DNA from: Carboxylicivirga marina
Lineage (GTDB): Bacteria > Bacteroidota > Bacteroidia > Bacteroidales > Marinilabiliaceae
Direction: 5' to 3'
Assembly: GCF_016612505.1 (NCBI RefSeq)
Contig: NZ_JAENRR010000033.1
Span: 1-53,657 of the forward strand
Length of the DNA: 53,657 bases
How positions within the stretch are numbered: the first letter of the stretch is position 1; each line of letters opens with the position of its first letter. The position numbers and the translations under genes were made by a program. Shown here in pieces: positions 1 through 53,657 of the stretch. The notes beneath the pieces were generated by a model. That model was not told where the DNA came from. It saw only the letters and a program-made list of their open reading frames with translations, and ran no database searches.

Positions 1-16
1 GTTAATATTTAGTTGT

Positions 17-226
17 TTACATACTAACAGGCGGGAGCAATTTTTGATCAAATTTGCGTAATGAAAGATCTGCACCCAGTAGATAACAATCTATTGCACC
101 AGGCTCATTTAGAATTAATTCAATTGTGTTGTTGTTTAAGAATTCTACATTATTAGAGGCTACATATTTAATGACGATAGTTAAGATGAATGGTTGCGTC
201 AGTCCATGCAAAAAGGTTGAGTACAT
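17..226 (-). CDS. Possible small protein, unrecognised
   Basis: An open frame of 69 codons on the minus strand with an ATG start and a normal stop. I do not recognise the protein. It has a hydrophobic N-terminal third and a mixed C-terminal part containing NEPGAIDCYLLGADLSLR, with no signal peptide, membrane segment or motif that I can name. No clear ribosome binding site or promoter precedes it. It lies at the window edge beside repeat-like non-coding DNA, so it may be a remnant or a chance frame. Only conservation in relatives would support it. Confidence 0.22.
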   Translation of the reverse strand: MYSTFLHGLTQPFILTIVIKYVASNNVEFLNNNTIELILNEPGAIDCYLLGADLSLRKFDQKLLPPVSM

Positions 227-560
227 TTAACCTGAAATATCAATGTCATTTAGTTAAGCGTTAAGCATACTGCCTCAACCCTAGGGGTAGCTCCCCAAGT
301 GGAGCATTTATGTACAGCTTGCATATTTGGAATATATGCCCAACTGCCAATCAAATCTTCCCCATGGGGAAAACGAAGTTTCGCTAATGCCATTAAATGC
401 AAACACAAATTGGCAAGTGCCGCAGGCGATGGGGGAAAAAAAATCTAGTAAGTCTGTTGCGTAAATTTGGGGGAACCCCCATTGCTCTCATTTAAATCTG
501 ACTGATTTTCAATACAAAGGAATTGTTTGTATCTTGCAATACACCTATAAAGATTTCACC
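227..560. other. Gene-free stretch with repeat-like, palindromic sequence
   Basis: No convincing gene lies here. The stretch is richer in G and C than neighbouring intergenic DNA and contains short inverted repeats. The clearest is a perfect palindrome at 468-481, five G, two A, five C, flanked by T and A. CTGCCAA near 350 is answered by TTGGCA near 412. Three GGGG-type runs (near 364, 431 and 469) suggest folded RNA or a decayed dispersed repeat. The last 30 bases must hold the start signals of the small gene at 561. Confidence 0.4.
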
Positions 561-731
561 ATGAATACATTTTTAAAGAATTTCGGTATCATCCTGATTA
601 TTTTAGGAGTTGTAGTATTAGGTTTCTATTCGATGAATAACCCTACGAGCAATACGCCATTAATCTTCGCTGCCTTATTGATGATTGGCGGTATTGGCGC
701 GCATGTTATACTTAATCGAATTATCGATTAA
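561..731 (+). CDS. Small integral membrane protein (56 aa)
   Basis: A short protein that begins MNTFLKNFGIILIILG. It has two likely membrane helices, roughly residues 7-22 and 31-50, separated by a short polar turn with NNPTSN, and ends soon after the second helix. The frame is open from 534, but the ATG at 561 begins directly with the membrane-protein pattern and is preferred. A strong hairpin terminator follows 27 bases after the stop, which supports a real, separately transcribed gene. Proteins of this kind are common and uncharacterised in Bacteroidetes; no function can be assigned. Confidence 0.72.
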   Translation: MNTFLKNFGIILIILGVVVLGFYSMNNPTSNTPLIFAALLMIGGIGAHVILNRIID

Positions 732-758
732 GTGTTGTAGTCAGGTAAATAATAAACA

Positions 759-795
759 AAGCCACTGAAAGATGATTCATTCAGTGGCTTTTTTG
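759..795 (+). terminator. Rho-independent terminator of the small membrane protein gene
   Basis: An 11-base perfect stem, AAGCCACTGAA at 759-769 with TTCAGTGGCTT at 780-790, closes a 10-base loop and runs into a T tract. It ends the transcript of the gene at 561-731. Confidence 0.9.
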
Positions 796-1185
796 TTTTT
801 GGTCTTAACCTAAGATAATTGCGGAGTCACCAGAGTCACCCTAAGAAGTGTATTATCTGTTTAATCTACTACATGACACTCGTCGCTTAAGCCGCGGGGC
901 TTATCCTCCCTTCTCCTTGATGAGAAAAGGATACAAAAGAATCAAGGCTGCTTGTAAAATAGCTTTCTAATTCAGCTCACTCCTAAGCTTGGCCGGGTGA
1001 TTTCCAAAACAAGTTTGGAACTTCCCGGTCGCGCTAATGACTTCGCTTCAACAAAATCTATTTTGCAAAAGGCCGAAAGCAAACTACTTCGAAGTATCAC
1101 TTGTTAATATGGTCTAAGATAAAAACGTGCTCTAAAGATTGATGACACGTCCCCATGACTAGCTGTAGATTGCAAGTATAGAAAT
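796..1185. other. Gene-free stretch carrying a structured element
   Basis: No coding frame here looks real in any of the six frames. The stretch contains the nested inverted repeats described separately at 888-1068. On either side the sequence is plain, apart from imperfect short repeats such as GAGTCACC at 824-831 and 832-839. It separates a plus-strand terminator from the stop codon of the minus-strand gene at 1186. Part of it may therefore be the 3' untranslated region of that minus-strand operon. Confidence 0.45.
888..1068. repeat. Nested inverted repeats, probable dispersed structured element
   Basis: Three dyads are visible. TAAGCC (888-893) pairs with GGCTTA (898-903) around a GCGG loop. 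An outer pair, TTGTAAAATAG (952-962) and CTATTTTGCAA (1058-1068), matches at 10 of 11 positions. Inside it, CCGGG (993-997) pairs with CCCGG (1024-1028), and TTCCAAA (1002-1008) pairs with TTTGGAA (1014-1020) around a 5-base loop. The arrangement resembles a cruciform or a folded RNA, not a protein gene. The sequence also looks familiar as a recurrent intergenic element in this group of bacteria, but that is memory and not something the window shows, since only one copy is present. Confidence 0.55.
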
Positions 1186-1902
1186 TTAGCTTTTATTCTC
1201 GATAACCTGACCGTTCCAATGCGGTACATTATCACAAATACCCGATCGAAAGCAGTATTCTAAATCTTTCAGATAGCCTTTTGTCTTTAGCACATTGTAA
1301 TGATAACCCTTGCTTGCTGTTTCATGAAGCTTTGTGGCATTGATTTCGTAAAGCGATTCTATCGTCAAAGCAAAATCAGTCAGCTCCAATTCCACAGATT
1401 GTTCTTGAAGTAAATGGATAATACGCCCCGCACACAAAGCATCTTCAAGTGTGTACAAGCCATTATTACCCGAGCACACCAACACCACATCCTTATGATT
1501 CTTTATTTCATTAACAATTGCTTTATCATTGGCAAAGGAAGCAATCAAAAGCTCTTTTGCCGAAAGCGAATTATTAATGGCCAAAGTACCGTTTGTTGTC
1601 GTCATCACTAAAAGCTTACCCGCAATTACTTCCTTGTTGTACGACAATGGTGAATTACCATAATCAAAGCCTTCAATGGGTTCTGCATGACGCTCACCAC
1701 CCAATATGACATCCGTACCGTTTTCTTTTTTAATATCAAAAGCGTCATCGGGCGAAAGAACAGGAATAATACCTTTAGCGCCATTATTCAATGCCGACAC
1801 CATCACAGAGGTGGCACGCAAGACATCAATTACCACAACTGTTTTTCCTTTTACAAGGTCGGCCGATACCTGTTGCGCGGTTCCTATTACTTCTAGCTTC
1901 AT
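1186..1902 (-). CDS. comB: 2-phosphosulfolactate phosphatase family protein (ComB-like)
   Basis: A 238-residue protein of the ComB family. In methanogens ComB hydrolyses 2-phospho-3-sulfolactate to sulfolactate in coenzyme M synthesis. The family's conserved blocks are visible: DVLRAT at residues 26-31, EPIEGFDYGNSP at 74-85 and TTTNGT at 101-106. The length is normal. The gene lies 9 bases after the MATE transporter gene and is probably the last gene of the same minus-strand unit. Bacteroidetes do not make coenzyme M, so the true substrate here is unknown. A role in sulfonate metabolism, for example in making or recycling sulfonolipid precursors, is only an inference. The fold assignment is firm and the exact reaction is not. 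Confidence 0.85.
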   Translation of the reverse strand: MKLEVIGTAQQVSADLVKGKTVVVIDVLRATSVMVSALNNGAKGIIPVLSPDDAFDIKKENGTDVILGGERHAEPIEGFDYGNSPLSYNKEVIAGKLLVMTTTNGTLAINNSLSAKELLIASFANDKAIVNEIKNHKDVVLVCSGNNGLYTLEDALCAGRIIHLLQEQSVELELTDFALTIESLYEINATKLHETASKGYHYNVLKTKGYLKDLEYCFRSGICDNVPHWNGQVIENKS

Positions 1903-1911
1903 AAATTACTT

Positions 1912-3249
1912 TTATAATCCGTAACGTTTCTTGTACAGCATCCGAAATCGCCATAACAAAAATACACCTGCCGACGCTAAGCCGGATAAGTAGCCTACCC
2001 AGATACCAATGGGGCCAGCCTCAAAAACAAATGCCGTTAAATAACCAATGGGCAATGAAATTAGCCAGTAAGCAATTCCTGCACCAATGACCGGCATCAC
2101 CACATCTTCAAGTCCTCTTAATATACCTAGTGTTACCACCTGAATACCGTCAAAAATCTGGAATATACCTGCTACCAGCATTAAACCGGCAGCGGTTTTA
2201 ATCACTTCCACCTCATCGACAAACAACGATGGTAAAAAGTAACGCATCGACACGAATAAGAAACTCATAATGGTCATAAACATTACTACCAAATGAAGTG
2301 AAGCAAAGGCACTGTGCTTTAGTGATGGGTAATCTTTCTTGCCCCTGAAAATACTAACTTTTATAGTTGTTGCCGATGCCAGACCTGAAGACATCATATA
2401 GGTTAAACTGGCCATGCTCAACACTATCTGATGTGCGGCAAGGCTAACAGCATTAATCCATCCCATCATGATACTTCCCAGGCTAAATGCAAATACCTCA
2501 ATAACCGATTGCAAGCCTATAGGAAGGCCAAGTTTCCAGATGCGTTTAAATGCCGAAGCAGAGAACTGACTGACATGAATGCCTCGGTATTCTTTAAATA
2601 AGCGTACCCGATACGACACAAATACAAACATAATGGCCATCACTATGCGCGATGCTAATGTGCCAATACCTGCACCAACCACACCCATAGCCGGCACTCC
2701 AAAATGCCCGTAAATAAACACATAATTCAATGCGACATTTAACAAATTACCTCCAATCGTGATAATCATGGCTATTTTGGTATTGCTCAATCCTTCGGCA
2801 AATTGCTTGTAATTATTAAATACCTGCAATGGCAATATGGATAAAATCAATAAGATATAGTAAGGAATAGCCTCTTCGACAACACCGGCCTCCTGCCCCA
2901 TAAAAGGCATGGCCAAAGCAATGGCACCAGCCACCAGTGATAACAAAACACCAATAATCACATTAGCATACATCCCTTGCTGAAACCAATAGGCACATTC
3001 ATCTTTGTTTTTGGCACCATAGGCTTTCCCTACCAAAGGCGTTAAGGCAAAAGAGATGCCCATACCCAAAACCAGTACATTAATAAAAATGCTGTTGGCA
3101 AATGAGGCCGCTGCCAGCGGAATAGTCCCTACCTGACCAACCATAACCGTGTCGGCAACATTAACCAGCATTTGTCCGGCTTGTGCCAGCACCACTGGTG
3201 TTGCCAACTTTATATTTGGCCAATAATGTGATGAATAATGATTTTGCAT
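1912..3249 (-). CDS. MATE family multidrug/metabolite efflux transporter
   Basis: A 445-residue inner-membrane protein of the MATE (NorM-like) family, which exports cationic drugs or metabolites in exchange for Na+ or H+. It shows about twelve hydrophobic helices. The first holds the typical PVVLAQAGQMLVNVADTVMV pattern, and the start of the second half (LGLPIGLQSVIEVFAFSLG) mirrors it, as expected for two six-helix bundles. The length is typical. It lies between the peptide exporter gene (68-base gap) and the comB-like gene (9-base gap) on the same strand, so it may be co-transcribed with the peptide-export operon. The substrate cannot be read from the sequence. Confidence 0.92.
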   Translation of the reverse strand: MQNHYSSHYWPNIKLATPVVLAQAGQMLVNVADTVMVGQVGTIPLAAASFANSIFINVLVLGMGISFALTPLVGKAYGAKNKDECAYWFQQGMYANVIIGVLLSLVAGAIALAMPFMGQEAGVVEEAIPYYILLILSILPLQVFNNYKQFAEGLSNTKIAMIITIGGNLLNVALNYVFIYGHFGVPAMGVVGAGIGTLASRIVMAIMFVFVSYRVRLFKEYRGIHVSQFSASAFKRIWKLGLPIGLQSVIEVFAFSLGSIMMGWINAVSLAAHQIVLSMASLTYMMSSGLASATTIKVSIFRGKKDYPSLKHSAFASLHLVVMFMTIMSFLFVSMRYFLPSLFVDEVEVIKTAAGLMLVAGIFQIFDGIQVVTLGILRGLEDVVMPVIGAGIAYWLISLPIGYLTAFVFEAGPIGIWVGYLSGLASAGVFLLWRFRMLYKKRYGL

Positions 3250-3317
3250 TAGCTTGCAGCACTTATTAAGCCCACAAAAGTAAACAAAGAAAAGATGAAT
3301 TAGGTATGCTTGAGTGT

Positions 3318-5468
3318 TTATAAATGATTGTGTCTGACCATTTCATAAAACCGGCCTTTCTTATCTTTCCTAAGCTCTTTAACAGTGCCCGACTGAATAA
3401 CCTGGCCTCTCTCAAAGACAAAAACTTCATCAGCAATATCAATCACACTCATTCGATGGGCTACCATAATAATGGTTCTCCCCTCATCCTTTAGTTGAAG
3501 TATGATATCCTTCACGATCGACTCTGAACGATCATCTAAAAAGGAAGTCGCTTCATCGAATATATAAATTTGCGGATTCAGATACAGTACACGTGCAATA
3601 GCCAGGCGTTGTCGCTGTCCACCTGAAAGCTGAATGGCATTTTCGCCCAGCCAGGTATAAAGTCCTTCAGGTAATTGCTCAATGGTGTCGTTGAGTTGCA
3701 GCTGTTTAATAATCTGATTGATTCTTCTGATGTCAGGATTGGCATCTCCCAGAGCAATATTATCAATAACATTGCCGGCAAAAAGCTCTATGTTTTGTGG
3801 CACAATACCAACGGTCTTACGAAGATCATTGAGGTTTATATACTTGATTTCATTACCGCCAATCGTCAATTGCCCTGCACCCACCGGATACAAACCCTGA
3901 ATTAAAGCACCGATAGTTGACTTACCACAGCCACTATCACCCAATAAAACAGAAATGGTATTATTCTTTATCAAAAGGTCAAACCCCTCAAATAAATCCT
4001 GCTCAAGGGTGTACGAAAAAGTGACATTTTTAAACACCACATCACCAACATCATCTTTATCAAAGGCCATGGTTTGTTGTGTTTCCTGTTCTCCTTTCAT
4101 CTCAAGAAGTTCAAAAAGGCGATCCATAGCAATTAGCGCCCCATGCCAACTTTTATTGATGGCAGCTAGTCGGGCAACAGGTCCCGTAAAAAAGGCCGAT
4201 ATGGCAAAAAATGACATCAGCTCACCCGATGAAAGTTCGGTGTCAATAACCAGTAATGCGCCTGACCACAAGATAGTCAGCGTTAATATCCGATTGATAA
4301 ATGACATACCCGAGTTGGAAAATATATCCAACTTACCCGATTTATATACATGCCCCAAAACCTTTACCAGACGGTTATCTACACCATTGGCAAAATGCTC
4401 TTCGGCACCCATTTGTTTCACTGTTTTGATGGCCCGCAACGATTCTACCAACTGTATTTCCAGCTCAGCCGTTTCCTCCATTTTACTTCGTTCGAGCCGT
4501 TTGTTAATGGTATTGGTAATAAAAAGCAGTAGGAGATAAACAGGGATAACAGCATAAGCTAACAAAGCCAATTTCCAGCTAAATACCATCATTACCAAAA
4601 AGGCGATGGTGATAATCAACACATCAACCACCGATTCAACAGCTATTTGGTTAATAAAATTCCGAATCTTCACAGCATCATTCACGCGTGAAATCAGTTC
4701 GCCAATACGCATGCTGTCGTAAAACTTCTGAGGTAATTGTATCAAATGCCTGAAATAGCCTGAAATTAAACTGATATCGATATTTTGACTCACCCGTAGT
4801 ACAAACCAGGACTGCAGAACGCCAATCAACAGCTGAACCACAAACACAAGCATCATTATTACTCCAAGAAGGTGCAAGAGGTTGCGGTTATGGCCCACCA
4901 ACACAAAATCAGTCAACTTTTGAATATAAAATGCAGTAGATAGGCCAAGCACCGAAAATGCCAATGCACCAAAAGCCGATTGTATAAAAACCGCTTTGTG
5001 AGGTTTGATAACATTCCATAGGCGTTTGACATTCGAAATAGAATGATTGCCAGGCGTAAAGTCAGCAGCCGGAATCATCAGTATCATCACGCCTGTCCAT
5101 TTCTTAGAAAAATCGTCAATCGACATGGCCACCATTTTGCCGAAGGCCGGATCCATCACTCTTACCGATTTTTTTCCCAGCTTATATATCACCACAAAAT
5201 GGTGTGTACCACCAGCTAGTTTTAAATGAGCAATGGCCGGCGTTGGAATATCCTTTAAATCACTGCTATCAATTTCGATGCCTTTTACATCAAAACCCAG
5301 ACATTCGGCGGCCTTAATCAAACCATAAGCACTAGTGCCACCTTTGTGTGTTCCTGCCTCTTGTCGGATGGTCCACAAAGGTATACGCAGCTTGTAATAC
5401 CTTGCTACGGAAGCCAGGCAAGCAGCACCACAATCACTCGCATCATATTGTTGAATGGCTAGTTTCAT
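3318..5468 (-). CDS. Peptidase-containing ABC exporter (C39, double-glycine leader type)
   Basis: A 716-residue PCAT-type inner-membrane transporter that cuts a double-glycine leader from a peptide and exports the mature part. The N-terminal C39 protease is intact: Cys13 in DCGAAC, His90 in THHFVV and Asp106 in MDPAFG. A six-helix transmembrane domain follows (about residues 155-440). The C-terminal ATPase has Walker A with GCGKST (Lys516), signature LSGGQRQR (Ser615), Walker B IFDEAT (Glu639) and the H-loop AHR. The gene lies 8 bases after the HlyD-type adaptor gene, so the pair forms the inner-membrane and periplasmic parts of a type I machine; an outer-membrane TolC partner is not in the window. 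The likely substrate gene is at 7196-7333. Confidence 0.95.
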   Translation of the reverse strand: MKLAIQQYDASDCGAACLASVARYYKLRIPLWTIRQEAGTHKGGTSAYGLIKAAECLGFDVKGIEIDSSDLKDIPTPAIAHLKLAGGTHHFVVIYKLGKKSVRVMDPAFGKMVAMSIDDFSKKWTGVMILMIPAADFTPGNHSISNVKRLWNVIKPHKAVFIQSAFGALAFSVLGLSTAFYIQKLTDFVLVGHNRNLLHLLGVIMMLVFVVQLLIGVLQSWFVLRVSQNIDISLISGYFRHLIQLPQKFYDSMRIGELISRVNDAVKIRNFINQIAVESVVDVLIITIAFLVMMVFSWKLALLAYAVIPVYLLLLFITNTINKRLERSKMEETAELEIQLVESLRAIKTVKQMGAEEHFANGVDNRLVKVLGHVYKSGKLDIFSNSGMSFINRILTLTILWSGALLVIDTELSSGELMSFFAISAFFTGPVARLAAINKSWHGALIAMDRLFELLEMKGEQETQQTMAFDKDDVGDVVFKNVTFSYTLEQDLFEGFDLLIKNNTISVLLGDSGCGKSTIGALIQGLYPVGAGQLTIGGNEIKYINLNDLRKTVGIVPQNIELFAGNVIDNIALGDANPDIRRINQIIKQLQLNDTIEQLPEGLYTWLGENAIQLSGGQRQRLAIARVLYLNPQIYIFDEATSFLDDRSESIVKDIILQLKDEGRTIIMVAHRMSVIDIADEVFVFERGQVIQSGTVKELRKDKKGRFYEMVRHNHL

Positions 5469-5476
5469 GCCCTTAA

Positions 5477-6640
5477 TTATTTGACAGGATTCGTTTCATT
5501 AATAATCTTTGGATTTAGCCAATCATCAACCGTATCAAATAATAGCTGATACAAGGAACGTTTGCTTACAATAAAACGAGCAGTCAGGCTCATTCCTTTT
5601 TTCATGTGCCCCACCAGTCCATTGCTCAGTTGCAATGATTTTTGTTTTAAGCGGCATCGAATTAAATATCTATACTCACTTTTAACCAGGTTTACATCAT
5701 GAGCTACTTCTACAACCTCAGCATCAAGCATTCCCCATTGGTTGTAATCGTAGGTGTCAACCTGCAACCTAACTGGCATACCTTTATGTATAAAACCAAT
5801 ATCAGATGGAGAAATATAACACTCTGCTATCAAATCTTCCTGAGGAGATAAACTGGCTATTGCTTCGTTTTCATTTAAAAAATGCCCTATTGCAATACCC
5901 TTAAAGTCAATAACACTTCCATCAAAAGGGGCGGTAATAACATATTGAGTCTGTACTTGCTTTAAATTTTCTACCTGCCCTTCCAGTTCACGGTTAGACG
6001 TAATGTAGTTCTTACTATCAGCTTCCCATTTTGATTGAGTGGCTGTTTTATACAACTTTAGTTCATCTCTTGCTTCATCTAGTTTAAAAGAGTCTTCCTG
6101 AAATTCTGATAGTGGAACAACTCCATCGTTATACAAATCAGCAGTTCGTTTAAAATCGACCAGTAGTTTATTGACTTTTCGTTCGTAACGTTTAATGGAG
6201 CTCAAATAATCATCATTCTCTTTGATATAGAGCGGTGTAATCAACTTCATATTAATATCACGCCCCAATAACACATCAAGGTCATGCCTATAATCGTTTT
6301 GAAGTTTAAGTTGCGAACGAATGAGATTTATCTCATTATTGATACCGGCCTGATGAAGAACAATAAGGGTATCTGCTTTCCTTACAAGTTGATTTTCTTT
6401 GATATGCACCCCTGTTACCTTGGCCGTAATGGGCGAAGAAATAGTAATCATACGATTAAGAGAAGTGACCATACCACGACTTTGTACCGTAACATCTACC
6501 TGAATAAAGGGCAGAGAAACAATTACACTAAAGAAAAAGATAAGAATTACCCAATACAATCCATATCCGCGATAGTTAATAGCAGAATATTGGTGATATT
6601 TTGAATTTCTCTGATGTTGTTTGGATGTATCGACAGGCAT
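5477..6640 (-). CDS. HlyD-family periplasmic adaptor for peptide export
   Basis: A 387-residue membrane fusion protein. It has a short cytoplasmic N-terminus, one membrane anchor at about residues 28-46, a barrel/lipoyl half (VQSRGMVTSLN ... SPITAKVTGVHIKENQLV), a coiled-coil hairpin in the middle, the second lipoyl half (YVITAPFDGSVIDFKG) and a C-terminal beta barrel. Such adaptors link an inner-membrane ABC exporter to an outer-membrane TolC channel. It lies 8 bases upstream of the C39 ABC exporter gene, its obvious partner. The start chosen gives the expected short cytoplasmic tail before the anchor. Confidence 0.92.
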   Translation of the reverse strand: MPVDTSKQHQRNSKYHQYSAINYRGYGLYWVILIFFFSVIVSLPFIQVDVTVQSRGMVTSLNRMITISSPITAKVTGVHIKENQLVRKADTLIVLHQAGINNEINLIRSQLKLQNDYRHDLDVLLGRDINMKLITPLYIKENDDYLSSIKRYERKVNKLLVDFKRTADLYNDGVVPLSEFQEDSFKLDEARDELKLYKTATQSKWEADSKNYITSNRELEGQVENLKQVQTQYVITAPFDGSVIDFKGIAIGHFLNENEAIASLSPQEDLIAECYISPSDIGFIHKGMPVRLQVDTYDYNQWGMLDAEVVEVAHDVNLVKSEYRYLIRCRLKQKSLQLSNGLVGHMKKGMSLTARFIVSKRSLYQLLFDTVDDWLNPKIINETNPVK

Positions 6641-6720
6641 ATCAGGTTAAGCTACATCCCGAAATTAATGTTTTTTATTGAAGATGTGGTCTTTTGCCAC
6701 CTTTATGCTTTCATGCCGCA

Positions 6721-6981
6721 TCATTTTGGCACTTCAATCTTTTCATACTCAACCCAACGAATACCATCTTTAAAATACCCCTCAAATTCATACTCGAAAC
6801 TATTTAATTCTTTTGAGAAGTGTATAATGGCTCCTAAATGCGTCATCATATCCAGGTAAAAGTAAAGCATACGTACGGACATGCAGAGGCGACCGGCCAT
6901 CTCTATTGGCGAACCGGTTTCCTGGCGTCTGATTTCTTTATCAATCAGCGCTATTGTTTTGCGTACTTCGTGCTGCGGCAA
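6721..6981 (-). CDS. Small winged-helix DNA-binding protein, TTG start
   Basis: An 86-residue protein whose centre (SPIEMAGRLCMSVRMLYFY and the following LDMMTHLGA) fits the helix-turn-helix and wing of the HTH_11/DeoR-type fold. No effector domain is present. The start codon is TTG; an AAGGAG ribosome binding site (6990-6995 on the minus strand) lies about 8 bases upstream and decides this start, since no in-frame ATG precedes the conserved part. It lies between the precursor peptide gene and the exporter genes on the same strand. That position suggests a local regulator of peptide production or export, but this is inference. The fold call is moderate because the protein is so short. Confidence 0.72.
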   Translation of the reverse strand: MPQHEVRKTIALIDKEIRRQETGSPIEMAGRLCMSVRMLYFYLDMMTHLGAIIHFSKELNSFEYEFEGYFKDGIRWVEYEKIEVPK

Positions 6982-7018
6982 ATCTTTCTCTCCTTTTTCA
7001 AAACAAAAAATTGAGGAT

Positions 7019-7082
7019 AAAGAAGGTGAGGGGTACTAGGTGAGAATCGGGAATCTATAAGGGAAACCGCCCCACCTTCTTT
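7019..7082 (-). promoter_or_regulatory. Inverted repeat between peptide gene and export genes, possible attenuator
   Basis: A perfect 10-base dyad, AAAGAAGGTG on one arm (7019-7028) and CACCTTCTTT on the other (7073-7082), encloses 44 bases. Next to the stem, runs of G and C (7030-7033 and 7070-7073) could extend it. On the transcribed minus strand the hairpin falls after the small ORF stop (7087) and before the regulator's ribosome binding site. It could act as a partial terminator or RNA-stability element so that peptide mRNA exceeds exporter mRNA. There is no long T tract, so a full terminator is unlikely. Confidence 0.45.
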
Positions 7083-7086
7083 GTTT

Positions 7087-7242
7087 CTACAAACGGTCTG
7101 CGTTCAGACCTCTACTAATCGGGATAGTCATATTAATATTGTTAATGTCTTTCATCGGCTCATCCAAAACCCATTGATAACAGAACATCATATTTTTATA
7201 ATTTAGTTTTACTGGTTTCGTCCATATCATTGTTTGATCCAT
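7087..7242 (-). CDS. Small ORF overlapping the leader-peptide gene in another frame
   Basis: A 51-codon frame that starts with ATG inside the leader-peptide gene, just after its GG codons, and overlaps it by 47 bases in the +1 frame. GGAGG lies immediately before the ATG; two further in-frame ATGs, at 7230 and 7191, are alternatives. The product is rich in W, Y, M and N, for example IWTKPVKLNYKN and YQWVLDEPMKDINN, with one Cys, and looks more like protein than like random translation. I do not recognise it. It may be a second peptide made by coupled translation, or the true C-terminal core of the precursor if a frameshift or sequence error joins the two frames. Confidence 0.4.
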   Translation of the reverse strand: MDQTMIWTKPVKLNYKNMMFCYQWVLDEPMKDINNINMTIPISRGLNADRL

Positions 7243-7333
7243 CTCCTCCAACAACCTTTTTTAAAAAAGCCGTGTCTTTTGCTTTAAACTTTTTAAATTG
7301 CTCCTGCTTTTTTGCTTTAACTAAAGTCTTCAT
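7196..7333 (-). CDS. Double-glycine leader peptide precursor, likely substrate of the C39 exporter
   Basis: A 45-codon gene, too short for ordinary gene calling. The N-terminal 30 residues form a charged, Lys-rich leader with hydrophobic spacing (starting MKTLVKAKKQ) and end in FLKKVVGG, a textbook double-glycine site for C39 peptidases. The predicted mature part is only about 15 residues, polar and acidic (DGSNNDMDETS), with no Cys, Trp or Tyr. It is the first gene on the minus strand, upstream of the regulator, adaptor and C39 exporter genes. Known parallels are Bacteroidetes GG-leader peptides exported by PCATs. A signalling peptide is as plausible as a bacteriocin, given the short core. 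The site and the context are seen; the function is inferred. Confidence 0.75.
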   Translation of the reverse strand: MKTLVKAKKQEQFKKFKAKDTAFLKKVVGGDGSNNDMDETSKTKL

Positions 7334-7417
7334 GATACTATCGTATTAATGGTTTCTATAGGTTAATTGCAGAAATCGAGAATCGTAACACCTTTTTTAA
7401 AACTTTTTTTAAAAAAA

Positions 7418-10400
7418 ATGAAGAGCACACTACTTATAATACTGATATTGTGCCTATTGAGCATCGTGAAAAAAAGTTATTCGCAAGAAATTAATGATAA
7501 CATAATATATTTTTCAAAGCATTATTCGAGTGAGGATTATAAGAAAGCTGCTGAAATTGGATCGGAGATATTGAATTCAGACAAACTGAGGCCTCAAGAT
7601 AACGAACGCTTTCGTTTGCTTTATAAAACGATACGTTCGTATGCATATTCTGATAATATGAGGGGTGCGTACACCTTTCTGACCAACATTCCTCAGGTAA
7701 ATGAAGATAAGTTATTTAATGAATACATTAAATTATACATTGCCGTAACAGCCATTAATAATAAAAGAATGAAGGAAGCCAAAAGAATTTATGAGAGCTT
7801 CCTGTCGGAAAACAATATGGAATTTCTAACCGATTCAGTTAAGGCAAAAATTTATCACAATCTATCGGTCATAGTTGGTTTTGAAGGAAACGAGGCTAAA
7901 AGGTTACAGTATTTGACGCAGTCGTTTGAGTTGGAAAAACAAACACTACTCAACAATTCGAATTTTGAGAATTACAACCTCTCGGTTGAAGTTTATACAA
8001 GTGAACTTTATAAACGATATCGCCAATATGAAAAGGCTTATAGAGTCTTTCAGGAAGCATTGTCATTACCTTTCAATAAAGAAGTCAATGTATATAACCA
8101 TGCTTTCTTTCAAAATTACATCGAGCTTCTCCTGACCATGGGGATGGAAGAAAAAGCTCAAGTCCATATAGAAAATCTTTCGCAATTTTATCAGAAAAAG
8201 GGTAAGGTCTTTCTGGTCGAATATTGCAGTTTATTGAATTCTATTGCCAATCATTATTTCTTACAAAACAATTATACAGAAGCCATATTATTATCCTCCA
8301 AAATCCTATCTATCAGCTCAGTTACACCTATTTTTAAGAGCAGCAGAACAAATGCCAACGATTGTTTGGCCAGGTGCTATTTTAGCTTACAACAGTACGA
8401 TAAAATGCGCTATTATTTGCTAAAAGACATCGAAGAGTGTAAACAATTAGATAAAGTATCACTTAGTTCAGCTTATGTGGTGATGGCACATTATCTCTCA
8501 AAAATATATGATGATAACAATGCCTACACTTATATCGATTCAGCTTTGAATCTGCGTTACAATGAACTAAGGCTTCCATTAGACAGAATAAATGAGAACA
8601 TTACAGCACTTGCCTACTTTGAACTTGGCCAATACTCTCAAAGCCTGTATCACCTTGAGAATGTCAACAAAGTCATGGTTAAAAACGGAAATTACACTTC
8701 CTATCTTTTCTGGGATAATCAATACGAAAGAGCACTTTGTTACAATCATTTAAAACAATATCGCGAAGCCTACCAACTATTAAAAAAAGCCAACTCTGAG
8801 ATGCTGAGAAAATATCCGCATCTCTACGACAAAGCATCTACGATTCAAAACAGCAGGTTTGGTTCATTGTATCGAAACATTAATATTGCACTGGCTGAAA
8901 ATCTGTACAAACAATATTTAGATGGCCTGGATCTGGAAATTCTCAAGAAAGCCATGGACCATGTAGAAGAAGCTGGCAAGAGTATTGAAATATTAAGGAA
9001 TAAACAAAACTACGATCGAGACCGATTGGTAACAGGTGAAATGTATTACGATTTCACATTGCAAAGTTCAAAAGTGTCAATGGCATTGTATAAAGCCACC
9101 CAAAAAGAATGGTATCTGCACAAAACATTTGAATACATTCAAAAAGGGAAGTCGTATGCATTAACGCAAGGTATTAATGAGAAGAATTATAAATTAAACT
9201 CTGGAGTACCACTCACAACCATTAATCTTTTAAATCAACTAAAAGACCAGTACGATCGATATGAAGACCGCTATAACGAGGCATTTTTTGGCGAACAGGG
9301 AGACAGCAATTTAATAACATCGTTAAATGATAAAATGAGCCAAAATATGGCTAAAATTGATAGTGTAAACAGAGCTATCGAAAGAGAGTTCCCAAGCTAT
9401 CAGGAAGAAAAAGCGCGCGCCCCATTTTTAAGTATCAAAGAAATACAGAATCGACTTAGTGACGAACAAGTCATTGTTGATTATTACCAAACTGAAGAGG
9501 AAATATTTCGATTCACAATCTCAAAACAAGATACTCGTTGTGACATTATTCCAACAAATACCAATTTTAAGAACAATCTTCAGCTTGTGGTCGACGAAAT
9601 TTCAACTCCTTTTGTTGGACAGTATTCAATGGAGCACATGCAGAGATTTGCACATGCTTCCCATTCGTTATATCTGCTTCTTTTAAAAGACATAGAATTA
9701 TATATTTCAGATAAAGAACTAATTATTGTACCACACTCTGAATTATCATACCTCCCGTTTGAAGTTCTTCTTACCGAAGATTGTGCGGATAAGAAACCAA
9801 AGTTCAGCGCGTATCCTTGGTTAATTAAAAGTCAGGTTGTTAGCTATTCATACAATACGGCTTTATTGAATCAATCTTCAAATAACACCATTGAATTCAA
9901 TAACATCCTGGCTTTCGCTCCTGAATATTACGGTTCATCTGGCACCCAATCAATTGATTTAAATAATTCAAGGTATCTGGATTCGCTATTAGCACCTTTG
10001 ACAGGTGCACAAAATGAAATTTCGGCCATTGATAAACTGTTTAGAACTTCAAAATACAAAGGCAAAGAAGCTAATAAGGATAATTTTATTGCTTCAATGC
10101 AAAATAACGACATCCTTCATCTGGCAATGCACTCAGTAAACGATGAAGCACTGCCATTTAATTCTCAACTCATATTTGCTTCAAAAGACAGTTCTTCCGG
10201 GAGCTTTAAAGCGGGTGAAATATATAACTATAATATTAAGTCGCCATTGGCAGTATTGAGCTCATGTAGCACCGGGCGAGGACAGAAACAAAAAGGGGAA
10301 GGCTTGTTAAGTATTGCTCGTGCCTTTACCTATTCCGGCGTTGAGTCGCAAGTAATGACGCTATGGCCTGTTAATGATTTAAGTGGGGCCAATATTGTCA

Positions 10401-10648
10401 ATCGTTTTTACCAACACCTTAAAGAGGAAATACCTAAAAACATCGCTTTACAGCAGAGTAAACTGAATTATTTGGCTACTGCCGACGGCGTAAAGTCTCA
10501 CCCCTATTATTGGGCAAATTATGTTTTGGCAGGCAATACCAGCCCTGTAAAACAACAAATGCCAAAAGGCATTTTCGTGTACCTTCTGGCATTTGCAATT
10601 TTATCAGTTATTCTCTTATTTATTTACGATAAAAGAAAAGTTCGTTAA
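7418..10648 (+). CDS. TPR-CHAT protein with signal peptide and C-terminal membrane anchor
   Basis: A 1076-residue protein. An N-terminal signal segment (MKSTLLIILILCLLS ... SYSQ) precedes a long array of TPR-like helices (about residues 30-640). A C-terminal CHAT domain, a caspase-like fold, carries the dyad His905 (HLAMHS) and Cys950 (SSCSTG), followed by GEGLLSIARAF and LWPVND, all typical. One membrane helix (about 1050-1068, FVYLLAFAILSVILLFIY) ends the protein with a KRKVR tail inside. The CHAT domain should therefore face the periplasm. The frame is open from a TTG at 7367, but the ATG at 7418 begins the signal peptide and is preferred. The stop overlaps the stop of the convergent membrane TPR gene. 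CHAT proteins are predicted proteases or signalling proteins; the substrate is unknown. Confidence 0.88.
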   Translation: MKSTLLIILILCLLSIVKKSYSQEINDNIIYFSKHYSSEDYKKAAEIGSEILNSDKLRPQDNERFRLLYKTIRSYAYSDNMRGAYTFLTNIPQVNEDKLFNEYIKLYIAVTAINNKRMKEAKRIYESFLSENNMEFLTDSVKAKIYHNLSVIVGFEGNEAKRLQYLTQSFELEKQTLLNNSNFENYNLSVEVYTSELYKRYRQYEKAYRVFQEALSLPFNKEVNVYNHAFFQNYIELLLTMGMEEKAQVHIENLSQFYQKKGKVFLVEYCSLLNSIANHYFLQNNYTEAILLSSKILSISSVTPIFKSSRTNANDCLARCYFSLQQYDKMRYYLLKDIEECKQLDKVSLSSAYVVMAHYLSKIYDDNNAYTYIDSALNLRYNELRLPLDRINENITALAYFELGQYSQSLYHLENVNKVMVKNGNYTSYLFWDNQYERALCYNHLKQYREAYQLLKKANSEMLRKYPHLYDKASTIQNSRFGSLYRNINIALAENLYKQYLDGLDLEILKKAMDHVEEAGKSIEILRNKQNYDRDRLVTGEMYYDFTLQSSKVSMALYKATQKEWYLHKTFEYIQKGKSYALTQGINEKNYKLNSGVPLTTINLLNQLKDQYDRYEDRYNEAFFGEQGDSNLITSLNDKMSQNMAKIDSVNRAIEREFPSYQEEKARAPFLSIKEIQNRLSDEQVIVDYYQTEEEIFRFTISKQDTRCDIIPTNTNFKNNLQLVVDEISTPFVGQYSMEHMQRFAHASHSLYLLLLKDIELYISDKELIIVPHSELSYLPFEVLLTEDCADKKPKFSAYPWLIKSQVVSYSYNTALLNQSSNNTIEFNNILAFAPEYYGSSGTQSIDLNNSRYLDSLLAPLTGAQNEISAIDKLFRTSKYKGKEANKDNFIASMQNNDILHLAMHSVNDEALPFNSQLIFASKDSSSGSFKAGEIYNYNIKSPLAVLSSCSTGRGQKQKGEGLLSIARAFTYSGVESQVMTLWPVNDLSGANIVNRFYQHLKEEIPKNIALQQSKLNYLATADGVKSHPYYWANYVLAGNTSPVKQQMPKGIFVYLLAFAILSVILLFIYDKRKVR

Positions 10649-11382
10649 AAATCGATCTTATCAAGCAATTCTTTCGCTTTTGTTGAGTAGCTATTACCGC
10701 TAGTTTGAAGTTGCGTTAACAACAACTCGGCCGGTTCATATTCTTCTAGTTTTATATGACACAACGATAGGTACCATTTAATTTGTTCCTCGTAGAAAAT
10801 TGCTATTTCCTGAGTTGATTGCAATTGACTCTTGGCCAATTCTAAATTTCCCATTTCCATGTAGCACAGCCCTGTAAAGAATCCTGCCAACTCTTCATTT
10901 TCATGGCTTAACTCTTTAAAAGAAACTATTGCCGCATCTATGTCACCTGATTGATAACTCTCAAGAGCTCGATTAAACAACGAAGACTCCTCGCCTCCAC
11001 GAACTGTCATATCGGTTCCATATGGAGAATAATATTCAACAAATGCCTGACCGCCTGTATAACTAGCATCGCGAAGCAAGCCTAGATAGCTTCCTAATCC
11101 GATAACAACAATTACTGAAGCGGCAGCCAACCAATAATTTATTTTGAAAGAGTTTCGTTTCTCATCCTGTTCTTCCAGAAACTCTTGACCTATTTCGTTC
11201 AACTGCTTCTTAAAATCGTCAAAGCCATCGCCCTGATTGGCAATTGAAAATAACACCTCTTGTTGAAGTTTCATATCTTCATTTACACCGGAATCAGACG
11301 CCATCTCCAACTTTAAATCTTCACGTTGTTCTGAAGATAATTCATTTGTAAAAAACTGCAGTATCTTTTTATTATAATCCAT
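10645..11382 (-). CDS. Membrane TPR protein, likely anti-sigma or accessory partner of the sigma factor
   Basis: A 245-residue protein with a cytoplasmic N-terminal region (residues 1-80), one membrane helix (about 83-103, YWLAAASVIVVIGLGSYLGLL) and a periplasmic part with TPR-like repeats (ALESYQSGDIDAAIVSFKEL, FFTGLCYMEMGNLELAKSQL). The gene overlaps the end of the sigma factor gene by 11 bases, which suggests translational coupling. The layout, cytoplasmic domain, single helix and periplasmic sensor, is that of an anti-sigma factor, although no zinc-binding anti-sigma motif is visible. It converges with the TPR-CHAT gene. The product may respond to periplasmic signals, perhaps together with the CHAT protein. 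Its role is inferred from gene order and topology. Confidence 0.7.
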   Translation of the reverse strand: MDYNKKILQFFTNELSSEQREDLKLEMASDSGVNEDMKLQQEVLFSIANQGDGFDDFKKQLNEIGQEFLEEQDEKRNSFKINYWLAAASVIVVIGLGSYLGLLRDASYTGGQAFVEYYSPYGTDMTVRGGEESSLFNRALESYQSGDIDAAIVSFKELSHENEELAGFFTGLCYMEMGNLELAKSQLQSTQEIAIFYEEQIKWYLSLCHIKLEEYEPAELLLTQLQTSGNSYSTKAKELLDKIDF

Positions 11383-11947
11383 ACTTCAACTCTTTATATT
11401 CAGGATCAGCCTTAATCATCTCCAATAACTTCTTGTTACACATTGATTTTCTATTCTTTGTGTACGCTATAGAGCTAAAAGCTAATTCCGTTGTAATGTG
11501 TTCATTTGTAAAACCTATTGAAACCAAACGCAATACATCCTGACATACTTTTTGTATTTTGTTATAATATTTCAAGTATAACTTTCTGCGCTTTTCGAAT
11601 AACTCTTTTTCGTGAATTTCGCTCTCAAGTTCCGGAATCTCATCATTCAATACCTGATATGTTGGTGCCACCTGCTTTTTGCGAAGCTCATAAAGCCACA
11701 AATTTTTACAGACTGACACAAAATAGGTAGTGAAGGTACTTACCAGTATCGGTTTCTCTTTCTTGGAGTATATGGCTATAAAGGCATCCTGCATAATTTG
11801 CATGGCATCTTCATTCGAACCATTATTGTCTATAACAATTGTTCGAACCTGACTCCACACCAATTGCATAATGTACTTTATCAGCTTACTGTCTCGCGAG
11901 TAAACAGCCTCCAATAATTCATTATCTGAATATTTCCTTCTTAACAT
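11372..11947 (-). CDS. ECF-type sigma-70 family RNA polymerase sigma factor
   Basis: A 191-residue sigma factor with region 2 (SNEDAMQIMQDAFIAIYSKK, then FTTYFVSVCKNLWLYELRK) and a region 4 helix-turn-helix (CQDVLRLVSIGFTNEHITTEL ... RKSMCNKKLLEMI). Regions 1 and 3 are missing, as in the extracytoplasmic-function group. It is the first gene of a two-gene unit with the membrane TPR protein, which probably restrains it. A palindrome CACTAAAATAGTG (11964-11976) lies 16 bases upstream of the start and could be an autoregulatory site. The family call is firm; the regulon is unknown, with the neighbouring TPR-CHAT gene an obvious candidate target. Confidence 0.88.
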   Translation of the reverse strand: MLRRKYSDNELLEAVYSRDSKLIKYIMQLVWSQVRTIVIDNNGSNEDAMQIMQDAFIAIYSKKEKPILVSTFTTYFVSVCKNLWLYELRKKQVAPTYQVLNDEIPELESEIHEKELFEKRRKLYLKYYNKIQKVCQDVLRLVSIGFTNEHITTELAFSSIAYTKNRKSMCNKKLLEMIKADPEYKELKYGL

Positions 11948-11989
11948 CTTCCTTGTTTTCCGACACTAAAATAGTGATTTTAATTCAAT

Positions 11990-11997
11990 TATCTTTG
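11990..11997 (+). promoter_or_regulatory. Orphan TAnnTTTG promoter-like box
   Basis: TATCTTTG followed by CATC matches the Bacteroidetes -7 element exactly but points to the plus strand, where no gene follows before the minus-strand trmN gene at 12118. It could be a chance match in AT-rich DNA, or the promoter of a small or antisense RNA. The sequence downstream holds only a 15-codon frame starting near 12079. Confidence 0.25.
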
Positions 11998-12117
11998 CAT
12001 CTCGTAAGCAGTAACTGTGCCAATACACACCAATATTAATACACACAAGGACTACGTACAATATCTTTTTTACTGCAAATGGAATTTATATGTTACAAAA
12101 AAGAAGAGAAAAATGAA

Positions 12118-12837
12118 TCACATAGCTAAATAAAACTCATTCGTTAATGCAATATATTCATTGGAGTATCCATGACGTCCTTTATCTTCAACAATCATCT
12201 CTGAGTAGACACAGCTCTCATCCGTTTTTTTGGACAACTCAATAAGCACCCGACCAAATGTTTTTGAAGGTGTCGGCTTTATTAGCATCTGACGGCTTAA
12301 AATAAAACCCGTTCGTTGACCAATATTAACAAATTCGTTCATCACATCATAAGGTAAAACAACGGATAGCCTTCCTGTCTCATGCAACAGATTATACGAA
12401 TATTTGATTAGCTCTTCATATGAAAGTGAATCGCAATGCCGAGCGACATTTCGTGCCAAATCGTTACTCTTAAAGGAGTTTTTAAAAAAAGGAGGATTGC
12501 AAACAATGTGATCCAACACCCGTCTGTTCGTTCGTCCATAATCCTGTATTGAGACATGCTCAGCTACCAGTCTATCTGACCATTTTGACAACCTGAAATT
12601 ACCATTGGCTTGCTGTACAGCATCATTATCAACGTCAATGGCATGAATAGCAGTTTTAGAATTGCGCTGGGCTATCATTAATGCCACAAGGCCTGTTCCG
12701 GTACCAACATCAAGTACTGTTTGGCAATTCTCTATTTTGGCCCAGGCACCTAACAATACACCATCGGTACCTACTTTCATGGCTGCCTTATCCTGATGAA
12801 CTGTGAATTGTTTAAATTGAAAATAGGTATTTGCCAT
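12118..12837 (-). CDS. trmN6: tRNA1(Val) (adenine(37)-N6)-methyltransferase, TrmN6/YfiC family
   Basis: A 239-residue class I methyltransferase that uses S-adenosylmethionine to make m6A at position 37 of tRNA-Val. The SAM-binding loop reads LDVGTGTGLVALM, the acidic strand end HAIDVDND follows, and the catalytic motif NPPFF, typical of N6-adenine methyltransferases, is present. The length matches the YfiC family. It is the last gene of a minus-strand run with gaps of 1-2 bases (TIGR02757, LolD-like ATPase, antiporter). Two tRNA-Val genes lie at the far end of the window, but nothing indicates a link beyond the general substrate. Confidence 0.88.
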   Translation of the reverse strand: MANTYFQFKQFTVHQDKAAMKVGTDGVLLGAWAKIENCQTVLDVGTGTGLVALMIAQRNSKTAIHAIDVDNDAVQQANGNFRLSKWSDRLVAEHVSIQDYGRTNRRVLDHIVCNPPFFKNSFKSNDLARNVARHCDSLSYEELIKYSYNLLHETGRLSVVLPYDVMNEFVNIGQRTGFILSRQMLIKPTPSKTFGRVLIELSKKTDESCVYSEMIVEDKGRHGYSNEYIALTNEFYLAM

Positions 12838-12839
12838 TA

Positions 12840-13604
12840 TCAGAAATCTTCATTTACACCCAAACCAAATAAGGCAAAATCATATTTAACGGGATCGTTG
12901 TTATCTAATTTTCGAAGTGTTTCCATCACTTCATCTACAGCTTTAATATCATTCTGTTTGCGTTTCAGAATACCCAACTGACGAGATATATTACCAGTAT
13001 GAACATCTAATGGCAGTAATAAATCAGCAGAAGAAATACTCTTCCACAAGCCAAAATCAACTCCATTATTGTCGTGCCTTACCATCCATCGCAAGTACAT
13101 ATTCAGTCGTTTTGCAGAGGCACCCTTTAATATATTAGCAACATGCTTGTGTGTTCTTTCAGGCGAATCAAAACTTAGAAACATCTCACGAAAGTGTATT
13201 AATGCGTCTTTTATGCTCCCTTTTTGATATCCTTCGGTAAACACTTTCTCAAGTCCACCGTGCTTACTGTATATCGCCTTTAAGGCTTTTAAGAAGTACA
13301 GACAATCGATTGATGAATAGGTACGATAATAAAACTTTTCGAAAAGACTCCAATCAGACAGTTCGGCATTCATTAAGAAGTCATATGGTTCATATTCCAA
13401 CATGCCCATTAATGTTGTCGCACTTTTGATAATTAAATCGCGACGTCCCCAGGCAATAGTAGCTGCCATAAAACCGGCAATTTCTATATCTTCTTTCTTA
13501 GTAAATAAATGAGGAATTGAAATCGGATCGTTTTCAATAAATTCGGGCCGATTATATTTATTGACCTTTTCATCCAGAAAAGATTGTAACTCGTGCAAGT
13601 CCAT
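12840..13604 (-). CDS. TIGR02757 (DUF2400) family protein
   Basis: A 254-residue conserved bacterial protein of unknown function. Recognisable blocks are DPISIPHLFTKKEDIEIAGF, ATIAWGRRDLIIKSA, RLNMYLRWMVRHD and LLPLDVHTGNISRQLGI, which place it in the TIGR02757 family. The last block resembles the helix-hairpin-helix glycosylase-like fold seen in DNA repair proteins, but no catalytic residue can be assigned with confidence. The gene is spaced 2 bases from trmN6 and 1 base from the ATPase gene, so it is part of the same operon. The family call is good; the function is unknown. Confidence 0.85.
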   Translation of the reverse strand: MDLHELQSFLDEKVNKYNRPEFIENDPISIPHLFTKKEDIEIAGFMAATIAWGRRDLIIKSATTLMGMLEYEPYDFLMNAELSDWSLFEKFYYRTYSSIDCLYFLKALKAIYSKHGGLEKVFTEGYQKGSIKDALIHFREMFLSFDSPERTHKHVANILKGASAKRLNMYLRWMVRHDNNGVDFGLWKSISSADLLLPLDVHTGNISRQLGILKRKQNDIKAVDEVMETLRKLDNNDPVKYDFALFGLGVNEDF

Positions 13605-13605
13605 T

Positions 13606-14262
13606 CTATGTATTATAAATCACACCGTCTTTCATTTCAATCATACGATCACACATTTTGGCCAAATGATAATCATGAGTAACAATAACAAAGGTCTGAT
13701 TAAATGCTTCTCGCAGTTCAAAAAATAGCTTTTGCAACTCCTCCTGACTATGCGAATCCAGGTTACCCGATGGTTCATCAGCAAAAACGACTGCTGGTTT
13801 ATTAATTAACGCTCTGGCAACAGCAACTCTTTGCTTTTCGCCTCCACTTAGTTCTGATGGCTTATGCTCCAAGCGATGATCTAAGCTTAAAAACGACAAT
13901 AATTTTTTCGCGCTAGCTTCGGCCTCCGGTTTCGAACGACCATTTATGAGGGCGGGCAACATGGCATTTTCAAGGGCATTAAACTCAGGTAATAACTGAT
14001 GAAACTGAAATACAAACCCAATTTTAGTGTTTCTAAAACGAGATAATTGCTTCCCGGATAAACTTTGTAAATCAATGTTATCAATATAAACTTCGCCAGA
14101 AGAAGGCTTATCAAGCGTTCCGAGTATTTGTAACAAAGTTGTTTTCCCGGCACCACTAGCTCCTACAATAGAAACCACTTCACCCGCATCTATACTTAGA
14201 TCGATACCTTTAAGTACCTCTAAGTCTCCATAGCTTTTTCTTATCTGTTTACATTGAATCAT
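13606..14262 (-). CDS. LolD/MacB-type ABC transporter ATP-binding protein
   Basis: A 218-residue ATPase of the LolD-MacB family, whose partners extract lipoproteins from the inner membrane or work as mechanotransmission pumps. All motifs are intact: Walker [10 protein letters not shown], signature [15 protein letters not shown], Walker B VVFADEP, D-loop SGNLDS and the H-loop THD. No permease gene is next to it in this window, so its partner must lie elsewhere; in many Bacteroidetes the lolC/E-type gene is also unlinked. It lies 1 base from both neighbouring genes in the minus-strand operon. LolD is the likeliest role but not proven by the sequence. Confidence 0.88.
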
Positions 14263-14263
14263 A

Positions 14264-15196
14264 CTAAATAAATAACAGGTAAATATATAAGATATATATA
14301 CTTAATAGAATGGCACCTTTCCAACGGCTAACAACACCCTTTGATAACGGTAAAATGACAATAAATAGTATAATAGCGATGGCAAACATCCACCAATAAT
14401 CAGTGTTTACCATCGATTCGTTAACATTAATCGGCTTTATAACAGCAGTTACTCCCAGTACGGCCCATATATTAAAGATATTAGAACCAATAATATTACC
14501 GATTGAAATATCACTTTCCTTCTTAATAGCAGCCATTAGAGACGTAGCTAACTCAGGTACGCTTGTTCCCAAAGCCACCACTGAAATACCAATCACCCTT
14601 TCACTTACACCTAAACTTTGAGCTACATCTTTAGCTCCTATCACTAACCAGTCGGCACCAAAATAAAGCCCTGCTGCCGCAATAACAAATAGCAACATGG
14701 TCTTAAAAAGTGATAAAGATGGTTTTTCAATCTTCTCCTCGTTTTTACTTTGTTTTCTGCTGTTATAAACAGCCCATACAATATACAGTCCAAGAAAAAC
14801 AAGGAATATAATGCCTTCAAACGACCTCAATAGCAAATCATAACTTGCTACCATTAAACCAATAGTAGCCACCATCATAATTAACCAATCAAACCAAATA
14901 CCTTTCTTTTTGACTTTAACCGGGTATACAATCGATACCAAACCTAAGACAAGCGCGATATTAGCGATATTAGAGCCCACCACATTGCCAATTGATATAT
15001 CGGCAGCACCATCAAACACTGCACGTAAACTAACCAGTAACTCGGGTGCTGAGGTACCGAAAGCTACAACCGTAATTCCAATAACCAAAGTAGACACCTT
15101 AAGGTGTCGAGCCAATTGCACACTTGACTTTACCAGCCAGTCACCACTAAAAAACAACAGTACAAACCCAGCTAATAAAAATAAAATTGGAGGCAT
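14264..15196 (-). CDS. Calcium/sodium antiporter (CaCA family, YrbG type)
   Basis: A 310-residue inner-membrane protein with two homologous halves, each bearing the alpha-repeat of cation/Ca2+ exchangers. The first has [10 protein letters not shown] and [16 protein letters not shown]. The second has [10 protein letters not shown] and [16 protein letters not shown]. The acidic Glu residues in the two PEL motifs bind Ca2+. About ten helices are visible, with a charged loop ([15 protein letters not shown]) between the halves. It exchanges Na+ or H+ for Ca2+. It lies between tatA and the LolD-like gene within a close-packed minus-strand operon. Confidence 0.93.
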
Positions 15197-15205
15197 AATT
15201 GCAAT

Positions 15206-15595
15206 TTATAAATCAATAGAATCTTCACGTGAAACAGGACCATCTTTGTCTTTTGATGGCACCTCTTCTTCTTCAGAACTTGGTTCTTCACTCTTTGATT
15301 CTGAATCTTTTTTAAGGTTGTAAGGATCTAAATCAGATGTTTCTTCTTCGATAGCAGAACTTACTTCTTTTACTTCCTTATTGAGTTCATTTTTTGTCTC
15401 TTCGACTACATCAGTAATATCACTTGTATTTTCTCTGAACTCACGTTTTATCTCGTCCGATGCCCGCCGAAATTCATTCATCCCTTTACCAAGCATGCGA
15501 GCAACATCAGGGATGCTTTTAGCTCCAAATAACAACAATACGACGAGAACAACAATAATAATCTCGCCACCAGAAATAAAAAGAAACGTACTCAT
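15206..15595 (-). CDS. tatA: Twin-arginine translocase subunit TatA/TatE
   Basis: A 129-residue Tat component. The N-terminal membrane helix (ISGGEIIIVVLVVLLLFG) runs into the hinge FGAKSIPDVAR and an amphipathic helix (LGKGMNEFRRASDEIKREF), the diagnostic TatA pattern. The tail is long, acidic and Ser-rich, as in many Bacteroidetes TatA proteins. The frame allows an upstream ATG at 15616, but the ATG at 15595 (MSTFLFISGG) gives the normal short periplasmic end. TatA multimers form the pore that passes folded proteins. TatC is not in the window. This is the first gene of the operon that ends with trmN6. Confidence 0.93.
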   Translation of the reverse strand: MSTFLFISGGEIIIVVLVVLLLFGAKSIPDVARMLGKGMNEFRRASDEIKREFRENTSDITDVVEETKNELNKEVKEVSSAIEEETSDLDPYNLKKDSESKSEEPSSEEEEVPSKDKDGPVSREDSIDL

Positions 15596-15651
15596 ATCTA
15601 AATTTTTCAGATTCAAAGATAATAAAATAGCATCAGCTTGACTAAAAAGAA

Positions 15652-15680
15652 AAGCCCCACAGTCATACTGCAGGGCTTTG
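15652..15680 (-). terminator. Terminator of secDF
   Basis: AAAGCCC and CAG on one arm (15652-15663) pair with CTG and GGGCTTT on the other (15669-15680), with a small internal mismatch. Read on the minus strand, the hairpin starts 19 bases after the secDF stop and is followed by TTTTCTTTTTA. It separates secDF from the tatA operon. Confidence 0.82.
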
Positions 15681-15698
15681 CTCTATATTAAAGAAATA

Positions 15699-18683
15699 TT
15701 ACTTCTTCTTTGACTTCTTATTTAGGAAGTTAAATGCTACTGGCGTTGCGATAAATAATGAAGAGTAAGTACCTACAAGTACACCTACCATTAATGCAAA
15801 AACAAAACCACGGATAACTTCACCACCGAATAAGAAAATAACTAATAACACGACAAAAGTAGTTAATGACGTATTTACTGTACGGCTAACTGTTGAGTTA
15901 AGGGCAGCATCCACAACTTCATCTTTTGCACGCTTTGGATACAACTTAAAGTACTCACGAATACGGTCAAAAACGACTACGGTATCGTTAATCGAATAAC
16001 CAATTACCGTCAAGATAGCAGCAATAAATGACTGATCAATCTCCATCGAGAATGGCATGAATGAGTATGTTAACGAGAATACTCCTAATACGATTAATAC
16101 ATCGTGAACCAATGCTGCAATAGCACCAAAACCAAATTCCTTATTACGGAAACGCATTAATATATATAGGAAAATAACTATCAAGCTAAAGCCAATGGCA
16201 TACGCTGCATTCTTCTTAATATCACTAGCAATGGTTGGTCCAACTTTCTGAGAACTCATACGGTAATCAGCCAAGAACTCATCCTTTGACACATTACCTT
16301 TGATATATGTTTTTAAGCCTTCGTATAACTTGGCTTCAACATTATTATCAATTTCTTCAGAGTTTTCATCAATCATGTAGTTGGTTGCGATACGCACCTG
16401 GTTTCCTTCGTTACCAAATTGCTTAGCTTCAACATGAGCTCCTTCAAAAGTCCCAGATAAAGTTCTCTGAACATCAACTGAAGATACCTGCTCATCGAAA
16501 CGCACCACAAAAGTACGACCTCCGGTAAAGTCAATTCCTTGCTTAAGACCAAGCGTACTTAACGAACCAATTGAAACGACAATCGCGATTCCTGAGATAA
16601 CGAAGAATAACTTCTGTTTCTGCAAAAATTTGATGTGTAAATTCTTATAAAGGTTACGTGTTAATTTAGTATCGAATATCAAGGTCTTATTCTTACTTAG
16701 CATCTGTTCGAAAATCAGTCGAGTGATGAAAATTGCTGAAAAGAATGATGTGGCGATACCAATCATTAATGTAGTCGCAAAACCTTTGATAGGACCTGTA
16801 CCGAATAAGAATAAAATCAAACCAGTTAAGAAAGTGGTTACGTTGGCATCAATAATAGCAGAGAATGCGTTTCTGTATCCATCTTTAATGGCCAATTGTA
16901 TACCCTTGCCTGAACGCAGTTCTTCTTTGATACGCTCATAAATAAGTACGTTGGCATCCACCGACATACCAATGGTTAATACAATACCGGCAATACCAGG
17001 TAATGTTAATACTGCTCCGAATGAAGCAAGTACTCCCATAATAAAGAACATGTTGGCAACCAAAGCAAAGTCAGCAACCCAACCTGCACGGATACCATAA
17101 TATATTAGCATGTAGATAAGCACTACAATAAATGCCCAGATAAAAGATGTTAAGCCACTGTCAACAGCTTCCTGACCAAGTGAAGGACCAACAACTGTAT
17201 CTTCAACAATACGAGCTGGTGCTGGTAATTTACCAGACTTAAGAATGTTTGCTAAATCCTGAGATTCTTCTGGTGTAAAGTTTCCGGTAATTTGACTCTG
17301 TCCACCATCGATTTTCTGATTTACAGTTGGGAAACTATAAACAAAACCATCTAAGACAACAGCAATACTACGATCAACATTAGCACCTGTTAAACGTGAC
17401 CATGTTTTAGCACCTTCAGCATTCATGCTCATGCTTACTTCAAACTGACCTCTTTGGTTCGTCTGGCTACGAGCAGAAGTAATAACATCACCCTCTAGTG
17501 GCGGACGACCATCGTGAGTACTCACTTTGATAGCTACCAATTGGAAAGCAGTTTCTTTCTCATTAACATCAGCACCAAAACGGCTTGTTAAGTAATCTTT
17601 CTCTACTGGCTTAACTGTCCAGAAAAAACGTGCATCTTTAGGGAACAAGCTTTTTATAGATGGATTAGCCAAATACTCATTTACTTCAGCAGTATCACGC
17701 GATAAAGCTACACCAACCACAGGACCTCTTTGCTGAGGATGATTAGGTTGTAAATAGGTAAATAATGATTTAGCACTTGCAGCCTCTAGTGAATCTGTAC
17801 CAACAGCATCAGCAGTTAATTGATCTACTAATGATGATTCTTCGTCCGCTTCTTCAGTTGTTGCTTCTTCAGCAACTTCTGTGTTCTTTGGAGACTTTGC
17901 AGCTTCCATTTCACGAACTTTCGTATCAGCTTGTACTAGATATTCAAATAATTCTGAATTTTCATAAGTTTCCCAGAACTCTAAGCTGGCAGTTCCCTGA
18001 AGTAACTTACGCACACGCTGTGGGTCAGTAACGCCAGGTAATTCAACTAATACACGACCTGCTTTTTCAAGGCGCTGAATATTTGGCTGAGTTACACCAA
18101 AGCGGTCAATACGCGAACGAAGAATATTAAAAGCATTATCAATGGCGCTATTAGATTCTTCACGTATTACCTGCAATACTTCTTCATTAGTTGAATTGTA
18201 ACTAACACGTTCTTTTAATTCAACAGTATTAAAGATGGTTGCTAGTTGAGCATTTGGATCTATTTTAGAATACTCCTGACCAAATAACTTGATAAAGTCC
18301 TCTGATGAACTTTTCTCAGCAACCTCAGCAGCTTTTAAAGCTTTTAAGAATGTTTCGTCGGTATTATAATTTGAAAGAGCTCTTACTACATCGGCTACCT
18401 TCACTTCAAGAATAAGGTTCATACCACCTTTTAAGTCAAGACCGAAATTTATTTCACGCTCTTTACACTCTTGGTATGTATACTTACGGGCCACCCATAA
18501 GAAGTTATAAACCGTCTCGTTTTTAATTGAATCCAGGTAGGCGAATTCTTTGTCTGGGTCGCCACCTGCTATCTCTTTCGCCACATTTTCCACTCTACGA
18601 GTCTGGAATGTAAACATCAATTGATATAAGCTGACCAATACCAATAAAATGGCAAAAAGTCTTATAGCTCCTTTGTTCTGCAT
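15699..18683 (-). CDS. secDF: Fused protein translocase subunit SecDF
   Basis: A 994-residue fusion of SecD and SecF, which uses the proton gradient to pull proteins out of the SecYEG channel. The N-terminal helix (LFAILLVLVSLYQLMF) is followed by the SecD signature INFGLDLKGGMNLILEV, a large periplasmic P1 domain with a Glu/Ser-rich insertion (about residues 255-300), and six helices including GIVLTIGMSVDANVLIYERI. The SecF half has GIDFTGGRTFVVRF and VIGYSINDTVVVFDRIRE. The Asp and Arg residues for proton passage are present in both halves. Fusion is normal in Bacteroidetes. It is a single-gene unit with its own promoter box and terminator. Confidence 0.97.
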   Translation of the reverse strand: MQNKGAIRLFAILLVLVSLYQLMFTFQTRRVENVAKEIAGGDPDKEFAYLDSIKNETVYNFLWVARKYTYQECKEREINFGLDLKGGMNLILEVKVADVVRALSNYNTDETFLKALKAAEVAEKSSSEDFIKLFGQEYSKIDPNAQLATIFNTVELKERVSYNSTNEEVLQVIREESNSAIDNAFNILRSRIDRFGVTQPNIQRLEKAGRVLVELPGVTDPQRVRKLLQGTASLEFWETYENSELFEYLVQADTKVREMEAAKSPKNTEVAEEATTEEADEESSLVDQLTADAVGTDSLEAASAKSLFTYLQPNHPQQRGPVVGVALSRDTAEVNEYLANPSIKSLFPKDARFFWTVKPVEKDYLTSRFGADVNEKETAFQLVAIKVSTHDGRPPLEGDVITSARSQTNQRGQFEVSMSMNAEGAKTWSRLTGANVDRSIAVVLDGFVYSFPTVNQKIDGGQSQITGNFTPEESQDLANILKSGKLPAPARIVEDTVVGPSLGQEAVDSGLTSFIWAFIVVLIYMLIYYGIRAGWVADFALVANMFFIMGVLASFGAVLTLPGIAGIVLTIGMSVDANVLIYERIKEELRSGKGIQLAIKDGYRNAFSAIIDANVTTFLTGLILFLFGTGPIKGFATTLMIGIATSFFSAIFITRLIFEQMLSKNKTLIFDTKLTRNLYKNLHIKFLQKQKLFFVISGIAIVVSIGSLSTLGLKQGIDFTGGRTFVVRFDEQVSSVDVQRTLSGTFEGAHVEAKQFGNEGNQVRIATNYMIDENSEEIDNNVEAKLYEGLKTYIKGNVSKDEFLADYRMSSQKVGPTIASDIKKNAAYAIGFSLIVIFLYILMRFRNKEFGFGAIAALVHDVLIVLGVFSLTYSFMPFSMEIDQSFIAAILTVIGYSINDTVVVFDRIREYFKLYPKRAKDEVVDAALNSTVSRTVNTSLTTFVVLLVIFLFGGEVIRGFVFALMVGVLVGTYSSLFIATPVAFNFLNKKSKKK

Positions 18684-18734
18684 TTGTTAATAATTTTTAT
18701 AATTCGTTTTGACAAACTTCACGTCTTAGTCGCG

Positions 18735-18742
18735 CAAATATA
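18735..18742 (-). promoter_or_regulatory. secDF promoter, TAnnTTTG box
   Basis: On the minus strand TATATTTG, followed by CGCGAC, matches the Bacteroidetes -7 element exactly and lies 51 bases upstream of the secDF start. The -33 region lacks a clear TTG. The position and orientation fit a secDF promoter. Confidence 0.5.
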
Positions 18743-18856
18743 TCGAATTTTTTAATATAGAAGCCTTAAAAAGAAGTGATAATTGATATTACCTTTTGAT
18801 TCCCTACCAATTCATTCCAATGAACAAAACAAAAGCTTAATCTACAATAAGAAATA

Positions 18857-21274
18857 CTATGCCACTGACCTTAGTCCAGATCCTCTGAAGGTTTGAATAA
18901 AAGTGGCAACAAATGATAACGCGACAAGGGTTAGTGCCCACAAAAAGAACGCGCTCATCCCAACAAATTCGAAGTAGGCATAGCTATTTCCCCATGCCTG
19001 AATAGCCCAATATGCAGGCACCGAAGCTAACATTACACCCGCAATAACATAAATGCTGTACATTGAAAACACTTGCCTGATTATAGATTGACGTGGAGCA
19101 CCTATGATGTTTTTAACCGCAAAAGTGCCTGACTTATATTCAATAATAAAAGCCACCAACGCCACAACTCCTAATAAGGCAATAAACAGCGACAACATGG
19201 CAAAAACAGACATTATTTTAGCGATACGAACATCTTCTTCGTACAGTTTATCAATTCTTTGATCGAGTGATGTGTATACAAAAGGTGCACCATCAGAATA
19301 CTTATCCCACAACACCTTCACCTCTTCTAAATCAACTTTGACTCCTTCTTCATGTTTGATTAAAACATATTCAAAACGTTTTTTTTCAGGCAATAAAATT
19401 AAAGCAAGCGGCTTTATTTCGGTAAAATATGATTCGTAATGGAAATCTTTTATTACACCAACGGTATTAAGTGCCCAATCATTATTGCCAAATACTTCTA
19501 TTTTTTTATCTAAAGGCTTGCTTAATTTCAATTCCTTAACCGCTGCCACATTTAAATTAATGCCTAAGCTATCGCCCAGTTCGTTACTCAAAAAGCGTCC
19601 GGCTTTAAGCGTAATTCCCATTACCTTAAAATAGTCTTCATCAACATAATTTATGGGCAACATCATAACCTGATTTTCAACCCCTTCAATTATGCGGAAT
19701 GTACCCTGGAAATAATCATCTCCAGGAAGGCTATTACAGGCACTCACATATTTTATTCCTGCTATTTTTTTCGTCTCTTCCTTAAAAGCACTTAAGTCAT
19801 TACGTACGGCATGCCCTCTTTCAACAACTATCACATTGTTAGAATCAAAACCAGGATCACTTTCTTTTACAAAGGAAATTTGCCACCACATAGCAGTAGC
19901 CACTACCACCAAAAACATGGCCACAGCAAACTGACTTGTTACCAAAATACCACGGATAAGAAATCCAGGCTTGCCGATTTTATAGTCGCCAGATATCAAC
20001 TTCTCGGGCTTTCTTCCAGAAAAGAAAAATGCCGGAAAGCTGCCTGCCAACAACCCAACTGTTAAGAGAACAAGTAAAATACCAAAAAAATCAATCCAGC
20101 CACGAAAGAAATTAAATTCAAGATTCAACTCAAAGAAACCATTAAAAAACGGCAATAATATTTCGAGTAAAACCATACCTATAAAAGTAGCCCCTAAAGC
20201 ATATACCAATGCCTCAACTAAGAATTGCATTATCAGCTGTGAACGTGATGCTCCCACTAGTTGCCTATAACCAACTTCTTTATATTTTACGCGAAGCTTA
20301 GCTGTAGTGAGATTCATAAAATTAACACAAGTAGTCAGCAACACAAAAATCGCTACAAACACAAAGAGTTTAATATAAATAGGGTTTGAGTTTGAACTAA
20401 GCTCTTCTCCTAAATGTGAAGAAAAATGTATTTCCCTGAGTGGCTGCTCAATAAACGACAATTCAAACTTATCAGTGGATTGTTCGAACTCCATCACTTT
20501 AGCTATTTCAGGCCTTAATAGCTTATCTTTTTGGTCATTCATTTCAGAAATAAATGAACTAACATCCTTATTTTTCTCAAGCTTTAAATACGTGTAGCAT
20601 TTTAAAGACAACCAATCGGACTTCCATTCTTCAACATAGGCTGAATCATTCTTTTGTAATAATATTTCGTCGACAGTACTCAAGGAAGCAACAAATCCAA
20701 AATCAAAATGAGAAGCCGCAGGTAAATTCTCACAAACGCCAACCACATTATAAATCAATCCTTCGCGTTCAATATTTTTTCCAATTGGATGCTCTTCTCC
20801 AAAATATTTCTTCGCGATAGTTTGTGTAATTACCACATTTCGAGATTCTCGCAGATCGTATGACGATTTACCTTCCAACATATTTACATCAAACAAGCTG
20901 AAAAAGCTGGAATCTCCAAACAGAAAACCATCTTCATTATATCTGAGTTCCTTGTATTTAACAACATTATTGGCTCCAGGAATAAATCTTACAACTTCTT
21001 CGACCTCTTCCATATTCAGAAGCACTTCGGCTAAAGGAAGCGGAGTGGTTGCACTATTAATATTATTATTTCCGAGCACACCTTTAGTCGCAATTCGATA
21101 AATACGCTCGTTATCAGAAAACGACGAATCATAACTCAACTCATGTCTCACCAATAAAATCACAAACAAGCCAAGTACCAAACCAACGGATAGACCCAAT
21201 ACATTTAGTAAGGCGTAAATCCCTTGCTTACGAATACTCCTAATCGCTACTTTTATGTGATGATTAAGCATCAT
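18857..21274 (-). CDS. FtsX/MacB-type ABC transporter permease
   Basis: An 805-residue inner-membrane protein with two FtsX-MacB modules. The first half has an N-terminal helix (ALLNVLGLSVGLVLGLFVIL), a large periplasmic MacB-like domain (about residues 50-280) and three helices around 290-435. The second half repeats this layout, ending in three helices (AMLSLFIALLGVVALVAFII and later ones). The motifs MNLTTAKLRVKYKEVGYRQLVGASRSQL and the later NIIGAPRQSIIRQVFSMY are the family's coupling segments. It overlaps the start-stop of the ATPase gene by one base. The substrate is unknown; such Bacteroidetes transporters are often induced by envelope stress or antimicrobial peptides. Confidence 0.9.
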   Translation of the reverse strand: MMLNHHIKVAIRSIRKQGIYALLNVLGLSVGLVLGLFVILLVRHELSYDSSFSDNERIYRIATKGVLGNNNINSATTPLPLAEVLLNMEEVEEVVRFIPGANNVVKYKELRYNEDGFLFGDSSFFSLFDVNMLEGKSSYDLRESRNVVITQTIAKKYFGEEHPIGKNIEREGLIYNVVGVCENLPAASHFDFGFVASLSTVDEILLQKNDSAYVEEWKSDWLSLKCYTYLKLEKNKDVSSFISEMNDQKDKLLRPEIAKVMEFEQSTDKFELSFIEQPLREIHFSSHLGEELSSNSNPIYIKLFVFVAIFVLLTTCVNFMNLTTAKLRVKYKEVGYRQLVGASRSQLIMQFLVEALVYALGATFIGMVLLEILLPFFNGFFELNLEFNFFRGWIDFFGILLVLLTVGLLAGSFPAFFFSGRKPEKLISGDYKIGKPGFLIRGILVTSQFAVAMFLVVVATAMWWQISFVKESDPGFDSNNVIVVERGHAVRNDLSAFKEETKKIAGIKYVSACNSLPGDDYFQGTFRIIEGVENQVMMLPINYVDEDYFKVMGITLKAGRFLSNELGDSLGINLNVAAVKELKLSKPLDKKIEVFGNNDWALNTVGVIKDFHYESYFTEIKPLALILLPEKKRFEYVLIKHEEGVKVDLEEVKVLWDKYSDGAPFVYTSLDQRIDKLYEEDVRIAKIMSVFAMLSLFIALLGVVALVAFIIEYKSGTFAVKNIIGAPRQSIIRQVFSMYSIYVIAGVMLASVPAYWAIQAWGNSYAYFEFVGMSAFFLWALTLVALSFVATFIQTFRGSGLRSVA

Positions 21275-21963
21275 TATAAACGGTTCTTTATATTCTCAGT
21301 TATTACATGTCCATCAAACAACTGAACAACTCGCTGACCTCTATCGGCTTCCAAAGCTGAATGTGTTGCCATAACAATGGTATAACCATCTTCATTTAAT
21401 GACGACAATACTTCCATCACCTTATTGCCACAAGCCGAAGATAAATTACCAGTTGGTTCATCAGCAATTAAAATATCGGGGCTAGTAATTATAGCCCTTC
21501 CAATGCCCACTAATTGCTTTTGAAGCGACGATAATTGCTTAGGAAAATATTGACGCAAATGAGATAATTGAAACTTTGACAATACTTCATTCACTTTAAC
21601 CTGACGAGCTTTCTTGGAGTACTTTAAGTATTGCAATGGCAATTCTATATTTTCATAAACGTTTAATTCATCAACTAATCCAAAATTTTGAAATATAAAG
21701 CCAATACCACCTCGTCGAAGATTGCTTCGCTGACGTTCTTTTAATCTACTAACTTCATGCCCCACAAAAAATAACTCACCAGAGGTAGGCTTATCAATTA
21801 AACCGATTGTGTTAATTAATGAAGTTTTACCACTGCCAGAAGGCCCCAGAACAACAACATATTCGCCCTGTTCAATGTCAATATTAACATTTTGCAGAAC
21901 GGTTGTTTCAATGGCGCCATTCCTAATTACTTTCGTTAAATTTCTAGCATGAATCATGATCAA
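21274..21963 (-). CDS. ABC transporter ATP-binding protein with eroded signature motif
   Basis: A 229-residue MacB-type ATPase. Walker A (GPSGSGKT, residues 40-47), Q-loop Gln92, Walker B (ILIADEP, Asp168 and Glu169) and the H-loop His201 are normal. The signature reads LSSLQKQ (144-150) in place of LSGGQ, and the D-loop reads NLSSAC in place of NLDS. In a homodimer these changes would affect both ATP sites. It overlaps the permease gene by one base, so the two form one transporter. Two near-identical palindromic sites lie just upstream of the start, one only 8 bases before it. The sequence shows no frameshift or stop, so the changes look like divergence, not simple decay. Confidence 0.88.
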   Translation of the reverse strand: MIMIHARNLTKVIRNGAIETTVLQNVNIDIEQGEYVVVLGPSGSGKTSLINTIGLIDKPTSGELFFVGHEVSRLKERQRSNLRRGGIGFIFQNFGLVDELNVYENIELPLQYLKYSKKARQVKVNEVLSKFQLSHLRQYFPKQLSSLQKQLVGIGRAIITSPDILIADEPTGNLSSACGNKVMEVLSSLNEDGYTIVMATHSALEADRGQRVVQLFDGHVITENIKNRL

Positions 21964-21971
21964 TCAAATTA

Positions 21972-22008
21972 TGTACGAATTCGAAACACCACTGTACGAA
22001 TTCGAACA
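21972..22008. promoter_or_regulatory. Tandem palindromic operator sites upstream of the ABC operon
   Basis: Two sites, 21972-21987 and 21993-22008, share TGTACGAATTCGAA. The second is a near-perfect dyad, TGTACGAATTCGAACA, which reads TGTnCG-AATT-CGnACA on both strands. The starts are 21 bases apart, two helical turns, as expected for cooperative dimers. They lie 8-45 bases upstream of the ABC ATPase start. The neighbouring NtrC-type response regulator is the obvious candidate to bind them. Confidence 0.65.
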
Positions 22009-22261
22009 TTCATTTTTATATATAATTGTCTAAAAAATCCCCATATAACCAAATGCAGCTCTACCCCACTTTATCAGCACCATCCACTATTACTCTATTG
22101 TACTGCACTTTAACTCCAAGCTCACTTCACCAATGGCTGCAAACCCATATGTGTTTCTCATAAAAGAAATATCACTTTCTATGCCACAAGGCTTAAGCCC
22201 TTATAATCAAAGCAATTACAAAAACGGCATTCTTTTTGGTTAACTCAGAACCAAATTAAAC

Positions 22262-22277
22262 CGTACGCTTTCGAACA
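22262..22277. promoter_or_regulatory. Third, weaker copy of the palindromic operator
   Basis: CGTACGCTTTCGAACA keeps the outer GTACG and CGAACA half-sites of the tandem operator at 21972-22008 but differs in the centre. It lies 57 bases upstream of the response regulator start, so it may mediate autoregulation of the two-component operon. Confidence 0.5.
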
Positions 22278-22334
22278 TTAATACTATAGTTCTTGCTATA
22301 ATTATGGTATCTTAATAGCGTTAAACTCGAAACT

Positions 22335-23711
22335 ATGACTAAGAAATCAGGACGAATACTCGCAATTGATGATAATGCCGATATACTTTTTGCACTAAAA
22401 CTATTGCTTAAACCACATGTTGAACACATTAGCACTTCAACAGATCCCAATAAAATACCAGCATTAATGGCCGAAAGTTCTTTTGATGTCGTACTCTTAG
22501 ACATGAACTTTACTAAAGATGCCATTAGCGGACAGGAAGGTTTTCATTGGTTAGAAAAAATACTTCAAATTGATCCTTCAGCCGTTGTGCTATTTATCAC
22601 AGCCTATGGCGATGTTGAAAAATCAGTTAAAGCAATACGAGCAGGAGCTACTGACTTTATACTTAAACCATGGCAAAATGAGAAATTACTGGCAACGGTT
22701 AACTCAGCCATTCAATTACGTCAATCGAGAAATGAAGTTAAAGACCTGAAGAGTAAACAAAAAGAAATAAACACCATATTAGATCAGCCATTCTCTGATT
22801 TTATTGGAGTCTCGCCGGGGATGCAAAATGTTTTTAATACCATTAAGAAGGTGGCAGCAACAGATGCCAACGTTTTGATTTTAGGGGAGAACGGCACCGG
22901 AAAAGAACTGGTAGCACGCGCATTGCATCGTAGCTCATTACGTAATAACGAAAGTTTTATTAGTGTAGATTTAGGTGCATTAAGCGAATCGTTATTTGAG
23001 AGTGAACTTTTTGGACATGTTAAAGGAGCATTTACCGACGCTAAAGCAGATCGTCCTGGCCGATTTGAATTGGCATCCAAAGGAACTATTTTCCTTGATG
23101 AGATAGGTAATTTATCATTACCACTTCAAGCCAAGCTACTAACGGTACTCGAAAGAAGAGAGGTAACCCGAGTAGGTGCAAATAAGCCAAAGCCAATTGA
23201 TATTCGGTTAATTTGTGCAACCAACATGAACCTAAAACAGATGGCGATGGAAGACAGTTATCGTCAGGATTTAATTTATCGTATTAATACGGTTGAAATT
23301 GAGCTTCCTCCATTACGAGAAAGACCTGAGGACATTCCTGTGTTGGCAGATCACTTCCTAAAGATATTCTCAAAGAAGTATAAAAAGAAAGTAAACAAGT
23401 TATCTTCAAAAGTTATTAAGAAGCTTAACAACTACCCATGGCCTGGCAATGTTCGAGAGTTTCAGCACATTTTGGAGCGCACCGTTATCATGAGTGAATC
23501 GGCCAACCTTGAAGAAGCCGATTTTCAACTGTCATCACTTCCAACATCATCTGAAGGTTTTGAGTTTGACACATACAATCTGGAGGAGATTGAGAAGCAA
23601 ATTATTGAAAAGGTACTTAGACTCAATCGCGGAAATGTTTCTAAAGCAGCTGCTGACTTAGGCTTAACAAGAACATCGTTATACAGGAGACTTGAAAAAC
23701 ATGGTTTATAA
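22335..23711 (+). CDS. Sigma-54-dependent NtrC-family response regulator
   Basis: A 458-residue regulator with three domains. The receiver has the acid pair Asp12-Asp13, the phosphorylation site Asp56 (LLDMNF) and Lys111. The AAA+ domain has Walker A GENGTGKE, the sigma-54 contact loop GAFTDA (231-236, usually GAFTGA), Walker B TIFLDEIGNL and the arginine-finger region RPEDIPVLADHF. A C-terminal Fis-type helix-turn-helix (GNVSKAAADLGLTRTSLYRRL) binds DNA. It is co-transcribed with the kinase gene, whose start lies inside its last codons. It is divergent from the ABC operon and probably controls it through the palindromic sites between them. Confidence 0.93.
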   Translation: MTKKSGRILAIDDNADILFALKLLLKPHVEHISTSTDPNKIPALMAESSFDVVLLDMNFTKDAISGQEGFHWLEKILQIDPSAVVLFITAYGDVEKSVKAIRAGATDFILKPWQNEKLLATVNSAIQLRQSRNEVKDLKSKQKEINTILDQPFSDFIGVSPGMQNVFNTIKKVAATDANVLILGENGTGKELVARALHRSSLRNNESFISVDLGALSESLFESELFGHVKGAFTDAKADRPGRFELASKGTIFLDEIGNLSLPLQAKLLTVLERREVTRVGANKPKPIDIRLICATNMNLKQMAMEDSYRQDLIYRINTVEIELPPLRERPEDIPVLADHFLKIFSKKYKKKVNKLSSKVIKKLNNYPWPGNVREFQHILERTVIMSESANLEEADFQLSSLPTSSEGFEFDTYNLEEIEKQIIEKVLRLNRGNVSKAAADLGLTRTSLYRRLEKHGL

Positions 23712-25062
23712 TAACTTCAGAATAAACTTTATTGTAAGGACCTTGCTTTTAGCAGGGTCAATTTTTGCATTCTTCTACTTGTTCTTCAACACCGAACTAA
23801 CCATGACTTTGGTTTTAGTTGGCCTTCTTATTGCATTTCAGATTTTTGCAATGATTCATTATGTTGACAGAACCAATCGTGTATTAAATAATTTTCTTGA
23901 ATCAATCCGCTATTCTGATTTTACCCGCACCTTTCAGGTCGAAAGTCTAGATTCATCGTTTGATAAGCTTAAAAAATCTTTCAATGAGGTAATCAATGAC
24001 TTCCAGGAGGTCAGGGCCGAAAAAGAAGAGAACTATTACTATTTGCAAACAGTTATTCAGCATATCGGCATTTCTCTTATCGCCTATGGAAAAGATGGAA
24101 AAGTAGAACTCATTAACAATGCGACTAAAAAGCTATTTCAGGTTAGATCCCTTAACAATATCCAGTCACTATCAGATTTTAGTCCTGAGTTAGTTCAAAA
24201 GCTACTCACCATCCGACATGGTGAAAACACACTAATAAGGGTTCAGGAAAAAGATGAACTGTTGCAGCTGGCTATTTACGCCACTGAGTTTAAAATTCAT
24301 AATCGCACTATACTTCTAACATCCATCAAGAACATTCAGGAAGAGTTAGAAGAAAAGGAAATGGAATCGTGGCAAAAGTTAATTCGTGTACTTACTCACG
24401 AAATAATGAATTCCATTACACCAATCTCTTCCCTATCATCAACCATTACGATGATTTTGAAAGACTTGGCAGAAAGCCTTAAAGAAAAGAACATTGATAG
24501 TGACGATTTAGAAACGATTAAAGAGGTTGAAGGTGCATTGGAAACTATCCATAAGCGAACAGATGGATTATTACATTTTGTGAATACATATCGTGACTTA
24601 ACAAGAATTCCAACTCCAGCTTTCGCTATTTTCCCGGTTAGTAAACTACTGCTCAACATCAAAGGCTTACTGACTGAAGAGCTTAAGTCGAAAAACATTA
24701 AATGCTCCATTAACATTGAGCCAAGCTCACTCGAATTATCTGCTGACGAAAAACTTATCGAACAGGTTATTATCAACCTTGTTAAGAATGCTATTCAAGC
24801 CCTTGACTCAAGAGAAAGCCCCGAAATACAGCTTAATGCGTTCTTAAATAAACGAGGACGGATTACGATTCAGGTAATTGACAATGGACAGGGAATATTA
24901 CCCAATGTCTTGGATAAAATATTTATACCTTTTTTTACTACCAAACCACAGGGCTCAGGTATTGGCTTAAGTTTATCGAAGCAAATATTACGCCTGCATG
25001 GCGGCACTATTTCGGCCTATTCAGAACCTGAAAAAGCGACGAAATTCACACTTACATTCTAA
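23701..25062 (+). CDS. Sensor histidine kinase, NtrY-like, partner of the response regulator
   Basis: A 453-residue membrane kinase. Two N-terminal helices (about residues 10-50) flank almost no periplasmic loop, so it may sense within the membrane. A HAMP/PAS-like region follows (about 60-210, with LIAYGKDGKVELINNATKKLF). The H-box is LTHEIMNSITPISSL, with the N-box LIEQVIINLVKNAIQAL, G1 IDNGQGI and G2 GSGIGLSLSKQI, all intact. The ATG at 23701 overlaps the regulator stop by 11 bases and is preferred to the TTG at 23692. The tight coupling suggests equal expression. A strong terminator ends the operon. This type of intramembrane-sensing kinase beside an FtsX-type transporter suggests envelope-stress sensing. 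Confidence 0.92.
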   Translation: MVYNNFRINFIVRTLLLAGSIFAFFYLFFNTELTMTLVLVGLLIAFQIFAMIHYVDRTNRVLNNFLESIRYSDFTRTFQVESLDSSFDKLKKSFNEVINDFQEVRAEKEENYYYLQTVIQHIGISLIAYGKDGKVELINNATKKLFQVRSLNNIQSLSDFSPELVQKLLTIRHGENTLIRVQEKDELLQLAIYATEFKIHNRTILLTSIKNIQEELEEKEMESWQKLIRVLTHEIMNSITPISSLSSTITMILKDLAESLKEKNIDSDDLETIKEVEGALETIHKRTDGLLHFVNTYRDLTRIPTPAFAIFPVSKLLLNIKGLLTEELKSKNIKCSINIEPSSLELSADEKLIEQVIINLVKNAIQALDSRESPEIQLNAFLNKRGRITIQVIDNGQGILPNVLDKIFIPFFTTKPQGSGIGLSLSKQILRLHGGTISAYSEPEKATKFTLTF

Positions 25063-25068
25063 CAATAA

Positions 25069-25101
25069 AAAAGGTGCAAATCACATTGATTTGCACCTTT
25101 T
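25069..25101. terminator. Bidirectional terminator between the kinase gene and rex
   Basis: AAAAGGTGCAAATC (25069-25082) and GATTTGCACCTTTT (25088-25101) form a 14-base perfect stem with a 5-base loop, with A and T tracts on the two sides. It can end both the plus-strand kinase transcript and the minus-strand rex transcript. Confidence 0.92.
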
Positions 25102-25122
25102 CATTTACGCTTATTTTTTTCT

Positions 25123-25764
25123 TTAGTCAGTCTTCATCCTATTAAACATCACTGCTAAGTGGGCGTATAATGATGTATTTTGAACAACTACATTTTCGTC
25201 CACTTTGATGCGTACAGGCGTAAAGTTCCAGATAGCTTTTATCCCAACTTCTGCCAGCTTATTAGCAACATCCTGAGCTTTATCAACAGGAACAGTCAAT
25301 ATCCCTATCTTTGCCTTTTCTTCGTGCATGGTAGCCAATTCTTCAAAATGATAAATTGGCACACCTTCAATGGTTTTACCTACCACTTCAGGGTCAACGT
25401 CAAAAGCAGCTACAACCTTTAGTCCAAATTGCTTTAAACCATGATCATGCAATAATGCTTTTCCAAGACTTCCAACCCCAAACAAATAGGCTTCATCAAC
25501 AACGGTGAACCCCAGGAAATCCTCCAACACATTAATTAAAGGCTCCACTTCGTAACCGACACGTGTTTTTCCAACAATGCTTGTATACGATAAGTCTTTA
25601 GTTACCTGAGTGGGATCAACGCCCATATCACGGGCTATTAAAGTAGAAGATATATGTTTCAGCCCATCCCTTTGAGCTAGTTTCAAATAAGCAAGATAAC
25701 AGGGCATACGACGAAGTGCGGGCTCTGGTACCAGGTTATTCTTTTTACGATTAGTTAGCGACAT
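25123..25764 (-). CDS. rex: Redox-sensing transcriptional repressor Rex
   Basis: A 213-residue Rex protein, which represses fermentation and respiration genes and leaves DNA when NADH binds. The N-terminal winged helix has RRMPCYLAYLKLA and STLIARDMGVDPTQVTKDLSY. The NAD(H)-binding Rossmann half has LFGVGSLGKAL, the acidic strand end AAFDVDPEVVG and the conserved TVPVDKAQDVANKL and IWNFTPVRI. The length is normal. It is a single-gene unit with a TAnnTTTG box upstream and a shared terminator downstream. No clear Rex operator was seen in its own promoter. It fits a facultative or anaerobic lifestyle. Confidence 0.96.
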   Translation of the reverse strand: MSLTNRKKNNLVPEPALRRMPCYLAYLKLAQRDGLKHISSTLIARDMGVDPTQVTKDLSYTSIVGKTRVGYEVEPLINVLEDFLGFTVVDEAYLFGVGSLGKALLHDHGLKQFGLKVVAAFDVDPEVVGKTIEGVPIYHFEELATMHEEKAKIGILTVPVDKAQDVANKLAEVGIKAIWNFTPVRIKVDENVVVQNTSLYAHLAVMFNRMKTD

Positions 25765-25794
25765 GGTGAACTTTTCATCAGTTTAACATTCTTA

Positions 25795-25802
25795 CAAAAT
25801 TA
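25795..25802 (-). promoter_or_regulatory. rex promoter, TAnnTTTG box
   Basis: On the minus strand TAATTTTG, 30 bases upstream of the rex start, is an exact -7 element. A TTG lies 22 bases further upstream (25825-25827), a slightly long but acceptable spacing. Confidence 0.5.
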
Positions 25803-25911
25803 ATTAAGTTTTTGAATGATGACTCAATTCTTTAATTAAAATTGACAAGACTTATATCACTCTTTAAGTTCAAAAAGAACTCAACAGCATTGTTTTACAC
25901 TTCTACATACA

Positions 25912-26760
25912 CTATGATGCCATCTTCTTCAAATCCTTTTCCAGAAGACCATCTCTGTTCTTTTTATTAATCATGTGGTAATCGAAATAATAAAATGCCG
26001 AACTATCGGCCCCAATTAATATTTTATAGCAACGTGCTTTGTACTTCGTTCCTTCGGGTCCTACCTTATGCATAAAAACAACCGATTCATCTTTTCTTTC
26101 AATGGCATCCTCAACTTCTTCCTGAGTAACTATCTTAACATTATACGGATAAATATTCTTTATCTTTCCAACCGTATTTAAATCGGCTGTTAAGTCCTCT
26201 TTAACAAGAAACAAAGTTTTATCAGCCAAACTCTTGACATTATTATTGTAGTATTTAAAAGCATTGGCTTTAATTAATTCTGGTCGTTCATTCATTAGAT
26301 TGACATGATTCTGAATAAAACGCACAAAAGCCTCCAGTTTATAGGCATAGCTTGTATCTTCTACCCTCAGGTACGATAAAGGCAGAGAGCATAAATCAGG
26401 TAAATCGCGCACTTCAGTGTCGGTCTCACCAAGCAGCAAACTCAAAAAATTATAACGCGCTTTCGTTTTGTCCACGTCAAAAGTGGCCACGGTAGATATA
26501 AGAAATGAATAAGCCGGATCATTTCGTTTATCTTCAAATTCATCATTGGAAATAAATTCATAATCGGTGAGCGTCCATACCGCTTCCATTACCTCCTTTA
26601 TTTTAAAATTGAAATCACTCATTGGGTTGGCATCCATAACCACGAGCGTTTTCGTATTTAAAAAAGCTTTATATTCTTCCTTACTTGGCAAATGTTCTTT
26701 TGCAAAAAGACCAGTTGATAAAATCAATCCGCAGATAAGTGTCAATAGTTTTTTCATCAT
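25912..26760 (-). CDS. Secreted protein of unknown function (282 aa)
   Basis: I do not recognise this protein. A signal peptide is clear (KKLLTLICGLILSTGLFAKE, cleavage probably after FAK or nearby), so it acts in the periplasm or envelope. The mature part is mixed alpha/beta with no repeats. It begins with a pattern of alternating strands and helices (KTLVVMDANPMSDFNFKIKE, then LTDYEFISNDEFE), and near the end has YKARCYKILIGADSSAFYYF. The same N-terminal style occurs in Bacteroidetes stress-related periplasmic proteins, but I cannot name a family. It stands alone between rex and a hybrid kinase gene, both with their own signals. Confidence 0.8.
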   Translation of the reverse strand: MMKKLLTLICGLILSTGLFAKEHLPSKEEYKAFLNTKTLVVMDANPMSDFNFKIKEVMEAVWTLTDYEFISNDEFEDKRNDPAYSFLISTVATFDVDKTKARYNFLSLLLGETDTEVRDLPDLCSLPLSYLRVEDTSYAYKLEAFVRFIQNHVNLMNERPELIKANAFKYYNNNVKSLADKTLFLVKEDLTADLNTVGKIKNIYPYNVKIVTQEEVEDAIERKDESVVFMHKVGPEGTKYKARCYKILIGADSSAFYYFDYHMINKKNRDGLLEKDLKKMAS

Positions 26761-26910
26761 TATATTTTTTGCTTCATACGCGAATCAGTAGCTAAACGGT
26801 TACATCAAAATCAAATTATTTTTCATAACATGAAAAAAAGCACTTCAGATACTAAAAAAGTGAGTTATTAGTTTATTTTTGTTATAGATTGATAACAATG
26901 AGATATGTAA

Positions 26911-26941
26911 TTGTTTGCTTAGCAATGGCACGTTACTTTTG
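26911..26941 (+). promoter_or_regulatory. Promoter of the hybrid kinase gene
   Basis: TACTTTTG at 26934-26941 is an exact Bacteroidetes -7 box. A TTG at 26911-26913 lies 20 bases upstream, and a TTTG at 26914-26917 is a second choice. The hybrid kinase gene starts 60 bases downstream. Confidence 0.55.
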
Positions 26942-27000
26942 CACGAATAGTTTTGCTCAGATCAAACTCATTGTAGATACTAATTGATAAATACAGGCAG

Positions 27001-28746
27001 ATGAAGATATTAAATAGGTTCCTTTTATTATTTAAATCAGACAACAAAGAAAACGTTGATATTGAAGAGCAAACGCCAACTTTAATCAACAATCTTATCA
27101 ACTTCTTTTTGTTTTGTATTGTATTTATTGAAGGTGTTATTTGCCTGCGCAGTGAAGATATCTTTTTTGCTATACCTTTGCTGACACTCAGTTTAATATT
27201 TGCATTTCACTTTGTGTATTTGAGCCGAAACTCAATGGCAAGAGGTATGCAAAACTCATTATTCTTCTTTTCTAGTGTGACATTTTTATACTTTGTAGTA
27301 TTTGGCAGTAGTACAGGTATAAATATCATTTGGTCGGCATTGTTTCCACCATTTATTATATCACTTATGGGCATGCGTCGTGGATCCATCTTCTCGTTAC
27401 TGTTTATGGCGCTAATTGCAATCATTATATTAATCATTAACAACTATGGATTTATTGATTTAGCTAAGCAATATACTCTTACCGAGAAAATCGTTTTTCT
27501 GGCTTTCTACTTCTTATTCTTTATTGCTACCTATGCCATCCATTATACTTATACCGAGATAATTCTTAAAAAAGAACGAAGAGTTTTGGATTCCCAGAAT
27601 TTTAACAAAACACAAGAGGAGCTAATCTCGAAACTATCGCACCAAATCAGAACACCTTTAAGTAATATTACTGGTATTATTGACATCCTTGAGAAAACAA
27701 CATTAACCGACGATCAGCGCGATTATATAAACACTATCCATGCATCATCAAACAACCTGGTAAATGTGGTTAATAACATGGTAGCTGCATCGAAGACTAA
27801 TTTTAGTCAGATTCCTGCTGAAGAGGTTAGTTTCAACCTGTACTCGACCATCAATAATACAATTAAGTTATTTCAAGATGATCAGGAGAAAAAGAAGTTC
27901 AGTTTATCGTTATCTGCTGATATTCCTACGAACCTGATAGGCAATAGTGTTAAGGTGAAACAAATATTCCTTAACCTGCTAAATAGCCTCTTGAAATACA
28001 ATAAGTCTGAGCTAAAAACAATTGCTATTGAAGTATCCCGCAAAGAAATTTTGCCTAATAAAATAGTTTTAAAATTCAGAATCATAAGCAATACCGTTGT
28101 ACCGATTCCAAAGTCTGAATTAGGAGAAGATGCCATGCATTCATCGGAAGTGATTCACCTTAACCGCAGTAAATACATCAATCTACTCGACCTGGGAATA
28201 ACTCAGAAGATAATTGAAATGGATGGCAATCATATTGAAATAAGTCCCGACTCAGTTAAAACAGTTATAGAATTTACGGCCTCTTTCAAAGAAAATAACA
28301 AGAGCCAATCCATTGAAAACATCAAACCGCCAACCAAGCAATCTGAAAGTTATTTCAAGCCTAGTGTAAACATTGCTGACGCCAACATTTTATTGGTTGA
28401 AGATAACTTTAGCAACCAGCAAATAATCATCCTTTATATTAAAGATGAAGTACGAAAAATTGAGGTGGCATTTAATGGAAAAGAAGCGCTTGATAAGTTT
28501 GGTAAGGTGAAGTATGATTTAATCCTAATGGATGTACAAATGCCTATTATGGATGGCTTTAAGGCAACTGAAAAAATACGTCAGATTGAGAAGAGTACCG
28601 GCACACACACACCAATAATTGCAGTAACGGCCAATGCCTTTCCGGAGGATAAAGAAAAGTGCCTGGCCTCAGGAATGGATGATTATATCAGTAAACCATT
28701 TCAGCCCGAAGATTTAATCCATAAGATGAAGAAGCACTTAAGCTAG
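27001..28746 (+). CDS. Hybrid histidine kinase-like protein with degenerate ATP domain and intact receiver
   Basis: A 581-residue membrane protein. About six helices fill residues 28-185. A dimerisation/H-box domain follows (SKLSHQIRTPLSNITG, His214), then a region aligned with the ATP-binding domain (about 265-435) and a C-terminal receiver (about 460-580; VEDN at the start, Asp511 in LMDVQMP, Lys in SKPFQP). The N-box is altered (FLNLLNSLLKYN), and the G1 DxGxG and G2 GxGLG blocks cannot be found; the G2 position reads LLDLGITQKIIEM. The protein may be unable to bind ATP and may act as a phosphatase or relay. No DNA-binding regulator is adjacent. Confidence 0.85.
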   Translation: MKILNRFLLLFKSDNKENVDIEEQTPTLINNLINFFLFCIVFIEGVICLRSEDIFFAIPLLTLSLIFAFHFVYLSRNSMARGMQNSLFFFSSVTFLYFVVFGSSTGINIIWSALFPPFIISLMGMRRGSIFSLLFMALIAIIILIINNYGFIDLAKQYTLTEKIVFLAFYFLFFIATYAIHYTYTEIILKKERRVLDSQNFNKTQEELISKLSHQIRTPLSNITGIIDILEKTTLTDDQRDYINTIHASSNNLVNVVNNMVAASKTNFSQIPAEEVSFNLYSTINNTIKLFQDDQEKKKFSLSLSADIPTNLIGNSVKVKQIFLNLLNSLLKYNKSELKTIAIEVSRKEILPNKIVLKFRIISNTVVPIPKSELGEDAMHSSEVIHLNRSKYINLLDLGITQKIIEMDGNHIEISPDSVKTVIEFTASFKENNKSQSIENIKPPTKQSESYFKPSVNIADANILLVEDNFSNQQIIILYIKDEVRKIEVAFNGKEALDKFGKVKYDLILMDVQMPIMDGFKATEKIRQIEKSTGTHTPIIAVTANAFPEDKEKCLASGMDDYISKPFQPEDLIHKMKKHLS

Positions 28747-28890
28747 TTGTATTAAAATCACAGTTTGAATCGTTCAGTACAATTGTGTAATACAATGACG
28801 TTAGCTTGTACGATTTTGCAATATTTTGATATTATTTAATCTAATTCGGTTAAAAAACGTCAACCAGCTGTTAATTACTGTTAAAGCCTC

Positions 28891-28920
28891 TTGATTTTTT
28901 CCTCAAGCCTTGTAAGTTTG
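28891..28920 (+). promoter_or_regulatory. Promoter of the 48-residue membrane protein gene
   Basis: TTG at 28891-28893, a 19-base spacer and TAAGTTTG at 28913-28920 form a full-consensus Bacteroidetes promoter. Transcription would start about 20 bases before the small gene at 28948. Confidence 0.65.
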
Positions 28921-28947
28921 TAAGTTAAGGATAGGACCCAAAAGGAA

Positions 28948-29094
28948 ATGGATAAAAAGAAAGAGATGAAGAAAGAGACAGATATAACATTAAAGCTTAA
29001 GCGAAAGATTTTAATTTATTCAATCATAGAAGTAGCATTGATAATTGCCTTATTAGGATTCATCATGTTTTTGATAATGGTATTAATGAGCTAA
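28948..29094 (+). CDS. Tiny single-pass membrane protein (48 aa)
   Basis: A 48-codon gene that starts after AAAGGAA and is preceded by a consensus promoter. The first 20 residues are strongly basic and charged (MDKKKEMKKE, then a stretch with KLKRK), and the rest is one long hydrophobic helix (IIEVALIIALLGFIMFLIMV) ending two residues later. The orientation would be N-terminus inside. It fits the class of small regulatory or structural membrane proteins; no family is recognised. It ends 2 bases before the convergent stop of the DUF3859-like gene. Confidence 0.65.
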   Translation: MDKKKEMKKETDITLKLKRKILIYSIIEVALIIALLGFIMFLIMVLMS

Positions 29095-29096
29095 GA

Positions 29097-29483
29097 TTAC
29101 AAATACAGCGTTATCTTCTTCTCAGCAATTAATTCCCCATCCAAGCTGGTGGTAAGCAACCAGTCTCCAACTTTATCATCATACGGTTCCCAAACCGTAT
29201 CTCCCAAAAAGAATTCATAGTCATTTGATTTGATAAAGTATTGACCTTCAAACGGAGGTTCAACATTTCCATTTTTATCCTTAAACGGTGGATGGTCAAT
29301 CTTATATTCAACAACTTTACCTTTGGCGCCTTTTATTTTAATTACATAACCAAATTCAATATCCGGACGAATATTAATCTTATCAGTTATTTTAAGCAAT
29401 TTCGGTAGTTTTTTTGAGGTTCGCTCCCACTTGCTGTACTCGCCAAAGCTATATAGTTCCCAGCTTATCTTCTTTTTTGCCAT
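29097..29483 (-). CDS. DUF3859-like domain protein
   Basis: A 128-residue soluble protein with no signal peptide. The order of blocks, IEFGYVIKIKGAKGKVVEYK, HPPFKDKNG, GQYFIKSNDYEFFLGDTVWE and GDWLLTTSLDGELIAEKK, agrees with what I recall of the DUF3859 domain, an immunoglobulin-like beta fold of unknown function. The gene is 6 bases downstream of the TPR protein gene, so the two are probably co-transcribed. No catalytic residues are evident. The family name is from memory and moderately sure. Confidence 0.6.
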   Translation of the reverse strand: MAKKKISWELYSFGEYSKWERTSKKLPKLLKITDKINIRPDIEFGYVIKIKGAKGKVVEYKIDHPPFKDKNGNVEPPFEGQYFIKSNDYEFFLGDTVWEPYDDKVGDWLLTTSLDGELIAEKKITLYL

Positions 29484-29489
29484 TATTAT

Positions 29490-31721
29490 TTAACTCTCTA
29501 ACGAATATCTAATCTGATCCAACATTAAAGGAATGTCACCTGCATCAATGCCATGATTTTTCAAATAAGGCGTATCGCCATTGAAGGTTTCAATAAAATC
29601 ATCCAATGAATGATTTGGCAGCTGTATACTCTTTTGGTAATACGACAGAGCCTCTTTGCGCATTTTTCGGCACCAAAGCGTGTGTCCCAGGTTAATGAAG
29701 TCGTGCTTGTTTTTTTCTGACACGATTAACTGATGATAATACTTCTCAGCCTGCTCAAATTTCCCTTCTACAAAAGAACACCAGGCAATGGGACGACCGA
29801 CCTTATTATTTCCAGGATCAAGGTATTCAACCTTAAAATAGTATTTTAAAGCCTGCTCAAAATCTTCCAACTCTAATAAGCAATGTCCTATTGAAACCTG
29901 CGTATGCAAATTATCAGGACCTAATTTTTCTGCATCCTTATAATACTCTAATGCCTTTTGTGGATTTTTCAAATTACGATAGCAGAGTGCTATTTTTTTC
30001 TTATTCCATACACTATTTGCCCCAAGTAGTTCGGCTTTTAAATAGTAATCAAGAGCTTTCTGAAAATCCTCTGCCTGTTGATAACAATAAGCTATTTTCT
30101 GCAGCACATCTTTTCCATTATCCATACGGCCAGCTACCTTATGAAATATCTCTAATGCATCTTCAAAATAGTTTTTCTTAAAATAATACTCTCCAATTTC
30201 GCGTAATGACTTTCCGTCATCGAGTATCTGATTAAAAAACCAACGATTATGAAAATCCATTTTCTGAGCAAATACATCGGAAAACTGATGTTTTTGCGGA
30301 TGTACCTTTAATAAGCGATACATATCTTGTATAAACTGATTACTTGCTACCAGTTTTTGCTGATTAGCCTGAAGCATCTGCTCATCCTTTTGCATCTCAA
30401 CCATCTGCTCAATTTCGGCCGAAAACATTTGCCCCATCATTTCTTTTTGCATCCCAGGCATGTGCGGAATACTTAAGATAAGTGAGTACTTATCTGAGTT
30501 ACACAAGAAGCGTGACGACGCTAAACCTTCTAACAGAGAGTTATTATTAAAAACATCATCTTCAGTCGATAGCGCATTAACCACATCGGGGTGTGTTGGG
30601 TAAAACGGTAGTAACCAATTGGCTACCTTATTGAAAAATGAAAAGTGTTTAAGGTGCTTAAATGTTGAAAGAAACACGTCGGCACCTTCCATTTGCCACT
30701 GTGTTAATTCCTCCATTTTATTCATCAAACTCGGAGAATCCTTGAAAACATCTTCCCAATCCGGATTTTTCCCCTCTTCCAGACTATCACTTATGAGATT
30801 ATCAAGATCAAGCTTATCCTTGAGTTTAGGGTGCATCTTCACCACTTCAGGCAATATTTCATCACTAAGCTTTTTCGATATATGCTCCGTTTCACGCGTT
30901 CTAATAAGCTGTAATGCCACCCCTTGAATTAACTCCTGATGATTACCTTCTTCAATCATCATAAACAATTGCGTATATAATTCGGGGTATAAAGGCAGCC
31001 GCGCATCGTACTTATTAAGTGCTAATAATAAAGCTGTAAGTGCTCTGGCATTCACTTCATCTTCAGGGTGGATACATAACTCTATAAGTAAATGCAAATA
31101 ATCATACGAAAATGAATTCATTAACGATAGATAAATAGCGCCTACCAATGTTGCTTTATAAGCAACCGGTATTGAACTTGTAAGTAGCAAGTTGTTTAAT
31201 AATTCCTTATCGACCACATCTAATGCTGATGCCGACCAAACAAGGTTAAACAACTCATCAATGGCTCGATATAATTCAGGATTGTTTTCTGCATTGTTGT
31301 TAACCACCTTTTGCAATTCAACACTTGCCCAAATGGTATCAATTTCATCAATAACTGATTTCAATTTTTCACTACTATACTTTTTGCGATTTTCATAAAT
31401 CAACTCAGATGAATATTTACTCAACAGCACATCAACAACTTTGTCACTGAGACTATACACATCGCGCAATAAGTGATTATATATTTTTTGACGTTCAGGA
31501 TCAGTAATTCCTTCGACGGTGTATTTCAGTATGTTTTTATAAGTAAACTCCAGGTTATAATGCTGATCAATTAAATCACCATTGTGCGATTCCTTAACCA
31601 ACAGCTGAATGACATCCAGGCTATCTTTTATGTTCTTTTGCGATAGCAATTGACATATTTTAGTGTGTGATGCCTTTATTTCCTTAACATTCATCATAGC
31701 CAAATTATTTAGATGATTCAA
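29490..31721 (-). CDS. Large cytoplasmic TPR/helical-repeat protein
   Basis: A 743-residue protein with no signal peptide or membrane segment. The N-terminal 480 residues are all-helical with weak HEAT-like periodicity. From about 510 to 690 there are at least five TPRs with the usual W-LG-Y-A-P spacing: YYFKKNYFEDALEIFHKVA, AYCYQQAEDFQKALDYYLKA, ALCYRNLKNPQKALEYYKDA and HCLLELEDFEQALKYYFKVE. It probably serves as a protein scaffold; the partner is unknown. It overlaps the tamB stop region by 17 bases and lies 6 bases before the DUF3859-like gene, so the tamA-tamB-TPR-DUF3859 genes form one minus-strand unit. Confidence 0.85.
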   Translation of the reverse strand: MNHLNNLAMMNVKEIKASHTKICQLLSQKNIKDSLDVIQLLVKESHNGDLIDQHYNLEFTYKNILKYTVEGITDPERQKIYNHLLRDVYSLSDKVVDVLLSKYSSELIYENRKKYSSEKLKSVIDEIDTIWASVELQKVVNNNAENNPELYRAIDELFNLVWSASALDVVDKELLNNLLLTSSIPVAYKATLVGAIYLSLMNSFSYDYLHLLIELCIHPEDEVNARALTALLLALNKYDARLPLYPELYTQLFMMIEEGNHQELIQGVALQLIRTRETEHISKKLSDEILPEVVKMHPKLKDKLDLDNLISDSLEEGKNPDWEDVFKDSPSLMNKMEELTQWQMEGADVFLSTFKHLKHFSFFNKVANWLLPFYPTHPDVVNALSTEDDVFNNNSLLEGLASSRFLCNSDKYSLILSIPHMPGMQKEMMGQMFSAEIEQMVEMQKDEQMLQANQQKLVASNQFIQDMYRLLKVHPQKHQFSDVFAQKMDFHNRWFFNQILDDGKSLREIGEYYFKKNYFEDALEIFHKVAGRMDNGKDVLQKIAYCYQQAEDFQKALDYYLKAELLGANSVWNKKKIALCYRNLKNPQKALEYYKDAEKLGPDNLHTQVSIGHCLLELEDFEQALKYYFKVEYLDPGNNKVGRPIAWCSFVEGKFEQAEKYYHQLIVSEKNKHDFINLGHTLWCRKMRKEALSYYQKSIQLPNHSLDDFIETFNGDTPYLKNHGIDAGDIPLMLDQIRYSLES

Positions 31722-34700
31722 ACTTCAAAATTACATCAAATCCTGATGATTTGGAACTTCCACTTTGCAATCTAAAGAACAAAACTTTATTAAGCTCGTA
31801 CTCCAGGGTAATAGTTTCCGGAGTAATTTCATCATCTTCCGTTTCACCAAATCCACGTTGATAAATCACAAATAAATCATTCGTAATATATTTTCCTACC
31901 ACAAAAGCAGCACTTTGCCAGTTTTCGGTTGAATTAACCTCAATCATATCCAACTTAAACCGTTGTCCTATGGTAGAGTTTAATGATGATGTAACCATAT
32001 TAGCCAGCATATTTGAACCAACAGAGCCGATGATACCATTCTGACCATCATAACTTAGCTCATCCATGGTTTTACCAAATATCATAATCGATACAGCATC
32101 TGACTGGGATATGGCGGCATCATCCAAGGTAAAGCTAATGTTTGGCTCAGATAAATACTCGGTCACCGATAGTTGTAAAGTGTGTTTTTCTTTATCGCTA
32201 CCACGATAAACATATTCGGCAGTAATTTCCAATCGAGGATCGGGTGTTTCTCCCCCCATAAACGTAATGACACCTTCTTCTATGTTAAATTTTCGTCCGT
32301 ACAAAATGTAATAGCCACGGATGATTTCAACATCACCAAACAATTCAAAATAATCAACAGTTTTAGCAATATCAACATCTCCACTTATCTCAATATTCAT
32401 GTCGTCACCTTTCAACCATGTACCGCGCGGAATATCAATTGTCAGACGACCTTTTAATTGTTGCATTAAAGGCGACATTTCTTCCTCTTCCTCTACTCGC
32501 TCGGCCAGATATGTTGAATCACTCTCCCGAATAGCCACCACCAACAATGGTGTATTTTCTTCATTTTTCTTTGAGTCGTCAGTTTGTATAATTTCAGATA
32601 AATAAAAAGAAGAACGATTAACCAACAAACGACCTCCAAAACGAGGCACCCCGTCTATATCTGAACGATAATACGGGTCACCACTCACATTAATATCATA
32701 ATTTCTATGTTGTACCACATGGAACTTATCCATATCAGTAACCATGTCGGATGCCACAACTTTTCCTGAAACTATTGTTGAGTCAAACAACAGATGGCCT
32801 TTACTTGAAAAGTAGCCAATATCTGAACCAATATAAATCGTATCAATACCAATCCTGTTTTCATTGAAGGTGAAGTGACTTTTCATATCATGATAATACA
32901 CTCCTTGCTTATCGTTATTAATAAATCCGTTATCTAACTTTACCTCTCCAAAAAACAGTGGTTTATTAAAAGTGCCACTGGCACTGACCAATCCATTAAA
33001 ATAAGCTCCTGCCTGGATTGTTTCATATTCTGGAACATCCTGAGTACTTATTTGCAGAGAATCCAAAGCAAGCTCCCCATTAAAAGTTTTTGGTACTGTG
33101 ACAGCAAAATTTTGAGCAGTATCCACTTCAATAATTAACGGCAATTTTACATTTGCGTACACACTACTATCAAGACTTGGCAACCATGTATCTACATAAA
33201 AAGTATCAATTGCATATTTTAACTTACCCTGCAACGATGGCAATACGATAGTGCCATAAGCTGGGTCTTCAATAAAATATTCACCATTCATGGTTATGGA
33301 ATCTGGATCACCTCCCATACTAATTTCAGTTGAGAGCAATCCACGAAGCGAATCGGACGATTGAATAAACCTATTTAAAAGACGCAAGTTTAAGTTATTG
33401 ACGCCCAAATCAAAGCTAGCCCGAGTACCTGTACTTATTTTTCCCTTAGCCTGTAATCTAAAGTCTTGATCGATTTTATCTCTTAGCTTAATATTGTCTA
33501 CAATCAATGTATTATTATAGTATCTTACATTCTGCAAGGTATCATCTAAGTAAAACTGAGCATATGGCGTATCAAAATTTACTTTATTTAAACTCAATTC
33601 AATTGTATCTGCCAGGAACAAATCAGACTCTAAGACTCTAGAAAAAGTATCCTTCTTACTAAAATCAATTGAAGACCATAAGTGTTTATTATCAAAAATA
33701 TAATTGACACTTAGCGTATCAACTTTTTGAGAAGCGGCATTTATAGTCTTAAGCTCTACTATTCCTTTAGAATAAATTGTATCAGACATCAATTCACCTT
33801 CAAACCCAGCATAAATAGTATCAACCTGAATGGGTTCAAAATTAAAATCGAATACATGTACCTGACCATTATACCTAATATCAGTTCGATTCCCATCGAC
33901 CTGCAAGTTAGCCATCGCCTTATCATAGTTTATTTGCGGCACGCCAAATCGCTCAAATAGTTTTAATTGAGTGCTTTCTATATTTGCTTTGGCAGCAAAC
34001 TCCTTTGAACGAAAGTTAAACATCCCACCACCCAATACAGCATTTCCATCTGTTTTAAAACCTAAGGTATCAAGCTTTAAATCAGAACCCTGTAATGATG
34101 AACGGAGCACTAGAGAATCGAGCTCTACATCATACACCTTACTGTCGTATAGCTCAACTTTAGCATTGAACTTTCTCTTCTCTGATAAAATATGCGTTCC
34201 TGAAATTTTAAAATGACCATTAACAACTGTATTTTTTACACTTGGTTCGATGGCTTCTATATCAAGATTCGTTGACCTGAAATCAGCTGTATATTCGGGA
34301 CGATTATGCAAATCGCTAATTTCAATATGCCCCTCACTAAAGGACTTATTATAAACAAGCAAAACATCGGCTTCAATCAGATTATTCTTTTGTATAGCAT
34401 CAAAATGCAAGGTGTCAGTAGTTGTGTTTTTATATGATGAATTATTAAACCTCGCTCTTACATGCAAATCTTTTTTGTAATCTAATACATCGTGCCCGTT
34501 AACAGCCAAACTTCCATTTAAGTATGCTTCAGTGTTTTTAATGTCAAACCATTCTTCGGGCACAAACTCATTAAAATACAAAATGGCATTATACTCTGAA
34601 GTTTTATCTTTTTTGAGTAAGCCTTTTGAGAAATCATAGATTGTACCTTTCAAGCCAACATGCTTTTTTCCTTTTCCGAGTCGAACATCACAATTCAGCT

Positions 34701-35547
34701 CATCCTTTTCTGCATTGATTTTCAGGTTCAATACTGGAATGGAACGAATTGGCACTTTTGGCAAAAAGTTTTTTAAGTCACCTTTATTTAAATTATGCCC
34801 TTCGATTTCGATGTTGAACTCATCTCTACCAACATAATTAGCCTCACCAAATAATAAGGATTGATCGGTTTTTAGGTGGATGGTGTCTAAAACCATTAAT
34901 GGTCCTTTCTTTAAAAAGAATATCTGTGCATCCATTAGGTTAAAATCAGGATGCCTTGATTGAAAACTTAATTTCTGCAATTTTACATCGACGTGTTTTT
35001 GCTTAAAAAAGGCATTGGCACCAATGTGAACCTGCTCGAAACCTACGGACGGGGTTCCATATTTGAATTGATAAGCACCATTAGCATTCTCAATAAAAAT
35101 GTGCTTAAAATCTAATATGATTGGAAATACTGCAGGTGTATCATCTGATTTTTTAATCATTTTATCAAGCACATACAAAAGGTGCATTGTAGTACTATCT
35201 TGATACCATAAATTAAAATCGAGCGATTGAATAAATAATGTATCAATTTCGATGTGCTTTGTTTTTAAATCCAACAGTTTGTATTTAACAAAGAGCGAAT
35301 CAATATAAGCGACTGTAGAATCCCCTTCGCTTAAACGCACATCGGTTAAATGAATCTGGTTATAGAGGTTGCCATCAATTCGTCCAACAGCGAGTTCGCC
35401 ATTAAAATACGGGCTAGTCACCTCCAAAGCCTTCACTCTAAGAAACTCCCTGAACGAAGCTGTTTGCGTATAAAGCAACACACCTATTATGACCAGCAAG
35501 ATAAAGCTGAACACGCCAAATGTGTATTTTAATACCTTTTTCAGCAT
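31705..35547 (-). CDS. tamB: Translocation and assembly module protein TamB
   Basis: A 1280-residue AsmA-like envelope protein. One N-terminal helix (FGVFSFILLVIIGVLLYTQT) anchors it in the inner membrane. A very long beta-taco region spans the periplasm and ends in the C-terminal TamB/DUF490 domain, seen in RGTWLKGDDMNIEISGDVDI, GDVEIIRGYYILYGRKFNIE and GVITFMGGETPDPRLEITAE. TamB-type proteins carry lipids between membranes and assist outer-membrane assembly with TamA. The ATG at 35547 begins one base after the tamA stop and starts directly at the anchor, so it is preferred to the upstream ATG at 35601. The pair is co-transcribed with tamA. Confidence 0.93.
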   Translation of the reverse strand: MLKKVLKYTFGVFSFILLVIIGVLLYTQTASFREFLRVKALEVTSPYFNGELAVGRIDGNLYNQIHLTDVRLSEGDSTVAYIDSLFVKYKLLDLKTKHIEIDTLFIQSLDFNLWYQDSTTMHLLYVLDKMIKKSDDTPAVFPIILDFKHIFIENANGAYQFKYGTPSVGFEQVHIGANAFFKQKHVDVKLQKLSFQSRHPDFNLMDAQIFFLKKGPLMVLDTIHLKTDQSLLFGEANYVGRDEFNIEIEGHNLNKGDLKNFLPKVPIRSIPVLNLKINAEKDELNCDVRLGKGKKHVGLKGTIYDFSKGLLKKDKTSEYNAILYFNEFVPEEWFDIKNTEAYLNGSLAVNGHDVLDYKKDLHVRARFNNSSYKNTTTDTLHFDAIQKNNLIEADVLLVYNKSFSEGHIEISDLHNRPEYTADFRSTNLDIEAIEPSVKNTVVNGHFKISGTHILSEKRKFNAKVELYDSKVYDVELDSLVLRSSLQGSDLKLDTLGFKTDGNAVLGGGMFNFRSKEFAAKANIESTQLKLFERFGVPQINYDKAMANLQVDGNRTDIRYNGQVHVFDFNFEPIQVDTIYAGFEGELMSDTIYSKGIVELKTINAASQKVDTLSVNYIFDNKHLWSSIDFSKKDTFSRVLESDLFLADTIELSLNKVNFDTPYAQFYLDDTLQNVRYYNNTLIVDNIKLRDKIDQDFRLQAKGKISTGTRASFDLGVNNLNLRLLNRFIQSSDSLRGLLSTEISMGGDPDSITMNGEYFIEDPAYGTIVLPSLQGKLKYAIDTFYVDTWLPSLDSSVYANVKLPLIIEVDTAQNFAVTVPKTFNGELALDSLQISTQDVPEYETIQAGAYFNGLVSASGTFNKPLFFGEVKLDNGFINNDKQGVYYHDMKSHFTFNENRIGIDTIYIGSDIGYFSSKGHLLFDSTIVSGKVVASDMVTDMDKFHVVQHRNYDINVSGDPYYRSDIDGVPRFGGRLLVNRSSFYLSEIIQTDDSKKNEENTPLLVVAIRESDSTYLAERVEEEEEMSPLMQQLKGRLTIDIPRGTWLKGDDMNIEISGDVDIAKTVDYFELFGDVEIIRGYYILYGRKFNIEEGVITFMGGETPDPRLEITAEYVYRGSDKEKHTLQLSVTEYLSEPNISFTLDDAAISQSDAVSIMIFGKTMDELSYDGQNGIIGSVGSNMLANMVTSSLNSTIGQRFKLDMIEVNSTENWQSAAFVVGKYITNDLFVIYQRGFGETEDDEITPETITLEYELNKVLFFRLQSGSSKSSGFDVILKFESSK

Positions 35548-35548
35548 A

Positions 35549-37375
35549 TTAGAACGGATTACCAATATTGAAATGTAGCTGCCACTTTTTTTCTTCATCA
35601 AAAATTGGCCTGGCTATATCAATTCCAACCGGGCCTATAGGAGTTTTATAACGGAAACTAAAGCCTGTGGCATAATGCAAGTCATTCAATTCATAATTAT
35701 AGGACTCTCGCCACACATTCCCCGCATCAATAAAAATAGCAAATACTAGTTTTGGTCCAATTAAAAACCGACTTTCGACACTTCCTTCAAGCAAGCTGTT
35801 TCCTCCAACTGGCTGACCGGAGGCATCTTTAGGGCCTAACTGCGAGCGTCCCCAACCACGCACTGAATAGCTACCTCCAGCATAAAAGCGTTCTTCAACA
35901 GGAACTAACCTATCAGATTCAGTCATGTTAGCTGCGCCCATCTTTCCTTTAAAAGCCAACGTAACACCAGGCTTTATCCCCAGGTATTTTTTATACTCCA
36001 ACAAACTTCTATAAAATGGGATAGACTCATCAACGAAGGTACCATTACGCTTAAAGTTTAATGCCAATGAATACCCAGTTACTGGATCTAACCTTGGTTG
36101 GCCATTAAAATATACAAATCCTATTGAGATCCCGGATTTACTATAGGTCGATAATTCGTCATTGGTATCAAATGATTTTGGTGTTTTTACTATTACAGAA
36201 TCTGAATCAACGTCTTCGATATAAAAATTGACAGAAGAATTAAACTGCTCAGAAAAATGCTGTAAAAAAGTTAAATTAACACCTTTACGCACAATATCAT
36301 AAGCAGGCTCATGCTGATTCATTAAAAATGGATTAATTACGGCGGAATTAAATGGAAAAAAAACCGCCGGCTGAGTAAAACGCAGTTGTAAATTATACGG
36401 CTCTAATGCTGAGTGCTTTGCATACAGATTTGCACGACCCGTTTTAGTAATAAATCCCAAGTATTGAAGATCACCAAATATTCTAAACTTATCTTCGCGT
36501 CCGTAACCGACACCAAACCGGGAAACCCAGCGCGGTGCTTCCTTAAGCGTCACAAGCGTAGGTAATGTATCAGGTTTCTCTTCGCTCAGCAATGTTTTTA
36601 TAGACGCCACCCTAAACATCCCAAGGTTATATATTTGTTTTTGCGTTTCGTCAATCTCATATTTCGACCATTTGTCGCCCGACTTAAAACGCAGTTGCTT
36701 CATTATTTTTTTTGTCGGCACTCGTTCGTTTCCCTGAACAGCTATGGGGCCAAAATAGGCAACTTTTCCCTTGTTGATTATCCAGTTTAGTTTTGCTGAA
36801 TTCGTTAGTGTATCAACAACCATTTTGTGTTTAACCTGAGCATAAGCATAACCCATGTTATTAAACTCCTCGTTAATAAATGTTTTATCATTATAAAACC
36901 ATTCATCTCTAAATCGTCTATTAACCTTAAGTTCTGATTGTAATCGAATTTTCCGCTGAGTATTTCGTTTAAAAAACTCTTCGTAGGTAACAACTGAATC
37001 AACCGTATATGAGATTTCCGATAATTTAATTGGCTCACCTTCGGTTACATAGTAAGTAAGCTTTACTTTATTATTACGTGTCACTTTAATCTCAGGCTCA
37101 CCAAACTGAACATTCAAAAAACCTTCCTTTTGGTAGGCATAACGAATCCGTTTCAAACTTTCATCATACAATGGCATGGTAAAACGATCGGCTTCTTTGT
37201 CAGATAACTTTTCTCCTAAAAAGGTAGCAGAAGAAATACTCAGATTTTCTTTAAGTTTAGTTGCCGTTATTGACCGATTACCTTTGAACGAAACTTTTCT
37301 AACCTTTAAAAGATTTTGTCCACTAACCGCAGTCGATAGAATTACAAGCAGTATGAGTATGAGATTTGTTTTCAA
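35549..37375 (-). CDS. tamA: BamA/TamA family outer-membrane protein
   Basis: A 608-residue Omp85-family protein. A signal peptide (NLILILLVILSTAVSGQ) leads to three POTRA-like domains (about 25-270; for example VRKVSFKGNRSITATKLKEN and GPIAVQGNERVPTKKIMKQL). A C-terminal 16-strand barrel follows, with the family lid motif VRGWGRSQLGP and the final strand GPVGIDIARPI ... WQLHFNIGNPF ending in Phe. Its place just upstream of tamB, with one base between, identifies it as TamA in preference to BamA. It probably works with TamB in outer-membrane protein or lipid transport. Confidence 0.9.
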   Translation of the reverse strand: MKTNLILILLVILSTAVSGQNLLKVRKVSFKGNRSITATKLKENLSISSATFLGEKLSDKEADRFTMPLYDESLKRIRYAYQKEGFLNVQFGEPEIKVTRNNKVKLTYYVTEGEPIKLSEISYTVDSVVTYEEFFKRNTQRKIRLQSELKVNRRFRDEWFYNDKTFINEEFNNMGYAYAQVKHKMVVDTLTNSAKLNWIINKGKVAYFGPIAVQGNERVPTKKIMKQLRFKSGDKWSKYEIDETQKQIYNLGMFRVASIKTLLSEEKPDTLPTLVTLKEAPRWVSRFGVGYGREDKFRIFGDLQYLGFITKTGRANLYAKHSALEPYNLQLRFTQPAVFFPFNSAVINPFLMNQHEPAYDIVRKGVNLTFLQHFSEQFNSSVNFYIEDVDSDSVIVKTPKSFDTNDELSTYSKSGISIGFVYFNGQPRLDPVTGYSLALNFKRNGTFVDESIPFYRSLLEYKKYLGIKPGVTLAFKGKMGAANMTESDRLVPVEERFYAGGSYSVRGWGRSQLGPKDASGQPVGGNSLLEGSVESRFLIGPKLVFAIFIDAGNVWRESYNYELNDLHYATGFSFRYKTPIGPVGIDIARPIFDEEKKWQLHFNIGNPF

Positions 37376-37484
37376 CTACAGCATTTATTTAGGTCACCTT
37401 AAATTAAGCTAATTTTAATCAAATGTCATGCGTATTTAAATAAACTTCGCTTTCATTGCCAAATGATGCAGCAATCCATCCGCA

Positions 37485-37772
37485 TTATTCAAATAATAGT
37501 TGATAAGGCCTCTCTATTGCTTCACGCAACTGTATAATAGATACATTTCTGGCAAAACGGTAATATTCTTTACCTTCGAAATAAATTAGTATTGTGGGTA
37601 CCGTAAAAACCTGATATCGAGCAGCCACTTCTGGTTCCTCTTCAATATTGACATACTGAAATTTCATTTTGGGGAAGCTATCAGATAACAGTTCCTTAAT
37701 TTTGGGCATTAATACCTTACACACACCACATCGCTGATGTGAGAAATATTTTAAAGTAGCTATATCCATCAT
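37485..37772 (-). CDS. Thioredoxin family protein
   Basis: A 95-residue single-domain thioredoxin fold with the active-site pair Cys15 and Cys18 in RCGVCK and the cis-proline block TVPTILIYFEGKE. No signal peptide is present, so it is cytoplasmic. It is shorter than classical thioredoxin and lacks the WCGPC centre, so it belongs to the broad thioredoxin-like group in Bacteroidetes. It lies 13 bases downstream of ispF on the same strand. The natural partner is unknown. Confidence 0.9.
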   Translation of the reverse strand: MMDIATLKYFSHQRCGVCKVLMPKIKELLSDSFPKMKFQYVNIEEEPEVAARYQVFTVPTILIYFEGKEYYRFARNVSIIQLREAIERPYQLLFE

Positions 37773-37785
37773 ACTAATACCTTGG

Positions 37786-38265
37786 TTAACTCTTATTGAT
37801 TAGAACCGTTGCATAAGCTGCAATTCCTTTTTGCTCTCCCACAAAACCCAGCTTTTCGGTTGTAGTAGCTTTAATAGCAATATCTTCAATATCAATATCC
37901 ATCACTTGTGCTAATACTCTCTGCATCTCAGGAATTAGCCCTTTAAGCTTTGGCTTTTCCAAAGCAATTGTACTATCTATATTGCCGATATCATAGCCAT
38001 TCTTACGAATCAGGCCAATTGTTTTATCAAGTAACAGTTTACTATCTACACCCTTTAATTGAGGGTCGGTATCCGGAAAGTGAAAACCAATATCTCTCAT
38101 ATTAGCCGCTCCCAACAAAGCATCACAAATGGCATGAATAAGCACATCACCGTCGGAGTGACCTATACTCCCTTTTGTATGTTCAACTTTAATTCCACCA
38201 ATCCATAATTCCTCCCCTTCGCCCAACTGATGAACATCGTAACCAAATCCTACTTTTATCTTCAT
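37786..38265 (-). CDS. ispF: 2-C-methyl-D-erythritol 2,4-cyclodiphosphate synthase
   Basis: A 159-residue enzyme that cyclises CDP-ME 2-phosphate to MEcPP in the non-mevalonate isoprenoid pathway. The metal-binding DVH (Asp10, His12) is in VGFGYDVHQL. The motif IGHSDGDVLIHAICDALLGA and the later DIGFHFPDTDP and KATTTEKLGFVG complete the family pattern. The frame is open from 38319, but the added 18 residues are not family-like and the ATG at 38265 is preferred. The upstream part overlaps the porV terminator, which also argues against the longer form. Confidence 0.96.
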   Translation of the reverse strand: MKIKVGFGYDVHQLGEGEELWIGGIKVEHTKGSIGHSDGDVLIHAICDALLGAANMRDIGFHFPDTDPQLKGVDSKLLLDKTIGLIRKNGYDIGNIDSTIALEKPKLKGLIPEMQRVLAQVMDIDIEDIAIKATTTEKLGFVGEQKGIAAYATVLINKS

Positions 38266-38276
38266 AAAATATATAC

Positions 38277-38316
38277 ACATAAAAAAAGACCTTAAGGAAT
38301 TTCCCAAAGGTCTTTT
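38277..38316 (-). terminator. Terminator of porV
   Basis: AAAAGACCTT (38284-38293) pairs with AAGGTCTTTT (38107-type arm at 38307-38316) around a 13-base loop. On the minus strand the stem is followed by a run of T residues. It lies 21 bases after the porV stop and separates the type IX genes from ispF. Confidence 0.85.
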
Positions 38317-38337
38317 CAAATATAATGAATAAAGTTG

Positions 38338-39495
38338 TTATCGCATATCGCTTAAATCAAATGATAGAGAAAAGCGCATTGTGTTGCCCAATGGGTTATT
38401 CTGAACCATTGGAATGATATAAGAAGCATCAAGTGTAAACATATTAAACTTCAAACCAAAACCTGCTGAAGCAAACTTACGATTACCCTGGTTTTCATGC
38501 TCATGAAAATAACCCGCGCGGATCGCGAATTGCTTATTATACCAATACTCGGCACCAAGAGAAAAGGTTATCTCCTGTAACTCTTGCTCAAATCCACCAG
38601 GTGCATCGTTAAATGAGCCAAAAATGGCAGAAGGAACAGATTTATCCTCATTAGGGTCAACCCAATTTTCATCAGCATCTTCTGGTCTTAATTGATTTGA
38701 TGGTACTAATAGCTTATTGATATCTAAGGCAAAAGCTATTGAATTGTACTTATCAAGCTCCATCTGATAACCAGCACCCAATTTCAAATTTGTTGGGATG
38801 TATTCTTTATTAACACCATCATAGCTGATTTTTGAGCCAATATTCGAAATATTAACACCTGCACTAAATTCGGCATCATTACGATTAACACGCATTGGTT
38901 GTTTAAAATAAAAACCGATATCAGCAGCAAACGCATTACCTGCCTGAAGCCCTTCAACAGAACCATTGGTTAAATCCGAACGAATATAACGAAATGCTAC
39001 AGCACCCGAGAACTTATCAGATAACACACGTGAATATGCCGCGTCTAAAGCAAATTCATTGGGTTTTGCGCTAAACAGAGGAGTTCCAATTCCATCAGTA
39101 AATTCTATTGTTCCCATTGAAAAATACCTCAAAGATGCACTTACAGTTTGCATCTTGTCTAATCGATAGTAAAAGGTTGCCGTCGACATATTAATGTCAT
39201 CAACCAGCTTACGCAACCATGGTGTGAATGAAATAGCCACTCCCATTTCGCCATCAATAAAAGCATATTTAGCTGGGTTTAAGAACTGTGAATTCATATC
39301 TGGTGTAGTTGCAACACCAGCATCAGCCATACCTGCAGCTCTTGAATCCGGGTTTATGTTTAGAAATGGTGCAGCCGTAGTAATCGCATTACTGCCATCG
39401 CTCTGAGCTTGCGCAACATTTACATTTATAACAAAAGCCAAAAAAACAAGGCTTAATTTGATCAATAATCGCTTCATATTCTGGTTCATAATCAT
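38338..39495 (-). CDS. porV: Type IX secretion system outer-membrane protein PorV
   Basis: A 385-residue outer-membrane barrel of the FadL-like PorV/LptO group, which binds type IX cargo by its C-terminal domain and hands it to the translocon and to PorU. A signal peptide (LVFLAFVINVNVAQAQ) is present. The N-terminal block TTAAPFLNINPDSRAAGMAD is a PorV hallmark, and DMNSQFLNPAKYAF and FAIRAGYFHEHENQGNRKF are further conserved parts. It starts 70 bases after the porU stop on the same strand. Starts at 39489 and 39477 are also possible. A terminator follows. Confidence 0.95.
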   Translation of the reverse strand: MIMNQNMKRLLIKLSLVFLAFVINVNVAQAQSDGSNAITTAAPFLNINPDSRAAGMADAGVATTPDMNSQFLNPAKYAFIDGEMGVAISFTPWLRKLVDDINMSTATFYYRLDKMQTVSASLRYFSMGTIEFTDGIGTPLFSAKPNEFALDAAYSRVLSDKFSGAVAFRYIRSDLTNGSVEGLQAGNAFAADIGFYFKQPMRVNRNDAEFSAGVNISNIGSKISYDGVNKEYIPTNLKLGAGYQMELDKYNSIAFALDINKLLVPSNQLRPEDADENWVDPNEDKSVPSAIFGSFNDAPGGFEQELQEITFSLGAEYWYNKQFAIRAGYFHEHENQGNRKFASAGFGLKFNMFTLDASYIIPMVQNNPLGNTMRFSLSFDLSDMR

Positions 39496-39565
39496 TTGCT
39501 CTCTTCTATAATATCTTCGTTAACGGGTTGGTGAGTATTTACAGAACTACAAAAATTGATTTTTA

Positions 39566-42500
39566 TTATCTAATTACCATTATTTTTTTCGAGAATTTAC
39601 CAACTTGATTCTCTGCAGATCGAATTTCACACCTCAATATGTATAATCCTTTTTGCATGGCGGCCGATGGCGTCCATTCTATTGGAGTAATAGTGGTGCC
39701 AACAGCAGCTTGTGTGGTATTATAACGTTCAATCAATCGCCCACTCAAACTGTATATACTGTAAGTGACATCGAGCAATTGATTAGGTGCATCGTGAACA
39801 AATGAAATCTTAACTGTATTGTTAGTTTCAATAGGATTAGGATATACATTTGTTTCGGTTATCTGCATGGTACCATTTAAATTTACTTCGAAATCAAGAG
39901 TCGAGACGGAAGAATTATTGAGATTGTCCCACACCTTTAACTCCAATGTATGCACCCCTTCTTCGAGTTGCGGCAACTGATAAGCCAAGTTTCCACTTGT
40001 GTAACTATCAATATCAGAAGTAAAATAAGCGTTTAAGTTAATTGGTAGTGATCGTATATTATCAAGCACAAGAGTAATGTCATGACCAATACCAACTCCA
40101 CTTATATTAATTCCACTTTCATCATCCAGCTTAGCATATAAAATTGGTTGAGAACCAGTTAAATCACCATTCATAAAGCTCTCATCATTTAACCACATTT
40201 TAATGTTTGGCCCATCTGCATCGTTGGGCGGATTATCTGAAACACCTCCAATAAGTACCGAATTATCGGCTCCGAAAGATTCTACTCCGTCTTCATCGTA
40301 GGCATAGTAACTGATTCGACCTTCACCTATATTGTATCTAATATCTTTGGGGATTCTAAAAGATGCTAGAAAATGATCGCTATCAGCATTCATTTGCCCC
40401 TGATATATTCTATTTTGATACACCTGATACTCAAATGGAACAGCTCCTTTATTACCGAGTGTTTTTACAGTTATTGGCTTGTCATACACTTGCATTGTCA
40501 CAACCGATTTGCCTGTTGTTGGCGACATAATTTTTCCTTCTACATCAGCAATCGTCAAAGCCTTCATCTCCGCACGTAAATCAGGATCTTCTTCTCCATT
40601 AATACTGTTTGTTGTGATATCGCCAGAAGGATACATCAAATGAAGAGAAGGATCTCCAAGCAAAGTGAAATTTAATTTGTTTACACTATTACCAATTGCA
40701 TTTTTAGTGTCACGAATTACTTCTCCCAGTCGAATTTTCACTCCATTGTCATCTTCCCTAAAAATATTTTTATAGAAGCTTTTATTAATTTGAAAGTTTT
40801 CGTGAGACCATGCAATACGCGTTGTTGTAAACAAAGCTACTCCTCCTCCTAATTGAGATAGAACCACCCATTCTCCGGCAGATATATCATGAAAGTCATC
40901 GTACCTACTAAATTCACAAGTAGCTGTTACAAATACTGGTAAACGATCGATATTGGTCAATTGCTGAATCGTTGTTTTATCTAACACATTTTCGTGTGCC
41001 AATTGCCGTTCACTGCCATGCCCGGTATAATTAAATAACAGTGTACCATTGCTCAGCGTTGTTTTTATGGCTTCATTAACGCCGGGGTAACGATCGCCAG
41101 ATGATGTGGTTGTTTTAGGATAGGCATCAAAGTAGATCTTATTGTGATTAAAAGATTGGAAATCACCATAGACTTGTTTCGATAACTGATCAGCCTGCGA
41201 CATGTGTAAGTTATTATCTCCGTCATCAGCCAGAAAAGTTATGTCTGTTTTCCATGCACCTAAAGCGCTTTCATTCAGATACTTTTCCACCTTATCAACC
41301 ATTATTTTTGCTTGATCAATATCACTTACAGGGAAGCGACCGATTCCGATATCTAACTTGTCGTAAAGAATATTACTTCCTTCGTTGGCATCTAAGAATC
41401 CATAATAATCATCCGACACAAATGAGTTTTTGATATTAATGGAATTATCGGACTGATACGTTAAAATGAAATTTGTGTTATTATCGCTATTAGTCCGATT
41501 GTCGTATGAGCCATCGCCAAACAATAACATACACTTAAAACGGTCATCTTGCTCATACAAATAACGGGCATAGTCTCGAATGGCACTTATATCAGGAGAA
41601 CCGGATGAAAATTCATTATAGATTTGATATGGAAATACTATCTCACATTGCAAGCCCGAATGCTGTTGATGAATAGATGCTAATCGTCGCGCTTCATTCT
41701 CAAATAGAGGGTGAACCACTATTAACATCTCTGGCACAGACAACCCTCTTATATCCTGATTCTCCATTGTTTCTTCAAACTCAGGCTGAGGTAATCCTGC
41801 TGCCATATCAAAAGCCACAAACTCTCTCAGCTCTTCTGTTCGATAAGTAAACCCCTTATCACCAGAGTAATCATTAATCGGTATACTACGCGGCATGTTA
41901 TGATCACTAACATCCCACAACACACATGAAGAAGTAACTCCTTGCAAATAAAACCGGGTTGAGTTTCCTTCCCCCGAAATTTCAGCATTTCTAAATTGCA
42001 GTTGCTTATCTATGGCAATAAACTCCTTAGCATTTAAACAGAGATAATTAAGCCAACCACTCGCACTTCCGGATGAAGACTCATATGTTAGGTCGATATG
42101 AATAGTATTACCAAACGATGAAAAAGTAGTGTAATTGATACCTTCATTGGCAAAGGCACCTACGTAATTATTATAATCAACTCTGGGAATTCTAATATTT
42201 TGAATTTGCACACCATCAACATAGGTATTAAACTCAGAAACAATATTTGATCGCGCAATTAAATGGGTTAGCAACTTAACATCCTCGTCCTTAACCAAGT
42301 ATTTAAAATCAAACGAATATCTCCTTGTTTGAGATGGATCATATCGCAACCCATACCATTCAGAACCAGATTTTAACAGATTTTGATTCTCTAACTCATG
42401 AAACTGATAACTATCGAACTCATTTGTTTCGTGAGTATAAGTTGAGCTAATCAAATCGCTTTCCTGCACCCTTTTCCCATCGCCATTATTATCAGACAGA

Positions 42501-43306
42501 AAGTAATACGCCTCCTCAGTATAGTCATGCAGTTGATGTTCAAACATTTCATGCTGCTCATTATACTTCCAGGCAACAGGTCCTTGAGCATAAAAGTATA
42601 TGGCATCATTATCATGCACAATCGCGTTTTCTACCAAATCCTCATGACGAAATTCTGAATTGTCACGTGGCAACATATTTCCACCATTTCCGAATACATT
42701 AACATTTTGAGGATTAGAAAAGCCCCAGGATGACAAGCTCGAATATGGGATTTTATGAACACCAGATTCACTAACCTTGATTTTAACCCATTTACCCGCC
42801 GCTAACACAGAATTGCTTTTAGTTTCATTGGTGCTTTTCAAGGTCGTTTTTTGATGCAATATTTTAGGTATATCAATTTCATATTTGATAGCATCAACTC
42901 TATGAAATTGTTTTTCAAGATCATCATAGATAACTGGAAGCAATTGTAACTGTAAAAAGTATGCGCGACGAATACAAACAATTCGTTTGTCGATAAATTG
43001 CAACTCACTTGGCGAAATATTACTTAAAAAATCCAGTTGCAGCTTATCTTTAATAATAGCTGTCTCTAATGAGTAATTAACCTTTAATGAATCAATATTA
43101 ACAAAACCACTTAAAGGCACCTGTATTACCATTACAGGCAATTGTGTTCTTTCGTCAATTTCGGCCGATTCCAGTATCCGAAACGGACGTTCGACATATC
43201 CATTCACATCGTCACCAAGCCATGTAAACACTTCGCTTCCTTTAAATGTTTGTGCGTTGGCATTTACAACACCCAGGAGCAATAATATTATTATATATCT
43301 CACCAT
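39566..43306 (-). CDS. porU: Type IX secretion system sortase PorU
   Basis: A 1246-residue cell-surface C25-type cysteine peptidase that removes the C-terminal signal of secreted proteins and attaches them to lipopolysaccharide. A signal peptide (IIILLLLGVVNANAQ) starts it. The gingipain-like catalytic dyad is His763 in NYTGHGSERQLAHE and Cys797 in TATCEFSRYDD. The C-terminal domain of about 80 residues (ETNVYPNPIETN ... SGRLIERYN ... KGLYILRCEI ... KFSKKIMVIR) is a type A sorting domain, which PorU is known to keep. It lies upstream of porV on the same strand and divergent from gldJ, the gene order found in gliding flavobacteria. Confidence 0.96.
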   Translation of the reverse strand: MVRYIIILLLLGVVNANAQTFKGSEVFTWLGDDVNGYVERPFRILESAEIDERTQLPVMVIQVPLSGFVNIDSLKVNYSLETAIIKDKLQLDFLSNISPSELQFIDKRIVCIRRAYFLQLQLLPVIYDDLEKQFHRVDAIKYEIDIPKILHQKTTLKSTNETKSNSVLAAGKWVKIKVSESGVHKIPYSSLSSWGFSNPQNVNVFGNGGNMLPRDNSEFRHEDLVENAIVHDNDAIYFYAQGPVAWKYNEQHEMFEHQLHDYTEEAYYFLSDNNGDGKRVQESDLISSTYTHETNEFDSYQFHELENQNLLKSGSEWYGLRYDPSQTRRYSFDFKYLVKDEDVKLLTHLIARSNIVSEFNTYVDGVQIQNIRIPRVDYNNYVGAFANEGINYTTFSSFGNTIHIDLTYESSSGSASGWLNYLCLNAKEFIAIDKQLQFRNAEISGEGNSTRFYLQGVTSSCVLWDVSDHNMPRSIPINDYSGDKGFTYRTEELREFVAFDMAAGLPQPEFEETMENQDIRGLSVPEMLIVVHPLFENEARRLASIHQQHSGLQCEIVFPYQIYNEFSSGSPDISAIRDYARYLYEQDDRFKCMLLFGDGSYDNRTNSDNNTNFILTYQSDNSINIKNSFVSDDYYGFLDANEGSNILYDKLDIGIGRFPVSDIDQAKIMVDKVEKYLNESALGAWKTDITFLADDGDNNLHMSQADQLSKQVYGDFQSFNHNKIYFDAYPKTTTSSGDRYPGVNEAIKTTLSNGTLLFNYTGHGSERQLAHENVLDKTTIQQLTNIDRLPVFVTATCEFSRYDDFHDISAGEWVVLSQLGGGVALFTTTRIAWSHENFQINKSFYKNIFREDDNGVKIRLGEVIRDTKNAIGNSVNKLNFTLLGDPSLHLMYPSGDITTNSINGEEDPDLRAEMKALTIADVEGKIMSPTTGKSVVTMQVYDKPITVKTLGNKGAVPFEYQVYQNRIYQGQMNADSDHFLASFRIPKDIRYNIGEGRISYYAYDEDGVESFGADNSVLIGGVSDNPPNDADGPNIKMWLNDESFMNGDLTGSQPILYAKLDDESGINISGVGIGHDITLVLDNIRSLPINLNAYFTSDIDSYTSGNLAYQLPQLEEGVHTLELKVWDNLNNSSVSTLDFEVNLNGTMQITETNVYPNPIETNNTVKISFVHDAPNQLLDVTYSIYSLSGRLIERYNTTQAAVGTTITPIEWTPSAAMQKGLYILRCEIRSAENQVGKFSKKIMVIR

Positions 43307-43621
43307 TCTTTTCCCTTAAACTGATTGTTACCTTAAACAGTAAACAACCACTTACTACTAATTTATACTCCTAATCTTGTTATTTGTTCATCAAAAAACA
43401 CAAAAATAGATATAAGTGTATAAGAAATTTATATTTTTAACGTTCTCTAATATGAAAAATTGTATTGACTGCCCTTTGTTACATTAAAAAAAAGAGTGAA
43501 AAAGGAGCTTAGGTATAACCTTTTTATATTTTTGCAGTATAAAGTAGTCAGTTACACGTCAAATGTGCGTGAAAGTTGAGTTCGTAAATAATTGATAATT
43601 AGAATACAATATCAAAGTGCT
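43307..43621. other. Divergent promoter region between porU and gldJ
   Basis: These 315 bases contain no gene. An exact -7 element TATTTTTG lies at 43527-43534 on the plus strand, 87 bases before the gldJ start, without a clear TTG upstream. The long leader of gldJ that this implies, about 80 bases, holds no obvious hairpin. A matching element for porU on the minus strand was not found. Confidence 0.45.
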
Positions 43622-45121
43622 ATGAGATTAAATACCACAGTTATTTTAGCTGTTTTAGCTTTTAGCTTACTAGGCTTATCGTCATGTAGTAAGAGTGGTG
43701 GAGGCAGTGCTGTTTCTTCTGCAACAGGATGGGAATATAACAATCCTGACAATGGTGGATTTGAGTTTAAGTCGGGCTATGAGCAAGAAACCGGCCCTGG
43801 CCTAACATTTATTGAAGGTGGTACATTTATTATGGGCCGCGTTGAGCAAGATGTTCTTTACGAATGGAACAATGCACCACGCCGAGTTACAGTACCTTCA
43901 TTTTACATGGATCAAACAGAAGTAAGAAACATTGACTATTTAGAATACTTATTCTGGATACAACGTGTTTATGTTGATTACCCTGAAGTATACCGCAAGG
44001 CTTTGCCAGATACATTAGTATGGCGTCGTCCGATGGCTTACAACGAACCAATGGTTGAAAACTACTTACGTCACCCGGCATATGCTGAGTATCCAGTAGT
44101 AGGTGTAAGTCATGTTCAGGCACAAGATTATTGTAAATGGCGTACTGATCGTGTCAATGAAATGATCTTGATTGACGAAGGGGTTCTTGAGTTTGATGTA
44201 AATCAGATTGGAGAGAATAACTTCAATACAGAAGCATATTTATATGGTCAGTATGAAGGTATCCAGGGTAAAAACCCAATGGAAGATTTAAATCCAAATA
44301 ACGATACTCGTCGCGTAAGATGGGATGACGGTATATTATTACCACGCTATCGCCTCCCAACTGAAGCTGAGTGGGAATATGCGGCACTTGGTTTAATTGG
44401 TAACTCATATGATGAGCGCATGACAAATCGTCGTATCTACCCATGGGATGGACACATCACACGTAACGCCGACAAAAAAGAACGTGGAAAAATGATGGCC
44501 AACTTCGTAAGAGGTGGTGGTGACATGATGGGTATGGCTGGTAATCTTAATGATGGTGGTGATATTACTGTTAAAGTAAACTCATACTATCCTAATGATT
44601 ATGGCTTATATTGTATGGCTGGTAACGTTAACGAGTGGGTAGCTGATGTATATCGCCCATTATCATTCGAAGATGTAGAAGAATTCAGCCCATACCGTGG
44701 TAATGTATTTAAACAAAAAGTACTTGACGAAGAAGGCTACATTGTTGAAAAAGATAGCCTTGGTCGTATTCGTTACAGAAACGAAGAAGATAAAGACATC
44801 TTAAACCGTAAGAATTACCGCACAGCTGATAACCGTAACTTTGCCGATGGTGATGCTGTTTCAAATGCTGTTACCGGAAGCGACTGGAATGATGCAGATG
44901 CTAGTACAAGTACGATGTATGCTGGCTCACCAAACAGTAGCTTAGGTAGTTTAGTTTCTGACCGCTCACGTGTTTACAAAGGTGGTGGTTGGAGAGACCG
45001 CGCTTATTGGTTAGCACCAGGTGCTCGTCGTTACTTAGACGAAAGAGAAAGTCGCGATGACTTAGGATTCCGTTGTGCTATGACACGTGTAGGAAGCCCG
45101 GTAAATACATCGAAGAAATAA
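43622..45121 (+). CDS. gldJ: Gliding motility / type IX secretion lipoprotein GldJ
   Basis: A 499-residue outer-membrane lipoprotein essential for gliding and for type IX function in Flavobacterium. The lipobox GLSSC puts the lipidated Cys at 22. The rest is a formylglycine-generating-enzyme (SUMF1/FGE-sulfatase) fold: GLTFIEGGTFIMGR, RVTVPSFYMDQTEVRNIDYL, YRLPTEAEWEYAA, AGNVNEWVADVY, and the end GGWRDRAYWLAPGARRYLDE and LGFRCAMTR. GldJ is non-enzymatic in this fold. The longer frame from 43592 adds residues before the signal peptide, so the ATG at 43622 is chosen. It is divergent from porU and followed by a terminator and murF. Confidence 0.92.
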   Translation: MRLNTTVILAVLAFSLLGLSSCSKSGGGSAVSSATGWEYNNPDNGGFEFKSGYEQETGPGLTFIEGGTFIMGRVEQDVLYEWNNAPRRVTVPSFYMDQTEVRNIDYLEYLFWIQRVYVDYPEVYRKALPDTLVWRRPMAYNEPMVENYLRHPAYAEYPVVGVSHVQAQDYCKWRTDRVNEMILIDEGVLEFDVNQIGENNFNTEAYLYGQYEGIQGKNPMEDLNPNNDTRRVRWDDGILLPRYRLPTEAEWEYAALGLIGNSYDERMTNRRIYPWDGHITRNADKKERGKMMANFVRGGGDMMGMAGNLNDGGDITVKVNSYYPNDYGLYCMAGNVNEWVADVYRPLSFEDVEEFSPYRGNVFKQKVLDEEGYIVEKDSLGRIRYRNEEDKDILNRKNYRTADNRNFADGDAVSNAVTGSDWNDADASTSTMYAGSPNSSLGSLVSDRSRVYKGGGWRDRAYWLAPGARRYLDERESRDDLGFRCAMTRVGSPVNTSKK

Positions 45122-45141
45122 TTCTTTTAGCAGATAATCTC

Positions 45142-45175
45142 AAGAGGCTAACTTTGTAAGTTAGCCTCTTTTTTT
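45142..45175 (+). terminator. Terminator of gldJ
   Basis: AAGAGGCTAAC (45142-45152) and GTTAGCCTCTT (45160-45170) form an 11-base perfect stem with a 7-base loop, followed by T residues. It lies 21 bases after the gldJ stop. Its loop and T tract also contain the murF promoter elements. Confidence 0.9.
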
Positions 45176-45182
45176 ATTTTTG
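45153..45182 (+). promoter_or_regulatory. murF promoter embedded in the gldJ terminator
   Basis: TTTG at 45153-45156, in the terminator loop, an 18-base spacer, and TATTTTTG at 45175-45182 make a near-consensus Bacteroidetes promoter. murF starts 36 bases downstream. Confidence 0.6.
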
Positions 45183-45217
45183 CTTTTGATTAATAAATAT
45201 TCCTAAATCATTCTACC

Positions 45218-46516
45218 ATGAGCCAAATAGCAACAATCCACAAAGCATTTCTTTCTTCAAGTGGTGTGTCAACAGATAGCCGACAGGTTAATACTGGTGT
45301 TATCTTTTTTGCACTTAAAGGGGGGAATTTCGATGGCAATAAGTACGTCAAAGAAGTGATGGATAATGGTGCTTCATTTGCTGTGGCCGATGACATTTCG
45401 TTACAAAGTATTAAAAACGTTTTTGTGGTTGATGATGTACTAACAACTCTGCAAGAACTGGCTACATATCACAGAAGGCATTTAGGGCTTCCGCTAATAG
45501 CAATAACAGGTACAAATGGCAAAACAACTACGAAGGAATTAGTCGCCGCAGTTGTAAGTAGAAAGTATAAAACAAAAGCAACCATTGGCAACTTCAACAA
45601 CCACATTGGTGTGCCTCTCACGCTTTTAAGCATGGATAAATCCATTGAATTAGGAATTGTTGAAATGGGCGCCAATCACATTGGTGAAATTGAATTACTT
45701 TGCAATATTGCAGAACCTGATTATGGCATGATAACCAATGTTGGTAAAGCTCACCTTGAGGGATTTGGATCTTTTGAGGGGGTAAAAACGGCCAAAGGTG
45801 AAATGTATCAATACCTTCAGAAACATAACGGCCAACTATTTATCAACCATGACAATGAACACCTCAAAGAGATGGCCAAAGGCATCGGTAACAGAATTGA
45901 ATATGGTCTTACAAATGGCGTTGTCACCGGGGATATTAATTGCAACAACCCGTTTATTACCATCAATTGGAAAGCCGGTAAAGAGTCAATCCAAACAGTA
46001 AAAACCAATTTAATTGGAGCTTATAATCTTGAAAATATCCTTTCTGCCATCTGTATTGGATATAGCCTGGCGGTAGATGTTGATGATATAAATGCTGCCA
46101 TTGAAGAGTATAAACCTACCAATAACCGCTCTCAGTTGATTCAATCAACATCTAATAAAATTATTATGGATGCCTATAATGCTAATCCTTCGAGCATGCA
46201 AGTAGCTATTCAGAATTTTTCGAGCATGGAAGCTCCCAATAAAGTGCTAATATTGGGCGGCATGAAAGAAATGGGCGACGACTGCCAAAAAGAACATCAA
46301 AAGCTAGTTCAGCTAATTGAGCAGCAAACCTTCTCAGCCATCTATCTTATCGGACCTGAGTTTGAGAACTTACTCAACTCTAAACCAAAACTTTTACATT
46401 TTAAAACGAATACCTCTTTAATAGATGAACTAAAAGCTAATCCAATTAAAAATTCGACCATCCTTATAAAAGGTAGCAGGAGCAATAAACTGGAAGAATT
46501 ACTTGAGTATGTCTAA
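45218..46516 (+). CDS. murF: UDP-N-acetylmuramoyl-tripeptide--D-alanyl-D-alanine ligase
   Basis: A 432-residue Mur ligase that adds D-Ala-D-Ala to UDP-MurNAc-tripeptide, the last cytoplasmic step of the peptidoglycan precursor. The N-terminal domain has STDSRQVNTGVIFFALKG. The ATP site is TGTNGKTTTKELV (98-104), followed by NFNNHIGVPLTLL, IVEMGANHIGEI and NVGKAHLEGFGSFEGV. The C-terminal domain has IMDAYNANPSSM and LGGMKEMGDD. It is not in a division cluster, as is common in this phylum. Its stop overlaps the stop of the convergent glycosyltransferase gene by 3 bases. Confidence 0.96.
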   Translation: MSQIATIHKAFLSSSGVSTDSRQVNTGVIFFALKGGNFDGNKYVKEVMDNGASFAVADDISLQSIKNVFVVDDVLTTLQELATYHRRHLGLPLIAITGTNGKTTTKELVAAVVSRKYKTKATIGNFNNHIGVPLTLLSMDKSIELGIVEMGANHIGEIELLCNIAEPDYGMITNVGKAHLEGFGSFEGVKTAKGEMYQYLQKHNGQLFINHDNEHLKEMAKGIGNRIEYGLTNGVVTGDINCNNPFITINWKAGKESIQTVKTNLIGAYNLENILSAICIGYSLAVDVDDINAAIEEYKPTNNRSQLIQSTSNKIIMDAYNANPSSMQVAIQNFSSMEAPNKVLILGGMKEMGDDCQKEHQKLVQLIEQQTFSAIYLIGPEFENLLNSKPKLLHFKTNTSLIDELKANPIKNSTILIKGSRSNKLEELLEYV

Positions 46517-47547
46517 TGAAGATTAAAATGCTTTAGTTCGCTGAACTTACGAAGTCCTTTCACATAAAATGCCCAAATGACACTTTGCGGGTACATTTCA
46601 TTGTGTTCACGTTTAACACACAAAGAGAGCTGTTGTTTTCTTTTTTGAAACACTTGAGATAATTGGCTATAAAAACTAAAATGAGCCTTTAAAACAGCTG
46701 CAAAATGTTTAAATTCTCCTTTTAAAACAAAATGAATTCCGGCAACACCATCCAATACCATTCTGATAAAAAGAATCAAGAACAGTTTGTTAGACGGAAG
46801 GTTTTTAACCAACATCAGCAAATTGTTTCTGAAGTTAAGAAATGTTTTGCGGACATTTAATTGACTAAGAGTGGCTCCCCCAACATGCAATACTTCAGAA
46901 GATGGAAAAACCAGTATTTTATGCCCCATATTCTTAATACGCCAGCACAAATCTATCTCTTCCATATGTGCAAAGAAAGACTCGTCTAAACCACCTGATT
47001 GATGATACAGATTGGCACGAATCATGAGCGCAGCTCCTGTAGCCCAGAATACTGGAATAGGTTCATTGTATTGTCCTGTATCTTGCTCAATGTTATCAAG
47101 TATACGACCACGACAAAAAGGATAACCAAAAACATCTATATATCCGCCAGATGCACCTGCATATTCAAATTTATCGGGCGACTTGTAGTCTCTTACCTTT
47201 GGCATACATGCTCCCAGGGAAGCATCTTCATCCATTCGGTTAATCAAAGGAGATAACCAACCTGGTTCTGGCGCCACATCGCTATTCAAAAGAACAAAAT
47301 AATCAGCTTCAATTTGCTCTAATGCCTTGTTATACCCACCTGCAAAACCATAATTATCATCCAATTGAACAATCCTTATGGCCGGAAAATTTTCTTTCAA
47401 ATAGCTAACACTATCGTCTGCTGAAAAATTATCAGCTACAATAATCTCAACACCTTTATGCTGCGAATTTTCGATAACTACAGGTAAAAACTTTTCGAGC
47501 AATGCTCTGCCGTTCCAGTTAAGTATGACAACTGCCGTTTTTGACAT
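46513..47547 (-). CDS. Family 2 glycosyltransferase
   Basis: A 344-residue GT2 enzyme with the nucleotide-sugar fold: VVILNWNGRALLEKFLP, IIVADNFSADDSV, the DxD-like NSDVAPEPGWL, and the acceptor-side GGLDESFFAHMEEIDLCWRI, typical of rhamnosyl/mannosyl transferases of the RfbF-WbbL branch. The C-terminal third has hydrophobic stretches that may touch the membrane. It begins a minus-strand run of envelope genes, 12 bases after the acyltransferase gene. It probably builds a surface polysaccharide or lipooligosaccharide; donor and acceptor are unknown. Confidence 0.92.
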   Translation of the reverse strand: MSKTAVVILNWNGRALLEKFLPVVIENSQHKGVEIIVADNFSADDSVSYLKENFPAIRIVQLDDNYGFAGGYNKALEQIEADYFVLLNSDVAPEPGWLSPLINRMDEDASLGACMPKVRDYKSPDKFEYAGASGGYIDVFGYPFCRGRILDNIEQDTGQYNEPIPVFWATGAALMIRANLYHQSGGLDESFFAHMEEIDLCWRIKNMGHKILVFPSSEVLHVGGATLSQLNVRKTFLNFRNNLLMLVKNLPSNKLFLILFIRMVLDGVAGIHFVLKGEFKHFAAVLKAHFSFYSQLSQVFQKRKQQLSLCVKREHNEMYPQSVIWAFYVKGLRKFSELKHFNLH

Positions 47548-47559
47548 TTCAGCTTATTA

Positions 47560-48447
47560 TTAATTTGTCTTTATTTCACGTTCCTCCGAATACTTCCATC
47601 GCTTATGCGACCACAACCAATCTTCAGGGCGTTCGCGAATAATCTCTTCCAGGCACTTCAGGTGAATTTCCGTTATCTCATTATCAGCCGTCAACTCGGG
47701 CTTCTCCACTAATGGAATCACTTCAATTTGGTAATATCCTCTTTTAATGCGTGACATTTTAAGAAAAACAACTGGTGCTTTTAAGGACTTAGCCATTTTC
47801 TCAGGTCCCAGCAATACTGCCGTGTTCTGATTGAGAAATTTGGTCCAGTATTGTATTTTGTTTTTATCTGGCGACTGATCAGCTATTAAACCAATTAAAA
47901 AGCGTTGATCTTTTCGCTTAAGCTTCACAATTTCGCGCATTGTATCACGCATTGTAAAATTCAAATTTCCCCATTTCTCCCTTAGCTTAAGCATGTACTT
48001 ATCAAACTCAACATTCACCAAGGGGCGATAAGTGGCGCAACATAAATGCTTGGTATGAAGATTTAAGGAAGGCACCCATTCCCAACAGGCGTAATGTCCC
48101 ATCACACCAACAACATCCTTTCCCGCTTCGGCATGCTTATCTAAATACTCTGCATTCTTGACTTTTACCCTTTTGCGCATTTGCTTTTCGCTTATTGACT
48201 GCAACTTAATGGTTTCAATTAACGAATCGCAAAAACCGCGATAAAACTTAAGGCGAATATCTCGCAACTCTTCTTTTGACTTTTCAGGAAAAGAATAGCT
48301 TAAATTCTCGTTGATAACATGCCTGCGATACCCAATTAATCGAATGAAATGATATAATACATTTGAAAACAGATAAAGCATAAAGAAAGGCTGTAAACTA
48401 AACAACCATAAAAAACCCAGAGCTATATAATTACCTACTTTTTGCAT
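47560..48447 (-). CDS. LpxL/HtrB-family lysophospholipid (lipid A) acyltransferase
   Basis: A 295-residue inner-membrane enzyme of the LpxL/LpxM family that adds a secondary acyl chain to lipid A. An N-terminal hydrophobic segment (about 7-30) anchors it. The catalytic H-x4-E pair is His118 and Glu123 in GHYACWEW, and LIADQSPDKNKIQYWTKFL and the later VVFLKMSRIKRGYY match later family blocks. The C-terminal ERPEDWLWSHKRWK, with EDWLW before HKRWK, is characteristic. It lies between the glycosyltransferase and the inositol monophosphatase family gene, 5 bases from the latter. Confidence 0.9.
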   Translation of the reverse strand: MQKVGNYIALGFLWLFSLQPFFMLYLFSNVLYHFIRLIGYRRHVINENLSYSFPEKSKEELRDIRLKFYRGFCDSLIETIKLQSISEKQMRKRVKVKNAEYLDKHAEAGKDVVGVMGHYACWEWVPSLNLHTKHLCCATYRPLVNVEFDKYMLKLREKWGNLNFTMRDTMREIVKLKRKDQRFLIGLIADQSPDKNKIQYWTKFLNQNTAVLLGPEKMAKSLKAPVVFLKMSRIKRGYYQIEVIPLVEKPELTADNEITEIHLKCLEEIIRERPEDWLWSHKRWKYSEEREIKTN

Positions 48448-48452
48448 AATTA

Positions 48453-49241
48453 CTAATTCATTATATCATTAATGATTCCTTTAAATTCATTGAAAGTTGC
48501 TTTGTTTGTGGCTATAATCTCTTGCCCAAAAAGAAAATTATCTCCCCCATTAAAATCACAAACTGCACCACCTGCCTGTTTAATAATAAATACGCCTGCG
48601 GCAACATCCCATGGCTTTAGATTGTATTCATAAAAAGAATCAAATCGTCCACAAGCCACATAAGCTAAATCGGTCGCTGCCGAACCTAAGCGACGCAAAC
48701 CACGCGAATGCTCCATAAAATACCTAATAGAATTCATAAACCCATCTAAGCGATCATAATTGGAATAAGGAAAACCCGTGGCGATTAAACTGTTCTTAAT
48801 ATTTTTTGTATCAGAAACACAAATTTCATGACCATTTAGATACGCCGGAGAACCTTTATAAGCATAAAAACATTCGGCTAATCCCATTTCATAAATAACC
48901 CCCAGCACTAATTCCCCTTTTTCCTGCAATGCAATACTTATGGCATAAGGTGCTAAACCATGGATAAAATTCGTTGTCCCATCAATGGGATCAATAATCC
49001 AATCAAACACCTCTCCTTTGATGTCTGACGTACCTTCTTCGGCAATAAATCCACTTTCAGGAATTAGTTCTTTGAGACCATTTACAATCTTTTGCTCAGC
49101 AGCTTTATCAACCTGGGTTACAAAATCGTTATCTCCCTTAATTTCTATATCAATGGCCGATTTCTGTTGTGATTCCTTAATAAAAGCTCCGGTTTGTCTG
49201 GCCAGTTCACATACTTTATTACAAACAATCTGATAATCCAT
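48453..49241 (-). CDS. Inositol monophosphatase family protein
   Basis: A 262-residue Mg2+-dependent, lithium-sensitive phosphatase fold. The metal-binding residues are in GFIAEEGTS, WIIDPIDGTTNFIHGLAPYA and WDVAAGVFIIKQAGG. The typical substrate is inositol-1-phosphate, but CysQ-type or other sugar phosphates are possible; the length and the GLRRLGSAATDLAYVACGRF block favour the SuhB/IMPase branch. It lies 6 bases from mtaB and 5 from the acyltransferase gene, so it is part of the same minus-strand run. Confidence 0.93.
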   Translation of the reverse strand: MDYQIVCNKVCELARQTGAFIKESQQKSAIDIEIKGDNDFVTQVDKAAEQKIVNGLKELIPESGFIAEEGTSDIKGEVFDWIIDPIDGTTNFIHGLAPYAISIALQEKGELVLGVIYEMGLAECFYAYKGSPAYLNGHEICVSDTKNIKNSLIATGFPYSNYDRLDGFMNSIRYFMEHSRGLRRLGSAATDLAYVACGRFDSFYEYNLKPWDVAAGVFIIKQAGGAVCDFNGGDNFLFGQEIIATNKATFNEFKGIINDIMN

Positions 49242-49247
49242 GATTAA

Positions 49248-50564
49248 TTAGATAAGTTTTCCCGCCATATTGAGGGTATTTAATGATAGATGTTTCAATT
49301 CAACCATTTCTATTGAGTTACTCAAATTATCTTGAAAAGGCACTTCTACTTTTATATAGTTGGATGTAAAACCATTAATCATCCCATCATGCTCGACCCC
49401 TTCAAATAACACTGGCATTTGTGTTCCAATAAACTGCTTATAGAAATGACGTGTTTTTTTGGCCGATAGCTCATGTAATAATTTACTTCTTTCTTTTCGT
49501 TCTGGTATTGGAACTACTTCCTCTATTTTCAAAGCTTGAGTATTCGGTCGCTCTGAGTAAGTAAATACATGTAGCTGCGAAATGTCCAAATCTGCTAAAA
49601 ACTGATGTGTAGTCTGAAAATCAGATGCAGATTCTCCTCTGACACCAACGATTACATCAACACCAATAAAAGCATCAGGAATCAATTCTTTAATTCGTTC
49701 AATTTTCGATCGAAAAAGATTTGTATCATACTTCCGCTTCATCAGCTTTAGCACCTTATCAGAACCCGACTGCAAGGGAATATGAAAGTGCGGCATAAAT
49801 TTCGTCGACTGAGCTACAAATTGAATAATCTCATCGGTTAATAAATTGGGCTCAATGGATGAGATACGAAATCGCTCGATTCCAATGACTTTTTCCAGCG
49901 CCTGAATCAACTCAAAAAACGATTCATTAGTAGCATTACCAAAATCACCAATATTTACACCTGTTAAGATAATTTCTTTTGCACCTCCACTAGCGGCTTC
50001 CTCAGCTTGCTTTACTGTATTTGAAATACTATCACTTCGACTCCTTCCTCGAGCAAACGGAATGGTACAATAACTACAAAAGTAATCGCAACCGTCTTGC
50101 ACTTTTAAGAAGCAACGCGTACGATCACCAAATGAGTACGAAGGTTTAAACTCTTTGTTTTTACCTATCTGACCAGCATGAATTTCGGCCTTATCTGTTT
50201 TCTTGAAATCTTCGATGTATTGCAGTATGTCAAACTTTTCATTTGAACCCAACACTAAATCAACTCCCTCAATATTTGAAACATCATCAGGCTTGAGCTG
50301 GGCAAAACAGCCGGTTACTACAATAAAAGCATTCGGATTTTGTTTAATGGCTTTTCGAATAACCTGCCTGCATTTTTTGTCGGCCAACTCGGTTACCGAA
50401 CAGGTATTAAACAAATAAACATCAGCTGGTTCTGAAATATCAACCTTTGCAAACCCCGCCTCTATCATGGTACGCGCCACGGTTGATGTTTCGCTAAAAT
50501 TTAGCTTACATCCAAAAGTGTGAAACGCAACCTTCTTATTTTCAAAAACCGAAATATCAATCAT
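49248..50564 (-). CDS. mtaB: tRNA (N6-L-threonylcarbamoyladenosine(37)-C2)-methylthiotransferase MtaB
   Basis: A 438-residue radical-SAM methylthiotransferase that converts t6A37 to ms2t6A37 in tRNAs decoding ANN codons. The N-terminal UPF0004 domain has FHTFGCKLNFSETSTV and the cluster Cys residues in NTCSVTELADKKCRQ and VTGCFAQLKP. The radical SAM motif is DGCDYFCSYC. A C-terminal TRAM domain is probably included (VLFEGVEHDGMINGFTSNYI). The ATG at 50564 (MIDISVFE) gives the family-length N-terminus and is preferred to the frame-opening ATG at 50588. Confidence 0.93.
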   Translation of the reverse strand: MIDISVFENKKVAFHTFGCKLNFSETSTVARTMIEAGFAKVDISEPADVYLFNTCSVTELADKKCRQVIRKAIKQNPNAFIVVTGCFAQLKPDDVSNIEGVDLVLGSNEKFDILQYIEDFKKTDKAEIHAGQIGKNKEFKPSYSFGDRTRCFLKVQDGCDYFCSYCTIPFARGRSRSDSISNTVKQAEEAASGGAKEIILTGVNIGDFGNATNESFFELIQALEKVIGIERFRISSIEPNLLTDEIIQFVAQSTKFMPHFHIPLQSGSDKVLKLMKRKYDTNLFRSKIERIKELIPDAFIGVDVIVGVRGESASDFQTTHQFLADLDISQLHVFTYSERPNTQALKIEEVVPIPERKERSKLLHELSAKKTRHFYKQFIGTQMPVLFEGVEHDGMINGFTSNYIKVEVPFQDNLSNSIEMVELKHLSLNTLNMAGKLI

Positions 50565-50592
50565 TACAATACATAAAATAAAGTGCAAAGGT

Positions 50593-50631
50593 AAAAAAAA
50601 GCTATCAGCTGAAAACCTTCAGCTAATAGCT
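50593..50631 (-). terminator. Terminator of phoH
   Basis: AGCTAT (50600-50605) and AGCTGAA (50607-50613) pair with TTCAGCT (50618-50624) and ATAGCT (50626-50631) with one mismatch and a 4-base loop. On the minus strand the hairpin is followed by eight T residues. It lies 54 bases after the phoH stop. Confidence 0.85.
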
Positions 50632-50684
50632 ATTGAAATTTCGTTTAACTTTTTAATGACAGCGTTAAATACTTTGTGCAACGC

Positions 50685-52001
50685 TTACAGTAGATCAGAA
50701 GCCAATTCAGCCAGATAACTGCGCTCACCTTTAACTAAATTAACATGAGCAAATAAATCCTGCCCCTTCATTTTATCGGTCAAATAAGCCAAGCCATTGG
50801 ATTGCATATCCAAATACGGCGAATCAATCTGTTGTACATCGCCTGTAAAAACCATTTTAGTTCCTTCGCCGGCACGTGTTATAATGGTTTTTACTTCATG
50901 AGGCGTAAGGTTTTGTGCTTCATCCACAATGAAAAAGGCATCTGATAAACTACGTCCACGAATATATGCTAATGGAGTAATAATAAGTTGCTCATTCTTT
51001 AGCATTTCATCCAAATTATTAACCTCACGACTGGTAGCCTTAAAGCGACTTTTAATAACTCCCAGATTGTCAAATAAAGGCTGCATATAAGGCCCTATCT
51101 TTTCATTAACATCACCCGGTAAAAATCCTAAATCGCGATTAGCCAGTGCCACAATCGGTCGTGCCAATAATATTTGCCTGTATTGCTTATGCTGCTGCAA
51201 GGCTGCTGCCAGCGCTAATAAAGTTTTACCAGTACCCGCTTTTCCTGATAATGAAACCAGTTTAATATCCGGATTAAGCAATGCATTTAATGAAAAGGTT
51301 TGCTCAGCATTTCGAGGTTCAATTCCATAGGCGCCATGTTTCTCTACTCGTCTTATAAGTCCCGATACTGAATCGTTGTGCGCCAGCACTGATTGATTTC
51401 CATTCCTCAGTATAAAATACTGATTAGCTGGCAAATCTTTCATCGGAAATTCATCAATCGGGATACCCTGATGCTGATACAAGGCTTCAATTTGATTGCC
51501 ATCAAAATCTTCATGTATTTCTACACCTTTATCAAGAATATCAATATCCTTAACTTTATCATTTTCGTAATCCTCAGAAGCTACGCCTAATGATTTTGCC
51601 TTAAGTCGCAAATTGATATCCTTGGTAATTAAAACAGTTTGGCGTCTTTTAAATTTCTCCTGTACATGTAAAGCAATGGCCAGTATTCGATGGTCAGATG
51701 TATTTTCGCTAAACGATTCTTTCATTACTTCAGGAGTGGGTTTTCCGGTGGCCACAAAAAGCTTTCCTTTTTTTGCACCAAGTGGTATCCCTTCATTAAA
51801 GGCCTTTTCACCTGCCATCTTATCCATTTCGCGGGCAAATTCGCGTGCCTGAAAATTAATGAGATCGTTACCTTTTTTAAATCTATCCAGTTCCTCTAAC
51901 ACAACTATCGGAATTATCACATCATTTTCCTCAAAGTTGTAGATACATTTGTGGTCGTGTAAAAGAACGTTTGTGTCAAGAATAAATAGTTTTTTAGCCA
52001 T
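50685..52001 (-). CDS. PhoH family protein with N-terminal PIN domain
   Basis: A 438-residue PIN-PhoH fusion (PhoH2 type), linked to RNA unwinding and cleavage. The PIN domain has FILDTNVLLHD, VLEELDRFKKG and LITKDINLRLKAKSLG with its acidic residues. The PhoH ATPase has SLSGKAGTGKTLLALAAAL (Walker A), DEAQNLTPHEVKTIITRAG (Walker B region) and the end QIDSPYLDMQSNGL. It is divergent from folC and stands alone with its own terminator. The precise role in the cell is unclear; stress-related RNA turnover is the usual suggestion. Confidence 0.94.
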   Translation of the reverse strand: MAKKLFILDTNVLLHDHKCIYNFEENDVIIPIVVLEELDRFKKGNDLINFQAREFAREMDKMAGEKAFNEGIPLGAKKGKLFVATGKPTPEVMKESFSENTSDHRILAIALHVQEKFKRRQTVLITKDINLRLKAKSLGVASEDYENDKVKDIDILDKGVEIHEDFDGNQIEALYQHQGIPIDEFPMKDLPANQYFILRNGNQSVLAHNDSVSGLIRRVEKHGAYGIEPRNAEQTFSLNALLNPDIKLVSLSGKAGTGKTLLALAAALQQHKQYRQILLARPIVALANRDLGFLPGDVNEKIGPYMQPLFDNLGVIKSRFKATSREVNNLDEMLKNEQLIITPLAYIRGRSLSDAFFIVDEAQNLTPHEVKTIITRAGEGTKMVFTGDVQQIDSPYLDMQSNGLAYLTDKMKGQDLFAHVNLVKGERSYLAELASDLL

Positions 52002-52064
52002 AAGGTACGGTTTTGTTTATCTTAAAGATAGAGAAAAAAAAGTCGCATAAACCAGAATATGATA

Positions 52065-52072
52065 TAATTTTG
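52065..52072 (+). promoter_or_regulatory. folC promoter -7 box, very close to the start codon
   Basis: TAATTTTG followed by CAC is an exact TAnnTTTG match that ends only 4 bases before the folC ATG. Transcription would begin at or next to the A of the ATG, giving a leaderless or nearly leaderless mRNA. Confidence 0.5.
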
Positions 52073-52076
52073 CACT

Positions 52077-53375
52077 ATGAATTATAAAGAAACGCTCGAT
52101 TTTTTATTTGCTCAATTACCCATGTATCAGCGTGTGGGCAAAGCAGCATACAAAGCTGATTTAGCAACAACCTTAGAACTAGACAAATACTTCCAACATC
52201 CACATAAATCATATAAAACAATCCATGTAGGCGGCACTAATGGGAAGGGTTCTGTATCTCATTGCATAGCCTCCATCTTTCAAGAAGCTGGTTATAAAGT
52301 TGGGTTATATACTTCACCGCACCTCAAAGATTTCAGAGAGCGCATACGCATTAATGGTCAAATGATTACTGAAAATGCGGTTATTGATTTTGTAAATAAC
52401 CACCAGGGCATCATTAAAAAGCTTCAACCTTCATTTTTTGAGATGTCGGTAGCCATGGCTTTTGATTACTTTAGGCATGAGAAGGTTGACGTGGCAATTG
52501 TGGAAGTTGGTATGGGAGGCAGACTCGATTCAACCAACATCATTTCACCCGAGATTTCGACCATTACGAATATTGGAATGGATCATACAGCCTTTTTAGG
52601 TGATACTTTGCCCAAGATAGCCATCGAAAAGAGCGGCATCATAAAGAAAGATGTACCGGTTATCATAGGCCAAAGTCAGGCCGAAACCTCATTGGTATTT
52701 GAAAACATAGCAAAAGAGCGTGAAACAAATATCTTGTTTGCCGACAAGGAATTGGCAATTTCAACAGCTACATTCTCAATTGACGAGAAACAAATTTTCC
52801 AGATATACAGAGGCACTGAACTGGCATACCCTGATCTAAAACTAGATTTGTTAGGCAGCTATCAAAAGAAGAACATTATTACTGCCTTGTGCACCATTGA
52901 GCAATTGCAGAAAGGTGCGTTTCAAATCTCAAATCAAGATATTTACAAGGGACTATTAAATGTTGTTAAAAACACTGGCTTACTAGGACGCTGGCAACAC
53001 CTTGGGTATAATCCAAGAATCATTTGCGATACAGGTCATAATCTGGATGGCATGACAATGCTAGTTGAGCAAATAAAAAACACACCACACGATAAGTTAC
53101 ACATTGTATTGGGTATGGTTAATGACAAAGACCATTCAGCAGTATTAAATATTTTGCCAAAAAATGCTGAATATTATTTTACAAAAGCGTCAATCCCCCG
53201 CAGTTTAGATGAGCAGGAACTCAAACAGATGGGCAATCAAATAGGCTTAGTTGGAGAATCATTCTCAAATGTAGAACTGGCATTAAAATCTGCACAAAAA
53301 AATGCAGGCAGCAACGACCTGATTTTCATTGGAGGAAGCACTTTCATAGTTGCAGATATTTTAGAAAAATACTAA
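52077..53375 (+). CDS. folC: Bifunctional folylpolyglutamate synthase / dihydrofolate synthase
   Basis: A 432-residue Mur-ligase-related enzyme that joins Glu to dihydropteroate and extends folate tails. The ATP loop is GTNGKGSVSH (53-62), followed by GLYTSPHLKDFRERIRING, VEVGMGGRLDSTNII, NIGMDHTAFLGDTL and the C-terminal GRWQHLGYNPRIICDTGHN. The ATG at 52077 starts the conserved N-terminal segment (MNYKETLDFLFAQLPMYQRV) found in relatives, so no downstream start is suitable, which matters because the promoter box is so near. Confidence 0.95.
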   Translation: MNYKETLDFLFAQLPMYQRVGKAAYKADLATTLELDKYFQHPHKSYKTIHVGGTNGKGSVSHCIASIFQEAGYKVGLYTSPHLKDFRERIRINGQMITENAVIDFVNNHQGIIKKLQPSFFEMSVAMAFDYFRHEKVDVAIVEVGMGGRLDSTNIISPEISTITNIGMDHTAFLGDTLPKIAIEKSGIIKKDVPVIIGQSQAETSLVFENIAKERETNILFADKELAISTATFSIDEKQIFQIYRGTELAYPDLKLDLLGSYQKKNIITALCTIEQLQKGAFQISNQDIYKGLLNVVKNTGLLGRWQHLGYNPRIICDTGHNLDGMTMLVEQIKNTPHDKLHIVLGMVNDKDHSAVLNILPKNAEYYFTKASIPRSLDEQELKQMGNQIGLVGESFSNVELALKSAQKNAGSNDLIFIGGSTFIVADILEKY

Positions 53376-53380
53376 TTAAA

Positions 53381-53412
53381 TTTGGAGGAGATAAAAAAGA
53401 GCTATACATTTG
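53381..53412 (+). promoter_or_regulatory. Promoter of the tRNA-Val genes
   Basis: TTTG at 53381-53384, a 20-base spacer and TACATTTG at 53405-53412 match the housekeeping Bacteroidetes promoter. The first tRNA begins 33 bases downstream. Confidence 0.6.
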
Positions 53413-53444
53413 CATCGCTTTTCTAAGGAGATAAGCACACAAAA

Positions 53445-53522
53445 GGGCGATTAGCTCAGTTGGTTTAGAGCACTTGGTTTACACCCAAGGGGTCGGGGGT
53501 TCGACTCCCTCATCGCCCACCA
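53445..53522 (+). tRNA. tRNA-Val (anticodon TAC)
   Basis: A full cloverleaf is visible: acceptor GGGCGAT paired with ATCGCCC, D-arm GCTC...GAGC, anticodon stem CTTGG/CCAAG with loop TTTACAC (anticodon TAC, valine), and T-arm GGGGG-TTCGACT-CCCTC. The CCA end is encoded. It is 78 bases with CCA. A second identical gene follows after 62 bases. Confidence 0.97.
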
Positions 53523-53584
53523 ACTATTAATGATTAAACGAAATCATTAAAAATGTAATTATTGAAATTACCTGAAAAAATTCA

Positions 53585-53657
53585 GGGCGATTAGCTCAGT
53601 TGGTTTAGAGCACTTGGTTTACACCCAAGGGGTCGGGGGTTCGACTCCCTCATCGCC
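53585..53657 (+). tRNA. tRNA-Val (anticodon TAC), second copy, cut by window end
   Basis: The first 73 bases match the copy at 53445 exactly; the last acceptor bases and the CCA end lie beyond the window. The copies are separated by 62 bases of AT-rich DNA and are probably co-transcribed and processed from one precursor. Further copies may follow. Confidence 0.95.

Follow-up and report, generated by a model that had tools for sequence, protein, structure and literature searches.

The window, a 53,657-nt stretch of Carboxylicivirga marina DNA forming a single contig in a genome of 5.65 Mb, contains a real 45-codon gene for a double-glycine (GG) leader peptide precursor (positions 7196..7333, minus strand), and the precursor is very probably trimmed and exported as a C39 substrate by the neighbouring C39 peptidase-containing ABC exporter (PCAT). 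Taken as a whole, the locus seems best explained, with somewhat better than even confidence, by a short exported peptide that is likely a lineage-specific signal and that would be made from an RNA-tuned operon. PCAT export of GG peptides is a known kind of system. The new elements are a covarying RNA structure outside Rfam, a bipartite motif with one copy ahead of a second C39 system, a Bacteroidales family of small, often GG-tailed wHTH proteins, and a divergent CHAT-TPR gene that accompanies all 16 peptide loci.

The precursor, its leader and its core

The gene translates as a leader of residues 1-30, MKTLVKAKKQEQFKKFKAKDTAFLKKVVGG, which ends in KKVVGG, followed by a core of residues 31-45, DGSNNDMDETSKTKL, with cleavage predicted after Gly30. 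Translation, conservation and codon pattern all agree with the sequence-only reading that had proposed this minus-strand frame as a gene, and conservation and codon pattern rule out a chance open reading frame. That reading had also described the core correctly as about 15 residues, acidic and without Cys, Trp or Tyr; it has 15 residues and a net charge of -2. Five of the 16 remaining cores in the alignment (G004, G002, G001 and both G022 copies) do contain Tyr or Trp, and Cys was seen in one further G032 copy, outside the 17 aligned rows, whose core begins GCNG. Across relatives the core is 13-20 aa long and its charge ranges from +1 to -7 (of 17 rows, one is positive and two are 0). Its first residue is D or E in 17/17 rows, and K-x-[KRQ]-hydrophobic closes it in 15/17, the exceptions being G007 and G032.

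The leader is the conserved part, with a net charge of +6 to +9 across aligned rows. All 17 rows have GG, V or I at -4 and F at -15; position -7 is L in 16 and M in one, position -12 is K in 16 and position -8 is F in 15. The precursor thus combines the features of a double-glycine precursor, namely the GG, hydrophobic residues at -4 and -7 and a short open reading frame beside a PCAT. The window peptide had no match in NCBIfam, and none of TIGR04149, TIGR01847 and ComC, used as curated GG families, matched it above cut-off; ComC scored 10.1 bits against a cut-off of 20.4, and the G032 peptide scored 15.5 bits against 15.7 for TIGR01847. The leader does not follow the L(-12) and E(-8) of the ComA-type consensus, with no Glu at -8 in the 17 leader rows, so that Lys at -12 and the lack of this Glu set the leader apart from the ComA consensus as quoted in the available part of PMC6363468. 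According to the same portion of that source, the C39 protease LahT needs a hydrophobic residue at -4 and Leu at -7; the leader agrees with LahT at -4 and -7 and not at -12.

Distribution and selection

A tblastn search (E<=1) of 71 genomes of the family, comprising Carboxylicivirga and relatives, gave matches in 20 genomes, 16 of them at the orthologous place. The latter are 14 genomes of the genus (the window's included, and every genus genome in this search), G022, which has two near-identical peptides, and G032, which has two whole copies spanning two overlapping contig ends. Matches in G023 (with an internal stop), G019, G079 and G060, at E 0.05-0.68, and a second match in G012 (E 0.81) were judged to be chance and were dropped. 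A peptide HMM of 17 rows found only the window genome among 393 genomes of the order, a sample with only five other family genomes.

The synonymous-site comparison suggested with the original reading was carried out, and its codon patterns show selection on the peptide frame. The leader is under purifying selection, with pN/pS of 0.25 in clade 1 and 0.42 in clade 2 (0.16 and 0.35 for its inner part), and the core gives 0.68 and 0.71, respectively. In 103 of 105 species pairs no other part of the locus is as poorly conserved as the core, gaps being counted for every gene. Identity between the sisters G011 and G009 is 97% for the leader, 96% for PCAT, 94% for HlyD, 92% for CHAT and 53% for the core, and between G013 and G010 it is 97%, 86%, 73%, 64% and 20% in the same order, in both cases with gaps scored as differences for the core only and with a core that is short and uncertainly aligned. 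A conserved leader joined to a fast-changing core fits a secreted signal or a competition peptide.

Exporter genes and neighbouring genes

The same-strand genes downstream of the peptide encode wHTH, HlyD and PCAT proteins, as had been claimed, and the full order after the peptide is RNA element, wHTH, HlyD, PCAT, MATE and 2-phosphosulfolactate phosphatase. The HlyD-type adaptor (5477..6640, minus strand; PF13437 above cut-off) adjoins the peptide in 15/16 loci. The PCAT (3318..5468, minus strand), also in 15/16 loci, has Peptidase_C39 with its Cys-His-Asp triad, ABC membrane and ATPase domains, all three Pfam domains scoring above cut-off (127 bits against 22 for Peptidase_C39); against TIGR01193 it scored 456 bits, below the cut-off of 524. 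The triad residues Cys13, His90 and Asp106 are intact, as first described, in all 15 aligned orthologues including the window's. Among solved structures, its nearest sequence is the ABC-type bacteriocin transporter 4ry2, which we take to be PCAT1, with ComA and HlyB lower.

The exporter search covered 60 genomes, including 36 of the family's 71 (the other 35 lay outside it), and found an orthologous exporter, at 60-79% identity to the window's, in 15 genomes with the window's included. All 15 have a GG open reading frame at the same place, and an exporter kept without one was never seen, which supports the proposal that this peptide is the cognate C39 precursor. Weaker matches (38-50% identity) are other C39 proteins; second C39 systems were examined closely in three genomes, the window's, G011 and G015. 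G032 keeps the peptide, RNA and wHTH with no exporter after the wHTH, and has one other, different C39 protein elsewhere, which argues against a strict coupling of peptide and exporter. G072 has a wHTH-MATE pair without the peptide and without any C39 protein, which counts for the reading of peptide export through C39.

The MATE transporter (1912..3249, minus strand; 15/16 loci) had been put forward as a possible system member, and it is probably only a neighbour, because it stands without peptide or exporter in G072 and G026. The gene taken for ComB encodes instead the 2-phosphosulfolactate phosphatase, with no copy found adjacent to the locus in G012. An anti-phage defence role was considered and set aside, as the PADLOC families gave no match for five of six proteins and only two ABC-like models for the PCAT.

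A structured RNA between peptide and wHTH

A conserved RNA structure lies at 6985..7137 (minus strand) and is present in 18 copies in 16 genomes. It contains a hairpin, P1 (about 7095-7111), and a long stem, P2 (arms at about 7066-7082 and 7019-7034), both of which RNAalifold recovered from 14 sequences with both sides changed in 7/18 pairs. In the alignment of all 18 copies, which was fitted to the model and therefore leans towards it, 95.4% of cells are paired and both sides have changed in 11/18 pairs. Its covariation score is 0.424; shuffles gave 0.208 and slid versions gave 0.051-0.137. The structure matches no Rfam family, the five matches over 6500-7600 at up to E 10 all falling far under gathering scores. 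In G007 three tandem copies stand between peptide and wHTH (L086:9336-9970, plus strand), and in G032 a second motif copy (L099:17279-17307, minus strand) and a 19-codon open reading frame resembling a truncated leader precede the RNA.

The RNA family search of the 71 genomes (E<=1) returned 18, the 16 peptide genomes and two weak matches, in G017 (E 0.04) and G027 (E 0.73), that were dropped; the 3.1 kb covered at these loci contains none of peptide, wHTH and exporter. A further copy, in G026, was spotted by eye between a CHAT relative and a MATE gene (L251:3241-3362, plus strand, with a T-run after the RNA) and was then matched with filters off at 33.4 bits (E 0.0002 at the locus alone, 0.01 over 26 sources). 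In this genome (72% complete) the motif is degenerate, the RNA locus has no peptide, wHTH or exporter, and the minimum-energy fold of the RNA forms P2 with P1 absent. The RNA is thus not tied to the peptide; it accompanies the promoter region on the CHAT side, together with the operon that follows, and not strictly the peptide, and this favours a cis-acting leader. On these comparisons we regard the RNA as probably cis-regulatory. Across the order it was found in one of 393 sampled genomes, the window's; strict filters make this kind of search insensitive, as the G026 copy missed in the family search shows. A search beside other motif sites, covering 26 sources of which 20 are site regions, gave a match at the G026 locus alone.

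Other accounts of this interval were considered. A scan for an intrinsic terminator between peptide and wHTH found none, and as it allowed loops of 3-8 only, P2 could not have been reported; by eye there is no conserved T-run directly after P2, while the G026 copy has one. A dispersed repeat was rejected, the window genome having one full RNA copy and six other DNA matches of 16-29 nt, as was a coding role, the open frames there with GG or similar having no conserved start. Pairing of a loop with the tail that would mask the wHTH start is strong in 5/5 clade-2 loci (p<=0.015). The window shows no such pairing (p 0.61), and in clade 1 it is not significant for the loop; masking is therefore not claimed for the window genome. 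The controls were simple letter shuffles.

A promoter-like motif and its candidate regulon

The bipartite, promoter-like motif GTGTTACG-N12-TGCAATTAAC lies at 7362..7391 (minus strand), 28 nt before the peptide start, and aligns without gaps in 16 loci, with G005 deviating at the 5' edge. Allowing up to 3 mismatches, five genomes contain 62 sites, compared with 23 for a reversed control. With no more than one mismatch allowed, the window genome has ten sites, and one of them is directly upstream of its second C39 system (C129:104821-104850); an exact copy precedes the second C39 system of G011. The nine copies beyond the peptide's own are at C44:58432, C132:29027, C77:45616 and 81431, C125:3940, C127:13016, C129:104821, C135:47509 and C148:39097 of the window genome (G000). 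Behind them lie GG-related genes, DUF6261 genes and further uncharacterised ones, which may form a candidate regulon.

In 17 of 20 motif-site regions a same-strand open reading frame of at least 40 aa starts within 170 nt. Genes behind the sites include two for GG-tailed wHTH proteins, one for a LytTR protein and, further on, one for a DUF6261 protein. Several families recur there without a Pfam family above cut-off (L184, L185, L178, L181), examples being a 224-aa family in L178 and a 115-117-aa family in L179 and L185. The motif resembles a promoter read by a dedicated sigma factor, or a regulator site, that would also serve other GG-peptide systems. No other site with up to 3 mismatches occurs in contig C133, so the motif is not at the sigma gene described below.

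The wHTH protein and its GG-tailed relatives

The small wHTH protein (6721..6981, minus strand) begins with TTG, as it does in 9/9 clade 1 loci, and is homologous to the wHTH proteins of the second systems (hhalign probability 99%). The latter end in a C-terminal GG and short tail in 6/6 cases from three genomes (L100:7332-7640 and 11476-11784; L101:5274-5618 and 9852-10199; L103:6048-6359 and 10035-10367), and it is possible that these regulators are themselves C39 substrates. The window wHTH itself has no GG tail; in the window the GG peptide is encoded by a gene of its own. Solved structures gave no sequence relative of the wHTH at E<=1.

Members of this wHTH family (E<=1e-6) are present in 57 of the 393 sampled genomes of the order. 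Among the 30 best loci, 18 (two of them seeds) have a GG no more than 60 residues past the wing, in a search whose model was built from GG-tailed members and so favours GG-tailed loci, and some of these GG may not be leaders. The GG tails of the family are putative C39 substrates.

The divergent CHAT-TPR gene and the sigma pair

Across the motif, and divergent from the peptide in 16/16 loci, lies the gene for a CHAT-TPR protein (7418..10648, plus strand), a candidate receptor or protease with a hydrophobic N-terminus and a C-terminal TM-like segment. Relatives at E<=1e-60 occur in 17 of the 71 family genomes; at E<=1e-150 they occur in exactly the 16 peptide genomes, the additional relative being that of G026 at 27% identity. 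The His/Cys dyad is present in 15/15 aligned proteins, and solved structures gave no sequence relative at E<=0.001. Beyond it are genes for a TPR protein with one TM-like segment (10645..11382, minus strand), called a putative anti-sigma because it adjoins the sigma gene, and for an ECF-like sigma factor (11372..11947, minus strand; Sigma70_r2 above cut-off). This pair is found in 12/16 loci and was not found in four within the stretches covered.

Once MATE distance is taken into account, the distances of core and CHAT correlate (15 species: r 0.23, p 0.021; clade 1: r 0.51, p 0.010), a weak signal from 16 uncorrected tests. In the 15 species the PCAT (p 0.023) and the leader (p 0.042) correlate with the core too, and the sigma and TPR proteins do not.

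Proposed mechanism and alternative explanations

In the mechanism that we propose, the precursor would be read from its own promoter-like motif and the neighbouring PCAT would receive its cationic leader at the C39 domain. The PCAT would then cut after Gly30, and the core of 13-20 aa would be pumped out via HlyD and a channel in the outer membrane whose gene lies elsewhere. Outside the cell the core would most likely act as a lineage-specific signal and not as a pore-forming bacteriocin, and the RNA would most likely serve as a cis-acting leader or attenuator that sets the dose of wHTH and exporter relative to peptide.

A signal is somewhat favoured over a toxin. The sequence-only reading had the same preference, which size, charge and lack of Cys favour. 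No receptor or two-component system was recognised beside the peptide in the conserved cassette. Fast evolution of the core fits bacteriocins as well, and a narrow-spectrum bacteriocin that inhibits close relatives, its core changing in an arms race, is a plausible if rather doubtful alternative. It would account for the core being the part that changes fastest and for the several copies in G022 and G032, and Bacteroidota PCAT loci are known, from the accessible text of PMC6671954, to export toxins such as bacteroidetocins. Against it, the core is just 13-20 aa with a charge of +1 to -7 and no Cys in the 17 aligned rows, no dedicated immunity gene was recognised in the conserved cassette, and an orthologue is found in all 14 genus genomes searched, unlike a patchy bacteriocin locus. 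The peptide might also act inside the cell, its cationic helix binding, for example, RNA or the wHTH and its GG being incidental or structural. The very basic leader is indeed the conserved part, and G032 keeps peptide, RNA and wHTH without an adjacent exporter; however, the invariant GG and hydrophobic spacing, the exporter adjoining the peptide in 15/16 loci, and G072, which has the wHTH and lacks both the peptide and any C39 protein, make this very unlikely.

A third alternative extends the signal to a receptor, with the membrane-anchored CHAT-TPR protein sensing the core and cutting the TPR anti-sigma so as to free the ECF sigma factor. By analogy this would have a precedent in Csx29-Csx30-CASP-sigma, as described in the available portion of PMC10028731, and it would fit the CHAT orthologues in exactly the peptide genomes, their constant divergent position, the intact dyad and the core-CHAT correlation. 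That correlation is matched by PCAT and leader and not by sigma and TPR in the uncorrected tests, the sigma pair was not found in four of the 16 loci, the G026 CHAT relative stands without a peptide, and the motif is missing at the sigma gene; we consider this circuit improbable. A circuit of new design, in which a PCAT-exported GG peptide, a CHAT sensor cutting an anti-sigma, an RNA-gated operon and wHTH kin with a C39-cleavable tail would be combined, such that export modifies the regulator in sister systems, is distinctly improbable.

If the preferred reading of an exported signal is true, a compact peptide communication or competition system has spread through one Bacteroidota genus, and its defined precursor, exporter, promoter-like motif and candidate receptor could be tested in culturable species. 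The GG-tailed wHTH family suggests a wider, possibly undescribed link between peptide export and gene control, and the RNA could represent a cis-regulatory class of its own that is new.

Comparison with known systems

A search of the literature for Carboxylicivirga together with double-glycine found nothing, and the consulted portions of PMC6671954 and PMC10352776 present Bacteroidota GG peptides as bacteriocins or RiPPs. The locus shares with ComAB-CSP, BlpAB, PCAT1 and LahT the C39 triad, the ABC domains and a GG leader with hydrophobic residues at -4 and -7. It differs from them in Lys at -12, Phe at -8 and the lack of a curated GG-family match above cut-off, and in having a CHAT gene, an RNA and a motif with no two-component receptor recognised in the cassette. 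Bacteroidetocins are likewise from Bacteroidota and likewise have a GG leader and a C39 ABC transporter, but the available part of PMC6671954 describes Cys-containing, class IIa-like cores with genes for a TM protein and mostly a thiol oxidoreductase. Here the core is short and Cys-free and none of those genes was recognised, which places the peptide outside that group as far as that part of the source defines it.

Bacteroidales RiPP clusters, in the accessible portion of PMC10352776, have the same combination of PCAT and GG-type precursors, some with HTH or TPR genes; these were identified by mining for RiPP clusters and include radical SAM enzymes, and no radical SAM-type enzyme gene was recognised here in genes 1186-11947. 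The Csx29/Csx30/CASP-sigma system shares a CHAT-TPR protein near an ECF-like sigma factor and a putative inhibitor, in the text available from PMC10028731. Compared with Csx29 as described there, the present protein is apparently membrane-anchored and extracytoplasmic and stands beside a peptide export cassette, with no CRISPR link seen. The likeness to Csx29, judged from that same text, may serve as a lead, a resemblance rather than membership.
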